Part shown: one piece after another, positions 1-43,684 of the stretch
Layout of the letters: each line of letters starts with the position of its first letter
How positions within the stretch are numbered: position 1 is the stretch's first letter
IMG/VR virus record: IMGVR_UViG_3300046457_000119
Span: 1 to 43,684 of that record
DNA length: 43,684 nucleotides
Source of the DNA: a virus
Reading direction: 5' to 3' (one strand)
Notes under the pieces: model-generated
What the model was told of the DNA's origin: nothing
Database searches by the model: none
Seen by the model: only the letters and a program-made list of their open reading frames with translations
Made by a program: the position numbers and the translations under genes

Positions 1-399
<399 letters not shown>

Positions 400-417
400 C
401 AGCAGCCGCAAGTCACT

Positions 418-476
418 AGCTTCAAGCTGCAAGCCAAAGCGGGTGCGCTTTGACTTGTAGCTTACGGCTTGGAGCC
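418..476. terminator. Bidirectional intrinsic terminator between nadC and the next gene
   Basis: Long inverted repeat: AAGCTGCAAGCCAAAGC (424-440) pairs with GCTTTGACTTGTAGCTT (447-463) with two wobble or mismatched positions, and weaker pairing continues outward. It lies between two convergent genes (nadC on plus, the 99-aa gene on minus), so it probably terminates both. Hairpins of this AAGCTGCAAG type are common between Pseudomonas genes. Confidence 0.7.
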
Positions 477-487
477 AGTAGCTCTCG

Positions 488-787
488 TCAAACGACGAGA
501 TTGTTCATCTCGCAATACTCGTCCCACTCGACACCCAAAACTTCGGCTGCTTCCTTGTGCAGCACAAGACGCTGAGCCTCGAATGCCTCTGGAGTGCTGG
601 TGTACTTGAGCGTCAGCTCCCACGGCTGCAAGCCCTGAGCTTCGGCTTCGTCTTCGAAAGCCCACTGGATCTGGTCTTTTTGATCATCAGGACTCAAGTC
701 CCTGATCTCTTCCAGCAGTTGTGGCGTGTCGAGTTTGTATTTCTCGAGCGCTTGTTCGTGACGTTGCTCTTGAGTCAATTCGGTCAT
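488..787 (-). CDS. Small acidic protein, DUF6388-like
   Basis: Encodes 99 aa beginning MTELTQEQRHEQALEKY. A longer frame runs upstream to 874, but the internal ATG at 787 gives the length and N-terminus usual for this small Pseudomonas family, and I chose it for that reason; the ribosome-binding site before it is weak. The protein is acidic, probably helical, with no signal peptide or membrane segment. Function unknown. It belongs to the host flank, convergent with nadC across the shared terminator hairpin. Confidence 0.75.
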   Translation of the reverse strand: MTELTQEQRHEQALEKYKLDTPQLLEEIRDLSPDDQKDQIQWAFEDEAEAQGLQPWELTLKYTSTPEAFEAQRLVLHKEAAEVLGVEWDEYCEMNNLVV

Positions 788-1065
788 GGCGTTCTCGCTG
801 ATCGTAAGAATGGAGGATGGATCTGGATCATCAAGGATCTCTCTGACGCGGATTTTTCCGGCCTTCGGAACCATTCGGGATCATCTGAAAACTGCTGGGC
901 GATGCACATTATGCAAACCCGAATATAGGACGTTTGCGTGACTAATTACACGGCTCTTTACATCTCTCGCACAAAAAGTTGACCTGCGGAACATAACGCC
1001 CGATCTCGAGTCATAGCGATGTGCCACTTCCGCACAGTCTCCGCTGTTCACAAGGAAACCCAGTG

Positions 1066-1560
1066 ATGCGCAGCATTTCGAACATCTTCTCCGTTATTTC
1101 CTCCACTGCCCTGTTCGTTGTTCTGGCGCTACCCGCAAGCGCGATGGCGGCTGAACTGAGCAATAGCAGCCCGTCCTATGGCGATAAAGTTTTGCTGATC
1201 CATAACGACTATGGCAAAGAGGTCATCATCAAGGGCGACTTGAGCAATGATGAACTGAAAAAGTTGCGCGATACCGTCAGCGAACAAACGCGCCAGATCG
1301 AAGAACTCAAACGTAGCAGCGGTTCGAATTCAAGTTCCAGCAGCAAGGAAATCGATGACCTGCAAAACAAGGTCAAGGACCAGGATCGCAAACTTGAAAC
1401 GCTCGGCCGTCAAGTGGAAGACCTCAAGCGCAACAGCGGGTCGAGCTCCAACTCGAACAGCGGCGAGATCTCGAATCTGAAGCAGAAGATCAGCGATCAG
1501 GATCGGGCGATGGATCAGCTCAAACGAACCGTCGAGGATTTGAGCCGCAAGGTGAAATAA
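1066..1560 (+). CDS. Exported coiled-coil repeat protein
   Basis: Encodes 164 aa. The ATG at 1066 is preceded by AAGGAAA at 1052-1058. Residues 1-29 are a signal peptide (hydrophobic core FVVLALPASAMAA) with likely cleavage after AMAA. The mature part carries three copies of a unit of about 35 residues in which a heptad-type segment (QTRQIEELKR, QDRKLETLGRQVEDLKR, QDRAMDQLKRTVEDLSR) is joined by Ser/Asn-rich linkers, suggesting a periplasmic or envelope-associated coiled coil. The stop codon lies six bases from the left attachment core, so in a phage-free strain this gene would face the 3' end of tRNA-Thr. Function unknown. Confidence 0.8.
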   Translation: MRSISNIFSVISSTALFVVLALPASAMAAELSNSSPSYGDKVLLIHNDYGKEVIIKGDLSNDELKKLRDTVSEQTRQIEELKRSSGSNSSSSSKEIDDLQNKVKDQDRKLETLGRQVEDLKRNSGSSSNSNSGEISNLKQKISDQDRAMDQLKRTVEDLSRKVK

Positions 1561-1566
1561 CGGAAA

Positions 1567-1584
1567 TGGTGCCCGAGACAGGAA
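1567..1584. repeat. attL core (18-bp direct repeat)
   Basis: TGGTGCCCGAGACAGGAA is identical to 43351-43368. The right copy is the 3' end of tRNA-Thr(CGT) starting at its CCA; this left copy is an isolated fragment of that tRNA. It marks the left prophage boundary. Confidence 0.92.
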
Positions 1585-1691
1585 CCGTATCTAGGTGAAA
1601 TATCCGTGTATTTGTTGGAAAACTTACGAACCAACGATAGCCAGTGTACTAGCCAATGTACTTTTCCGGTTTCGCTGGACGGGTTCCCCCG
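1585..1691. other. Left attachment arm, no gene
   Basis: Non-coding phage sequence between attL and the stop of the Rz-like gene. It holds two direct copies of TGTACT (in GTGTACTAG near 1645-1653 and AATGTACT at 1655-1662) and CCAGCGAAA on the minus strand (1670-1678). The same words recur in the right arm, so they are candidate integrase or excisionase arm sites. Confidence 0.5.
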
Positions 1692-2204
1692 TCACTTTCC
1701 AAGCCCATCGAAGGCCTGTTCACAGGTTACTCCACGGGCGTGGCTTTGATCAGCAAATTTTGCCAGTTCACCCGCTCGCTGGTCAGCGCGCTTGAGCACG
1801 TCGGCAAACACCATAACGGCACGGGTAGCTGCCGCGCTTGCTGCGGTAGTGCAGGAATTGCTGCCGGCTTGGCTGGCTGCGAGTCGAGCGGCAAGGTTGT
1901 CGGCCGTTCCGCGCAGGCGGTCAGCAGCAGCGCGAGCAGTGGAAGCATCAGTAGTGGCTTGATCGATGATCTGTTGTCCATCTTGAATCGCCTTGTTGAT
2001 TGACTGTTGACGGGCCTGCTCTTTGGTGCGCTCAGCGACCTCATTGGTAGCTATCGCGGTGGCGTCTCGGGTGTCGCGAGCATTCCACTCGACCTGCCAT
2101 TTTGCATCCGTGACAGTCTCCCCATGGTGATAGGCACCGAACAGCGCGACCGCCACCAGCAGCACAGCAGCTGTATAAGGAAGGATTCGTAGCCAGATGT
2201 TCAT
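1692..2204 (-). CDS. Rz-like i-spanin
   Basis: Encodes 170 aa. An N-terminal transmembrane anchor (about residues 6-25, LPYTAAVLLVAVALFGAYHHG) is followed by a long Ala/Gln-rich, probably coiled-coil periplasmic domain, the plan of an inner-membrane spanin; it resembles the DUF2514 family. The start ATG overlaps the endolysin stop (ATGA), giving an endolysin-Rz cassette. A second gene with a lipoprotein signal is nested in another frame (1727-1981), the classic Rz/Rz1 arrangement. The pair would fuse inner and outer membranes in the last step of lysis. Confidence 0.82.
   Translation of the reverse strand: MNIWLRILPYTAAVLLVAVALFGAYHHGETVTDAKWQVEWNARDTRDATAIATNEVAERTKEQARQQSINKAIQDGQQIIDQATTDASTARAAADRLRGTADNLAARLAASQAGSNSCTTAASAAATRAVMVFADVLKRADQRAGELAKFADQSHARGVTCEQAFDGLGK
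1727..1981 (-). CDS. Rz1-like o-spanin lipoprotein, nested in Rz
   Basis: Encodes 84 aa from the ATG at 1981, entirely inside the Rz-like gene in another frame. The N-terminus MDNRSSIKPLLMLPLLALLLTAC is a lipoprotein signal with a lipobox ending at Cys23, followed by Pro-rich sequence as in Rz1 proteins. The mature lipoprotein would sit in the outer membrane and contact the i-spanin. The frame also extends further upstream, but the lipobox position fixes the useful start. The nested position and lipobox make this a firm call despite the lack of sequence conservation in the family. Confidence 0.8.
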   Translation of the reverse strand: MDNRSSIKPLLMLPLLALLLTACAERPTTLPLDSQPAKPAAIPALPQQARQLPVPLWCLPTCSSALTSERVNWQNLLIKATPVE

Positions 2205-2749
2205 GCGAGCACCTCTAGCGCCTTGGCGTACAGTGCAGCGCGATCATCGGCACCATTTGGCACACGCCCGCGCCGACCAGTGTTGATAATGCTGCCGATG
2301 TTTGCGTTGTCGCCGGCATCCGCCAAGGTGTTCAACCCATTGGTGGCCCAGAACCAAGCCGCCGACATACAGGCATGCTGCGGCTGTTCCAACAGTTCAG
2401 GGTGATTCATCAGGTCCAGGCCGAGGGCTTCACCGCACTTGGCATAGTTCGCCCGACCAGTCACCTGGATCAGGCCACGGCCACAGTACTTCCTGCCGTC
2501 GCCGGCAACAGTGTTGCCAAGGTCCTTGCGGCCTTCATAGCCACGCTGAGCCGCAGTCGGCCCCCAAATCTCCCGCACGTAACGCAGCTGGCCAGACTCA
2601 TGACCAATCTGGGCAACGAAGGCTGCGGCGCGCTTCGGTCCGACGATCTGGTAGTGCTGCATGGCGGTGTTCAACGCGGAAACAAAAACGCCCGCTTGGC
2701 TGCGGGCGTTCGGGAGGATCTGCAGCAATTGCTGCTGAGTGATAGGCAT
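2201..2749 (-). CDS. Endolysin, glycoside hydrolase family 19
   Basis: Encodes 182 aa. The ATG at 2749 is chosen because GGAGAAAG lies just upstream; an in-frame extension exists but lacks support. Family GH19 signatures are visible: IGHESGQLRYVREIW (catalytic Glu candidates E51 and E60) and GRGLIQVTGRANY (90-102). There is no signal peptide or membrane segment, so release through the holin is expected. It cleaves peptidoglycan glycan strands at lysis. It is the first gene of the lysis cassette at the far end of the late operon, about 23 kb from the holin. Confidence 0.92.
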   Translation of the reverse strand: MPITQQQLLQILPNARSQAGVFVSALNTAMQHYQIVGPKRAAAFVAQIGHESGQLRYVREIWGPTAAQRGYEGRKDLGNTVAGDGRKYCGRGLIQVTGRANYAKCGEALGLDLMNHPELLEQPQHACMSAAWFWATNGLNTLADAGDNANIGSIINTGRRGRVPNGADDRAALYAKALEVLA

Positions 2750-2885
2750 GGCTTTCTCCAGCATGATCACGCACAGGCTTCCCCCGTGCGATAAAACCAC
2801 GCATAGTTGGCATTAACGTCATTGAAATTACTGACAAATCTGTCTGTCGGCTAAGCCGTTCGGTACGGATACCAAGGAGTCAAAC

Positions 2886-3761
2886 GTGGATAGACCTGAA
2901 ATCTATGAAAGGCTGAACGGCGCCGCAGCTGAAGGGGGAGATATTTTCGCCGTGCTCCGGGAGTTCCCCGTTGATGTTGTTGGTGATGTGATGCTCGATA
3001 TACCAGAAGAGTATGTACATGCCCGCAAAGCAATACCGAGAATGGCTGACGATGCAACCCAGGATCTCTGGACTGGCAGCCACGGTCACGGCCTACTATT
3101 TCAAAGTTGTGCATTCACAAAAGCTATCGAACTCGGCTTTTTGAAGCACACCGGCCAGGACTTACGTGGAAAAAAGATATTGGATTACGGTTGCGGATGG
3201 GGGCGCCTCATCAGGTTGATGTATGCATTTTCTCCACCCGAAAAAATATTTGGATGCGACCCTTGGGACCGATCGATCAAGCTGTGCAAAGAAACTGGAA
3301 TTAGCGCGAACCTTGAAATCTGCGACTATTTTCCTACGTCTGTTCCTTTTTCAGAAAAATCTTTCGATCTAGTTTACGCGTTCAGTGTATTTACTCACCT
3401 ATCGGAAGAGACCGCCGCAACCGTTCTTTCAGCGATCCATAAATCAATATCCGCTGACGGTATTCTGGCTATTACGATCAGACCGGCAAGCTATTGGTAC
3501 GTGCACCAATACGGCGATATGCCGATCGACATCGACAAGATGCGGGCGCTACACAAAAGCGACCAGTATGCTTTTGTCCCTCACAATTCATCAAAAGTAG
3601 AACGTCCTAATGACTCGACGGGTGTTAAACCATACGGGGATGCATCCTTCTCACTCGGGTATATAAACCGCGAATGGCGAGATTGGACCGTGGTCGGAAC
3701 TGATGTTTCCCTTCTCGACCCATACCAAACCATTGTTTTTTTGAAGGCGCTGAAAGCTTAG
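2886..3761 (+). CDS. Class I SAM-dependent methyltransferase (probable moron)
   Basis: Encodes 291 aa from GTG 2886 with AAGGAG seven bases upstream. Residues 97-106 (KILDYGCGWG) are motif I, the SAM-binding loop of Rossmann methyltransferases; FGCDPWDRS (122-130) fits the acidic motif II and SFDLVYAFSVFTHL (159-172) fits motif IV and beyond. The substrate cannot be read from sequence; DNA is unlikely because no NPPY or PC motif is present, while protein, sugar or small-molecule targets are open. It is transcribed against the late operon between tail-fibre chaperone and endolysin and is visibly more A/T-rich than its neighbours, all typical of an acquired gene expressed in the lysogen. Confidence 0.82.
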   Translation: MDRPEIYERLNGAAAEGGDIFAVLREFPVDVVGDVMLDIPEEYVHARKAIPRMADDATQDLWTGSHGHGLLFQSCAFTKAIELGFLKHTGQDLRGKKILDYGCGWGRLIRLMYAFSPPEKIFGCDPWDRSIKLCKETGISANLEICDYFPTSVPFSEKSFDLVYAFSVFTHLSEETAATVLSAIHKSISADGILAITIRPASYWYVHQYGDMPIDIDKMRALHKSDQYAFVPHNSSKVERPNDSTGVKPYGDASFSLGYINREWRDWTVVGTDVSLLDPYQTIVFLKALKA

Positions 3762-3812
3762 CGCAAGTTAATAATGGCTCAGCTTAAGCGATACTTGCGC
3801 TGAGCCCGCAAA

Positions 3813-4208
3813 TCAAGACGGTTGTGCTGGCCAGGTCTGATTATTAACAGTCAAATCAACCGCTTGAACAGCTCTATAGTAATCCTGCCACAGCTCTGCC
3901 AAAGTAGTTTCATCATTAGTCGCATTACCAAGTTGAAGGAATAACAGAAGCGGGGTCATTACTTGTGACGCATATGCGAGCAATGAAGTTTGGGTGGCAG
4001 TGTTCACTGTTAGTATTTCTTCTTCCGTCGGCGGCGTTTCGAGCGGACAGGTAAATATGCCATCCGAATATTTCCATCCATGTGATGCAACATCAGACTC
4101 AACTGCGATATATCCTTCGCCCGGACTCCACTCAGTTATACCATCCCAAACGGCGACCCCCTCAACTATCCCCGTTGCCGAATCTACTATCGCATAGTTA
4201 CCCATCAT
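3813..4208 (-). CDS. Tail fibre assembly chaperone
   Basis: Encodes 131 aa beginning MMGNYAIV. The start ATG overlaps the tail-fibre stop in the order GC-ATG-ATG, so the two are translationally coupled; the second ATG at 4205 is an equally possible start. The N-terminal half (YAIVDSATGIVEGVAVWDG, then a WxPGEGY segment) and the C-terminal helical part ending WPAQPS are typical of small phage tail-fibre assembly proteins found directly after fibre genes. It would help fold or trimerise the fibre encoded upstream. Family assignment is by pattern and position. Confidence 0.75.
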   Translation of the reverse strand: MMGNYAIVDSATGIVEGVAVWDGITEWSPGEGYIAVESDVASHGWKYSDGIFTCPLETPPTEEEILTVNTATQTSLLAYASQVMTPLLLFLQLGNATNDETTLAELWQDYYRAVQAVDLTVNNQTWPAQPS

Positions 4209-5110
4209 GCATACTCCCAAACAATAACAACGCCGGGCGCACCATTGCCACCAGCAACTGCGGCAGATGACGGGATGAGAGAGCCGCCGCCACCACCAGC
4301 GCCATAGCCAGTGCCAATATTGCCTATCGCACCTTGCGATGGGCTGCCGCCACCACCGTAAATCGTCGATCCTCCAAATCCTGAGCACGGGGTTCCGGAG
4401 AGCAGTCCATAGCCGCCACTCATCCCGGTATAATTCGCAAGATTGCCGAGTGTCGGGAGACTGCTTCGCCCTGGGGGCACGTTAGAGCCTGTTGTGGTCG
4501 TGCTCACTGCTGACGATCCAGCACCGCCAGGCCCACCGCCGGAAATCAAAAGAGCGCCAAATGAGCTAGCCGATCCAGCAATACCGCCATTATTACCCGC
4601 AGCGCCGCCTGCGCCTGCTGATCCAACCGTAATAGTCACTGGAAAGGTTATCGCAGAAGTAAGCAGTTTTGATTTGCAAAATGCACCAGCACTTCCGCCG
4701 CTCCCGGCAGCCGCTTGAGCCGCCGCCGTAGTCGCTGCCCCGCCACCGCCACCGCCACCACCTTGTACCTCAACCAAAATGTTTGTTGTCCCAGCGGTAG
4801 GCGTGTAGGTGCCGCTTGAGGTGAACACCTGAATGTTGATGAATCGGCCTTTCACAGCACTTTTTAGGCTAGCTAATATAGTGGTGATAGTGCCGTCATC
4901 CAGAACATCTAAACCAGTGTTATCGACAATCATCTGTGCCAATGCGGCCGACATTATCGATGCTTGACGCCATACTTTATTCAGCTGTGCAGAGTTTGCC
5001 GTTCCAGAGGAAAACCCAGTAGTTCGCGCTAAAAGTGCTGAGTAAGCTGCCTGAGTCATTACGTTGGCGCCCACGGCACCGCCGAACAGAAGAAAATCAT
5101 TCGTTGCCAT
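4205..5110 (-). CDS. Tail fibre with glycine-rich receptor-binding region
   Basis: Encodes 301 aa. The N-terminal third (MATNDFLLFGGAVGANVMTQ... to about residue 95) is a baseplate-attachment type region seen in many Pseudomonas phage fibres. After a short beta-rich part (FTSSGTYTPTAGTTNILVEVQ) comes a Gly/Ala/Ser-rich section from about residue 113 to the end, with runs such as GGGGGGGG and AGGGGGS, closing with GAPGVVIVWEYA. Such regions can fold as packed polyglycine-II helices in phage adhesins (known for S16 gp38); that fold here is inference. It is the likely host-range determinant, followed by its chaperone. Confidence 0.8.
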   Translation of the reverse strand: MATNDFLLFGGAVGANVMTQAAYSALLARTTGFSSGTANSAQLNKVWRQASIMSAALAQMIVDNTGLDVLDDGTITTILASLKSAVKGRFINIQVFTSSGTYTPTAGTTNILVEVQGGGGGGGGAATTAAAQAAAGSGGSAGAFCKSKLLTSAITFPVTITVGSAGAGGAAGNNGGIAGSASSFGALLISGGGPGGAGSSAVSTTTTGSNVPPGRSSLPTLGNLANYTGMSGGYGLLSGTPCSGFGGSTIYGGGGSPSQGAIGNIGTGYGAGGGGGSLIPSSAAVAGGNGAPGVVIVWEYA

Positions 5111-5121
5111 ATATACCCCGA

Positions 5122-5784
5122 CTATTGGTAAATCGCGCCCCAGCTTCCTTGGTCGAAACCGGCGACATATTGGTTAGTGACGTCAAACCCGAACAGTGGG
5201 CCGTCGCCGGTCGGGACGATGTAGTAATCGACGCCAACGCTTTGCGGCTTTATTGGGATGTATCCGCCGGTAAGTAGAGCCAGCTCAAGTGCAGAAGGCG
5301 ACACACCGGCAACGCCGATGGTCATGGTCATGTCTTGGTTATCTTGTATGAAAACCAGAGAATCACCTGAAAAGACCAAGTCCAGAATTGCTTTGGACTG
5401 TTCCATGGTTCCGTCCCAGTGATTTGCGCCGATCTTCGCGCGTATCAGGGTTCGATACGTCTCATCATCTAGGATGGTGATGCCGCTGTTCGGATCGAAC
5501 GGCCCCTGCCATGCCCCTTGATCAAAGCCCAGTCCTTCGGTATCCAACGAGAAATAAACGCCGGCAAGCGGAGTGCTCACCCTTCTGGATATACCGACCC
5601 ACAGACCGACGTCATCCAGTTGAGAGCCCACGGCACTATCAAGATCAAAATCTTCAGGTAGTCCAGCGGCTACGACGTTCGTATCAAGAAAACATTGCGA
5701 CACCGACTCGACCATCTGCATGAACTTCGGTTTGTCGGAATGTTCACTGGTGATTTTTCCGGTGTAGTCCTTGATGTCAGCCAT
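5122..5784 (-). CDS. Baseplate-associated protein, DUF2612-like
   Basis: Encodes 220 aa. No signal or membrane segments. It sits between the gp47/J-like protein and the fibre, where contractile-tail phages encode the baseplate wedge or fibre-connector (gpI-like) protein. Recognisable patterns are the helical N-terminus followed by an ETYRTLIRAKI segment and the repeated motif GFDQGAWQG/GFDQGSWG near both ends of the fibre-facing part. The family resembles DUF2612 phage proteins; exact role is inferred from order. Confidence 0.72.
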   Translation of the reverse strand: MADIKDYTGKITSEHSDKPKFMQMVESVSQCFLDTNVVAAGLPEDFDLDSAVGSQLDDVGLWVGISRRVSTPLAGVYFSLDTEGLGFDQGAWQGPFDPNSGITILDDETYRTLIRAKIGANHWDGTMEQSKAILDLVFSGDSLVFIQDNQDMTMTIGVAGVSPSALELALLTGGYIPIKPQSVGVDYYIVPTGDGPLFGFDVTNQYVAGFDQGSWGAIYQ

Positions 5785-5785
5785 A

Positions 5786-6964
5786 TCAGGTCACCGTAAG
5801 AACAATAGACGCCGGCGTGCAGGTAGCGGCCTGATTGAATGTCAGCGGCACGTCAGGTGCCCCCGCACCACCTGGCCCGGTCAATGTCATGGCAGTCAGC
5901 TTGAATGTGGTGCTACCCGGAATGCTGTTTGCAGCGGTCAGAGCATCTGCCCATTCGACGGTCCCGCTCAGTCCGCCCCCTATATCCACCTGATTCACAT
6001 AGTCAGAAACGGCCTGTTGCAGAGCTGCTCCTGTCGCCGATGTGTATCCGGCCAGAGCTTTTAATGAAACCGCCACGGTGATGGCGCGATAGGTTGGCCG
6101 GAAGAATTTGATGATGACCGGCATATCGTAAACATTGGTGGTGGTGATTGATGTAGTTCCGTATGTGCCGCCCCCTGGCCCTTTTTTCGAAGCTATCGCT
6201 GCCGCGATGCTGTTCGCGTCGCCACCCTCAACCACAATCGCCAGACTGTTGCCGGGGATACCATTGGAGTCGGTGACTTTCGTGTCATTGTCGACAGCGA
6301 AGTAGCGGGTTACCCCGTCAACGTTTGCGACAGCACCAATTGTCCCTTCCAGAACTGTTCTCGATGGAAGTGCCGTCGAGGTTTTCTGTTTTGCGCGAAG
6401 CTTGGGATCAGTCTCAACCGGTGCACCTGGCGTAGCATCCGAAAGATTTGTAACGCTTTGCCAGCCCCTGGTAACTGTCGATATCTTGTTTATTTGCCCT
6501 GCACTGGCAGAAATTGAGCCGAGGGACGCGCAAGTAGCCGTCTCGATGATTTCGCCTGAAGGCGGAATAACCACAGAGGTAGGGAGCGCCCACTTATTAC
6601 CGTTTTGGTCCTCAGCAAAACCGTTGGTGATCGTCGTTCCGGCCTGACCAATAATCTTCAGATCTGCCTGAGAGTTGGTCGCCACGGCGCGGCTGATGCC
6701 GTTGATCTTCACGTTGCTGGACAGCGCGGCGTTCTGTGCGGTTGCCGGCGAGAACGAAAGATAGGAGGCAATCGTTGCGGAGTTGGCATCACTGATGGCC
6801 AGTGCGATCACACTGATAAATTGACCGTCTTGCGAGTCAGGCTCAAGGTAAACGTCATCACCGTAGATCGATCGATACTTCGATTGAAGAAAGGCTAGAA
6901 CTTCAGCATAGGTAGGCGCCGTGATGCCGGTCGCGGTAATGGTCGGTGCAGTTGGAGAGGCCAT
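5786..6964 (-). CDS. Baseplate wedge protein, J/gp47 family
   Basis: Encodes 392 aa, close to the usual length of gp47/J-type baseplate proteins. The N-terminal LQSKYRSIYGDDVYLEPDSQDGQFISVIA segment contains the family hallmark of a helix followed by P(D/E)SxxGQ, and VPPSGEIIETATCASLGSISASAGQINKI matches the conserved central domain. In contractile tails this protein forms wedge arms around the hub. The gene follows a gp25-like gene with almost no gap and is followed by the DUF2612-like gene. Confidence 0.88.
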   Translation of the reverse strand: MASPTAPTITATGITAPTYAEVLAFLQSKYRSIYGDDVYLEPDSQDGQFISVIALAISDANSATIASYLSFSPATAQNAALSSNVKINGISRAVATNSQADLKIIGQAGTTITNGFAEDQNGNKWALPTSVVIPPSGEIIETATCASLGSISASAGQINKISTVTRGWQSVTNLSDATPGAPVETDPKLRAKQKTSTALPSRTVLEGTIGAVANVDGVTRYFAVDNDTKVTDSNGIPGNSLAIVVEGGDANSIAAAIASKKGPGGGTYGTTSITTTNVYDMPVIIKFFRPTYRAITVAVSLKALAGYTSATGAALQQAVSDYVNQVDIGGGLSGTVEWADALTAANSIPGSTTFKLTAMTLTGPGGAGAPDVPLTFNQAATCTPASIVLTVT

Positions 6965-7318
6965 TTAGGGATTCCCGGTAATAGTCGTCTGGCCGTAGAC
7001 CGTGGTGACTTCGGCTGTTGGCGTGAACTTTCGGGTTTCTGGATCAAAGCCGCTGTCGTAGCTGTCGAGCTGGACAACCCCTTGCGTGCCAAGTATCCGT
7101 TTCTGAACGGCGGAGTCACGAGTAGCAATGGTTCGCTCTCCAAGCACTTCCGTCTTCCACGGCATCCCTTCTGTTTTGTCCAGAAACCATTCGCCCTGAT
7201 CCAGTTTCAACCTGGTACTGATGGCCTGGGCTACCGCTTCGGGTGAATCACGCAAAAAGTCGGCCTGCTGGTGTCCAAAGGTGTAGTCGCCATTGGCGTC
7301 GAGTTTTCGATAGCGCAC
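6965..7318 (-). CDS. Baseplate wedge protein, gp25/W-like
   Basis: Encodes 117 aa from a GTG at 7318 with GGAGG six bases upstream; the start overlaps the end of the spike gene. The pattern QHxADFLRDSPEAVAQAISTRLKLDQGEWFLD followed by a long strand-rich tail is typical of small baseplate proteins that lie directly before gp47/J. The assignment to the gp25/W group is by position and pattern, so moderately sure. Confidence 0.65.
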   Translation of the reverse strand: MRYRKLDANGDYTFGHQQADFLRDSPEAVAQAISTRLKLDQGEWFLDKTEGMPWKTEVLGERTIATRDSAVQKRILGTQGVVQLDSYDSGFDPETRKFTPTAEVTTVYGQTTITGNP

Positions 7319-7319
7319 A

Positions 7320-8039
7320 TCAACCTCCTTTCACTGTGGTGGTCATGTGGGCGCTGGTGATCGGCTGATTAGGCACGCCGGCACCGGCTGACGCGTGGGT
7401 ATGGCTGTTGAACAGCGCCTGAAACGCCTCGGTGATGAACTTCTGCAGAGTCTGTCCGGCGGCCGCAAGATTGATGACCGGAGCCGTTACATTCGCCGAT
7501 GCGGTCGAGGTGACGTTGATCGGCGCCGTCGTGGTGATGTTGATGGCATGTGTACTCGAATCGACCTCGACAAAGGCTGCGCCGTCATCCGTCCGCAACT
7601 GTGCGGCAGTGCTGCTGATATTGCCGATCACCCGTGGCTGCGAGCGAACGCCCAGCAGCGCAAAACCGTCTGACATGTCGTGCATGCGCAGATCCGCCTG
7701 TGATTGCACTCCGCCCGACTGCCACCACGAATCTATGCAGCGGGACGAGAACACCACCAGGCATTCGTCACCTTTCTTTACGGGAAAGGTCAGCGTGCAG
7801 CCGCCGCCGGCCGGAAACTGAACAGGGCAGTCAACCAGCATTGGGAGGTCAACACCGGTAAGCGCCCCCGTTTCATCGCGCACCTGACCGTTGATTGCCG
7901 GCTGAACCGTGCAGGTCATATCATCGGCATTGAAGGATTGAATAATTCCGGGTACAGCCGTCTGAATCTTGGACTGCCACCCACTGAGGGCGACCTTCAA
8001 TCCAATGATCGGGTCGTCAATGCGTTCAAGTACATTCAT
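7320..8039 (-). CDS. Membrane-piercing baseplate spike, Gp138-like
   Basis: Encodes 239 aa. The N-terminal part contains PGIIQSFNADDMTCTVQPAIN and the FPVKKGDECLVVFSSRCIDSWW segment typical of the OB-fold domain of phi92 Gp138. A repetitive Thr/Val/Ala-rich beta region (NITTTAPINVTSTASANVTAPVINL) fits a trimeric beta-helix, and SHTHASAG near the C-terminus is the His-x-His tip that binds metal in such spikes. It would be the tail tip that punctures the outer membrane. The gene starts 12 bp from a divergent exported-protein gene. Confidence 0.85.
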   Translation of the reverse strand: MNVLERIDDPIIGLKVALSGWQSKIQTAVPGIIQSFNADDMTCTVQPAINGQVRDETGALTGVDLPMLVDCPVQFPAGGGCTLTFPVKKGDECLVVFSSRCIDSWWQSGGVQSQADLRMHDMSDGFALLGVRSQPRVIGNISSTAAQLRTDDGAAFVEVDSSTHAINITTTAPINVTSTASANVTAPVINLAAAGQTLQKFITEAFQALFNSHTHASAGAGVPNQPITSAHMTTTVKGG

Positions 8040-8051
8040 GGAGTTACCGTC

Positions 8052-8483
8052 TTGAAAAGAGCACTAGCAGTGATTTTAATTTCTTTGTCATCGACCGCAT
8101 TTGCAGAGACGGTCTTGGTTGATCCGGGCCCAAATCACATGTTTGTTGGCGATCAATTCGATGCACGGATTGCAACCGAAGTCCTTTATGAGGACAGACC
8201 ATGCAAGCTTCCGATCACTGAGGCGAAAGACATGCGTGAATACACAACAACCGGCATAGCGATTCCTATGAAGGGTTGCTGGGGTAGAACGTTGGGTGGT
8301 GGAGTTCTGCGCGTACTTGAAAACGGCACAACTATGCGAGCCACTGAAACCGCTTATGTCGTTGCCAAAGTTGATAAAACGGGAGCGGCCGTGATCATGA
8401 AGTCAATATATGATCGGAAGAATTACGAGCCATGCAAGCGTGCGTACCAGAAAGGCCAGTGGTGCTTAAAGGGCCAGGATTAA
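8052..8483 (+). CDS. Exported Cys-containing protein, plus-strand insertion in the baseplate operon
   Basis: Encodes 143 aa from TTG 8052, chosen because GGAG (8040-8043) lies eight bases upstream and because the signal peptide begins exactly there (KRALAVILISLSSTAFA, cleavage near residue 18). The mature protein has four cysteines (in PCKLP, GCWGR, PCKRA, WCLKG) that could form two disulfides. No family recognised. It is divergent from the spike gene and convergent with the hub gene, whose stop codon it overlaps by two to three bases (shared TTAA), so it has been fitted without spare DNA. Likely expressed in the lysogen; function unknown. Confidence 0.72.
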   Translation: MKRALAVILISLSSTAFAETVLVDPGPNHMFVGDQFDARIATEVLYEDRPCKLPITEAKDMREYTTTGIAIPMKGCWGRTLGGGVLRVLENGTTMRATETAYVVAKVDKTGAAVIMKSIYDRKNYEPCKRAYQKGQWCLKGQD

Positions 8484-9460
8484 CCGAATGGTCGAACCGG
8501 TCCAGGTGAGGCTATGGCACCCGGGATGCCTGTACCCGACCGAATCATCGATTGGTTCGTCATAGTCGCATCAATCGAAATACAGATTGAATCTGTGTAC
8601 CACGTGTTTCCTCTAGTATCACCAAAGTGATTCGCGATAAGCACTTTGTAAAAGCCATCAGAGTTCAGCTTCACCTGAACAAGAGCCAGCGATGTTGCTG
8701 CCTCGGTAAGTGGTGCTGGATTTAGCCTGAGCCGCTGGATGCTCGCGTTATCTATTTTTAGGCGCTTTCCAACTCGAATTCCTGGATTGAGTAACGTCCG
8801 AACGCTTATCCCGTTCTGTGTTTGCTCTGGTAGACCGACCATCCCGGTTGCAGAGGTGACGACTACGGATTCGCCAGGTAAATAAGCATTGTTGGGAATT
8901 AATGTCAGCTTGCCGTCTTGAATACTCCAACTAACATCTTGTGTCCTGCCAAAAATATCGAGAAAGTCGCGCGTCATTCCATAAAACACTTTCCCGCGAG
9001 GTAGTCGTCCTGTTGAAAGCTCAGGGGCCTCCCCCATCGAGATACCTCTCGAAGCCATTGACCTCAAAATCTGTTCAAGATGATCTTTTGGTGTGGAGCC
9101 AGCAGCCAGCGTCACATTCATCACAGCCCAGTTGTAAGCACTATCACCATCGGCAGCCGTGATGTCGAGGTAGGTGTCGGTCTGACTTTCTCGGCCTCGA
9201 CGTACCTGCTTGATCGTACCGTCAAAGATCACGCCATAGTTTCCGGCGTACCCCGCCTGCAAAACAACGCGAGTGAACTCCTGCTCAATTTTCTGAATCG
9301 TGTTTTCACTGAGGTTGTAGACACGAATATCCGCAGTGTTAGGAGTACTGATGTCACCCCGGACAACGGCGAACCGGATTCGCATCTCCGAAAGCTCAAT
9401 GGCGAACTCGGGGTTGCCTACCTTGAGGCTGATTTTTCGCATGTACTGAGGAACGCTCAT
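8480..9460 (-). CDS. Baseplate hub / late control-type tail protein
   Basis: Encodes 326 aa from ATG 9460 (AAAGGTG upstream; a GTG two codons earlier is an alternative). The N-terminus KISLKVGNPEFAIELSEMRIRFAVVRGD and the ADIRVYNLSENTIQKI segment are typical of phage baseplate hub proteins that form the first ring below the tube. FDGTIKQVRRGRESQTDTYLDITAADGDSAYN matches the same family. It precedes the Gp138-like spike, consistent with a hub-spike pair. A terminator separates it from the upstream antirepressor gene. Confidence 0.78.
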   Translation of the reverse strand: MSVPQYMRKISLKVGNPEFAIELSEMRIRFAVVRGDISTPNTADIRVYNLSENTIQKIEQEFTRVVLQAGYAGNYGVIFDGTIKQVRRGRESQTDTYLDITAADGDSAYNWAVMNVTLAAGSTPKDHLEQILRSMASRGISMGEAPELSTGRLPRGKVFYGMTRDFLDIFGRTQDVSWSIQDGKLTLIPNNAYLPGESVVVTSATGMVGLPEQTQNGISVRTLLNPGIRVGKRLKIDNASIQRLRLNPAPLTEAATSLALVQVKLNSDGFYKVLIANHFGDTRGNTWYTDSICISIDATMTNQSMIRSGTGIPGAIASPGPVRPFG

Positions 9461-9485
9461 GGGCACACCTTTGTTGTGTTCGCAG

Positions 9486-9508
9486 AAAAGCCCGCACTTG
9501 GCGGGCTA
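9486..9508 (-). terminator. Intrinsic terminator after the antirepressor gene
   Basis: On the minus strand AGCCCGC-CAAGT-GCGGGCT is followed by TTTTCTG. It lies 15 bases beyond the antirepressor stop and before the hub start, so it would end the arc-ant transcript while late transcription must read through it. Confidence 0.75.
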
Positions 9509-9522
9509 CGGTATTGATTGTC

Positions 9523-10368
9523 TCAGGCAACGATGCGTCGGCGCAGGTGCTGCATCGTCTTTATAGCGAAATCAAACAGTTCTGCCTGGGTTGCGCACAA
9601 GCCGTTTGGTGCGTTGAGCTGATCGAGAAACTCCGGTGCCGACATGACGCAAGCATCGATGGGGATTTCCTTGATTCGTGGCTTTCCATCAGACCCACGA
9701 CTGACCAGCCAGCGCTGGACGAGAGAGTGACCTTGTGGGATATCCACGGTGCTAATCGACTTTTCGTCCCGCCCGATGAGCTCACCCTCAAGGACGTAGG
9801 CCGCAATGAAGTTGCGAACACTATCGAGCTGGTCCGCCGGGATATCTTCGGCGGATCGCACGCCAAACGCCGCGTGGGTTTGCGCCCAGATCTTCGAAGT
9901 GGCGCGACGACGAACCGCCATAGGAAGCCCGGAAACCTTGCCCTTAACTATCGAGCCAAGCATGTGAAAGCCGTCAGTGCCGATGGTCTGGCCGATCAGT
10001 GTGCCCATGCGCCCAAGGCTGTCGCTGTAGCGACCGTGTTTGCGTATGGCCGGCAGAACTTCATCGCACACCCAAGCTTCGAAGCGCTGGGCCTCCTCCT
10101 TCCTGCTTTTGATGATCAGACGGTAGAGGTTGCCTTCATCTATAAAGGTTAGGCTGCGCTGCTGCCCGACAGACCTGATGTCGCGTTTCGCGATACCAGC
10201 TTCTCGGCAATGCTTGGTGATAGCGTCCGGAGCATTGCGATACCCTAGAATTGAGCAGACATCAGTAGCGCAAAACCAAGGCGCTCCATCTATCTCCTGA
10301 ACGCGAACACCTTTCGCCTCGAAGGCGAACGGGATGACATTCGATGATGCTGTGTTATCTTTACTCAT
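9523..10368 (-). CDS. Phage antirepressor, BRO-N domain
   Basis: Encodes 281 aa. The first 110 residues are a BRO-N domain: GVRVQEIDGAPWFCATDVCSILGY, then DAITKHCREAG, LTFIDEGNLYRLIIKSRKEEAQRFEAWVCDEVLPAIRKHG. The C-terminal half is a different, basic domain (SGLPMAVRRRATSKIWAQTH). Proteins of this build (P22 Ant and relatives) bind and inactivate phage repressors and so promote induction or superinfection growth. It is the distal gene of a two-gene operon behind a small Arc-like repressor, in the same order as P22 arc-ant. A GAGG precedes the ATG. Confidence 0.85.
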   Translation of the reverse strand: MSKDNTASSNVIPFAFEAKGVRVQEIDGAPWFCATDVCSILGYRNAPDAITKHCREAGIAKRDIRSVGQQRSLTFIDEGNLYRLIIKSRKEEAQRFEAWVCDEVLPAIRKHGRYSDSLGRMGTLIGQTIGTDGFHMLGSIVKGKVSGLPMAVRRRATSKIWAQTHAAFGVRSAEDIPADQLDSVRNFIAAYVLEGELIGRDEKSISTVDIPQGHSLVQRWLVSRGSDGKPRIKEIPIDACVMSAPEFLDQLNAPNGLCATQAELFDFAIKTMQHLRRRIVA

Positions 10369-10397
10369 GTGGATGTCCTCAAGAAATGTTCACACCC

Positions 10398-10431
10398 GAA
10401 GCCCTGGCGAATCTCACCTCGCCGGGGCTTC
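10398..10431. promoter_or_regulatory. Strong hairpin in the arc-ant intercistronic region
   Basis: GAAGCCCTGGCGA (10398-10410) pairs with TCGCCGGGGCTTC (10419-10431) apart from one wobble. It sits in the 69-nt gap between the Arc-like and antirepressor genes. On the minus strand no U-tract follows; on the plus strand TTCATTTC follows, so it could end an antisense RNA. See the finding on a sar-like RNA. Confidence 0.55.
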
Positions 10432-10437
10432 TTCATT

Positions 10438-10605
10438 TCAGGCACTTGCCTGCACTCGCTGTTGTTCACGCTCCATCTCCTCTTTCAAAATCTTGCAAAT
10501 CACCCAGTTCTGGCTGCGCTCCTCGCTTTCGGCCTTTTTTGCAACGAACTCCCGCATTTCCGGCGCCATACGCAACCCAAATGGGTTGATGTCTCTAGTC
10601 TTCAT
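10438..10605 (-). CDS. Arc-like ribbon-helix-helix repressor
   Basis: Encodes 55 aa (P22 Arc has 53). ATG 10605 is preceded by AAGGAGT. The sequence NPFGLRMAPEMREFVAKKAESEERSQNWVICKILKEEMERE has the ribbon-helix-helix pattern: a short basic-hydrophobic strand, then two helices with the RSxNxxI turn characteristic of the Arc/Mnt group. It would repress its own promoter and the antirepressor gene downstream. The strong promoter and palindromic operator lie immediately upstream (10618-10661). Confidence 0.85.
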   Translation of the reverse strand: MKTRDINPFGLRMAPEMREFVAKKAESEERSQNWVICKILKEEMEREQQRVQASA

Positions 10606-10617
10606 GATGTTACTCCT

Positions 10618-10670
10618 TAGTGACTCCGTGTCACTATACGAGCGACACGATGTAGTGTCAACATAGTGAC
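10618..10670. promoter_or_regulatory. Operator region between the Arc-like and Mnt-like genes
   Basis: Contains TAGTGACTCCGTGTCACTA (10618-10636), a perfect 7-bp inverted repeat around 5 bp; a second imperfect repeat GACAC-6-GTGTC (10644-10659); and another TAGTGAC half-site (10664-10670) touching the Mnt-like start codon. The first palindrome covers the -10 and start point of the arc-ant promoter, the last half-site covers the translation start of the divergent gene. This is where the two ribbon-helix-helix proteins should bind. Confidence 0.7.
10633..10661 (-). promoter_or_regulatory. Strong sigma-70 promoter for the arc-ant operon
   Basis: Minus strand -35 TTGACA (10661-10656), 17-bp spacer, -10 TATAGT (10638-10633). 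Spacing and both hexamers are near consensus. It drives the Arc-like and antirepressor genes and is overlapped by the 10618-10636 palindrome, so tight repression is expected. Confidence 0.85.
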
Positions 10671-10931
10671 ATGAATGACGAAATATACCGCTCACAGTTC
10701 CGCCTACCGCACTCACTTTATGAGCTGCTGAAATCTTCTGCGGATGAAAATCGACGATCCGTCAACGCGGAGTTGGTAGCCCGCCTGGAGGAAAGCTTTC
10801 AAGCGCGAGCAAGCAATCCCGCAACCGTGGGAGAGCTGATGGATAATCTGATGCAGTTGTGCGAGGCGTCGGGAAGATCTATCCAGATCACCTTTGGGGA
10901 TTCCGAAGAAGACGATAGCGACGAGCCCTAA
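10671..10931 (+). CDS. Mnt-like ribbon-helix-helix repressor, divergent from arc
   Basis: Encodes 86 aa (P22 Mnt is about 82). Residues 6-46 (YRSQFRLPHSLYELLKSSADENRRSVNAELVARLEESF) are a clear Arc/Mnt fold with the RSxNxE motif; the remainder is an acidic C-terminal tail that in Mnt mediates tetramer formation. There is no ribosome-binding site directly before ATG 10671, so initiation may be weak or leaderless. It is divergent from the Arc-like gene, as mnt is in P22, and would keep the antirepressor silent in the lysogen. Its stop abuts the convergent baseplate gene with no gap. Confidence 0.82.
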   Translation: MNDEIYRSQFRLPHSLYELLKSSADENRRSVNAELVARLEESFQARASNPATVGELMDNLMQLCEASGRSIQITFGDSEEDDSDEP

Positions 10932-11243
10932 TCACTCCGTGTACCAATAAAGATGCGAGCCGACGCCGAGATTATCGAAGGTCGGCACCGCATCAGGATC
11001 TGCTGTGGTCTGCACCCAAAGCACGCCGGTGAAACCGAGGTAGGCATACTGCTCCAGCAGGTTTGCACCGGTCACCAGCGGAATTCCCTGAATTATCGGG
11101 TTCCCGCTGGTATCAGCTATGTCGAGTATCCAGCCCGCACCTTCAGCATTCCGCCATTGCACGGTGAGCCGGTAGTCGGTTCCGGATAGTGAAATGGTGA
11201 AGGTCTGCGGTTCTGGACTCAGCGGAATTTCAAAGTTGGCCAT
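10932..11243 (-). CDS. Baseplate plug-type protein, DUF6983-like
   Basis: Encodes 103 aa, beta-rich, without signal or membrane segments. The plan EIPLSPEPQTFTISLSGTDYRLTVQWRN ... GWILDIADTSGNPIIQGIPLVTGANLL is that of a small phage family found next to Dit-like and hub genes and called baseplate plug. Here it lies between the Dit-like gene and (past the regulatory insertion) the hub gene, which fits. Exact structural role is inferred. Confidence 0.72.
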   Translation of the reverse strand: MANFEIPLSPEPQTFTISLSGTDYRLTVQWRNAEGAGWILDIADTSGNPIIQGIPLVTGANLLEQYAYLGFTGVLWVQTTADPDAVPTFDNLGVGSHLYWYTE

Positions 11244-11246
11244 GGG

Positions 11247-11837
11247 TTATCCGTCTGGTGGTTGCCATCCGCCCGGAGCCGGTACTCCGACCACTACCTG
11301 CTTTACGCCTGCATCAGTCGTTTCAGCGGTTGATTCTGGCTCGGCTTGATCGTCACGCGGCGGCAGCGTTGTCGCTTGGGTCTGTACGATGAGGATCTGC
11401 TTGAAAACAGCAGTCACCATCAACGTGTATTCGCTTTTCTCGTCAGTGGTGACGCCAAGGCTGCGCATCAGCATGTTGGTGTAAAGGCGTTTCCCGGTGG
11501 CGACATCGAAGGGAATTCGAGACTCTTGCAATGCAAGGAGTTGGTTGTAGACCCCTGAAACGTAGTCAGAGCCAAATGCATCACCACCCTGCAGGGCTGT
11601 GATCAGTCCCTTCACGCCGGCGATAACGCCGGCAAGGCTGGCATTGCTCCAGCCACACCGAACGATCAGTTCTGCGGGCTTCTTGAAAGCGTGGTCGGTG
11701 ATGTTCGCGCCGAGCTCTACAGGATGCTCTGTGATTTGCAGTTCATCATTGCCCACCTCTTCAATGGTGACGTGGGCAACGATACTGTCAATCGAACGCT
11801 TCGGGTCGATGGTGATGAATCCCGCAAAGTTTGGCAT
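11247..11837 (-). CDS. Dit-like baseplate protein
   Basis: Encodes 196 aa. The N-terminal domain (ITEHPVELGANITDHAFKKPAELIVRCGWSN) is a hallmark of Dit-like baseplate proteins that cap the end of the tail tube, seen in many phages with this tail gene order. A central stretch LLALQESRIPFDVATGKRLYTNMLMRSLGVTTD completes the conserved core; the C-terminal 45 residues are low-complexity. It directly follows the tape measure gene in the operon, the usual place for a distal tail protein. Confidence 0.78.
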   Translation of the reverse strand: MPNFAGFITIDPKRSIDSIVAHVTIEEVGNDELQITEHPVELGANITDHAFKKPAELIVRCGWSNASLAGVIAGVKGLITALQGGDAFGSDYVSGVYNQLLALQESRIPFDVATGKRLYTNMLMRSLGVTTDEKSEYTLMVTAVFKQILIVQTQATTLPPRDDQAEPESTAETTDAGVKQVVVGVPAPGGWQPPDG

Positions 11838-11838
11838 A

Positions 11839-13572
11839 TCAGTTCACCACCGAGTTCATGTTGCGAGTGATGTCTTGGTTAACCCGGCCCTGTGCACCGC
11901 TTACGGCTGTTGCAGTTGCGTTCGGGTCGGTCGCTCCGTGGACGGTGATATTTGTGGTCTGATTTAACTGGGCCGCCATTTGCCCGCGCGTCGCTGCCTC
12001 CCGCTCGGTTTCCTTCGGGCGCTCGTAATAGCGCGACACTACAGCGCCGGCATCAGCCGCATTCGTAGTGGCCCTAAGCAGATTTCCAGCCTTTTTTTCC
12101 GCTCCTTTGGTCAATTCGTGCTGAACGAACTCAAGTTGCTTGACCAGGTCGGCACGGTCATCCATCAGGTTGAAACCTGCCCACTCCTCGAACTTATCCT
12201 GGCGGTCGCGATGCCACTGAGCAACACCGCGCGCACGCCCCCAATCACCGCGAGCTTTCGGATCGAAATTGCTTTCAGCGGCCAGGTTCGCCGTGATCCC
12301 TGAGGCCTGCTCTTTGGTCCATCCAACGCTTTCGAAGAAATCCGAAACGAAGTTTGATTTGTCTTTGTCGACGTCCTGATTCTTTCGCCACGCTTCGGCC
12401 ATTGCGCGCTCCCGCGCAGCCTGATCAGGTGTCTGCCCCTCAATGGTTGGCGTTCCATCCTCGGCAGTTCCTTTGCGCGGAGGCAAACCTTGTTTTTCCC
12501 GAATCTTGTCGATGATCTCGTCTTCGCCATCGTTCAGCGTCGACGAATAAAGCATGGCGGTCGCGCCGGCCAATGGGGTGAGAATTGCAGCGGCACCGGA
12601 CAGACCAGAAATTGACCCGCCAAGCGAAAGAAATGCACCTGCGAGACGAGTAATCCCACTGATTAACGACAGCGCACCCAAGGCATTCAGCAGGCCGAGC
12701 AGTACAATAATGCGTGTACTCCAGCCGTCGGTTGCCTCGTCCAGTTTGACGAAGAAGTCCCATATTTTCTGTAGGTATGGTCCGGATTTCTCAACGAAGT
12801 CGATGATCTTGACCGCGATATCTGCGATCCGGTTGGCGATCATTGGCCCATTCTGCTGGAACCACTCAGCGAAACGTTGCAGATCTGGCCCAAGCTTACC
12901 CATCAGGGCGGCCTGTACCTTGATCGAGAACGTTTCGAACTGAAGGCCGACGCTCCGCAGCACCTCCATGAACGAATGGGCGTCCTTGGTGGCCTGGTCA
13001 AGTCCGCTATCCCTGAGCTTTTTCCGGTTCTGTTCCAGCTTCGCGCCGAACTTGTCATCCTGAATGGCGCGCAACGTGCGCTCATCAATCCCCAGCACAC
13101 CAGCGTACTGGTTGGCCTGATACCACGGCATCGCCTTCAGCTTCTGGCCGATGTTGACCAGCATGTCGGCTGTGTCACGCAAGTTGCCGTTTGCATCACG
13201 AGTCTGGACGCCGATCCCTTTCAGGAAATCTTCGCCGCCCGGATTATCACGCAGGAACTTGGCGATCCCCTCGATCGATCCACGCGCTTCATCGGCCGAT
13301 GCACCAAGGTCGCGAGCAGCATATTCAGCAGACTTTAGGCTTTCTGCAGATGATCCAACGCGCTGGGATGCGAAATACAACCCTTCGAGGTTCGAAGCGA
13401 AGGCCGAGACACCGGCAGCCACTGTCAGCGATGCGCCGGCGATTACAGTCACCAGTCGTACCACGCTCTTCGTGGCTGTATCGATACCGGTAGTGAATTC
13501 CTTCACGCCCTTCTGGTCGACCTTGAAGCCCAAGCCGACCAAGAACTCCTTGATGACGTCTTGATCAGCCAT
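11839..13572 (-). CDS. Tape measure protein with C-terminal tail lysozyme domain
   Basis: Encodes 577 aa. Residues 1-400 are helical with hydrophobic stretches (40-58, 285-345), as in tape measures. Residues about 407-520 (SNFVSDFFESVGWTKEQASGITANLAAESNFDP...GVAQWH) are a phage tail lysozyme-type domain; E433 in NLAAESNF is the likely catalytic acid. The domain would open peptidoglycan when the tape is ejected. At roughly 0.15 nm per residue the tail would be under 90 nm. The upstream frameshifted chaperone ends one base before the start ATG. Confidence 0.88.
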   Translation of the reverse strand: MADQDVIKEFLVGLGFKVDQKGVKEFTTGIDTATKSVVRLVTVIAGASLTVAAGVSAFASNLEGLYFASQRVGSSAESLKSAEYAARDLGASADEARGSIEGIAKFLRDNPGGEDFLKGIGVQTRDANGNLRDTADMLVNIGQKLKAMPWYQANQYAGVLGIDERTLRAIQDDKFGAKLEQNRKKLRDSGLDQATKDAHSFMEVLRSVGLQFETFSIKVQAALMGKLGPDLQRFAEWFQQNGPMIANRIADIAVKIIDFVEKSGPYLQKIWDFFVKLDEATDGWSTRIIVLLGLLNALGALSLISGITRLAGAFLSLGGSISGLSGAAAILTPLAGATAMLYSSTLNDGEDEIIDKIREKQGLPPRKGTAEDGTPTIEGQTPDQAARERAMAEAWRKNQDVDKDKSNFVSDFFESVGWTKEQASGITANLAAESNFDPKARGDWGRARGVAQWHRDRQDKFEEWAGFNLMDDRADLVKQLEFVQHELTKGAEKKAGNLLRATTNAADAGAVVSRYYERPKETEREAATRGQMAAQLNQTTNITVHGATDPNATATAVSGAQGRVNQDITRNMNSVVN

Positions 13573-14240
13573 TTAATTCTCCAGAGATCTTCGTACCCGC
13601 TCCTTGTTTTCGGCGCGGATCAGCAGCGAGTCGTTCATTTTTGCGATGTCGGAAAGGTCGAGTGTCCCGTCTTTCAAGGACTCATACCGACACATTCCTT
13701 CATGCACGGGGATCAGCAGCCAGTCTTCACCGCCGGGTAGCTTCTCCAGTTCGACCGTCAGGCCTTGGGAGTGCCCTGGTCGGTAAGCATCCCGCGTAAA
13801 AAAGGGCCCAGCGACTCAGTGATCACCCGCACGCACAGTTTGAGCATTACACCCAGATCAAGGTCATCGAACATGCAGACGTTCTTGCTGGCATTCCACA
13901 CCGGGAACCAGGCAGTGCCCTGCTTGCGCTGGACTACGCCCAAGCAGGTGGAAAGGATGAACTCGGCGGTCTCGTCAGGCATGTTGGCGATGCCGTCGGC
14001 AAAGGGCTGCATCAATGATGCTAGGCCCTCGAGGTCGCCGCTCAGAGGTGTGTCCGTTGCTTCGGTGCTGTCGCCTGCTGCCGCTGCAACAGCCAGCGCC
14101 TTCGCGGAGCCTTTTAGTTTCAGGAACACCGGTATCAGCGTAGGAATAACCGGCGCTACCTTGCGTGAAAGGTGGAACTGCTGGAAGGCGTTCAGCTTGC
14201 CGATGCGGTAGGTATCAGCGCCTAGGTCGAATTCGCTCAT
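13573..14240 (-). CDS. Tail assembly chaperone, long form made by -1 frameshift
   Basis: The frame from 13813 down to the TAA at 13575-13573 has no start of its own but encodes a conserved-looking domain: TVELEKLPGGEDWLLIPVHEG, then CRYESLKDGTLDLSDIAKMND, resembling DUF6889 proteins. A U-UUU-UUA slippery heptamer at 13803-13797 joins it in the -1 direction to the 160-aa chaperone, giving a fusion of about 222 aa (148 shared residues plus 74). This is the G/GT strategy of lambda and many other tailed phages, in which the long form binds the tape measure. The stop abuts the tape measure start. The fusion is inferred; the open frame and heptamer are seen. Confidence 0.8.
13758..14240 (-). CDS. 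Tail assembly chaperone, short form
   Basis: Encodes 160 aa from ATG 14240, which overlaps the stop of the tube gene. Sequence features are YRIGKLNAFQQFHLSRKVAPVIPTL near the start and a helical Ala-rich body, the pattern of tail assembly chaperones that follow tube genes. It should coat the tape measure during tail assembly and be absent from the finished particle. About 93% of the frame is shared with the frameshifted long form; ribosomes that do not slip end at the TGA at 13758. Confidence 0.8.
   Translation of the reverse strand: MSEFDLGADTYRIGKLNAFQQFHLSRKVAPVIPTLIPVFLKLKGSAKALAVAAAAGDSTEATDTPLSGDLEGLASLMQPFADGIANMPDETAEFILSTCLGVVQRKQGTAWFPVWNASKNVCMFDDLDLGVMLKLCVRVITESLGPFLRGMLTDQGTPKA
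13797..13803 (-). promoter_or_regulatory. Slippery heptamer for programmed -1 frameshifting
   Basis: Minus strand reads GGC-CCT-TTT-TTA-CGC in the zero frame, so T-TTT-TTA is in the correct X-XXY-YYZ register. Slipping back one base continues with ACG into the extension frame, which is closed upstream by a stop at 13818-13816, so the slip must occur in the 13.76-13.815 kb overlap. Confidence 0.8.
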
Positions 14241-14680
14241 CAATAGGTCCCCAGGATCGCGTCGATTTTGATCGAGTCAAAAACCCACTCGACGATATCA
14301 CCGTCTTTTTTGTAGTTCAGGTCCGGACGTTTCTTGAATGCACAGCTTCGGCATCCAATGGCGTCGCCACTGGCGCTGTTGGTGATGGTGATGACGTTCT
14401 GCCCCCACAAGGAGGAGCTGATTCCTTGTGCGTCGTACAGCGCCATCAGCTTGGCATTCTGGGGAGACGTCTTGAGCAATCGCACCGTAACTGTGCCGGA
14501 CTTTCCAGCATGCAGCGAATGCATGCCTTCGCCATCAGCACCAATCAGCATGGTGTTCTTGTCGTCGACCATCGCGGTGGTGATTCCTTCTTCTGCGTTG
14601 GCGGAACCAGCACCGAGGTCGATCACCGCACCAGCGCCGACCAGAGTAGCGTTTACATCGAGAAAGCTATAAGTAGCCAT
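14240..14680 (-). CDS. Tail tube protein, DUF3277-like
   Basis: Encodes 146 aa. Patterns TYSFLDVNATLVGAGAVIDLGAGSANAEEGITT, DKNTMLIGADGEGMHSLHAGKSGTVTVRLLKTSPQN and the closing FDSIKIDAILGTY match DUF3277-type phage proteins, which have the beta-barrel character of tail tubes. It follows the sheath gene and precedes the chaperone, the standard tube position in contractile tails. Confidence 0.85.
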   Translation of the reverse strand: MATYSFLDVNATLVGAGAVIDLGAGSANAEEGITTAMVDDKNTMLIGADGEGMHSLHAGKSGTVTVRLLKTSPQNAKLMALYDAQGISSSLWGQNVITITNSASGDAIGCRSCAFKKRPDLNYKKDGDIVEWVFDSIKIDAILGTY

Positions 14681-14696
14681 GGGTGATCAGCTCCGA

Positions 14697-16175
14697 TCAG
14701 CGATTGACGTTGACGATTACGTCGACGAAGTGGACGGCACCAGCCAGTTTGATGGCGATCTGAATTACCGGAGCCTTGCGTGCTTCGCGATCCGCCTGAG
14801 ACTGGGTGTCGACCGGAGCGGCATAGACGTAGTATCCCTTCGTGAGGAACTGGCCTGTGGTGATGGCGCCAAACGCTGGTCCGCCCCACTGACCTGGTGC
14901 AACGAGACCGTTGGTCACAGCCTGATCCAGGCGGGCTTCCAGAGTAGTGACGATCTGGTTAATGCCGGCATTGGTCTGTGGGACTTTGGTCTGGCTGGTG
15001 TAAAGCAGGTTATAGACGGCGGTTTGCAGATCGTTCTGCAGCCAGTCCAGACCGTGCACTTCATCAAAGAAGTACCCGTTGCACATCACACCTTCCTGGA
15101 TGATCGCCGTGTCGTTGTTGTAGTTGACGAACACGTTGCAGTTCTTGTCCCGCAGCGCAGTTGCCTGTCCCTCGGTTAGGCTTTCGGCAGTAATGCCGGG
15201 TTCCTGCTTGAACTTCAGGGTGATGGCGGTATTGTTGCCTTGGAAATTTACTGTGAATGCACGCCCAAACATCGACGCGGCGGCGTACGGGGTGGCGCTG
15301 GAGAACTGAGTAAAGGTGCGCTTGTAGTTCGCGGACTTCAGCTTGCTAGCGATATCAGTTGTGCTGACCGGGTCGAGCGCCAACGCATTCTGCGTGGTGT
15401 AACCGAAGATTCGGCTTTGCCCGGCTCCCTCAATGAAAGCAGCAGATGCCAAAACGTCAGCCTCGTTCAGCGAAGCATCAGCCACGAGCAGACCGTACCA
15501 GTCGTTCGACATACCGGCCAAACGGGCCACGGCATTGACCAGCGATTCCGCGGCTACGCCATTCACCGGAGCGGAGGCTTGGCCAGTTTGCAGGCCGAGA
15601 AGCACAGACACGTCTACGCCACTGGCTGGAGCTTCGGCATACGTGATGGCTGAAGTGGTGCCGGTGGTGGCGCTGGTGACTTCGAAACGGCTTTGGATAG
15701 CGTTCCACACACAAGTACCAGCGGAAGCGAGCTTGGTGGTGATCGCCGTAGCAACACCGTTCAGGTTGGTAACTGCCGAAAGATCGATCGCGCTCAACGC
15801 CTTCAGCGTTCCGTCGATGGTGATTTTCATGCCACCGGCAGTGACTGCCGTGAAGTTGGACAGGGCCTGCTGGGCGCTGGAAAGAACGGCGCCCTTGAGG
15901 ATCGCCGACGTAGCCGTCTTCGCCCACCGGCCGACGTAAACAATCGAAGGCTGCGGTAATTGGCTGAAGAAGTAGTTGCAAGCCAGATATTCGGGGGAAG
16001 AGGTTCCGAAATCGCTTTCAACGCCACCAGGCGCGTAGGGCCGCAAGCCCTCACTCACATCGATAACGGGCGACGAACCGAGGACCAGCAGCGCGCCAAA
16101 ATCACGCACAGCAGCTGCCTTCGGAGACATGACGATCTGGACGTTCACGACGTCCGAAATGGCTAGAGTCTGCAT
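14697..16175 (-). CDS. Tail sheath protein, DUF3383-like
   Basis: Encodes 492 aa. The N-terminal segment VNVQIVMSPKAAAVRDFGALLVLG and the region DWYGLLVADASLNEADVLASAAFIEG, together with the C-terminal FLTKGYYVYAAPVDTQSQADREARKAP and IKLAGAVHFVDVIVNVNR, match DUF3383 proteins, which act as the contractile sheath. Length is typical. Its presence immediately before the tube gene is the main evidence for a myovirus-type particle. Confidence 0.87.
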   Translation of the reverse strand: MQTLAISDVVNVQIVMSPKAAAVRDFGALLVLGSSPVIDVSEGLRPYAPGGVESDFGTSSPEYLACNYFFSQLPQPSIVYVGRWAKTATSAILKGAVLSSAQQALSNFTAVTAGGMKITIDGTLKALSAIDLSAVTNLNGVATAITTKLASAGTCVWNAIQSRFEVTSATTGTTSAITYAEAPASGVDVSVLLGLQTGQASAPVNGVAAESLVNAVARLAGMSNDWYGLLVADASLNEADVLASAAFIEGAGQSRIFGYTTQNALALDPVSTTDIASKLKSANYKRTFTQFSSATPYAAASMFGRAFTVNFQGNNTAITLKFKQEPGITAESLTEGQATALRDKNCNVFVNYNNDTAIIQEGVMCNGYFFDEVHGLDWLQNDLQTAVYNLLYTSQTKVPQTNAGINQIVTTLEARLDQAVTNGLVAPGQWGGPAFGAITTGQFLTKGYYVYAAPVDTQSQADREARKAPVIQIAIKLAGAVHFVDVIVNVNR

Positions 16176-16194
16176 TGCTTTCTCCGGGGTTGGA

Positions 16195-16746
16195 TCAATC
16201 GACGATCACGGGATCTGCCGACAAAATGTTGAGGACTGGGTAGACGCGCACCACTTGACGCCGCATCTGAATAAAAAGGTCATAGCGGCGTACCCATTGC
16301 TGGTTGACCAGCTCAGGCACTGGGCGGATCTCGGAGGCTCCGATGAACGCCATACGAAGCGCTTTGATTGCCTCGCTGTTCTGGGGGATGAAAATTCCGT
16401 CGCGCAGTATCGAGGCGTAACCCTGAGCCTGCGGACCATAGAAGGTGCACAGCACGTTCAGTTCTTCATGCATCTGATACTGGTCGTGCCCGTCATCAGA
16501 TCCGTCATGGTCAATAGCCGGGTTGGCGACAGTTTTGGTTTCGTGGACACCGATGGCACACCAGTTGATATCTGGCTCTGGTTGTTTTGGCGGCTTCGGT
16601 TGCCAGCGCGGACGGACGAACTTTCCTGCAAGGCCACTGATGCCGGCGACCATGCTTTGCAGCACATCTTCAAGCTGGTCGTCTTCCGGTGGTGCAGGCG
16701 ATCCCGCCGGCGCGAGATAACCGCCGGTTGCTGAGGTATTCGCCAT
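16195..16746 (-). CDS. Neck/tail terminator-type protein
   Basis: Encodes 183 aa. Patterns INWCAIGVHETKTVANPAIDHDG and QMHEELNVLCTFYGPQAQGYASILRDGIFIPQNSEAIKALRMAFIGAS resemble the phage family named LIC_12616 or neck terminator. It lies immediately before the sheath gene, where the terminator that caps the tail and joins the neck is usually encoded. It contains a Pro-rich N-terminal third (PAGSPAPPEDD, RPRWQPKPPKQPEP). Confidence 0.7.
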   Translation of the reverse strand: MANTSATGGYLAPAGSPAPPEDDQLEDVLQSMVAGISGLAGKFVRPRWQPKPPKQPEPDINWCAIGVHETKTVANPAIDHDGSDDGHDQYQMHEELNVLCTFYGPQAQGYASILRDGIFIPQNSEAIKALRMAFIGASEIRPVPELVNQQWVRRYDLFIQMRRQVVRVYPVLNILSADPVIVD

Positions 16747-16749
16747 GAG

Positions 16750-17121
16750 TTATCCCGCCAGAGGAAGAAGGTCGCAGGTCGCACTGACGAAGCCGCGCCC
16801 GAAGTGCTGGTAGTCGTTGATGTTTGAAACGGTGTATTTCTTGCCGCGCCAGGTGACGATATCGGCGGTGGTGTCGCCCTCACCGGCAGTCAGCGGAAAG
16901 ATGGTGTGGATGGTGATAGAGCCTTTCTTGCGCTCCAATCCAGCTAGACGCTCGAGGAAGTCGCCTTTGTCGCTTGTGACGACACCGGCGAACGTGGTGT
17001 TGACGTCGCTGGTAGTGGTCCTGCCATTTTCCCCGACAGTCTGAACCGACCTGGTGCAAACCAGTCCGGTATCCATAAAGTCAGGGTCAAGCAGGATGTC
17101 TGACACATCGAGATTGGCCAT
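16750..17121 (-). CDS. Small head-tail connector protein, unassigned
   Basis: Encodes 123 aa, no signal or membrane segment. Beta-rich pattern with SITIHTIFPLTAGEGDTTADIVTWRGKKYTVSNINDYQHFGRGFVSATCDLL, typical of small neck or head-closure proteins, in which a strand pair WRGKKYxV is followed by a C-terminal strand. It lies between the HK97 gp10-like gene and the terminator, so a stopper or neck role is the best guess; I do not recognise the family with certainty. Confidence 0.6.
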   Translation of the reverse strand: MANLDVSDILLDPDFMDTGLVCTRSVQTVGENGRTTTSDVNTTFAGVVTSDKGDFLERLAGLERKKGSITIHTIFPLTAGEGDTTADIVTWRGKKYTVSNINDYQHFGRGFVSATCDLLPLAG

Positions 17122-17123
17122 GG

Positions 17124-17600
17124 TCAGTCCTTCTCGCGAATCACATAGGTGAGCGAGTTCCGCAACTCGCCCTTGTCGATCAGAGGCGTAATCCCTGTTC
17201 TTCCGCGACGACGACGCGCTGCCAAAGTGGATTTTTTGAGCTCTTCAAAATCCCCACTATTGATTCTTGCGCGCAGCCCAGCCTGAGCAACCAAACCAGT
17301 TGCGTTGAGTTCAGCATCGACTTTTCCCGAATTCCCGTTTACAGCTGCTTTCGCAGCTTTTTGCAGATGATCTTCGATTTTGTCCTGAGCAAGAGCTATT
17401 CCAGACTCCATGAATTCGCGGGGCGGAATGTTTTTGGCAGGCGACCCGTAGTTATGGAGATACCCAAGCTGCGCGTTATTGACTGGATCACCGTCCTCAC
17501 GCGCAGCTTTGGACGCGGGAATTCCAGCCAATACCTGCTTGCTCGCAAGCTCCTGAATCGACGCAAGCACCTTGGCCACATTGTCGGTGGTGATCTTCAT
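17124..17600 (-). CDS. HK97 gp10-like / virion morphogenesis protein
   Basis: Encodes 158 aa from ATG 17600; a TTG two codons upstream has better spacing from GGGGGG and may be used instead. Conserved patterns QLGYLHNYGSPAKNIPPREFMESGIA and LAARRRRGRTGITPLIDKGELRNSLTYVI are typical of phage morphogenesis proteins of the gpG/gp10 type, in which the HNYG and PxRxF motifs recur. It probably works at the head-tail junction. The gene overlaps the preceding DUF4054-like gene. Confidence 0.78.
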   Translation of the reverse strand: MKITTDNVAKVLASIQELASKQVLAGIPASKAAREDGDPVNNAQLGYLHNYGSPAKNIPPREFMESGIALAQDKIEDHLQKAAKAAVNGNSGKVDAELNATGLVAQAGLRARINSGDFEELKKSTLAARRRRGRTGITPLIDKGELRNSLTYVIREKD

Positions 17601-17602
17601 GC

Positions 17603-17986
17603 TCAAAGCTGAATCCCCCCGGTGCCGACCATGCGCGCCAATTGCAGGAACTGGATGCCATATGTGGTCAGATTGTAAAAACCGCCGTCCTGAAGCGCGA
17701 CGGCGCCTGTGTTGTAGCCCGCGCTCACCTTGTCGACTGACTTGGAGTTGAGCGGGCCTTTGACCTGGCCACCAGTGCCCCCGACCATCTCCGCCAGCTG
17801 GTTGCCGGCGGCGATTGCCAGGTTGTGGGCAATGAACAGTTCAAGACCCACATCCAGATAGTCACACCAGCGATCCGGCGCGAGCGTCTTTTCGCCCAGA
17901 CTCAGCCAAAGGTTCACGGCTGAATCCGGGTATTTCGTGGTATCGGCGAACTCAGGAAAATCCGTGCGGAACTGGGCTGCATCCAT
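17603..17986 (-). CDS. DUF4054-like head-tail connector
   Basis: Encodes 127 aa. Sequence pattern AAQFRTDFPEFADTTKYPDSAVNLWLSLGEKTLAPDRWCDYLDVGLELFIAHNLAIAA matches DUF4054 phage proteins, helical adaptors similar in plan to HK97 gp6. LTTYGIQFLQLARMVGTGGI at the C-terminus is also typical. It would attach to the portal and start the neck. Position just after the capsid block supports this. Confidence 0.8.
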   Translation of the reverse strand: MDAAQFRTDFPEFADTTKYPDSAVNLWLSLGEKTLAPDRWCDYLDVGLELFIAHNLAIAAGNQLAEMVGGTGGQVKGPLNSKSVDKVSAGYNTGAVALQDGGFYNLTTYGIQFLQLARMVGTGGIQL

Positions 17987-17989
17987 GAA

Positions 17990-18292
17990 TTACTCCAGAT
18001 TTACAGTTTCGGCCGTTACCACTTCGGTGTTGGCCTGACCATCTGTAGTGGTGGCCGCGCCATCGCCGTTGACAACATCGTCAGCGGGCACATCGGAATC
18101 TGCCACCTGATCATCTGTTTTCGATGCCGCGCGGATCGCCTTGGCCTGTTTGGCCGTCACCACTTCGGTGTTGGCCTTGACGTACCAGTGTTCCGCGATG
18201 GCGTCCTCGACCTCTTGCAGGCCGGCTTCGAAGTCGCGGATACCGTCACCCAAGTTCAGTTTGAAGGCCTGGAGCACATTGAGAAATTTCAT
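17990..18292 (-). CDS. STY1053-like phage-associated protein
   Basis: Encodes 100 aa. The N-terminal 45 residues (MKFLNVLQAFKLNLGDGIRDFEAGLQEVEDAIAEHWYVKA) fit a small family found just after capsid genes. The rest is acidic and of low complexity and contains a repeat (ANTEVVTAKQ at 41-50 and ANTEVVTAET near 87-96). No catalytic features. Function unknown; a minor head protein is likely. Confidence 0.68.
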   Translation of the reverse strand: MKFLNVLQAFKLNLGDGIRDFEAGLQEVEDAIAEHWYVKANTEVVTAKQAKAIRAASKTDDQVADSDVPADDVVNGDGAATTTDGQANTEVVTAETVNLE

Positions 18293-18307
18293 GCTGCTGC
18301 GCTCCTA

Positions 18308-19303
18308 TCAGATGCCGTCGCGATAGCCGACAGTTTCCGGATAAACCACTTCGGTGACGCCCAGGCGGCCGTAGTAGGTGGTGATCTGACGAATCCCGCG
18401 ATATTCCAGCGGGGTGCGTTGCAGCGGTACCAGCGGGAAGCGGATGCGATCCTTCTCATTGGTGTACGCCATCATGCGGTCAGTGCCGGAAGCCCCGCGA
18501 CCAGTCAGCCATTTCAGCGGCTGGATGTTCAGTGGGCGACCGGTCAAAGCGTTGGTCAGGCTGTTGATGCGCAGATATTCGATCACCGAGATGTTACCGG
18601 CATCGGAAACTTTACGGCTCACCAACTGGCTGAACTTGAGCGGTGGCAGGCGCAGCTCAGCGGGGCAAACAGCAAATGCCGATGCTGCCCAGGTGCTGTT
18701 CAGAAGGTCGTTCACGTCGGCCAGAATCTGGTCGGCGGTTGCGGTGGCCCAGTTACCGGTCACGGCGTTGCTGACGTTGGTCACTACCGAAGAGTTGACC
18801 ATGCCGGTTTCGCCCAGCTCGGTATCACCGATGTAAACCTGTTCGTCGGTGTCCATGTTGTGCTTGAGCTGCAGACCGGTGAACTTCTGGCTATCAACCG
18901 GACGACCCAGCTGCATGGCAGATGCCAACTCAGGCAGCGTCCACGATAGCTCCATACCCCAGAGGGTCAGAGGCTTCGGCGTCTTGCCGATGTCCAGCGC
19001 CATGCTTGCAATCGAGGTTGAGTCCTTACCGATCCAAGACTTGCCAGTGGTGCTAGTGCCGCCCACGGCAGCGAAAGTGCTGTTGGTGAAGCTGGAAACT
19101 TCGTCCGCGATGCTGACGTCTTCACGCAGCTGAATATCTCGGCTCCAGGTAACGGTGGCGAGTGGGCCGTGCAAAGTCTGGTCGAGGCGTTCCAGTTCGC
19201 CAACCAGGAACACGCCAGTGGAATCGATGGTCTGGGCGTCAAACGTCATGAGACCGTCGCGAGTGTGGACGCGCTTGTAGCGCGGCAAAATCAAGTTGCT
19301 CAT
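18308..19303 (-). CDS. Major capsid protein, DUF2184-like
   Basis: Encodes 331 aa. Patterns DIQLREDVSIADEVSSFTNSTFAA, LTLWGMELSWTLPELASAM, KHNMDTDEQVYIGDTELGETGMVNS and PLVPLQRTPLEYRGIRQITTYYGRLGVTEVVYPETVGYRDGI are characteristic of DUF2184 proteins, the HK97-fold capsids of phages with DUF1073 portals. Length is typical. It follows the cement and protease genes in the operon. Confidence 0.87.
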   Translation of the reverse strand: MSNLILPRYKRVHTRDGLMTFDAQTIDSTGVFLVGELERLDQTLHGPLATVTWSRDIQLREDVSIADEVSSFTNSTFAAVGGTSTTGKSWIGKDSTSIASMALDIGKTPKPLTLWGMELSWTLPELASAMQLGRPVDSQKFTGLQLKHNMDTDEQVYIGDTELGETGMVNSSVVTNVSNAVTGNWATATADQILADVNDLLNSTWAASAFAVCPAELRLPPLKFSQLVSRKVSDAGNISVIEYLRINSLTNALTGRPLNIQPLKWLTGRGASGTDRMMAYTNEKDRIRFPLVPLQRTPLEYRGIRQITTYYGRLGVTEVVYPETVGYRDGI

Positions 19304-19315
19304 CGAGCGTTCCCC

Positions 19316-19810
19316 TTAGATGTTGTAAGCGATTTCGACGTTGCCAGAAGCATCGGCGGCGCCCATGAAAGACGCGGTAGTGATCGCGACGGTATTGGTG
19401 CTGTCGGCTGCGGCTTCGATACCGCCAATTGGCTTACCGGCAGCAGCTGCAGCCACTCGCACATAGACCTGACTGTCTTTCGATGCCGTTCCGGCATTCA
19501 GTTTGACGGTCATGTAACCACGACGCAGGACGTCAGCAACGCCCTTGCTGAACGGTGTTGCAGTGCCCAGCGGATCGGAAGCCGCACCACCAGTGGTTGG
19601 GTACGGGCGCACGAACAGGCCGTACTCAGCGCCAGCAGCGTCACCGGCGCCGAAAGGCACGAATTGGCCGCCGGCGATCTTGCCGAACAGGCCGTAGCCT
19701 GCGAATGGCAGGGACGGGTTCAGGAAGACAGGTTCAATCGTTGCCTGGCTGGCGCGCGTGACGTCGCCGGGGACGCCCGCAGGCATCCGGTACAAAAATG
19801 CATTGCTCAT
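19316..19810 (-). CDS. Structural cement protein, Gp24-like
   Basis: Encodes 164 aa, Gly/Ala-rich and beta-rich with no signal peptide. The plan PGDVTRASQATIEPVFLNPSLPFAGYGLFGKIAGGQFVPF and YGLFVRPYPTTGG resembles structural cement proteins encoded between protease/scaffold and capsid in related phages. It would decorate and stabilise the mature capsid. Assignment rests on pattern and order. Confidence 0.75.
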   Translation of the reverse strand: MSNAFLYRMPAGVPGDVTRASQATIEPVFLNPSLPFAGYGLFGKIAGGQFVPFGAGDAAGAEYGLFVRPYPTTGGAASDPLGTATPFSKGVADVLRRGYMTVKLNAGTASKDSQVYVRVAAAAAGKPIGGIEAAADSTNTVAITTASFMGAADASGNVEIAYNI

Positions 19811-19821
19811 CGGGTCAATCC

Positions 19822-21135
19822 TCAGTTACGGCCTTGGTTCCAGAACTCTCTGTTGGCCTTGTTGATCGCATCCACGCTCAGCGGAGCGCGGCCAAAGTCC
19901 TTGGTATTGATGGTGGTGCGAGTGCCGACGTTGTTGTTCCGGGCCTTCGCCAGCTCGGAAGCGCCGACGAACACCGCCGATACCTGGTCAGACGTCAGCT
20001 TCGAGAGGTCACGACCGATCAGGAACGGTTCGACGATGGTCTTGCCGTCGGCGGTTTGCAGGGCGGTAGTCAGTGCCGCACGCTGGCAACTGCAAACGTG
20101 ATCCGAGGTTTTCACCTTGGCATCACGGGTAGCGAGCGTGATGCCGGGGACCAGAACTTCCGCGCGGGAGCGCAGATCGGTCATAACTTCGGCGTCACCC
20201 GTGTAGGCAGTGCCCAGAGCCTCAGCGGTCTTGTTGACGGGTTCCGGTTCGAGCAAGTTGTCTTTGGTCTTGCCCTCCTGATCGTCATCGTCGCCATCCT
20301 CGGTGATTTTCTTCACCTCAGACTCCATGTCGCCGACACGCTTGCTCAGCGTGGTGACAGCCTTGAGGATCGAATCGAGGGTCGCGGAATCACCGGTTTT
20401 GGCTTTGCCGCCACCTTCGTCCTTGTCGTCGTCTTCATCCTCGTCACCGGTTTTGGCGCCTTCCAGCGCTTCTTCCAGTGCCGCTTCATCCTTCGCGCGG
20501 AAGGCAGTCAGCACCCGGTCTTTCCAGGTTCGTTTCGCTTTTGCATCAGTCGTCTTGGCCACTTCGGCATCTCCAATTGCACATCGCGGGCCACAGCGGC
20601 CGCGTTCTACCAGGGCTACGTGGTTTCCCACGATGTTCATCTGGCGGCCGCGACCGACTGCCAGTTGTTCGTAATCGGCGTCGTAGCCGCAGGACACCTG
20701 ACGTAGGCCGCTGCGAACTTCCTCGATTGCTGTTGCATCGGTGATCAGCAGATCGGCCAGCATCAAATCGTTTTCAACCCCGTCGCCTTGGCGAACGTTC
20801 TGGGTGATACCCATCGACAGCTCGCGCCAGTTGGCGGGTGTTACAAAATCGTCGGGGTGCGCCATGGTCACCGGCTTCCCTTCGAAGCTGGCGATGGTCT
20901 CGGCGCGGAACACTTCGTCAGGGTTTCGCTCGATGGTCACGATTCCTCCGGCGCCGCCTTGGACGATTGGGCCGTCATCGTTGACCAGCTCGCTTTCGTC
21001 ATAAACGAGCGTGCCGGTACGTGCGATGGGGACTGCCTCGCAAAGCAGGAAGCCTTCCGGCGTCATCCGCTGCCGAGCGCTCAGGCGCTCAGGTGCGAAC
21101 CAACGCCCGGCCTCGTCTTGGGTTCTCACATGCAT
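19822..21135 (-). CDS. Prohead protease fused to scaffold, DUF2213-like
   Basis: Encodes 437 aa. Residues 1-195 are protease-like (GFLLCEAVPIARTGTLVYDESEL, FEGKPVTMAHPDDFVTPANW, VSCGYDADYE and NIVGNHVALVERGRCG, with the MAHP and NHVALV segments carrying candidate catalytic His and neighbouring residues). Residues 195-300 are highly charged, Asp/Glu/Lys-rich and coiled-coil-like (EDEDDDKDEGGGKAK), as expected of a scaffold that is digested during head maturation. The C-terminal 130 residues are less charged. DUF2213-type genes regularly precede DUF2184 capsids. Confidence 0.82.
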   Translation of the reverse strand: MHVRTQDEAGRWFAPERLSARQRMTPEGFLLCEAVPIARTGTLVYDESELVNDDGPIVQGGAGGIVTIERNPDEVFRAETIASFEGKPVTMAHPDDFVTPANWRELSMGITQNVRQGDGVENDLMLADLLITDATAIEEVRSGLRQVSCGYDADYEQLAVGRGRQMNIVGNHVALVERGRCGPRCAIGDAEVAKTTDAKAKRTWKDRVLTAFRAKDEAALEEALEGAKTGDEDEDDDKDEGGGKAKTGDSATLDSILKAVTTLSKRVGDMESEVKKITEDGDDDDQEGKTKDNLLEPEPVNKTAEALGTAYTGDAEVMTDLRSRAEVLVPGITLATRDAKVKTSDHVCSCQRAALTTALQTADGKTIVEPFLIGRDLSKLTSDQVSAVFVGASELAKARNNNVGTRTTINTKDFGRAPLSVDAINKANREFWNQGRN

Positions 21136-21141
21136 AAGGGG

Positions 21142-21882
21142 TCACTCAGGAATAACGGGGTCGGGGTAGCAGCGGCAGTTCGGGAAACACCCGGCGTGGC
21201 CGGTCATCTTGTCGAGCGTGGGCGGCGAGTCCCAGCGCACGAACTTGCCGTTCATTTCGGCATGGGAGTGGCGCACATCGCTGTCACCCGACGTGCGCCA
21301 GATATAGCCTTCGCTGCCAATGGATCGTGCTCGCGCCTCCGTCAGCGTAGATGCAGTGCGGGATACCTCAGTGCGGGCGATCGTGCTGGCCTTGCTCTCG
21401 GACACTTCGCCCGAGCGCTGTATTTCCTTGGCGATCTCGATGGCCCGGGTGCCGTCCTCGATGCCTTGCAGCGTCAGTTCGTGCACTCTCTTGGCAGCGT
21501 CGAGTGGGATGCTCTTGATCAGCGTGACCTGCTCGGCCAGCAGTCCCTGCATGACCTGGCCGGTGGGAGCCGTGCGGATTTCCTGCCTGAGCGCCTGCGA
21601 CATCTGCTCAGTCAGCGTTGCCCACGCCTTTTTGTCTTGCTGGTTGACCTCGACGAGCATCTTGCTCGCCGTGGACACGGCCCAGTCATTCAGCAGCTCG
21701 GCGTACCGGTTCAGCATGTGCGAGATGGTCGGCTCGACCGACGGATCACCAGGCGGAAAGCCGTTGATGATGCTTCCCACCTGGCGCGCCACCTGCGACA
21801 GCGAGGACTGGTATTGCCTTTCGGCTCTACTCGTCCTTACCGGATTCCGGCTTCGCTTCTTGTCCCGGGTTTTCAGGCGCAT
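21142..21882 (-). CDS. Minor head protein, Mu F-like
   Basis: Encodes 246 aa. The C-terminal part carries the Mu gpF signature: IARTEVSRTASTLTEARARSIG, then YIWRTSGDSDVRHSHAEMNGKFVRWDSPP and CFPNCRCYPDPV with paired cysteines. AAGGAC precedes the ATG at 21882, which lies 56 bases inside the 3' end of the portal gene. Such proteins associate with the portal and are packaged in or near the head. Confidence 0.87.
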   Translation of the reverse strand: MRLKTRDKKRSRNPVRTSRAERQYQSSLSQVARQVGSIINGFPPGDPSVEPTISHMLNRYAELLNDWAVSTASKMLVEVNQQDKKAWATLTEQMSQALRQEIRTAPTGQVMQGLLAEQVTLIKSIPLDAAKRVHELTLQGIEDGTRAIEIAKEIQRSGEVSESKASTIARTEVSRTASTLTEARARSIGSEGYIWRTSGDSDVRHSHAEMNGKFVRWDSPPTLDKMTGHAGCFPNCRCYPDPVIPE

Positions 21883-23287
21883 CGATCAGGTCCTTTTCGC
21901 CAGGGACTGGTGGTGGTTCATCTTCGGCCGCCTTGATTTCATCGTCCGTGATGTTCGACCACATGCCCGTGGTGTTGCTGGACTGGCGAAGCTCTTTTAG
22001 CGCGGTCGGACGGTCAATAATTTCCGCTTCGTATGCAGATACGACCGAGGCGGTGTCTTTGCTGGCGATTTCGGCCTTCTCGGTGTCGCTGAGTTGCCAC
22101 AGCGGCACGAAATCGAACGCGAACCCTTCGGGAAGAGGCTTGCCCAGCTCGGAACGAGAAATTACGTCGCACAGGGTGGTTACGCCCGGTCGCATGTAGG
22201 TGTCCTGGTCGCTTTTGACACTGTCGTAGTAGATGCGCACGGCGGTGTCGTCACCGTTGCTGATACCACCAGGCGACTGGCCAAACAGGATAATGTCGGG
22301 CGTTTCGACCGCGCCGCACACTTGCTCAGCGAACTTGTCAGTTACATCGGAAAGGCCGGCAAAGCTGTACTGGTGGGTTTCGAACGTGTCAGAAGCATCC
22401 ATGAGGGTCAGCCCCTCATTGCTTTGGAACTGACGAATCATGTCGATGTTCTTGAGCAGCGCCTCCAGCGACTTACCGCCAAGGGCGATCAGTTCGCGGA
22501 GCTTTTCGACCTTGTATGTCCTCAAGTGAGCCTTGTAGACCAGTTGGGCAATGCCAGATGTAACGCTGTCGAACGCAATCAGGCGATCCCACATGCGTTC
22601 AAGCACTGACTGACCCCAACCGTTTTCCGCGATGCGTTGCCAGTAGGGCAGTTCAACACCTTCGCGACGAATCACGCGGGTGTAGTGGATCTTCTGGTTG
22701 ATCAGCGCTTGGGCATCCGCCACTACGGTGTAGAACTTCGGCTTACCGAGGTCCGGCCCATATTCTGTCACCAGATTTTCCAGAGACGGCTGAACCAGCC
22801 AACGGTCGAGCACCAACAGCCCCTTAAACTGCCCGGGGCCTATGGTATCGAGGCGTAGAGGTGTTTCAGGGCGTTGGCCATCGATCAGCATCACGGCGAT
22901 AGAACCGCCGTATAGACGAGCCCACTTTTCGTTGTCGCCCAAGCCTTTCCATATCTGAAAACGCTCGAAAGCGCGGGACAGCTTGTCCTTTTCCTCTGGC
23001 GGCATGATCGAGTTGAACTCAATGCCCTCGCGGGTCATGTCCTTTGCGCGGCAGTCAACTGCACGGCCGGCGAGCCAGCTCGAACGATAAACCGCTTCCA
23101 TCTGGATGCGGTTGCGGCTGACAAACGTGAACCCGTAGCTACTGCCGCTATTCTGGTTGGCGGTGCCAAGGCCGACGCGGGCGGTGAAGTTCTGGAAGCT
23201 GTCGCCCGTCATGAACGACTTTCGCGCAGCATCGGTCTGCTGGTTGACCTTGGCGGCCCTGGCAATGATTTGGTGCCGCTTGCTCAT
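21827..23287 (-). CDS. Portal protein, DUF1073 family
   Basis: Encodes 486 aa from ATG 23287 with GGGGAAG just upstream. Patterns are MEAVYRSSWLAGRAVDCRAKDMTREGIEF, ARLYGGSIAVMLIDGQ, INQKIHYTRVIRREGVELPYW, SFAGLSDVTDKFAEQVCGAVETPDIILFGQSPGGISN and the acidic C-terminal tail, all typical of the DUF1073 portal group. Databases often label this family anti-CBASS Acb1, but only one HxT motif (IHYT) is present and the length and position are those of a portal. It is the dodecameric DNA gate of the head. Confidence 0.85.
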   Translation of the reverse strand: MSKRHQIIARAAKVNQQTDAARKSFMTGDSFQNFTARVGLGTANQNSGSSYGFTFVSRNRIQMEAVYRSSWLAGRAVDCRAKDMTREGIEFNSIMPPEEKDKLSRAFERFQIWKGLGDNEKWARLYGGSIAVMLIDGQRPETPLRLDTIGPGQFKGLLVLDRWLVQPSLENLVTEYGPDLGKPKFYTVVADAQALINQKIHYTRVIRREGVELPYWQRIAENGWGQSVLERMWDRLIAFDSVTSGIAQLVYKAHLRTYKVEKLRELIALGGKSLEALLKNIDMIRQFQSNEGLTLMDASDTFETHQYSFAGLSDVTDKFAEQVCGAVETPDIILFGQSPGGISNGDDTAVRIYYDSVKSDQDTYMRPGVTTLCDVISRSELGKPLPEGFAFDFVPLWQLSDTEKAEIASKDTASVVSAYEAEIIDRPTALKELRQSSNTTGMWSNITDDEIKAAEDEPPPVPGEKDLIDAPENPGQEAKPESGKDE

Positions 23288-24762
23288 AGTCTTCCCCACA
23301 CGGCAAGGCTGCTTTGGCTACCGAGCATGTCGTTGATTGCATCGCACATTGGGTCTATCTGGTCGTCGTGGATGTGGCTGTCGTCGGCTGTGAAGGACTC
23401 GCACTCAGTGACGAAGTCCGACACGAACGGCGCTGATTCAGGGATGCAGACGTTTCCGGACTCGATGTAGCCGAGAACATCCATGACACGCGTCAACTTG
23501 TCCTTGGTGCGCTCGATTCCGGAAATTGGGATACCACCGACGCTACGGATATCCTGAATAAGCCCTGTGCCGCTGGCTTTGTCTTCGACCATGAATGACC
23601 GGAGGAAGCCAACATCTCGTTCGGCGCTGTGCTTGTCCCAAAACTCTTTGGCACGCTTGCGCAGGTCGGGGGCTTCCCACTTCCCCCGCAACTGATCGAT
23701 CAGGTATATCCGTCGATCCTCGCCGTAGCCCCAGCACTGGAAAACCGTGAAGTCATTCCGCTCTGCAGTCTTCTGCGCGGTGTCCGCGTAGATCACCCGG
23801 TACTCGATGCGTGGCAGCATCCGGTACCGGATGAACCAAGCCGAATGGATCAGGCCACCGCCCTTCGTGTTCGGGCGCTGCTGGTAAAGAGCGTTCCAGG
23901 CATGAGAGCCAATCGCCGTTTTGATCTTTGCCAAACGCTCAAGCGGGTAGCGCTCCGGATGAAGTGCTTCACCTGTCTTGCGATGCGCTTCATCTTCTTC
24001 GGCGATTGCCGGATAGCTGACGACCTTCCAGTTATCACCTTCCCCGGCGGCCATCTGTTCCAGTAGGCGCCCAGCAAGGTCGTCAGAGTGCCACCGGGTC
24101 ATCCCAAGCAGTACACCGCTGTTCGGTGATAGTCGGGTGTAGAACGTGGTGGTGTACCAGTCCCAAATCGCCTGCCTGACCGTCTCGCTGTTGGCCTCTT
24201 TGGCATCTTTCACCGGGTCATCAATGATGCCGATATCGGCGCCCATCCCGGTGATGCCCGCGCCGACGCCGGCGCTCCGGTAGGCGCCACTCTTACCGAC
24301 AATTTCGAAAATCTCGCTGTTCCGGAGCGCGCTTCCGGTGACGCTGACAACGCGCTTACCGTTCAGGCAGGTTTCTGGAAAGATTGCGTGGTAGGTGTCG
24401 TCATCGATGATGCGCTGCACGTCCCGGTTCATCCGGTTCGCCAGGTCAGAGGCGTATGAACAGGCGATCATCTGCAAATCAGGATTTTTCCCGAGCGCCC
24501 AAGCAGGGAAGCGGCGACTGAACAGCTCAGACTTACCGCTGCGCGGCGGAGCGAAAATCATCAGCCGGGGCTGCAATCCGTGCTCGACGTCGTAATAAAA
24601 CTGTTGGAGTGCTGCCGCCACCTCGATGTTGAACCAGCCCTCAACAAAATCAGGCTTTGTTCTCAGAGTGAACTGCAACAGCCCGCGCCGCGCACGCTCA
24701 TTGCGAATCGCCCTCAGGTCGAGCAGCTGCGGCGAGATGCTCAAGCTGCTCGAGTTGCTCAT
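23284..24762 (-). CDS. Terminase large subunit
   Basis: Encodes 492 aa from ATG 24762 (TTGGAAAA upstream). The ATPase domain has Walker A APPRSGKSE (residues about 71-79) and a Walker B-like strand GIIDDPVKD; the C-terminal nuclease domain shows YADTAQKT and the late acidic motif HIHDDQIDP. It translocates DNA into the prohead and cuts concatemers. It overlaps the small subunit gene upstream and the portal gene downstream by a few bases. Confidence 0.93.
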   Translation of the reverse strand: MSNSSSLSISPQLLDLRAIRNERARRGLLQFTLRTKPDFVEGWFNIEVAAALQQFYYDVEHGLQPRLMIFAPPRSGKSELFSRRFPAWALGKNPDLQMIACSYASDLANRMNRDVQRIIDDDTYHAIFPETCLNGKRVVSVTGSALRNSEIFEIVGKSGAYRSAGVGAGITGMGADIGIIDDPVKDAKEANSETVRQAIWDWYTTTFYTRLSPNSGVLLGMTRWHSDDLAGRLLEQMAAGEGDNWKVVSYPAIAEEDEAHRKTGEALHPERYPLERLAKIKTAIGSHAWNALYQQRPNTKGGGLIHSAWFIRYRMLPRIEYRVIYADTAQKTAERNDFTVFQCWGYGEDRRIYLIDQLRGKWEAPDLRKRAKEFWDKHSAERDVGFLRSFMVEDKASGTGLIQDIRSVGGIPISGIERTKDKLTRVMDVLGYIESGNVCIPESAPFVSDFVTECESFTADDSHIHDDQIDPMCDAINDMLGSQSSLAVWGRL

Positions 24763-25246
24763 CGGTGAGTTTTCCAAGGTCGGCGGTTACGGTTTTTATC
24801 GGGCCGCCGTTCGGGTCGCCAATGCCGATCTGATCGCGGAATGCATTCACGCTTACGTGCTTGCCGATCAATTCAAGGGCGCGCAACTTGTCGTGGAACT
24901 TGACCTTGCCGGACTTCATGTCGACTTCTTTCACCATCTGGCGCCAGATCAGCGGCCACTGTCGGATAGGCAAAAGCTTGCCGTCGTCGCCGTGGATCGC
25001 GGCCAGGTCCATCTGGTCAATGTCAGTGAGGCGCTGCAGGACATAGTCGGCATCGACCTGCACACGCTTGTTGCGCGCTTCTTTGGCCTGCTCAATGGCG
25101 CCGACGATGTCGGGGCGCTGCATCAACTGCCATGCCTGGTCCTTGGCGCCCTTCACCGCGTACCTGGCCCGGATGGCAGCCTGCGTGGCGTTCAGGTCGA
25201 CCAGGTACTCAACGACGAATCGACGCTGCTTAGCTGTCAGCGCCAT
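24698..25246 (-). CDS. Terminase small subunit
   Basis: Encodes 182 aa from ATG 25246 (GAGGCAACCT upstream); an upstream in-frame extension is not supported. MALTAKQRRFVVEYLVDLNATQAAIRARYAVKGAKDQAWQLMQRPDIVGAIEQA is the standard Terminase_2-type DNA-binding domain with helix-turn-helix NATQAAIRARY. It recognises the packaging site, which in many phages lies in or near this gene. The 3' end overlaps terL by about 65 bases. Confidence 0.9.
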   Translation of the reverse strand: MALTAKQRRFVVEYLVDLNATQAAIRARYAVKGAKDQAWQLMQRPDIVGAIEQAKEARNKRVQVDADYVLQRLTDIDQMDLAAIHGDDGKLLPIRQWPLIWRQMVKEVDMKSGKVKFHDKLRALELIGKHVSVNAFRDQIGIGDPNGGPIKTVTADLGKLTDEQLEQLEHLAAAARPEGDSQ

Positions 25247-25254
25247 AGGTTGCC

Positions 25255-25419
25255 TCATTTTTTGCAGGGAGTGACTTTCATGCCGCGACGAATCCAATAC
25301 TCAACGCGCTCCCAGTTGGGCTCAAGGCCAGTCAGGACTACAATCCCCGTCACGCAACCAAGGTATGCATGAAGCCACCAGCGCATGCGAATCTCTACTT
25401 TCACGTGAATTTTGGCCAT
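25255..25419 (-). CDS. Small membrane protein, 54 aa
   Basis: Short gene between the 94-aa membrane protein and the small terminase gene, with GAGGTGTGCCG before ATG 25419. Product starts MAKIHVKVEIRMRWWLHAYLG, with one probable membrane segment (about residues 14-32, WWLHAYLGCVTGIVVLTGL), and ends VTPCKK. Its stop is just upstream of the terS start. No known family; it may be part of the lysis block because it follows the holin and the 94-aa membrane protein. Confidence 0.65.
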   Translation of the reverse strand: MAKIHVKVEIRMRWWLHAYLGCVTGIVVLTGLEPNWERVEYWIRRGMKVTPCKK

Positions 25420-25428
25420 CGGCACACC

Positions 25429-25713
25429 TCAAGGATTCTTTGGTGGCTCGGCGACGAACATGTGTTCGCGCCTGGCCCAGGCGTAAAGCACCACACCCGC
25501 GTGCAGCACGACGCCGAAGGGGTTGACCCAGTGCCCCTGGATTGAAGTTACGAAAGCGCCGAACGCGCCGATGGCCACCAGGTAAAACGCTGTGCACAGC
25601 AGCGGTTGGTCGACTGGGCGAATGCGGCGCAGGTAGTCACAGGCCGCCAGGGCGACCAGGACGCACAGCAGCGCGTCCGCAACACCCAGCGCTGAAACAA
25701 GGATGCTGTTCAT
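25429..25713 (-). CDS. Membrane protein, possible second holin or antiholin
   Basis: Encodes 94 aa from ATG 25713 with GAGG upstream. Three hydrophobic segments are visible (about residues 3-22, 35-55 and 62-80), ending with a charged tail ARREHMFVAEPPKNP. It lies one base after the holin gene in the same operon. Small three-helix proteins in this position are often holin partners; which of the two forms holes cannot be told from sequence. Confidence 0.62.
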   Translation of the reverse strand: MNSILVSALGVADALLCVLVALAACDYLRRIRPVDQPLLCTAFYLVAIGAFGAFVTSIQGHWVNPFGVVLHAGVVLYAWARREHMFVAEPPKNP

Positions 25714-25714
25714 G

Positions 25715-26038
25715 TCACACACCTCGCGCTGTGACGAACGCCCCCAGAGCAGCCTTGATGCCCGGGATGATGTTCATTGCCGTCAGGCCCAGCACGAAGG
25801 CCACGCCGCACAGCAGATCATCAGTCACCGCAAGCTCAAGCTTGGGGGCCAACCAGATGGTTACTGGCTGAGTCAGGTAAACCGAGAAGAGAAAGCCAGT
25901 GGCTACAGCGGTCGCTGCCTGGCCCCGGGTCAGGTCTTTCAGGAAACCGAGGGACAGAATCGAGCCGATGAAAGCAGCCATGACCACGCCATACTTCACC
26001 AGCACAACGCTGGCGGCAGTGCTTGCTGGCTCAGCCAT
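25715..26038 (-). CDS. Holin
   Basis: Encodes 107 aa from ATG 26038 with GGAGTCCTCC upstream; the longer frame is not supported. The sequence MAEPASTAASVVLVKYGVVMAAFIGSILSLGFLKDLT carries a first membrane helix, followed by two more hydrophobic segments (about residues 42-60 and 73-92), typical of class I phage holins in Pseudomonas prophages. It is the first gene of the late operon, preceded by two terminator-like hairpins, and would time lysis by letting the endolysin out. Confidence 0.78.
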   Translation of the reverse strand: MAEPASTAASVVLVKYGVVMAAFIGSILSLGFLKDLTRGQAATAVATGFLFSVYLTQPVTIWLAPKLELAVTDDLLCGVAFVLGLTAMNIIPGIKAALGAFVTARGV

Positions 26039-26054
26039 TGGAGGACTCCGAAGG

Positions 26055-26082
26055 AATAAAAAGGGCCTCAGTGAGCAAGGCC
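26055..26082 (-). terminator. Possible terminator just upstream of the holin gene
   Basis: Minus strand GGCCT-TGCTCACTG-AGGCC followed by CTTTTTATT. The stem is only five to six pairs, so it may be a weak terminator or a leader structure that late antitermination has to pass. Confidence 0.4.
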
Positions 26083-26123
26083 AAAGCGCACCATGAGAGA
26101 GGGAGGCGTGCTGAATTTTGGGC

Positions 26124-26150
26124 AACAAAAAACCCGCACTTGGCGGGTTT
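26124..26150 (-). terminator. Intrinsic terminator between early and late minus-strand operons
   Basis: Minus strand AAACCCGC-CAAGT-GCGGGTTT continues into TTTTG: a good GC stem with a U-tract. It lies about 60 bases past the 293-aa gene and before the holin, the position of tR' in lambda. Confidence 0.8.
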
Positions 26151-26210
26151 CTGGGAGACGGGCGTAACTTTGCAACTTGCGAAAAAGGTATCAGAACACT
26201 CGCCAAATGG

Positions 26211-27092
26211 TCAAGCGACCCTTTTTTTCACGTCACCAACGCGCTGGCGCTGATTCCAGTATTCGGTAACGCGGTCCAGGTAGCGCTGGTGACGGTTGGC
26301 GTTCTCGATGACGTCCTTGTCCCATTCGTCGCGGTAGGCGGCGGAATACGCACTCATTCGCCGAAACCAGCGGCTGAGCTGCTGCTGTGTCATGGCGCCG
26401 AGGCGAACTTGCAAGGCAATCACCGTGCCGGTGCGGCGCTCGGCGTAGGCTGCTGCACGGACGTCTGCAACGACCTCGCGGTCATGGCGATCCCAGCGGC
26501 ACCAGCCGTCATGCCGGCGACCATCCATGCGGACGATGACGGCAGCAACCGGCTTCAGCGCCTTCGCGTCGAGTTTGTCGACCGAAACGGCTATCGCGCT
26601 CCAAATCTCCGCCCAATCCCGTGCCCAGTGGCTGGCGTCCATCTTTGCGCCGTACCAGTCCCGCACGAAGTCGCAGACGCGGACAGGACCCCATCCCTCA
26701 CGGTCGGATACAAACGCCTGGTGGCTCTTGATCGCGGCCAGGGCCATCCAGTAAGCAATTTCCCGGCGCCGGTCGGAGCATTCCGGCAGCTCGGCGTTGA
26801 ACCAGACCAGGGCGTGCGCAATGTTCATGTCTTGGCCAGTGGCAACCGGCGAGTACAGAGCGTGCCCGAAGTGCTGCAGCGGCTTTGGCAGCGTGGCGAT
26901 GGCCGACTGCACCAGGCCAGCCGCAAGCATGTGGGCGCACCGCCCGTTGCTGTCGAGCATCGACGGCATGGTCTCGCCAATGACGCGACCCTGTTTCCCC
27001 AGCTTTGCCCGCTCCGCTGCGGCAGCAAGTACCGAATCGCGGCCTTCGTGCATTGCGTCGCGCCATGCTTGTCTCGCGCTGATAAGTTTCAT
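26211..27092 (-). CDS. Uncharacterised 293-aa protein in the Q position
   Basis: Starts at ATG 27092, with AAGGGGAG four bases upstream; the longer frame is not supported. Mostly helical, rich in Trp, Arg and Ala (for example FVRDWYGAKMDASHWARDWAEIW and QQLSRWFRRMSAYSAAYRDEWDKD), basic C-terminus, no signal or membrane part, no motif I recognise. It is the last gene of the early minus operon and is followed by a strong terminator and the late genes, exactly where lambda-like phages carry Q. A role as late antiterminator or regulator is therefore possible but rests on position only. Confidence 0.65.
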   Translation of the reverse strand: MKLISARQAWRDAMHEGRDSVLAAAAERAKLGKQGRVIGETMPSMLDSNGRCAHMLAAGLVQSAIATLPKPLQHFGHALYSPVATGQDMNIAHALVWFNAELPECSDRRREIAYWMALAAIKSHQAFVSDREGWGPVRVCDFVRDWYGAKMDASHWARDWAEIWSAIAVSVDKLDAKALKPVAAVIVRMDGRRHDGWCRWDRHDREVVADVRAAAYAERRTGTVIALQVRLGAMTQQQLSRWFRRMSAYSAAYRDEWDKDVIENANRHQRYLDRVTEYWNQRQRVGDVKKRVA

Positions 27093-27132
27093 GATTCTCC
27101 CCTTGAAGCGTAGTTCTGCGTAGTTCGCTAAT

Positions 27133-27240
27133 TCACTGGCACACGGTTGGAAGGCCGAGCATGTACAGCTTGAAAGCGGCAATTACCAACGTGACCAGGG
27201 ATGCGCCGCCGAGCATCAGCAATGTGGTTTTCGGGCTCAT
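27133..27240 (-). CDS. Small membrane protein, 35 aa
   Basis: Starts at ATG 27240, overlapping the RusA stop (ATGA), so translation is probably coupled. Product MSPKTTLLMLGGASLVTLVIAA then FKLYMLGLPTVCQ: one membrane helix with a short tail. No family recognised. The gene is too short to prove from sequence, but the overlap and the membrane character support it. Confidence 0.5.
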   Translation of the reverse strand: MSPKTTLLMLGGASLVTLVIAAFKLYMLGLPTVCQ

Positions 27241-27680
27241 GATGGTTTTCCCTCGAGTGGCACGACCCGAACTATCACGCCCGGGGTCTCGCCGAATTTC
27301 TTGGACATGGACACGTTGGTGACTTGCACGTCGTCCTTGAAGACGATGCCGTTGATGCCGTCGCAGATGGCTTTCAGTACGTTATCGATGTCGGGCTTCT
27401 TGGTTGGCTTCACTTCGCCGGCGAGCGCTTCGGCGCGCTTCTTCTTCGACCAGGACTGAGCCACAGACACGAAGATTTTCAGCTCTACCATGACGGGGCC
27501 GGCGATCAGGTCGCGCCCGTTCATGGCCTGCTGTGCAGCGATGGCGATCAGGGATTCGTAGTTGGCGGTTTCCTTCGGCGTGAACATGCGAGCGTGGCCG
27601 CCGATGGTGGTAACGCGTGGCCTGCCCTTCCCTATGGCTTTGCCTGGCACCACGAACGAAACGGGGCTGAGGTCAGACAT
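27237..27680 (-). CDS. rusA: RusA-type Holliday junction resolvase
   Basis: Encodes 147 aa. VVPGKAIGKGRPRVT at the N-terminus, KPTKKPDIDNVLKAICDGINGIVFKDDVQVT in the middle are the RusA family core; the Asp residues in KPDIDN and FKDDVQV are the metal-binding catalytic set. The enzyme cuts four-way junctions to resolve recombination or branched packaging substrates. The gene overlaps the P-like replication gene and is near the end of the early operon, as in many lambdoid phages. Confidence 0.92.
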   Translation of the reverse strand: MSDLSPVSFVVPGKAIGKGRPRVTTIGGHARMFTPKETANYESLIAIAAQQAMNGRDLIAGPVMVELKIFVSVAQSWSKKKRAEALAGEVKPTKKPDIDNVLKAICDGINGIVFKDDVQVTNVSMSKKFGETPGVIVRVVPLEGKPS

Positions 27681-28404
27681 GTTCGTTTCTCCGGATGCCC
27701 ATCTTGGCGAGCAGCAACGCGCGGCAGGCCTTTGGGTCTTTTGGAATTTCGAGGGTGTCGACGATGCGGTCGACCTCTTTGCGGCTGTGCTCGAGCTGGA
27801 CTTGCTGGCGTGGCCGGCTGCTGTCGCTGCCAATGCCTTTGGCGATACGCCCTTCAAGCGGCTGGCCGGTCTGGGCGCGGCGCATGACGATGGCGTAGTT
27901 GCGTTCGAAACGCTGGAACAGGGCTTTGTCCGCGTAGGTGGCAGTATGCAAATCGAACGTGCTGGTGGCTTCCGCTGCGACCTTCACGGCCTTGTGCGTG
28001 TAGCTGCCGCGCAGCGCTTCGTCCCATGCCTGCTGGATGCTGGGAAGCCCCATTGCCTCAGCGGATGGTTTGCACCACTCGATGAACTGGCCGACGTTAG
28101 GCATGAACGGCGAATTTGATTTACGTGCTTGCTGGAATCCAAAGGCCAATTGTTCGTCGGAGTTGATACCGCCCTGGATGAATCCGGCGATCCACTCGCG
28201 CTTAGCGTTGTACAGCGCATTGTCGTCGGGCCATGCCTGACGCCAAGCCGGGAAAATACCCTGAAGCTTGTTGAACACGACGTTCACGATTTCCGCCGTC
28301 TGCTGATCGACCTCGATCACCGGTACAGCAGGGACATGGGCACCGAGGTTTGCCCTGAAGGTTTGCGGTGTGAGTCCTGAGGTAATTTCAGAAATGCTTT
28401 TCAC
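27673..28404 (-). CDS. Replication protein P-like
   Basis: Encodes 243 aa. The ATG overlaps the O-like stop. The pattern TAEIVNVVFNKLQGIFPAWRQAWPDDNALYNAKREWIAGFIQGGI followed by FMPNVGQFIEWCKPSAEAMGLPS matches phage replication P proteins, which load the host DnaB helicase at the phage origin. The C-terminal half is basic. Order O-P after CII supports it. Confidence 0.85.
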   Translation of the reverse strand: MKSISEITSGLTPQTFRANLGAHVPAVPVIEVDQQTAEIVNVVFNKLQGIFPAWRQAWPDDNALYNAKREWIAGFIQGGINSDEQLAFGFQQARKSNSPFMPNVGQFIEWCKPSAEAMGLPSIQQAWDEALRGSYTHKAVKVAAEATSTFDLHTATYADKALFQRFERNYAIVMRRAQTGQPLEGRIAKGIGSDSSRPRQQVQLEHSRKEVDRIVDTLEIPKDPKACRALLLAKMGIRRNEHV

Positions 28405-29159
28405 AGGATCGGCTCCCTGGCCCAGTCAGTGCTGGCCATGTCCAATGGTTGTTGTCCGGAGTTGCGTGGCGGTGCGGATATACGGCGGTTGGCGTCCTCC
28501 TGAGCCTTGAGCAGCCAGTTGCGCCATGTGGCGATCCAGTCGGCCTTGGTTCCACCATTGCCGCGCCAGTAGTTCACGAACTTTTCGGTTTCGTTGACCA
28601 GGATCACGGCCGGGGCTCGTTCGAGCGCCCACTTACGCATGTCACCCGAAACGTTGAATGGTTCAGGCAAGCGGGTTTTGCGCTTTGCTTTTGGCTCAGT
28701 TGGCGATTCAGGTTCTGCTGCCGGCTCATCATCTTTTTTGGCAGGGGGACTACAGGGGGTTTTATCTTCTGTATCTGTTCTGTTCTGTTCTGGGGCGTTA
28801 CTGGAACGTTTCTGTAACGTTTCACTCTGTTGCGCCTGCATTTTCTTCTTGTCTCGCCATGCCTTAACCCTTGCTGTGCTTGAGTCCGACTCGTATTGGC
28901 GAGTGCTCCAGTTACGCAATGTCCAGTCTTCGTTGATGAAGCCTTTCGCCAAAAAAACGGATTTCGTATTGGCTATTTCTTCATCTGAAACACGCAAAGC
29001 GAACGCAATTGATGTTTCACGTTCCGTTACATGAAACGTTTCAATACCGTTACTGCATTCGAGGCAGAACAACATGACCAACCGGCGCTGCATTGCCTCG
29101 CTGAGCATCTGCACTTTCGGGTCGGTGGCGAACTCGCCGTACAGCCGGAACCAATCCAC
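28401..29159 (-). CDS. Replication protein O-like with DnaT-type C-terminal domain
   Basis: Encodes 252 aa from GTG 29159 with AGGAGG upstream. Residues 1-90 are a helical DNA-binding-like domain (MDWFRLYGEFATDPKVQMLSEAMQRRLVMLFCLEC), residues 110-165 a low-complexity charged linker, and residues 167-220 (FNVSGDMRKWALERAP...FVNYWRGNGGTKADWIATWRNWLLKA) resemble the ssDNA-binding C-terminal domain of DnaT. It probably melts the phage origin. The linker-coding DNA holds repeats that may be the origin (see 28780-28825). Confidence 0.8.
   Translation of the reverse strand: MDWFRLYGEFATDPKVQMLSEAMQRRLVMLFCLECSNGIETFHVTERETSIAFALRVSDEEIANTKSVFLAKGFINEDWTLRNWSTRQYESDSSTARVKAWRDKKKMQAQQSETLQKRSSNAPEQNRTDTEDKTPCSPPAKKDDEPAAEPESPTEPKAKRKTRLPEPFNVSGDMRKWALERAPAVILVNETEKFVNYWRGNGGTKADWIATWRNWLLKAQEDANRRISAPPRNSGQQPLDMASTDWAREPIL
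28775..28825. other. Possible replication origin repeats inside the O-like gene
   Basis: Plus strand has three tandem TGTTC units (within 28776-28793) followed by two AACGTTTC boxes 11 bp apart (28805-28812, 28816-28823). A third, GAAACGTTTC, lies at 29033-29042. In lambdoid phages the origin lies inside gene O; this is the repeat-rich part of the O-like gene here. Confidence 0.35.
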
Positions 29160-29161
29160 GG

Positions 29162-29470
29162 TCAGTCCTCCTCAAGCTGGTCGACGTGCTGAACGTGCTC
29201 CATCCAGCGCTTGGCCTGGTGGAAGATCGCTTCGATATCTCGCTGGTTAAAACAACGCATGTCGTTCGGAACGATCTTCAGCCCCAGCACAGACAGGATC
29301 TGGCAGAACTGCTCGAACTTCTCCGGCTTCATGCGGCTGATGGTTGCCTCGTCGCAACCCACTGCAAGTGCGACAGGGGCGTTGCCGATCGATGCAAGGC
29401 TCTGCATGAGAACGGAGTAGTTCTTGCGGGCCCTTACGGTCTGCTCTTGATTCAATGGGCTCGTCGACAT
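29162..29470 (-). CDS. CII-like transcription activator
   Basis: Encodes 102 aa. The pattern LNQEQTVRARKNYSVLMQSLASIGNAPVALAVGCDEATISRMKPEKFEQFCQILSVLGLKIVPND has the lambda CII plan: a helix-turn-helix with the helix GCDEATISRMK recognising DNA and a C-terminal helix for tetramers. Its start overlaps the end of the Cro-like gene and it precedes O and P. It would favour establishment of lysogeny by activating repressor synthesis. Confidence 0.82.
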   Translation of the reverse strand: MSTSPLNQEQTVRARKNYSVLMQSLASIGNAPVALAVGCDEATISRMKPEKFEQFCQILSVLGLKIVPNDMRCFNQRDIEAIFHQAKRWMEHVQHVDQLEED

Positions 29471-29472
29471 GA

Positions 29473-29712
29473 TCAGGCCGCCTGTTCACCGGAGTCGGGA
29501 AAGCGCTCCGGATAGAGGATGTGGATCTCGGTGATCTCACCGTCGAAAACCTTGCTCAGGTTCTCAGCAAGAGCTGCGGAGGAACGCTGAACACCGCGCT
29601 CAACGCGGGAAAGGTTGCCGGAATCAACGGCGTCACCGAGCTGGGCGAGACGGGCCGAAACATCGGCGAGCGTCCATTTCTTTGCCAGTCGGGCACGTTT
29701 TAAGGGAGTCAT
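29473..29712 (-). CDS. Cro-like repressor
   Basis: Encodes 79 aa from ATG 29712 (GGGAG-type site is absent, AAGGCG-like upstream). MTPLKRARLAKKWTLADVSARLAQLGDAVDSGNLSRVERGVQRSSAALAENLSKVF is a helix-turn-helix of the Cro/C1 type with the typical LSRxERG recognition segment, also shared with the CI N-terminus. It is the first gene from the PR-type promoter and divergent from CI, the Cro position. It would bind the same 17-bp operators. Confidence 0.85.
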   Translation of the reverse strand: MTPLKRARLAKKWTLADVSARLAQLGDAVDSGNLSRVERGVQRSSAALAENLSKVFDGEITEIHILYPERFPDSGEQAA

Positions 29713-29742
29713 GGCGGTACGCCTTGGATGGAAGACGTGTTG

Positions 29743-29771
29743 ATTTTGCGCATTGCGCAAATTAAGTGCAA
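29743..29771 (-). promoter_or_regulatory. PR-type early promoter
   Basis: Minus strand -35 TTGCAC (29771-29766), 17-bp spacer, -10 CAAAAT (29748-29743). It drives the Cro-CII-O-P operon. Operator O1 (29745-29761) covers the -10 region, so CI or Cro binding would block it. Confidence 0.65.
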
Positions 29772-29808
29772 GTCAAATTTGCGCGTAGCGCTTTGCGTAG
29801 AACGCAAC
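29745..29808. promoter_or_regulatory. OR-like operator cluster, three sites
   Basis: Sites of a 17-bp palindrome: perfect TTTGCGCATTGCGCAAA at 29745-29761; a half-degenerate copy TTTGCGCGTAGCGCTTT at 29778-29794; and TTTGCGTAGAACGCAAC at 29792-29808, overlapping the previous one. They lie between the divergent Cro-like and CI genes. The same consensus occurs three times on the other side of CI. Confidence 0.85.
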
Positions 29809-29827
29809 ACCTACAGAGAATTGCGGA

Positions 29828-30460
29828 ATGGATATAGGTCAGATCATCAGAAAAGAGCGCAAGGCCAAAGGCTGGACGCTCGACGAACTCGCACACCAGG
29901 TCGAAACGGACGCTGGCAACCTTTCACGACTCGAGCGCGGCAAGCAATTCGCCAGTAAAGAGCTGCTGGGGCGAATCATGAAGGTTCTAGGAATTGAACT
30001 GTCCCAGGCAAAAGACCCAGGGATGTCGAATGTGCAGATGGCCCTGCAACCAAGCCGGGTGCCTAAGGAATATCCGTTGATCAGTTGGGTAATTGCTGGA
30101 GAGTGGGCAGAGTCTTCGGACAACTTCCACCCAGGCGATGCAGACACATGGATTGCCTCGACCGAGAACGCCGGCGAAAACGGCTTTTGGCTGGACGTAC
30201 GCGGCGACTCAATGACCTGCAACGGAAACCCCAGCTTTCCCGAGGGTTCGCGTATTCTGGTGCAGCCAGAGGCTGATGTGATCAGCGGCAAGTATTACGT
30301 GGTGAAGCTTGAAAGCGGCGAAAGCACCTTCAAGCAGTACATCGAAGACGCTGGCATGAAGTACTTGCGCCCACTGAATCCGAATTACCGCACCATTCAG
30401 ATCGAAGGCGACTGCAAGTTCATTGGTCGCGTGATCGATACCAAGATGACCGGCCTTTAA
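29828..30460 (+). CDS. cI: CI-type prophage repressor with LexA-like peptidase domain
   Basis: Encodes 210 aa. Residues 2-57 are a helix-turn-helix (WTLDELAHQVETDAGNLSRLERG). Residues 84-205 are a LexA/S24 peptidase domain: cleavage site Ala90-Gly91 in VIAGEW, catalytic Ser128 in RGDSMT and Lys169 in TFKQY, all in the spacing of lambda CI. RecA-stimulated self-cleavage would induce the prophage. It also is the likely target of the antirepressor. It is transcribed toward a membrane protein and a terminator as the lysogenic operon. Confidence 0.94.
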   Translation: MDIGQIIRKERKAKGWTLDELAHQVETDAGNLSRLERGKQFASKELLGRIMKVLGIELSQAKDPGMSNVQMALQPSRVPKEYPLISWVIAGEWAESSDNFHPGDADTWIASTENAGENGFWLDVRGDSMTCNGNPSFPEGSRILVQPEADVISGKYYVVKLESGESTFKQYIEDAGMKYLRPLNPNYRTIQIEGDCKFIGRVIDTKMTGL

Positions 30461-30473
30461 TCAGGTACCCGCC

Positions 30474-30731
30474 ATGCCCGCAATCATCACCCGAGACTCT
30501 GCGACCGGCGCCGCGTTCGCTTGCGGACTGCTCCTGATAGCCTTCGCCGGCGGGACTTACCTTCTTTTTGAATGGGCGCAGTCCGGGATTATGTTCTGCA
30601 TCGGCATGGCCGTATGCCTATTCACCTGCGTGGTTTCCGCCCTGCTCGGCGAGAAAGCATCACGTAGCGATGTCGCCACAATGGCTGTTGCCGCGGCCTT
30701 CTTCACCTGGCTGATCGTCCACAACCTGTAA
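30474..30731 (+). CDS. Small membrane protein in the CI operon
   Basis: Encodes 85 aa, starting 13 bases after the CI stop. Hydrophobic segments at about residues 12-32, 38-58 and 66-83 suggest three membrane helices. It is expressed with the repressor in lysogens and is followed directly by the operon terminator. No homology recognised. Position recalls lambda rexA/rexB and other exclusion genes, so superinfection exclusion or phage defence is a reasonable idea but unproven. Confidence 0.7.
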   Translation: MPAIITRDSATGAAFACGLLLIAFAGGTYLLFEWAQSGIMFCIGMAVCLFTCVVSALLGEKASRSDVATMAVAAAFFTWLIVHNL

Positions 30732-30750
30732 TCCCCTCCCCATGTAAATC

Positions 30751-30777
30751 AGCCCGCTACTGAGCGGGCTTTTTTTC
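30751..30777 (+). terminator. Terminator of the CI operon
   Basis: AGCCCGCTACTGAGCGGGCT followed by TTTTTTCG: a strong GC-rich stem with a U-tract, 20 bases after the stop of the 85-aa membrane protein. Confidence 0.9.
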
Positions 30778-30796
30778 GTCCCAATCTTTTTATGAT

Positions 30797-30859
30797 TTTG
30801 CGCTTGACGCAAATTAAAGTTTGCGCATAATGCAATCTATGTTTTGCGCAAGACGCAAA
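30797..30859. promoter_or_regulatory. OL-like operator cluster, three evenly spaced sites
   Basis: TTTGCGCTTGACGCAAA (30797-30813), TTTGCGCATAATGCAAT (30820-30836) and TTTGCGCAAGACGCAAA (30843-30859). Centres are exactly 23 bp apart. They match the operators upstream of cI and cover the PL-type promoter. Confidence 0.88.
30804..30831 (+). promoter_or_regulatory. PL-type early promoter
   Basis: -35 TTGACG (30804-30809), 16-bp spacer, -10 CATAAT (30826-30831). Both hexamers lie within operators 1 and 2 of the OL-like cluster, so repression by CI is direct. It drives the long plus-strand operon ending at the excisionase. Confidence 0.75.
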
Positions 30860-31157
30860 TTCGAAACCCGGCGAAAGCCAACGCTCTTTAGTTCGACCGA
30901 TTCACCTTGCCGGATCACCACCGGCCCAGATTCGAAGGCAGCGATGAACCGGCCTCAACGGTTCAGAGGGTTGGCAACTGACCCGGGCGTGCAGCGTAAA
31001 GCGCCAAATTCAGTTTTCCGGCGGACAGAGTCGCGGTCGGACAAACAACTTGATTTAGCCAGTGACTGACGCCAGCAGCGTGTCACGGCGGAAAGCATCA
31101 CTGAAGCCCGTTCACTGAGCGGGCTTTGGGATGACAACCAGGCAGGAGCAAGACGCA
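30860..31157 (+). other. PL leader, no convincing gene
   Basis: About 300 bases between the operators and the first gene. No frame with a ribosome-binding site is seen. It holds a small hairpin at 30912-30928 (GCCGG-7-CCGGC) and a terminator-like hairpin AAGCCCG-9-CGGGCTT at 31104-31126 without a U-tract. A long structured leader before the first gene is where antitermination sites would be placed. Confidence 0.5.
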
Positions 31158-31355
31158 ATGACTTATTCAGCCACCAAAGAAGCTTTTCAACGCCGCATGG
31201 TCAACGCCATCGAGCGCGATGAAATGTATTCGCTTCGCGACTGGACGACCTTTGAGCTTCACGATCTTGAATTTGCAGCCGAGCTTTGGAGCGCGCCAAT
31301 TGCGCAAGCCGCCATCCTCGAAGAGTTAGAGCGCCGCGATCTGGCGGCTGCATGA
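31158..31355 (+). CDS. Hypothetical early protein, 65 aa
   Basis: Starts at ATG 31158 with CAGGAGC 9-14 bases upstream; a GTG or ATG further up is less likely. Product MTYSATKEAFQRRMVNAIERDEMYSLRDWTTFELHDLEFAAELWS is helical and acidic toward the C-terminus. First gene of the PL operon, the place of N in lambda, but it lacks the Arg-rich N-terminus of N proteins. Function unknown. Confidence 0.65.
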   Translation: MTYSATKEAFQRRMVNAIERDEMYSLRDWTTFELHDLEFAAELWSAPIAQAAILEELERRDLAAA

Positions 31356-31417
31356 CGGAAATTTTCACTGATGCACCTGGCGACGGGTGCATTGGGAAAA
31401 CAACCGGAGGCAGAAAG

Positions 31418-31648
31418 ATGGCCTGCAAGATTTGTGATTCAGGGAACACAGCCTCACTGGGAATGCGCACCCCGCACATTTACTGTCGGTCGTGCGGCGC
31501 ACATGAATATGAGGGGCAGGTGATCGACAAGAACGCTTGGAACTCATGGATCAACGGCAATACAGAGCGACCAATAGGAGATTCGTATGCTCCGCATAAT
31601 CTTGATCGGCGCAGCGCTCAGCCATGCGCGGCCAGAACCGCCACCTGA
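31418..31648 (+). CDS. Lar-like zinc-ribbon protein
   Basis: Encodes 76 aa from ATG 31418 with GGAGG seven bases upstream; a longer start at 31352 (ATGA overlap with the previous stop) is possible but a hairpin lies between. Residues 3-27 (CKICDSG...YCRSCGA) have two CxxC pairs that would bind zinc, followed by WNSWING. The arrangement CxxC-CxxCGA-WN is that of the Lar family, which lowers host type I restriction. The function is inferred from that pattern. Confidence 0.6.
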   Translation: MACKICDSGNTASLGMRTPHIYCRSCGAHEYEGQVIDKNAWNSWINGNTERPIGDSYAPHNLDRRSAQPCAARTAT

Positions 31649-31751
31649 TGACGGCCTGCCAACCGATCCACTGCGCTCCCATCGTGAGCGCTGGCGATGT
31701 ACTGAGGGTCAGCGCTTGTTCTGGCGTGCGCTGCCCCGCACCAAATACTGA
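31587..31751 (+). CDS. Small basic protein, 54 aa
   Basis: Starts at ATG 31587 with TAGGAG seven bases upstream and overlaps the end of the zinc-ribbon gene in another frame. Product MLRIILIGAALSHARPEPPPDDG ... ERWRCTEGQRLFWRALPRTKY has a short hydrophobic start then a Pro-rich and basic part. Followed by a terminator hairpin. No family known. Confidence 0.5.
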   Translation: MLRIILIGAALSHARPEPPPDDGLPTDPLRSHRERWRCTEGQRLFWRALPRTKY

Positions 31752-31774
31752 CTCTCGCTGCATCTGAGCAACAC

Positions 31775-31808
31775 AAAAGCCCCTCCCGTCCAGTTGGGGC
31801 TTTTCTTT
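31775..31808 (+). terminator. Intrinsic terminator inside the PL operon
   Basis: AAAAGCCCC, 12-base loop, GGGGCTTTT followed by CTTTTC. Lies between the 54-aa and 93-aa genes, so transcription of all later genes has to read through. Confidence 0.78.
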
Positions 31809-31919
31809 TCCCGACACAAACCCGAATGCACTCACCCCGCGCCCAACGGCAACCAGCGGAGCGAACGAGTGCATCCGAGTTTTGTTGGATCAACACCCGC
31901 CACCACGGAGGCGACCACC

Positions 31920-32201
31920 ATGGAACACGAAGTGATTGTTGAAGGGTTTGTCCTCCAGGTGGAGGTGACCCGTTGCGAGAACATCGCGCCTTGTTTCAAT
32001 AACTGGAACAGCGATTGGGACTTTTACGGAAGCCGCGAACTGGAGTTCAAGGTTCTGTCGGCCATCACCTATGACGAGAAAGGTGCGCGGCAGAAGGTAT
32101 TCGAATACGACTCGCTGGCCCAGCAGTACGGCAAACAGATCGAGACGGCGCTGTGGGTAGAGATTGATGCCCTGAAACGCCGGTCACGGTGGGCAGCATG
32201 A
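31920..32201 (+). CDS. Hypothetical early protein, 93 aa
   Basis: ATG 31920 with GGAGG upstream. Product MEHEVIVEGFVLQVEVTRCENIAPCFNNWNSDWDFYGSRELEFKVLSAITYDEKG is mixed alpha/beta without signal or metal sites. The first gene of a chain of overlapping small genes (next start overlaps this stop). Function unknown. Confidence 0.7.
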   Translation: MEHEVIVEGFVLQVEVTRCENIAPCFNNWNSDWDFYGSRELEFKVLSAITYDEKGARQKVFEYDSLAQQYGKQIETALWVEIDALKRRSRWAA

Positions 32202-32431
32202 GCCGCAAGCATGAGATTGCGCTGGGCATGATCGACTCGCGGTTTGCCCTACTGCGCAACGGTGACTCGTCGGCGCAGCTGCACGCTGAAACAAGCATGG
32301 CCATCGAAATGGCCCACGCACTGGGTGCGATCGACATCAGTGAGCATCACCACTATGTGGCCCGTCTGGATCGCATCTACCAGGCGCAGGCCGAGGCCTT
32401 TCTCACCGACATCCGGAGGTCAGCGCCGTGA
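32198..32431 (+). CDS. Hypothetical early protein, 77 aa
   Basis: ATG 32198 overlaps the preceding stop (ATGA), pointing to translational coupling. Product MSRKHEIALGMIDSRFALLRNGDSSAQLHAETSMAIEMAHALGAIDISEHHHYVARLDRIYQAQAE is helical with a HHH cluster. No family recognised. Confidence 0.68.
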   Translation: MSRKHEIALGMIDSRFALLRNGDSSAQLHAETSMAIEMAHALGAIDISEHHHYVARLDRIYQAQAEAFLTDIRRSAP

Positions 32432-32562
32432 CCATCACCGCCAAGAACTGCAAGGAACTCGCAAAAGCCCTGAATCTTCGGGGCTTTTTTTGGGTTACCG
32501 ATTTGCCGCCTTTCACCCGCATAGAGATCCGGCGCGGTGAAATAGTGGTGCGTATGCCATGA
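32428..32562 (+). CDS. Hypothetical 44-aa protein encoded across a terminator hairpin
   Basis: GTG 32428 overlaps the preceding stop (GTGA) and GGAGG lies upstream. Product MTITAKNCKELAKALNLRGFFWVTDLPPFTRIEIRRGEIVVRMP. Its codons for KALNLRGFF are a complete terminator hairpin with U-tract. Small beta-like protein of unknown role. Confidence 0.6.
   Translation: MTITAKNCKELAKALNLRGFFWVTDLPPFTRIEIRRGEIVVRMP
32463..32489 (+). terminator. Terminator hairpin within a coding sequence
   Basis: AAAAGCCC (32463-32470), loop, GGGCTTTT running on into a total of seven T (32481-32491). It is wholly inside the 44-aa gene, so it may act as an attenuator sensitive to translation. Confidence 0.7.
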
Positions 32563-32678
32563 CCACCACCCAGCGCTCCCGGCGCCGCGCAATCCGCATC
32601 ACCTCAGCCGTCGTCGGCCTGACGTTCCTAGCCATTGTCCTGCTGGCGCCCGTGCTCGGCGGACTGATCACTCAATAG
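32559..32678 (+). CDS. Small membrane protein, 39 aa
   Basis: ATG 32559 overlaps the preceding stop (ATGA). Product MTTTQRSRRRAIRITSAVVG then LTFLAIVLLAPVLGGLITQ: an Arg-rich cytoplasmic start and one membrane helix. No family known. The chain of four-base overlaps supports that it is translated. Confidence 0.6.
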   Translation: MTTTQRSRRRAIRITSAVVGLTFLAIVLLAPVLGGLITQ

Positions 32679-32688
32679 GTAATTACTA

Positions 32689-32898
32689 ATGAAAGCCCAA
32701 GACATGTTCATTCGCCTGGTCGATCCCACTGGAAAGCACGGAGCGATCATCAACGCCCATCGGGTTTGGGATCGTGAGCGCTTCTATGAAGCCCAGGTAA
32801 AACAGTACGAAGACCCAAAGAAAAAGATCGAAGACCGCCGCTTGGTCTCGGTTGCAACTGAAGCCGAATACGTCGATTCGAGGAAGGTGAATAAATGA
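32689..32898 (+). CDS. Hypothetical early protein, 69 aa
   Basis: Starts at ATG 32689 after AGGTAAT and overlaps the RecT start by four bases. Product MKAQDMFIRLVDPTGKHGAIINAHRVWDRERFYEAQVKQYEDPKKKIEDRRLVSVATEAEYVDSRK is charged, with no motif I recognise. Its coupling to recT hints at a role in recombination, but this is only position. Confidence 0.7.
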   Translation: MKAQDMFIRLVDPTGKHGAIINAHRVWDRERFYEAQVKQYEDPKKKIEDRRLVSVATEAEYVDSRKVNK

Positions 32899-33800
32899 AC
32901 CAGCCAACTACCTTGGCGTCGGTGGCGCACGAACAAAGCCTTCACATCCTCCCGCACGCATCTACCAGCACCAGTGCGTTGGTATTGGATGGCGACAGCC
33001 TCGACAAGATGATGCGTCTGGCTGAAATCATGGCCACCGGCCGCGCAACGCTACCGAAGCATTTCAACGGTAATCCGGCGGACTGCCTTGCCGTGGTTAT
33101 GCAATCGATGCAATGGGAAATGAACCCCTTCGCAGTAGCGCAGAAAACGCACCTTGTGAATGGCGTGCTCGGCTATGAAGCCCAGCTCGTTAACGCAGTT
33201 ATCACCAACCGCGCACCTACCCTGGATCGCTTGCACTACGACTGGTATGGAGACTGGGACAAGGTCATCGGCAAATTCGAGATCCGCAAAGGTGAAAAGG
33301 GCGAGTACCGCGTCCCCGGCTGGAAGATGGCTGATGAGGAGGGCCTCGGCGTCAGGGTCTGGGCCACCTTCCGTGGCGAAGAAGAGCCGCGAGTACTTGA
33401 GCTGTTGCTTGCCCAGGCCCGAACCCGCAACAGCACGTTGTGGGCTGATGACCCCCGCCAGCAACTGGCTTATCTGGCCACCAAGCGCTGGTCCCGCCTG
33501 TTCTGTCCTGACGTGATCATGGGGGTGTACAGCCCAGACGAACTGGAAGAAACGTCCCAACCGATGCGCAACCTGACTCCAACCCGCAACGCGGACGAGC
33601 CGAAAGTGTTGCCGCCGTACCCGGATAGCAAGCTTGAAGAAAACGCGGACAAGTGGCGCGGAATGATTGCGGCCGGCCGCACCAGTCCCGAGCACCTGCT
33701 GGCGAACCTGTCCAGTAAATACGCCGTTACCCCTGAGCAGGAAGAGCGCGTTCGCGCCTTGGCTCCAATCGAAGGAGAAGCCACCAATGCAAGTTCATAA
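32895..33800 (+). CDS. recT: RecT-family single-strand annealing protein
   Basis: Encodes 301 aa. MMRLAEIMATGRATLPKHFNGNPADCLAVVMQSMQWEMNPFAVAQKTHLVNGVLGYEAQLVNAVI is the RecT family core (the P-A-D-C and WEMNPF-VA motifs), and LLAQARTRNSTLWADDPRQQLAYLATKRWSRLFCPDVIMGVYSPDEL is the second conserved part. It anneals complementary strands in phage recombination with the exonuclease encoded directly downstream (overlap of about 14 bases). Confidence 0.92.
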   Translation: MNQPTTLASVAHEQSLHILPHASTSTSALVLDGDSLDKMMRLAEIMATGRATLPKHFNGNPADCLAVVMQSMQWEMNPFAVAQKTHLVNGVLGYEAQLVNAVITNRAPTLDRLHYDWYGDWDKVIGKFEIRKGEKGEYRVPGWKMADEEGLGVRVWATFRGEEEPRVLELLLAQARTRNSTLWADDPRQQLAYLATKRWSRLFCPDVIMGVYSPDELEETSQPMRNLTPTRNADEPKVLPPYPDSKLEENADKWRGMIAAGRTSPEHLLANLSSKYAVTPEQEERVRALAPIEGEATNASS

Positions 33801-35427
33801 CGTTCAGCAGGGTTCGCCTGAGTGGCATGCCCTTCGCGCCAACTACTTCACAGCTTCCGAAGCGCCGGCAATGATGGGCGAATCGAAGTATCAAACCCGC
33901 ACCGACCTGCTGACGGTAAAAAAAACCGGGATCATCGACGAGGTTGGGCCGGCTCAGCAGGCCATCTTCGACCGTGGTCACGCCACTGAAGAACAGGCCC
34001 GGCCCATCGTCGAGGAACTGATCGGCGAAGAGCTTTACCCAATCGTCGGCACCAGTGGGAACCTGCTGGCTTCAATGGATGGCGCCACGATGCTGGGCGA
34101 CATTTTGTTTGAGCACAAGCTGTGGAATCAGGCGCTTGTGGCGCAGATCCGAGCAAATGCGTTGGACCCGCACTACTACTGGCAGCTTGAGCAGCAACTG
34201 CTGGTGAGCGGCGCCGAGAAAGTATTCTTCGTCTGCTCCGATGGTACCAAGCAAAATTTCGTGCACCTGGAATACCGGCCTGTGCCTGGGCGTGCCGAGC
34301 TGCTGATTGAAGGCTGGAAACAATTCGAAGAAGAATTGGGCAGCTTCGTTCCGCAGGAAAAGATGGTCGAGGCCATCGGTGCCGCGCCCGATCAGCTCCC
34401 TGCCCTGCGCATCGATGTCACCGGCATGGTTACCGCCAGCAACCTTGATGCCTTCAAGGCTCACGCTCTCACTGTAATCGGCAACATCAATACCGACCTG
34501 AAAGACGACAAGGACTTCGCGGACGCCGACGCAACCGTGAAATGGTGCGGGGAAGTTGAGGACAAGCTCAAGGCGGCCAAAGAGCACGCACTGAGCCAGA
34601 CCGAAAGCATCGACATCCTGTTCAAGGCCATCGATGACATTGCCGCCGAGACTCGCCGCAAGCGCCTGGAACTGGAAAAACTGGTCAAGGCACGCAAGGA
34701 GAACATTCGCACCGAAATCGTCATGGATGCGGCCAAGGCCTTGCAGACCCATATCGACCAGATCGACGCAACGTTGGGCGGACGCATTCGGATGCCGAAA
34801 GTGCCGGCGAACTTTGCCGAAGCCATCAAGGGTAAGAAGTCGGTGTCCAGCCTTAAGGAGGCAGCCGACGCCGAACTGGCCCGGGCGAAGATCGAAGCCA
34901 GTCGTATTGCCGATGGTATCCGGATCAACCAGGCCAGCATGAACGAGCTGGCGGTCGACCATAAATTCCTGTTCCACGACTTCCAGGAGCTTGCGCTCAA
35001 GGCCAACGATGACCTGGTCGCGCTGATCAAGGTGCGCATCAACGAGCATGAAGTCGAACAGGCCAAATTGCGCGAACACCAGCAGCAGCTGGAAGAGCAG
35101 AAAGCACAGGCCGCTGTAGCTCTGACTCAAGCGGAGCAGCCTGCGGAAAGCAAACCTGTCGAGGTGGTAGCGCCTGTCACCAGCACGCAGATCAAGGCAG
35201 TCGAAACGCCAGCGCCTGTTGCTGACGATGGCCAGCGCTTCAAGCTGGGTGACCTGAGCGACCGCCTTGGATTTACGGTGTCGGCTGACTTCCTGCGCTC
35301 GCTGGGCTTCGAGGTTGTGGCCAAGGAGCGCGGTGCATCGCTTTACAGAGAAGTCGATTTCCCGCGCATCTGCGCTGCCCTGATCAACCATATTCAGGAC
35401 GTGCAGAACACCCGGGCAGCGGCCTGA
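33787..35427 (+). CDS. YqaJ-type viral exonuclease with long coiled-coil C-terminus
   Basis: Encodes 546 aa from ATG 33787. The nuclease domain (residues 1-190) has QGSPEWHALRANYFTASEAPAMMG and, at about 97-117, a DILFEHKLWN segment with the E-x-K of the PD-(D/E)XK fold. It digests one strand of double-stranded DNA to give RecT its substrate. The remaining 350 residues are helical and charged (coiled coil at 250-310 and 400-450), followed by a small C-terminal domain (RFKLGDLSDRLGFTVSADFLRSLGFEVV). Lambda-type exonucleases are about 220 aa, so the extension is unusual and its role unknown. Confidence 0.87.
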   Translation: MQVHNVQQGSPEWHALRANYFTASEAPAMMGESKYQTRTDLLTVKKTGIIDEVGPAQQAIFDRGHATEEQARPIVEELIGEELYPIVGTSGNLLASMDGATMLGDILFEHKLWNQALVAQIRANALDPHYYWQLEQQLLVSGAEKVFFVCSDGTKQNFVHLEYRPVPGRAELLIEGWKQFEEELGSFVPQEKMVEAIGAAPDQLPALRIDVTGMVTASNLDAFKAHALTVIGNINTDLKDDKDFADADATVKWCGEVEDKLKAAKEHALSQTESIDILFKAIDDIAAETRRKRLELEKLVKARKENIRTEIVMDAAKALQTHIDQIDATLGGRIRMPKVPANFAEAIKGKKSVSSLKEAADAELARAKIEASRIADGIRINQASMNELAVDHKFLFHDFQELALKANDDLVALIKVRINEHEVEQAKLREHQQQLEEQKAQAAVALTQAEQPAESKPVEVVAPVTSTQIKAVETPAPVADDGQRFKLGDLSDRLGFTVSADFLRSLGFEVVAKERGASLYREVDFPRICAALINHIQDVQNTRAAA

Positions 35428-35428
35428 C

Positions 35429-35629
35429 ATGGCTGCTCACTCAGTCCTCGACATCTACGACAGTATCGAGGAATTCATGGCCATTCTCGTCGCCGCTGAG
35501 CTCCATGCCAGCGGCGGCTGGGAACTGGAATTCGTCGAAAGCATGCGCGCCAACTTCAAACGCTTCGGCGCCCACACCAACCTGAGCCCAGCTCAACAAT
35601 CGAAGCTTGAGCGTATCGCCAAGCACTGA
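35429..35629 (+). CDS. Hypothetical early protein, 66 aa
   Basis: Starts directly after the exonuclease stop. Product MAAHSVLDIYDSIEEFMAILVAAELHASGGWELEFVESMRANFKRFGAHTNLSPAQQSKLERIAKH, helical, no metal site. It is probably co-translated with the recombination genes and may serve them. Function unknown. Confidence 0.68.
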   Translation: MAAHSVLDIYDSIEEFMAILVAAELHASGGWELEFVESMRANFKRFGAHTNLSPAQQSKLERIAKH

Positions 35630-35638
35630 GGGATCCCG

Positions 35639-36886
35639 ATGAAGCCCGAACACAAAGCAATCATTGAGCGCGCCAAGCTGGCGGACGTTCCCGCATCCTA
35701 CATCGCGCACGAACTTCTGGTGCACGACCTGGTTGAGTCCGGCCTGTTCGAACTGAAGAACCTGCACTCGCCATACGGCAAGCTGAACGAAGGCCAGCAG
35801 CAGGAAGTTATCGACCGGCTTACCGAAGCGGCGACCGCAGCGGCGCACAACGCCATTGCGATCATCAGTTCTCGCAACGTTTCGACCATCGAAGTCACGA
35901 TGAAAGAGGTCAAGTTCAACTCCAAGCAGCTGACCCTGACGTCCATCGTCGACGCGAAGGACCCAAACCGGCACGACCTGATCGACAGCGCCGGCCGGCT
36001 CTGCCTGTTGGTGATGGCGCCCGATGACTACGCCGAGGGCCTGGACTTCATCCAGCCAGACCGCGATCAGCCTGATCTGCCGCTGCATGTCAGAGAAATG
36101 ACCGGCAGCCTCTTCGACGGCAAGGCGACCGGGCCTGATGAACCGGATGGATTCGAACACGCCACCGGGGAAATTGAAGATGGCCTGTACAGCCAGGCCG
36201 TAGCGTTTGTTCTGGAGAGTCGCCGCGCAACAATTTCGGCAGTCCAGCGAAAGCTGAAAATCGGTTACAACCGTGCCGCAGAGCTAATGAACAAGATGGA
36301 GAGCTTGGGCGTTGTCAGCCCAATGGATCATACCGGCGCCCGCGAGGTGCTGCTGAACCCTCGCGGTGAAGAGAAAATCAGCCTTGCCGATGCCGACGAC
36401 CAAGTCGGTAGCAAAGACCCGCTCTACGCCGAGGCTGCCGAGCAGCTGATTGCCTACGGCCGGCTGGGTGCAGCGGCGATTGCCGGGGCACTGAGTATCA
36501 GCAACGATCGGGCATCTCAGATGCTCAACGCAATGGTCGAGTCTGGCGCTGCCGTAGCGGTTGATGGTGGCAACGTCTTCGAAATCAAAGGTGGTGCAGA
36601 GGTAGAGGGCAACGCAGAGGATGAAAACTTCGGCCTTGTCGATATGGAAACCAAAGAGTTCGGCGACTTCAGCTACGACGATGCCAAGCAGCTGATCGTT
36701 TTGAAAGCCGGGACCAAAGCCTTCAAGGCCCACTGGGTACAAAGCCGACTGGCAATCGACAGCGACAAAGTGGCATCCCTGCTGCTGCGCCTGCTCGACG
36801 ACAAGGTTGTCGAGGTGGAAGCCGAGGGCGATTCAGCGCTCGAGCACAGCTACAAGGTGATCGCCACGCTGGAAGACGTCGTTTAA
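35639..36886 (+). CDS. Orphan FtsK-gamma winged-helix protein
   Basis: Encodes 415 aa. GGGATCCC precedes the ATG. Residues 181-238 (DGLYSQAVAFVLESRRATISAVQRKLKIGYNRAAELMNKMESLGVVSPMDHTGAREVL) are an FtsK gamma domain, the winged helix that reads KOPS sequences and activates XerD. Residues 260-316 and about 344-395 look like two more degenerate copies. There is no FtsK motor (no Walker A). The N-terminal 175 residues are a separate alpha/beta domain with no signal peptide. It may bind KOPS-like sites or interfere with host FtsK; see findings. Confidence 0.85.
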   Translation: MKPEHKAIIERAKLADVPASYIAHELLVHDLVESGLFELKNLHSPYGKLNEGQQQEVIDRLTEAATAAAHNAIAIISSRNVSTIEVTMKEVKFNSKQLTLTSIVDAKDPNRHDLIDSAGRLCLLVMAPDDYAEGLDFIQPDRDQPDLPLHVREMTGSLFDGKATGPDEPDGFEHATGEIEDGLYSQAVAFVLESRRATISAVQRKLKIGYNRAAELMNKMESLGVVSPMDHTGAREVLLNPRGEEKISLADADDQVGSKDPLYAEAAEQLIAYGRLGAAAIAGALSISNDRASQMLNAMVESGAAVAVDGGNVFEIKGGAEVEGNAEDENFGLVDMETKEFGDFSYDDAKQLIVLKAGTKAFKAHWVQSRLAIDSDKVASLLLRLLDDKVVEVEAEGDSALEHSYKVIATLEDVV

Positions 36887-36907
36887 CCCATCCCCTTGAT
36901 TCACCAC

Positions 36908-36931
36908 AGGCGCCTACGGGCGCCTTCTTTT
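36908..36931 (+). terminator. Intrinsic terminator before the DnaQ-like gene
   Basis: AGGCGCCTACGGGCGCCT followed by TCTTTTC. Short but GC-rich six-pair stem with a tetraloop and U-rich tail, between the FtsK-gamma gene and the next ATG. Confidence 0.7.
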
Positions 36932-36949
36932 CGCCTGGAGAAAAGCCCC

Positions 36950-37564
36950 ATGAACCTGCTTACACCTTACGACACCGAAACCACCGGCCTTCCGCTGTTC
37001 AAAGAGCCGAGCGACGACCCGCGCCAGCCGCACCTGGTGGACATCTGCATTCTGGCCTACGACGCCAACGGCGCGCTGGTCGATTCCTTCGAAGCCATGG
37101 TCCGCCCTGATGGCTGGGTTATCCCCAACGAAGTCGCAGTGATCCACGGCATCACCACCGAGATGGCCATGGACATGGGCATCCCCGAGGCCGAAGCGCT
37201 GGACGGCTTCATGGCCATTCATGAGCGCGCCGGCCTACGCATCGCCCACAACATCCAGTTCGACGACAGGATCATGCGCATCGCGCTATCTCGCTATCGC
37301 GGCAAAGACGCGGCGGACGCATTCAAAACCACGCCAGGCTACTGCACCTGCCAGAGCAGCAAGAACCTCGTGAAGTGCCCCCCAACCGAAAAAATGATCG
37401 CCGCCGGCTTCGGCCGCCCTGGCCAATACAAGGTTCCGACGGTTGCTGAAGCCTTGCTGCACTTCACCGGTGAAGAACTGGTCGGCGGCCACCGCGCCCG
37501 TCCCGACACCGAGGCCTGCGCCCGCATTTACTTCGCCATGAACCCGCCTGCTCAGGTTGCTTGA
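36950..37564 (+). CDS. DnaQ-like 3'-5' exonuclease
   Basis: Encodes 204 aa from ATG 36950 with CTGGAG upstream. The DEDD exonuclease motifs are visible: Exo I YDTETTGLP (residues 6-14), Exo II IAHNIQFDDRIM (about 98-109) and Exo III region HRARPDTEACARIY with the conserved H-x5-D. Such enzymes trim 3' ends in proofreading or processing of DNA or RNA. Next to recombination genes, a role in phage DNA metabolism is likely. Confidence 0.88.
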   Translation: MNLLTPYDTETTGLPLFKEPSDDPRQPHLVDICILAYDANGALVDSFEAMVRPDGWVIPNEVAVIHGITTEMAMDMGIPEAEALDGFMAIHERAGLRIAHNIQFDDRIMRIALSRYRGKDAADAFKTTPGYCTCQSSKNLVKCPPTEKMIAAGFGRPGQYKVPTVAEALLHFTGEELVGGHRARPDTEACARIYFAMNPPAQVA

Positions 37565-37580
37565 CCGACCAGCAACACCC

Positions 37581-37612
37581 AAACGCCGGCGCTTGCCGGC
37601 GTTTCTCTTTTT
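37581..37612 (+). terminator. Intrinsic terminator before the cytosine methyltransferase
   Basis: AAACGCCGGCGCTTGCCGGCGTTT at 37581-37604 (stem of ten pairs, GCTT loop), followed by CTCTTTTTC. Strong by shape, in front of the methyltransferase start. Confidence 0.82.
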
Positions 37613-37627
37613 CAAGGACACCGCCGC

Positions 37628-39421
37628 ATGACGCTCAAGCGAATTCTCAAACATTTCCATATGTGCTGCGGCCTCGGCGGCGGCGCCAAGGGTTTCAATC
37701 GGGCCAAGCCTATCGTCGGGCACATACAAGCCGAGTGGCAGTGCATCGGTGGCGTGGACGTAGATCCGGCAGGCCTACGCGACTTCGAGCGTCTTTCTGG
37801 TGTGCCTGGCACGCTGATGGATCTGTTCACCCGTGACCAGTACACGCGCTTCCACGGTAAAGAGCCGCCAGCCGGCTGGACTGAGGCGAGCGCCGATGAC
37901 CTACGCCGCGCAGCGAGCAACGAACGTCCGGACGCCGTGTTTATTTCCAGCCCCTGCAAGGGCGCTTCGGGCTTGCTGTCGGAAACAATGAGCCTGACGC
38001 CGAAGTACCAAGCCCTGAACGAGCTGACGTTGCGATGCATCTGGCTGATGTGTGAGGCGTGGAAGGACGACCCGGTGTCGTTGATCGTCTTCGAGAACGT
38101 GCCGCGCCTCGCCACTCGCGGCCGGCACCTGCTGGACCAGATAAACAAATTGCTGAACCACTACGGGTATGCGGTCGCTGAAACCACCCACGACTGCGGC
38201 GTCATTGGCGGTCTGGCCCAGAGCCGCAAGCGCTTCTTGCTGGTGGCCCGCCATATCGAAAAGGTGCCGCCGTTCCTGTACGAACCGGAAAAGAAGACGC
38301 TCAAGTCTGTAGGCTCGATCCTCGGTCGCATGCCGCTGGCCGGCGATGTCGAAGCCGCTGGCCCTATGCACCGGGTGCCGGCGTTGCAATGGAAAACGTG
38401 GGTTCGCCTCGCCCTGGTCACGGCCGGCAAAGACTGGCGCAGCCTGAATGACTTAGCGATCGAGGACGGCTACCTGCGTGACCTCATCATTGTGCCCGAG
38501 GCTTACGGCGGGTATTTGGGCGTGAACAATTGGGACGACTCAATGGGCGTTGTCGCCGGCCGGAGCCGTCCCACAAATGGCGCATTCTCGGTGGCAGACC
38601 CACGCAGCAAAGCTGGTGCCCTGCAATACCAGCAGTACGGTGTGCGCAAGTTGGATGAAACCAGCGGCGCCGTGATCGGCGTCAAGTCGCCCGGGCAAGG
38701 GACCTTCAGCGTTGCCGATCCCCGACCAACCGGCATCCGCCACAACAACGTGTACCGGGTCTGCAAGATGGACGGCCCGGCCGGAACCGTAACCGGCGGC
38801 CAATCACCGAGCGCCGGCGGCCAGTGCATCGCCGACCCGCGCCGAGCTGGTGAAGGTTTCGGAAAATATCTGGTTTCACCGTGGGACCAGTCAACTGGAA
38901 CGGTCATCGCCGGCAGTACAACGGGCCAGGGCGCTTTCGCTGTTCAAGATCCTCGCCCGGGTATGAAGCGCACCAAGGGCGATGCCTACCTGTCTGGCGG
39001 TCACTACGGTGTCGTTGGTTGGAATGACCGGTGCGGCGCCGTTTCAGCGAGCGCACGGCAGGACAACGGTCGTTGGTCGGTTGCAGATCCTCGCATGCCG
39101 GAGGCCAACGAGCGGCTGAACTGCGTGATTGAAAGCCTCGACGGCACTTGGCACCGCCCTTTCACCACGCTGGAGCTGGCCGCACTGCAAAGCCTGGTCG
39201 AACCGGAAGAACAGTTCGAGCTGGACGGCCTGAGCGATCAGGCTTGGCGCGAGCGAATCGGCAACGCGGTACCGCCAGCAGCCGCTGAAGCAATCGCCCA
39301 TGTGATGGGCACCACCCTATTGCTGGCCGCCGCCGGCGAAACCTTCATGCTCAACAGCATGCCTATCTGGGTTCGCCCGGTGGCTGTCGGTCTGAGCGTA
39401 TCTCAGCAGGTAACCACATGA
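37628..39421 (+). CDS. C5 cytosine DNA methyltransferase with five internal repeats
   Basis: Encodes 597 aa. C5 motifs: I FHMCCGLGGGAKG (10-22), IV SSPCKGAS with catalytic Cys110, VI FENVPRL (155-161), VIII AQSRKRFLLVA (197-207), X RIGNAVPPAAAE (543-554). Between VIII and X lie five repeats of about 40 residues, each with an alternating VxG/TGT strand and ending ADPR or QDPR (323-326, 363-366, 402-405, 440-443, 486-489). This is where target recognition sits. No restriction enzyme is nearby, so it probably protects phage DNA or regulates. The repeats are unlike the single TRD of ordinary enzymes. Confidence 0.92.
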   Translation: MTLKRILKHFHMCCGLGGGAKGFNRAKPIVGHIQAEWQCIGGVDVDPAGLRDFERLSGVPGTLMDLFTRDQYTRFHGKEPPAGWTEASADDLRRAASNERPDAVFISSPCKGASGLLSETMSLTPKYQALNELTLRCIWLMCEAWKDDPVSLIVFENVPRLATRGRHLLDQINKLLNHYGYAVAETTHDCGVIGGLAQSRKRFLLVARHIEKVPPFLYEPEKKTLKSVGSILGRMPLAGDVEAAGPMHRVPALQWKTWVRLALVTAGKDWRSLNDLAIEDGYLRDLIIVPEAYGGYLGVNNWDDSMGVVAGRSRPTNGAFSVADPRSKAGALQYQQYGVRKLDETSGAVIGVKSPGQGTFSVADPRPTGIRHNNVYRVCKMDGPAGTVTGGQSPSAGGQCIADPRRAGEGFGKYLVSPWDQSTGTVIAGSTTGQGAFAVQDPRPGMKRTKGDAYLSGGHYGVVGWNDRCGAVSASARQDNGRWSVADPRMPEANERLNCVIESLDGTWHRPFTTLELAALQSLVEPEEQFELDGLSDQAWRERIGNAVPPAAAEAIAHVMGTTLLLAAAGETFMLNSMPIWVRPVAVGLSVSQQVTT

Positions 39422-39759
39422 ACTCACTCGCAAACGAGGCGCTTGCCCCCGCCCTCGGCAAAGCCCTGTCCGCTCCTACGGCGAAAGCCAAGCAAACACA
39501 GGCCCCAGCGGAGGATAAAGCCGCATTCGGGCCTGTTCCGCTCCCACAGCTCAACATCACCGGACCGATCAACCGAGTCATGGAACTGGAGGGCAAGCGG
39601 TACGCCCTCGAGTTCGTCAGGGCGCTGGGATCGTCCATTCGGCGCGAGCCGATCCGAACCAAGGCAATTGCCGATCTGATCAGGTACGCCGCACAACAAC
39701 CGGCCAGCGTGGCCAGCGGCGTGAAAATCGTCATTGATGTGTTGAAGGGGGCGGCATGA
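39418..39759 (+). CDS. Hypothetical early protein, 113 aa
   Basis: ATG 39418 overlaps the methyltransferase stop (ATGA). Ala/Pro-rich N-terminus (residues 1-35), then LNITGPINRVMELEGKRYALEFVRALGSSIRREPIRTKAIADLIRYAAQQPASVASGVKIVIDVLKG, helical. No family recognised. Overlaps the next start by four bases. Confidence 0.7.
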   Translation: MNSLANEALAPALGKALSAPTAKAKQTQAPAEDKAAFGPVPLPQLNITGPINRVMELEGKRYALEFVRALGSSIRREPIRTKAIADLIRYAAQQPASVASGVKIVIDVLKGAA

Positions 39760-40358
39760 ACAGGCCTGCGTACGGAACACCTGAATACGAAGAACAGTGC
39801 CGCATCAACCGCAACTGTTACAACGTCACCAACTGGGGCAAAGAGCGTCTGGCTCAGATCATCCGCTTGGAAGATCCAAGTGCACGGTCAAGTGCATTCC
39901 AAGACATGACTAACTATCTGACGAACCTGCACTTGATGATTCGGGCGGTAAGCGCCGGCGGTCATGTCCACTTCTGCGGTCACTGCGGAAAACCTGAGCA
40001 GGCCCAATACCAAGAGCCAGTCGCGGCCAAGCTCAAGGCCAATGGCCTTTGCCACCGTTGCGACTTCTGGCACGACAAGCGAACCGCCTACAACGCGCAG
40101 GAGCGCAAGGGCCGCATGCTGGTAATGAACGGCTGGGTCTACGGCGATAGCGGCGATCAACCCAACGGCAACAAAAGCTGGCTCGGGTTCGGTGGCTCCC
40201 GCTGGTACCTGTATCAGATCACCACCGGTAAGTTGTGGACGACGAACAACCTGTTCAGCGCCGGCGATATCCCTGCCGACTTCTTGCCAGGCATGCCTGA
40301 CAACGCGGTGGCACTCACCAAAGAGCAGTTCGAACTGGCACAGGCGGGGAGTTCATGA
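39756..40358 (+). CDS. Zinc-ribbon-type phage protein, 200 aa
   Basis: ATG 39756 overlaps the preceding stop (ATGA). HFCGHCGKPE (about residues 72-81) and LCHRCDFW (about 97-104) each supply a CxxC pair, forming one zinc site. The rest has WLGFGGSRWYLYQITTGKLWTTNNLFSAGDIP, a beta-rich segment. Unknown function; nucleic-acid binding is likely from the zinc site. Confidence 0.72.
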   Translation: MNRPAYGTPEYEEQCRINRNCYNVTNWGKERLAQIIRLEDPSARSSAFQDMTNYLTNLHLMIRAVSAGGHVHFCGHCGKPEQAQYQEPVAAKLKANGLCHRCDFWHDKRTAYNAQERKGRMLVMNGWVYGDSGDQPNGNKSWLGFGGSRWYLYQITTGKLWTTNNLFSAGDIPADFLPGMPDNAVALTKEQFELAQAGSS

Positions 40359-40411
40359 TCATCGCCTCCCTGTTCATGCTTCAGCACATCTACCGGGGGC
40401 CGTGGCGATGA
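40355..40411 (+). CDS. Possible 18-aa coupled peptide
   Basis: Starts at ATG 40355 in the preceding stop (ATGA) and its own stop overlaps the next ATG (ATGA at 40408). Product MIIASLFMLQHIYRGPWR. The double overlap argues that it is at least read by ribosomes passing to the next gene; whether the peptide has a function is unknown. Confidence 0.3.
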   Translation: MIIASLFMLQHIYRGPWR

Positions 40412-40665
40412 CCGGACTTCGACGCACCCTGCATGGGCTAAAAAGCAAAGGCACCTTGGCAAAGTGGCGGGTCGAACAAGGCCAGCGGCTCGTCCGCATC
40501 TGGTCAGATGAATGGCAATGCTACTGGCGCGCGAACGGCTGCGGATATACCACCGACGTGTCAGAGGCTGGGATTTACACCTTCGATGAGGCGGTGAAGT
40601 TCTCCGGCCATTGCAGCCACGAAAAAGGGATTGCCTATTACTTCCTACCGGAGCCGACACCATGA
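40408..40665 (+). CDS. Hypothetical early protein, 85 aa
   Basis: Starts at ATG 40408. Product MTGLRRTLHGLKSKGTLAKWRVEQGQRLVRIWSDEWQCYWRANGCGYTTDVSEAGIYTFDEAVKFSGHC has a basic N-terminus and three Trp; the region WxANGCGYTTDVSEAGIYTFDEA is typical of small phage proteins of unknown function. Overlaps the next gene start. Confidence 0.68.
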   Translation: MTGLRRTLHGLKSKGTLAKWRVEQGQRLVRIWSDEWQCYWRANGCGYTTDVSEAGIYTFDEAVKFSGHCSHEKGIAYYFLPEPTP

Positions 40666-40823
40666 CCAGCACCGGAAAGCTCAACGCCGGCGTGCTGGAG
40701 TTCCAAGCGCGCTGTGACAAGTGCCACAAGCCCCGCCACGTCGGCAACCACGATAAGTGCAGCAAAGCCCGACAGCGCGAGCATGCAGCACGGGAGAACG
40801 ACCGTGACCAACCAACTACTTGA
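40662..40823 (+). CDS. Small zinc-finger-like protein, 53 aa
   Basis: ATG 40662 overlaps the preceding stop (ATGA). RCDKCHKPRHVGNHDKCSKARQ has C-x2-C-x8-H-x2-C type ligands. Basic and small; probably binds nucleic acid or a host protein. Unknown family. Confidence 0.62.
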   Translation: MTSTGKLNAGVLEFQARCDKCHKPRHVGNHDKCSKARQREHAARENDRDQPTT

Positions 40824-40866
40824 ATACAGCCTGTGCCTGCTGGCACTGGCCCAACTCTTTTGCTGA
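40804..40866 (+). CDS. Possible 20-aa hydrophobic peptide
   Basis: GTG 40804 with GGGAG seven bases upstream, overlapping the end of the previous gene in another frame. Product MTNQLLEYSLCLLALAQLFC is almost wholly hydrophobic. It ends 10 bases before the next ATG. Could be a small membrane peptide or only a coupling frame. Confidence 0.32.
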   Translation: MTNQLLEYSLCLLALAQLFC

Positions 40867-40876
40867 GGGCTTTGTG

Positions 40877-41734
40877 ATGAGCAACCAATTCAAGCGCGAA
40901 GAGCGCTATATCGTGGTCAAGTTGAAACACCTGGCCGCACAGCAACGGGCGCCACTGGTGAACTTCCTGCTGACCAATGGCATTCCGAAAGTTGACTGTG
41001 TGGTGGTCGAGGATGACTGGCCTGAATATGAGCCGACATGGACGGCCATCGAACGGCGCATGACCGGGCAGCCGGCAGTGACCGCATCTGAGGAACTGGA
41101 CGCTGTGCAGCATTGGCGCGGCAAACACGCCCAGGCGCTCCGCGAGCGTGACGCCTTGCAGCAACTACTGAACGAACGCGATGAGCAGCTCGATTCCGAT
41201 TCGGCCGCTGCGGCTTTGCGAACCCTGATCGGCATGGGTTATTCGTACAACAGCGGCCAGCTTTGGAAGCCTCCGCTTGGAAAATCCCCTGATTTCAACC
41301 TGATCGACAGCCTACGAGCGCGTATCGCTGAACTTGAACGTTACAAGATGTCGATCTGGCCATCGGAAGAAACCCTGATTGCGGCGGGACTCGGCTATCC
41401 GATAGGCAAAGAGCAGGCGATGAAGATCTACAAAGCAGCACTGAGATCACGAACAGATGCGCCTGAAAACGCCGACTGTGAATGGTGCTATGGCGTGGGT
41501 CATGACTATTACGGTGAACCATGCTGTGGATGCTGCAAACCAGATCCGGAAGCACTCGCGAGGCTCATCGTAGAAAATGCTCCTCGCACATCATTTGTTC
41601 TACCGGCCGATCAGCCATCCGGCAAATTCTATAAATCGGAAAAACTTCGCCGGGGCTTCCGGGACGGCTGGAGCGCTTGCCTCCACGCCGTTAAAGCTCT
41701 GAATGAAAAATCTTCGACTGAGGTGAACCAATGA
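40877..41734 (+). CDS. Hypothetical early protein with Cys cluster, 285 aa
   Basis: ATG 40877, GAGGG ten bases upstream. N-terminal MSNQFKREERYIVVKLKHLAAQQRAPLVNFLL, then a coiled-coil segment (about 75-110, HAQALRERDALQQLLNERDEQL), a helical part and a Cys-rich segment DCEWCYGVGHDYYGEPCCGCCKPDPEA near residue 198-224 that could hold zinc, then FRDGWSACLHAVKAL. No clear family. It overlaps the AlpA-like gene start. Confidence 0.7.
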   Translation: MSNQFKREERYIVVKLKHLAAQQRAPLVNFLLTNGIPKVDCVVVEDDWPEYEPTWTAIERRMTGQPAVTASEELDAVQHWRGKHAQALRERDALQQLLNERDEQLDSDSAAAALRTLIGMGYSYNSGQLWKPPLGKSPDFNLIDSLRARIAELERYKMSIWPSEETLIAAGLGYPIGKEQAMKIYKAALRSRTDAPENADCEWCYGVGHDYYGEPCCGCCKPDPEALARLIVENAPRTSFVLPADQPSGKFYKSEKLRRGFRDGWSACLHAVKALNEKSSTEVNQ

Positions 41735-41985
41735 ACATCGAACACCAGGACCTGCCAGAAGAGCCAGTCGAGTTCATCCGCCTGCCAGAGGTCAAGAAGT
41801 TGGTAGGTCTGGGCACCACCAAGATCTACACCATGGCCGCCGAAGGCCTGTTCCCGAAACAGGTGCCACTGGGCGGCCGCTCCGTTGGCTGGATCAAGTC
41901 CGAGGTTCTGCAATGGAACCACGCCCAGATTGCCGCCGCACGGGGAGAACAGGGTCAGACTTCAGCCTCAAGCGCGTCCAAGTAA
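41731..41985 (+). CDS. AlpA-like regulator, probable excisionase
   Basis: Encodes 84 aa. VEFIRLPEVKKLVGLGTTKIYTMAAEGLFPKQVPLGGRSVGWIKSEVLQWNHAQIAAA is the winged helix of the AlpA/MerR-type excisionase group: the helix-turn-helix VKKLVGLGTTKIYTM and the wing PLGGRSVGW. Its ATG overlaps the preceding stop. It is the last gene of the PL operon and ends 31 bases inside the 3' end of the convergent integrase gene, so early transcription would produce antisense RNA to int. Confidence 0.87.
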   Translation: MNIEHQDLPEEPVEFIRLPEVKKLVGLGTTKIYTMAAEGLFPKQVPLGGRSVGWIKSEVLQWNHAQIAAARGEQGQTSASSASK

Positions 41986-43187
41986 TCGGCCCAAGCCTGC
42001 ATCATTCCCCGCCGTTGCTCGACGTACTCCGCGTGGTTGTAGGTCTTTCTGACCTTGCTTGAACTCGCATGCGAAAGCTGCGCCTCGATCCAATCCTCGT
42101 TGTAACCCATCTCGTTCAAGGCCGTTGAAATCGTGGCACGAATACCGTGCCCGGTCAGCTGGTCGTCATATCCCATGCGCCGCAATGCATTGTTGACCGT
42201 GTTGTCGCTGATAGGCTTGGTCGGCTCGTTCCGCCCGGCGATCAGCAGCTTGTAGCGGCCGGTCAACTTATGCACTTTGCGCACCTCTTCAACCGCCTGC
42301 CGCGACAGTGGCACCAGATACGGCGGAACTTCATCCCCTCCCTTGCTACGAATCACCTTCCGCAATTGCTTCACTGTGTCCGGCGGGATCGTCCACAGCG
42401 CGTTATCCAGGTCGAACTGGCTGATGGGTGCATGCCGCAGCTCGCCCGTGCGCACACCAGTCAGAAACAGAATCCTGATCGCACTTTTCACATACCCTGC
42501 CGTGCCATCGAAAACCTGCAGGTCGTGCAGGAACTTCTTTAACTGGTGCTGACGGAGCATTGGGTTGTGCTTCACGGGCGGCTCTTTGGCGGCGACGATA
42601 TCGAGGTCTGACGCCGGGTTCATTTCCAGATACCCCGAGGCGATGCCGAACCTGAATATCTCGTTCAGCCAGGCGCGACACTTGCGCGCCGAGTTTAGCG
42701 ATCCTCGATCCTCAATCCGGCGAAGCGCAGTCAGCACGTCACCACGCCTGACGTCGGCTATAGGGATCTTGCCCAGCACCGTGATCAGATCCTTGTCCAG
42801 GTAGAAGCGCGACTGATAAGCGGCGCCCTTCTTCGAATCGGCCACGCGCGGAGCCTTGAACTTATGCCATTCGTTGGCGACTACCTCAAACGTCTTGATG
42901 GCGTTGCCGGCGGCAACACGCTTTTCCTCGCGGCGTTTTGATCGGGGATCGATGCCCTTGGCTACAAGCGCACGGTGCTGATCCCGCAGCTCGCGGGCCT
43001 CTTTCAAAGTGATTTCGGGATAAGTGCCCAGCGACATGCGCGGCTGCTTGCCGTGCCAGGAGAACCTGAAGTGCCAGGACTTGGTGCCATTGCTGGCAAC
43101 AAAGAGGGATAGGCCGCTGCCATCCGTGAGGGTGAAGTCTTTGTCGGCCGGCTTGGCCTGTCGAACAGCGGTATCAGTGAGGGGCAT
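41955..43187 (-). CDS. int: Tyrosine recombinase integrase, P4-like
   Basis: Encodes 410 aa. Residues 1-90 are the DUF4102 arm-binding domain (LTDTAVRQAKPADKDFTLTDGSGLSLFVASNGTKSW...), residues about 100-200 the core-binding domain, and 205-390 the catalytic domain with R246 (TGVRTGELR), H347 and R350 (GHGIRA), H373 (LSHASS) and nucleophile Y383 (KTYNH). The start ATG is 164 bases from attR at tRNA-Thr, the normal layout for a tRNA integrase. An inverted repeat (TTAGTACAT and ATGTACTAA) brackets its upstream region. Confidence 0.95.
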   Translation of the reverse strand: MPLTDTAVRQAKPADKDFTLTDGSGLSLFVASNGTKSWHFRFSWHGKQPRMSLGTYPEITLKEARELRDQHRALVAKGIDPRSKRREEKRVAAGNAIKTFEVVANEWHKFKAPRVADSKKGAAYQSRFYLDKDLITVLGKIPIADVRRGDVLTALRRIEDRGSLNSARKCRAWLNEIFRFGIASGYLEMNPASDLDIVAAKEPPVKHNPMLRQHQLKKFLHDLQVFDGTAGYVKSAIRILFLTGVRTGELRHAPISQFDLDNALWTIPPDTVKQLRKVIRSKGGDEVPPYLVPLSRQAVEEVRKVHKLTGRYKLLIAGRNEPTKPISDNTVNNALRRMGYDDQLTGHGIRATISTALNEMGYNEDWIEAQLSHASSSKVRKTYNHAEYVEQRRGMMQAWADYLDALEAEV

Positions 43188-43350
43188 TAGTACATCACCA
43201 AGTCACTCAAATGGGAGAGTGCTGGATAATGTACTAAAAATGCGCGGCACGCAGCGAAAGAATGCGAAAGACAACGAAAGAAAAAAGGCCGCGATCAGCG
43301 GCCTGCTTTGGGATGGCGTGAAACTCGCTGAACACCAGCGAAAGTAGATG
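43187..43350. other. Right attachment arm with candidate integrase sites
   Basis: Non-coding region between int and attR. TTAGTACAT (43187-43195) and ATGTACTAA (43229-43237) form a perfect 9-bp inverted repeat. GCGAAAG, GCGAAAG and ACGAAAG occur at 43254, 43264 and 43274, exactly 10 bp apart, with a further GCGAAAG at 43338. AAGGCCGC-GATCA-GCGGCCT near 43285-43303 forms a hairpin. The left arm repeats the TGTACT and CCAGCGAAA words. Confidence 0.55.
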
Positions 43351-43368
43351 TGGTGCCCGAGACAGGAA
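43351..43368. repeat. attR core inside tRNA-Thr
   Basis: TGGTGCCCGAGACAGGAA, identical to 1567-1584. It covers the CCA end, acceptor 3' strand and part of the T stem of tRNA-Thr, which stays complete at this end. Beyond the core the two copies diverge (ACCG versus ATCG). Confidence 0.92.
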
Positions 43369-43426
43369 TCGAACCTGCGACCTTCGCGTTACGAGTGCGC
43401 TGCTCTACCGGCTGAGCTACACGGGC
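43351..43426 (-). tRNA. tRNA-Thr (anticodon CGT)
   Basis: 76 nt with encoded CCA. On the minus strand the 5' acceptor is GCCCGTG and the 3' strand CTCGGGC; D arm GCTCAGCCGGTAGAGC; anticodon stem-loop GCGCA-CTCGTAA-CGCGA with anticodon CGT; T arm GCAGG-TTCGATT-CCTGT. One U-U mismatch is present in the acceptor stem (position 6-67). It reads ACG codons for threonine. It is the integration target of the prophage and is kept whole. Confidence 0.95.
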
Positions 43427-43461
43427 GATGGGCTAAACCTAGCATCGGTTTTCACAAAAGC

Positions 43462-43511
43462 AAAGATCGCAGCCGACCTCTTGCAGGAGCTGCCGCAGGC
43501 TGCGATCTTTT
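43462..43511. repeat. REP-like inverted repeat
   Basis: AAAGATCGCAGC (43462-43473) and GCTGCGATCTTT (43499-43510) form a perfect inverted repeat around GCAGGAGCTGCCGCAGG. This is the pattern of the dispersed GCAGGAGCTGCC...GGCTGCGATC repeats of the P. fluorescens group and supports the host assignment. Confidence 0.7.
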
Positions 43512-43530
43512 GATCTTTATGCCAGACAAA

Positions 43531-43566
43531 AAAATGCCCCGCCGTTTTCACGGCGGGGCATTTTTA
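43531..43566. terminator. Terminator of pnp
   Basis: TGCCCCGCCG-TTTTCA-CGGCGGGGCA flanked by an A-run and a T-run, so it can act in both directions. It follows the pnp stop on the minus strand. Confidence 0.88.
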
Positions 43567-43588
43567 TTGCGCTAAAGCTGAGGGGTGA

Positions 43589-43684
43589 TTAAACGCCCGA
43601 TGCCTTGGCTGCTGCCACGTCTTTGATGGACAGCTTGATACGGCCGCGGTTGTCCACGTCCAGTACCAGCACTTCCACTTCCTG
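43589..43684 (-). CDS. pnp: Polyribonucleotide nucleotidyltransferase, C-terminal end
   Basis: The last 31 codons: [31 protein letters not shown]. This is the end of the C-terminal S1 RNA-binding domain of PNPase, matching the usual Pseudomonas terminus ([18 protein letters not shown]). The rest lies outside the window. PNPase degrades RNA 3' to 5' by phosphorolysis. Some other S1-domain protein is a small possibility because only this tail is seen. Confidence 0.82.

Follow-up and report, generated by a model that had tools for sequence, protein, structure and literature searches.

The window analysed here, the whole 43,684-nucleotide stretch of IMG/VR virus record IMGVR_UViG_3300046457_000119, represents a Pseudomonas-type contractile-tail prophage in which two baseplate genes, encoding the plug and the hub, flank an mnt–arc–sar–ant module. 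The upstream late gene (10932–11243, minus strand) encodes a Pam3_gp18-like plug (Pfam PF22479, E = 9.5e-28) and is found beside the Dit and hub genes in relatives; the downstream late gene (8480–9460, minus strand) encodes an E217_GP41-like hub (Pfam PF22759, E = 1.3e-7; PHROG 196, E = 1e-70). Upstream in the tail operon are Dit-like and tape measure genes; other parts of it carry baseplate J and DUF3383 genes. These flanks agree with the baseplate-operon setting that a preliminary description of this DNA had given the module.

Gene families and open reading frame layout place an Arc-family gene and then an antirepressor gene in one operon on the minus strand. The first encodes a 55-aa Arc-like ribbon-helix-helix protein (10438–10605; Pfam Arc, E = 2.4e-7) and the second, ant, a 281-aa antirepressor (9523–10368; Bro-N, E = 2.1e-23; PHROG 245 ‘anti-repressor Ant’, E = 1.6e-47). 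Divergent from arc-ant, an 86-aa Mnt-like ribbon-helix-helix repressor gene lies on the plus strand (10671–10931; Pfam Arc PF03869, E = 3.1e-11), and the positions, strands and sizes of all three genes are those given in the preliminary description. The three frames are open, and the ribosome-binding sites of arc and ant are intact. As also described, the module ends at an intrinsic terminator on one side (about 9484–9508, minus strand; GCCCGCcaagtGCGGGCTTTT, GCCCGC...GCGGGC-TTTT), located after ant and upstream of the hub gene, and meets a late gene on the other, where the Mnt-like stop codon directly abuts the plug stop codon.

Between the divergent genes lies Pant, a sigma-70 promoter for arc-ant (10661–10633, minus strand; TTGACA-17-TATAGT) that matches at 11 of 12 positions and is as close to perfect as had been claimed; no clear Pmnt emerged from a promoter scan of the window. 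A candidate operator region at 10618–10670 contains four TAGTGWC half-sites, arranged as a palindrome and a half-site pair. The palindrome, TAGTGACTCCGTGTCACTA at 10618–10636, covers the −10 element and the start point, and the pair at 10653–10670 covers the −35 element. A palindrome does overlap the promoter, as earlier described, but on its own it is borderline against shuffled sequence (p = 0.08). Four of the ten TAGTGWC copies in the window fall in the 65-bp arc–mnt gap, a density that 0 of 2,000 shuffles reach, for a motif that was picked after the fact. The Mnt-like and Arc-like proteins may bind these candidate operators over Pant; their beta-strands are unlike those of the P22 proteins at the positions that make the DNA contacts in P22.

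The preliminary description overlooked a fourth part of the P22 immI region, the antisense RNA sar, which has its own promoter. This RNA, known from P22, is a textbook case of an antisense RNA. In the window, it was first predicted from a plus-strand terminator hairpin at 10398–10431 (hairpin II), identified by its terminator score and covarying in relatives, together with Psar, an extended −10 promoter within the first ant codons (10334–10361, plus strand; ATGACA-16-TATCTT) that was found by promoter scan and is enriched at this place in relatives. The predicted transcript (about 10369–10440, plus strand) spans the stretch from the ant ribosome-binding site to where arc ends. Rfam model RF00262 matches full length in the homologous place (10369–10435; 29.2 bits, E = 0.0023), with a score below its gathering cut-off of 43 bits.

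We trained a covariance model of our own, R1, on 21 Pseudomonas-type phage modules, leaving out both the window and P22. For the wider comparison, 133 arc–ant junctions from related loci were reduced to 37 non-redundant ones; only junctions with a usable start codon for ant no more than 150 nt from arc qualified, and 30 modules lacking one were set aside. R1 matches the window at 10366–10442 with 62 bits (E = 2.3e-14), against 26 bits for the next best match in the window, and recovers the annotated sar of P22 at its annotated place with 51.5 bits (E = 7e-11), all R1 E-values being rough. Among 27 tail-operon control loci, the only strong match is in L135, a locus with its own Arc/Mnt pair. 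Weak matches on both strands at 43496–43602 (26 and 22 bits) are probably an ordinary bidirectional terminator, and a Trp-leader match at 9482–9580 (E = 0.23) was rejected as merely the terminator region of ant.

In nearly all 37 modules the antisense strand folds into two hairpins: the first lies over the ant ribosome-binding site, and the second, a terminator, lies where arc ends; in L180 the first hairpin is not clear and the ant start is probably misassigned. Pairing holds in 91.9% of cells in the training alignment, compared with 79.3% in shuffles, and double changes occupy 59 cells, compared with 19; pairing falls to 37–51% when the structure partners are slid. Most of this signal comes from hairpin II, the weaker hairpin I being 77–86% paired; hairpin I was paired by hand, and RNAalifold alone finds hairpin II only. 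Wobble pairs number 30 on the sar strand and 4 on the ant mRNA strand, which shows that it is the antisense strand whose fold has been preserved. At the Psar distance, 30 of the 37 modules have an extended −10 promoter, compared with only 107 of 1,850 control gene starts. The locus thus has a two-hairpin fold with conserved pairing in the position and on the strand of sar (RF00262).

We considered whether the hairpin at 10398–10431, which does score as an intrinsic terminator, might be a plain plus-strand terminator with no antisense regulator attached. This is very unlikely: mnt, which starts at 10671, is transcribed in the direction leading away from the hairpin, the element has a first hairpin that covers the ant ribosome-binding site and a promoter immediately upstream, and R1 matches along all of its 80 positions. 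Moreover, the Pseudomonas matches to the model have an arc-like gene before them and an antirepressor operon after them in nearly all cases checked.

With sar included, the locus resembles P22 immI in all four parts and in their order and strands, in the position of Pant between divergent genes and in the ant terminator. In P22, a minus-strand mnt is followed by Pant and the operators, arc, an antisense sar at 2522–2591 and the ant ATG at 2592, with Psar 6–34 nt inside ant. sar in the window likewise occupies the interval between the end of arc and the ant ATG, reaching the nucleotide next to that ATG, with Psar 7–34 nt inside ant, an agreement in the position, promoter and terminator of sar that holds almost to the base. 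In both phages arc-ant is co-directional with the late operon and mnt is opposed to it, and the ant terminator is followed by a late gene, the tailspike gene 9 in P22 and the hub gene here (terminator at 9484–9508). The two differ in the N-domain of the antirepressor (Bro-N rather than P22_AR_N), in the C-terminal tail of Mnt, in operator sequence, and in host and slot, P22 being a podovirus with the region at its tailspike, whereas the window comes from a contractile-tail phage with the module in its baseplate genes. The window holds a well-preserved P22 immI-type module with sar, a known kind of system and not a new one; the likeness to immI is stronger than the preliminary description had it, as sar, Psar and the sar terminator are also there.

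The proteins have diverged more than the layout. P22 Ant is made of P22_AR_N and P22_AR_C, whereas the window Ant has a Bro-N N-domain and a C-terminal part common to P22_AR_N-type antirepressors, and shares with P22 Ant just a 60-aa part at 37% identity. Besides PHROG 245, it matches anti-repressor PHROGs 130 and 2899. On these domain assignments the window Ant is not a P22_AR-type antirepressor, and the comparison with P22 immI concerns the type of module. A closer relative is the ant-arc-mnt cluster of Pseudomonas phage UFJF_PfDIW6, which also has sar but differs in lying between the integrase and tail spike genes. The last 180 aa of the window Ant are 68% identical to the UFJF_PfDIW6 antirepressor, whose N-domain is P22_AR_N; judged from this alignment, the two differ by a clean N-domain swap beneath the same control. 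The Mnt-like protein is 26% identical to P22 Mnt over 72 aa (BLASTP, E = 1e-6) and 38% identical to its UFJF_PfDIW6 counterpart. The C-terminal domain PF11423, which is matched by P22 Mnt, gives no match in the Mnt-like protein at E values up to 1, an absence that concerns the Mnt subtype and not the module. BLASTP gives no alignment of the Arc-like protein with P22 Arc, and tblastn against phage records gives weak matches only.

A ribbon-helix-helix pair beside a Bro-N protein could also be read as a toxin–antitoxin-like or defence module. Ribbon-helix-helix proteins are common antitoxins, and weak matches to FitA-like and TraY models point the same way. What fits immI instead is the second, divergent ribbon-helix-helix gene, together with sar and the strong matches to antirepressor PHROGs, and profile searches of the module proteins matched no toxin family; we regard this as the least probable of the alternatives weighed here.

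Comparison with tail-operon relatives shows how the module is placed. In several of them (L108, L111, L112, L113, L116, L118 and others) the plug stop is adjacent to the hub start with no module between, and because plug and hub adjoin in these close relatives, the module can be delimited as an insert of about 1,471 bp (9461–10931). The hub start, most likely the ATG at 9460, was set by comparison with these empty sites; the module thus begins before position 9,486, where the preliminary description had it start, and its end at 10931 is unchanged. Other relatives carry different cargo at the junction on the opposite strand, encoding 78 aa (L114 and L110), 166 aa (L117), 181 aa (L120) or 104 aa (L138). 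Since relatives are either empty or loaded with other cargo there, the plug/hub junction is a moron slot, and the immI-type module is a late-operon moron in this prophage. In a distant phage, L135 (IMGVR_UViG_2808606854_000002, 3637–5640), the same slot holds a Mnt/Arc-like pair with sar (46 bits), and the genes behind that sar (85 aa; PHROG 4652; PHROG 5926) have no antirepressor match; sar may possibly control an output other than an antirepressor in this phage. Elsewhere in the window, the hub is separated from the tail gene that comes next by a convergent plus-strand gene (8044–8483), whose product probably has a signal peptide (MTVLKRALAVILISLSSTAFAE...). This gene is conserved in L114/L126 and L117 and marks the operon's second moron slot.

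P22 immI is itself a late-operon region, flanked by gene 16 and tailspike gene 9; it is termed the ‘ant moron’, an insert of very variable content (PMC2629481). The location of our module in a tail operon is accordingly a shared trait and not new in kind. The ‘ant moron’ of P22-like phages such as epsilon34 is likewise a variable late-operon insert, often with an immunity I region (PMC2629481); those phages are podoviruses and carry it ahead of the tailspike, whereas the insert here is at the baseplate plug/hub junction. We also considered whether the module is a decayed or silent relic, hitchhiking in the slot with its genes open and its regulation lost. Morons in the plug/hub slot turn over quickly, and P22-like phages include degraded ant morons (PMC2629481). 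All three frames are open, however, and Pant (11 of 12 matches), Psar, both hairpins of sar, the terminator of ant and the ribosome-binding sites of arc and ant are intact. We hold a relic to be highly improbable, if the least improbable of the three alternatives.

We consider it very probable that this is a P22 immI-type module of mnt, arc, sar and ant, carried as a moron between plug and hub and working as a P22-like switch. In P22, Mnt is the repressor of arc-ant and Arc tunes expression of the pair; sar prevents translation of ant, whose product inactivates CI-type repressors (PMC11016777; PMC3121763). By analogy, the Mnt-like protein would probably keep Pant shut in the prophage state. 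On entry into a Mnt-free cell, or on loss of Mnt, Pant would make the arc-ant mRNA, after which Arc would shut Pant down. Transcribed from Psar inside ant, sar would pair with the ant ribosome-binding site and limit Ant. The expected action of Ant is to bind and inactivate CI-type repressors, whether of its own phage or of other prophages in the cell. Late in infection, when late tail-operon transcription would cross arc-ant in the sense direction, Ant would also be held low by sar and Arc. Expression of the hub would presumably need read-through of the terminator after ant. The same terminator read-through problem exists in P22, which uses an antiterminator.

The record also contains a CI-like S24 repressor (29828–30460, plus strand), a CII-like gene (29162–29470, minus strand) and a helix-turn-helix gene in the Cro position. 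Because the phage has its own CI-like repressor and CII-like gene, immI would be a second control region, as the preliminary description proposed in placing it besides CI/Cro; its presence in a tail operon is no oddity, P22 immI being likewise in a late operon. Ant might act on this phage's own CI. An integrase gene (41955–43187) lies near a tRNA gene (43354–43426, minus strand) at the end of the record, the latter being a likely attachment site.

Beyond this phage, strong R1 matches occur in 18 of 299 Pseudomonas-group genomes, and an Arc-like gene precedes sar in all 12 loci checked by profile search. Across Pseudomonas phages, the antirepressors preceded by arc-sar control are of four or more N-domain types: Bro-N, P22_AR_N-like, ORF6N and pRha antirepressors are found behind sar and, in two cases, a DUF3077 gene followed by a pRha-KilAC antirepressor. 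One further locus (L317) has a truncated frame behind sar, and another (L309) is the L135 locus. DUF3077 genes as a non-antirepressor output of sar were dropped as a candidate, the next overlapping cistron being the pRha-KilAC antirepressor. In L323 and L326 (L330, L331) the DUF3077 gene behind sar overlaps this antirepressor gene by 4 bases, which suggests that DUF3077 has a role in these sar–antirepressor operons. In one Pseudomonas genome, a Zeta-toxin-like gene adjoins the antirepressor operon (L330, 4348–5094). Rfam RF00262 reaches its cut-off in 1 of 20 Pseudomonas-type sar loci (44.8 bits) and falls below it in the other 19. Most sar RNAs of Pseudomonas thus escape the model, which our training alignment plus P22-type members could be used to rebuild. 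Our incomplete coverage of the literature yielded no paper describing sar in Pseudomonas phages.

Tentatively, and with less than even confidence, we propose that mnt-arc-sar is a portable control cassette, far wider than the P22 group, that would drive exchangeable outputs (Bro-N, P22_AR_N, ORF6N, pRha, a DUF3077 first cistron and, in L135, genes with no antirepressor match). The L135 case, if true, would be one of sar controlling something other than an antirepressor. The module in the window is otherwise expected temperate-phage biology, and its interest lies mainly in the breadth of sar and in the swapped antirepressor domains, which suggest that antirepressor specificity evolves by N-domain swaps beneath a fixed control cassette. 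Because sar is conserved with compensatory changes across many phages of Pseudomonas, its role can be tested outside Salmonella.
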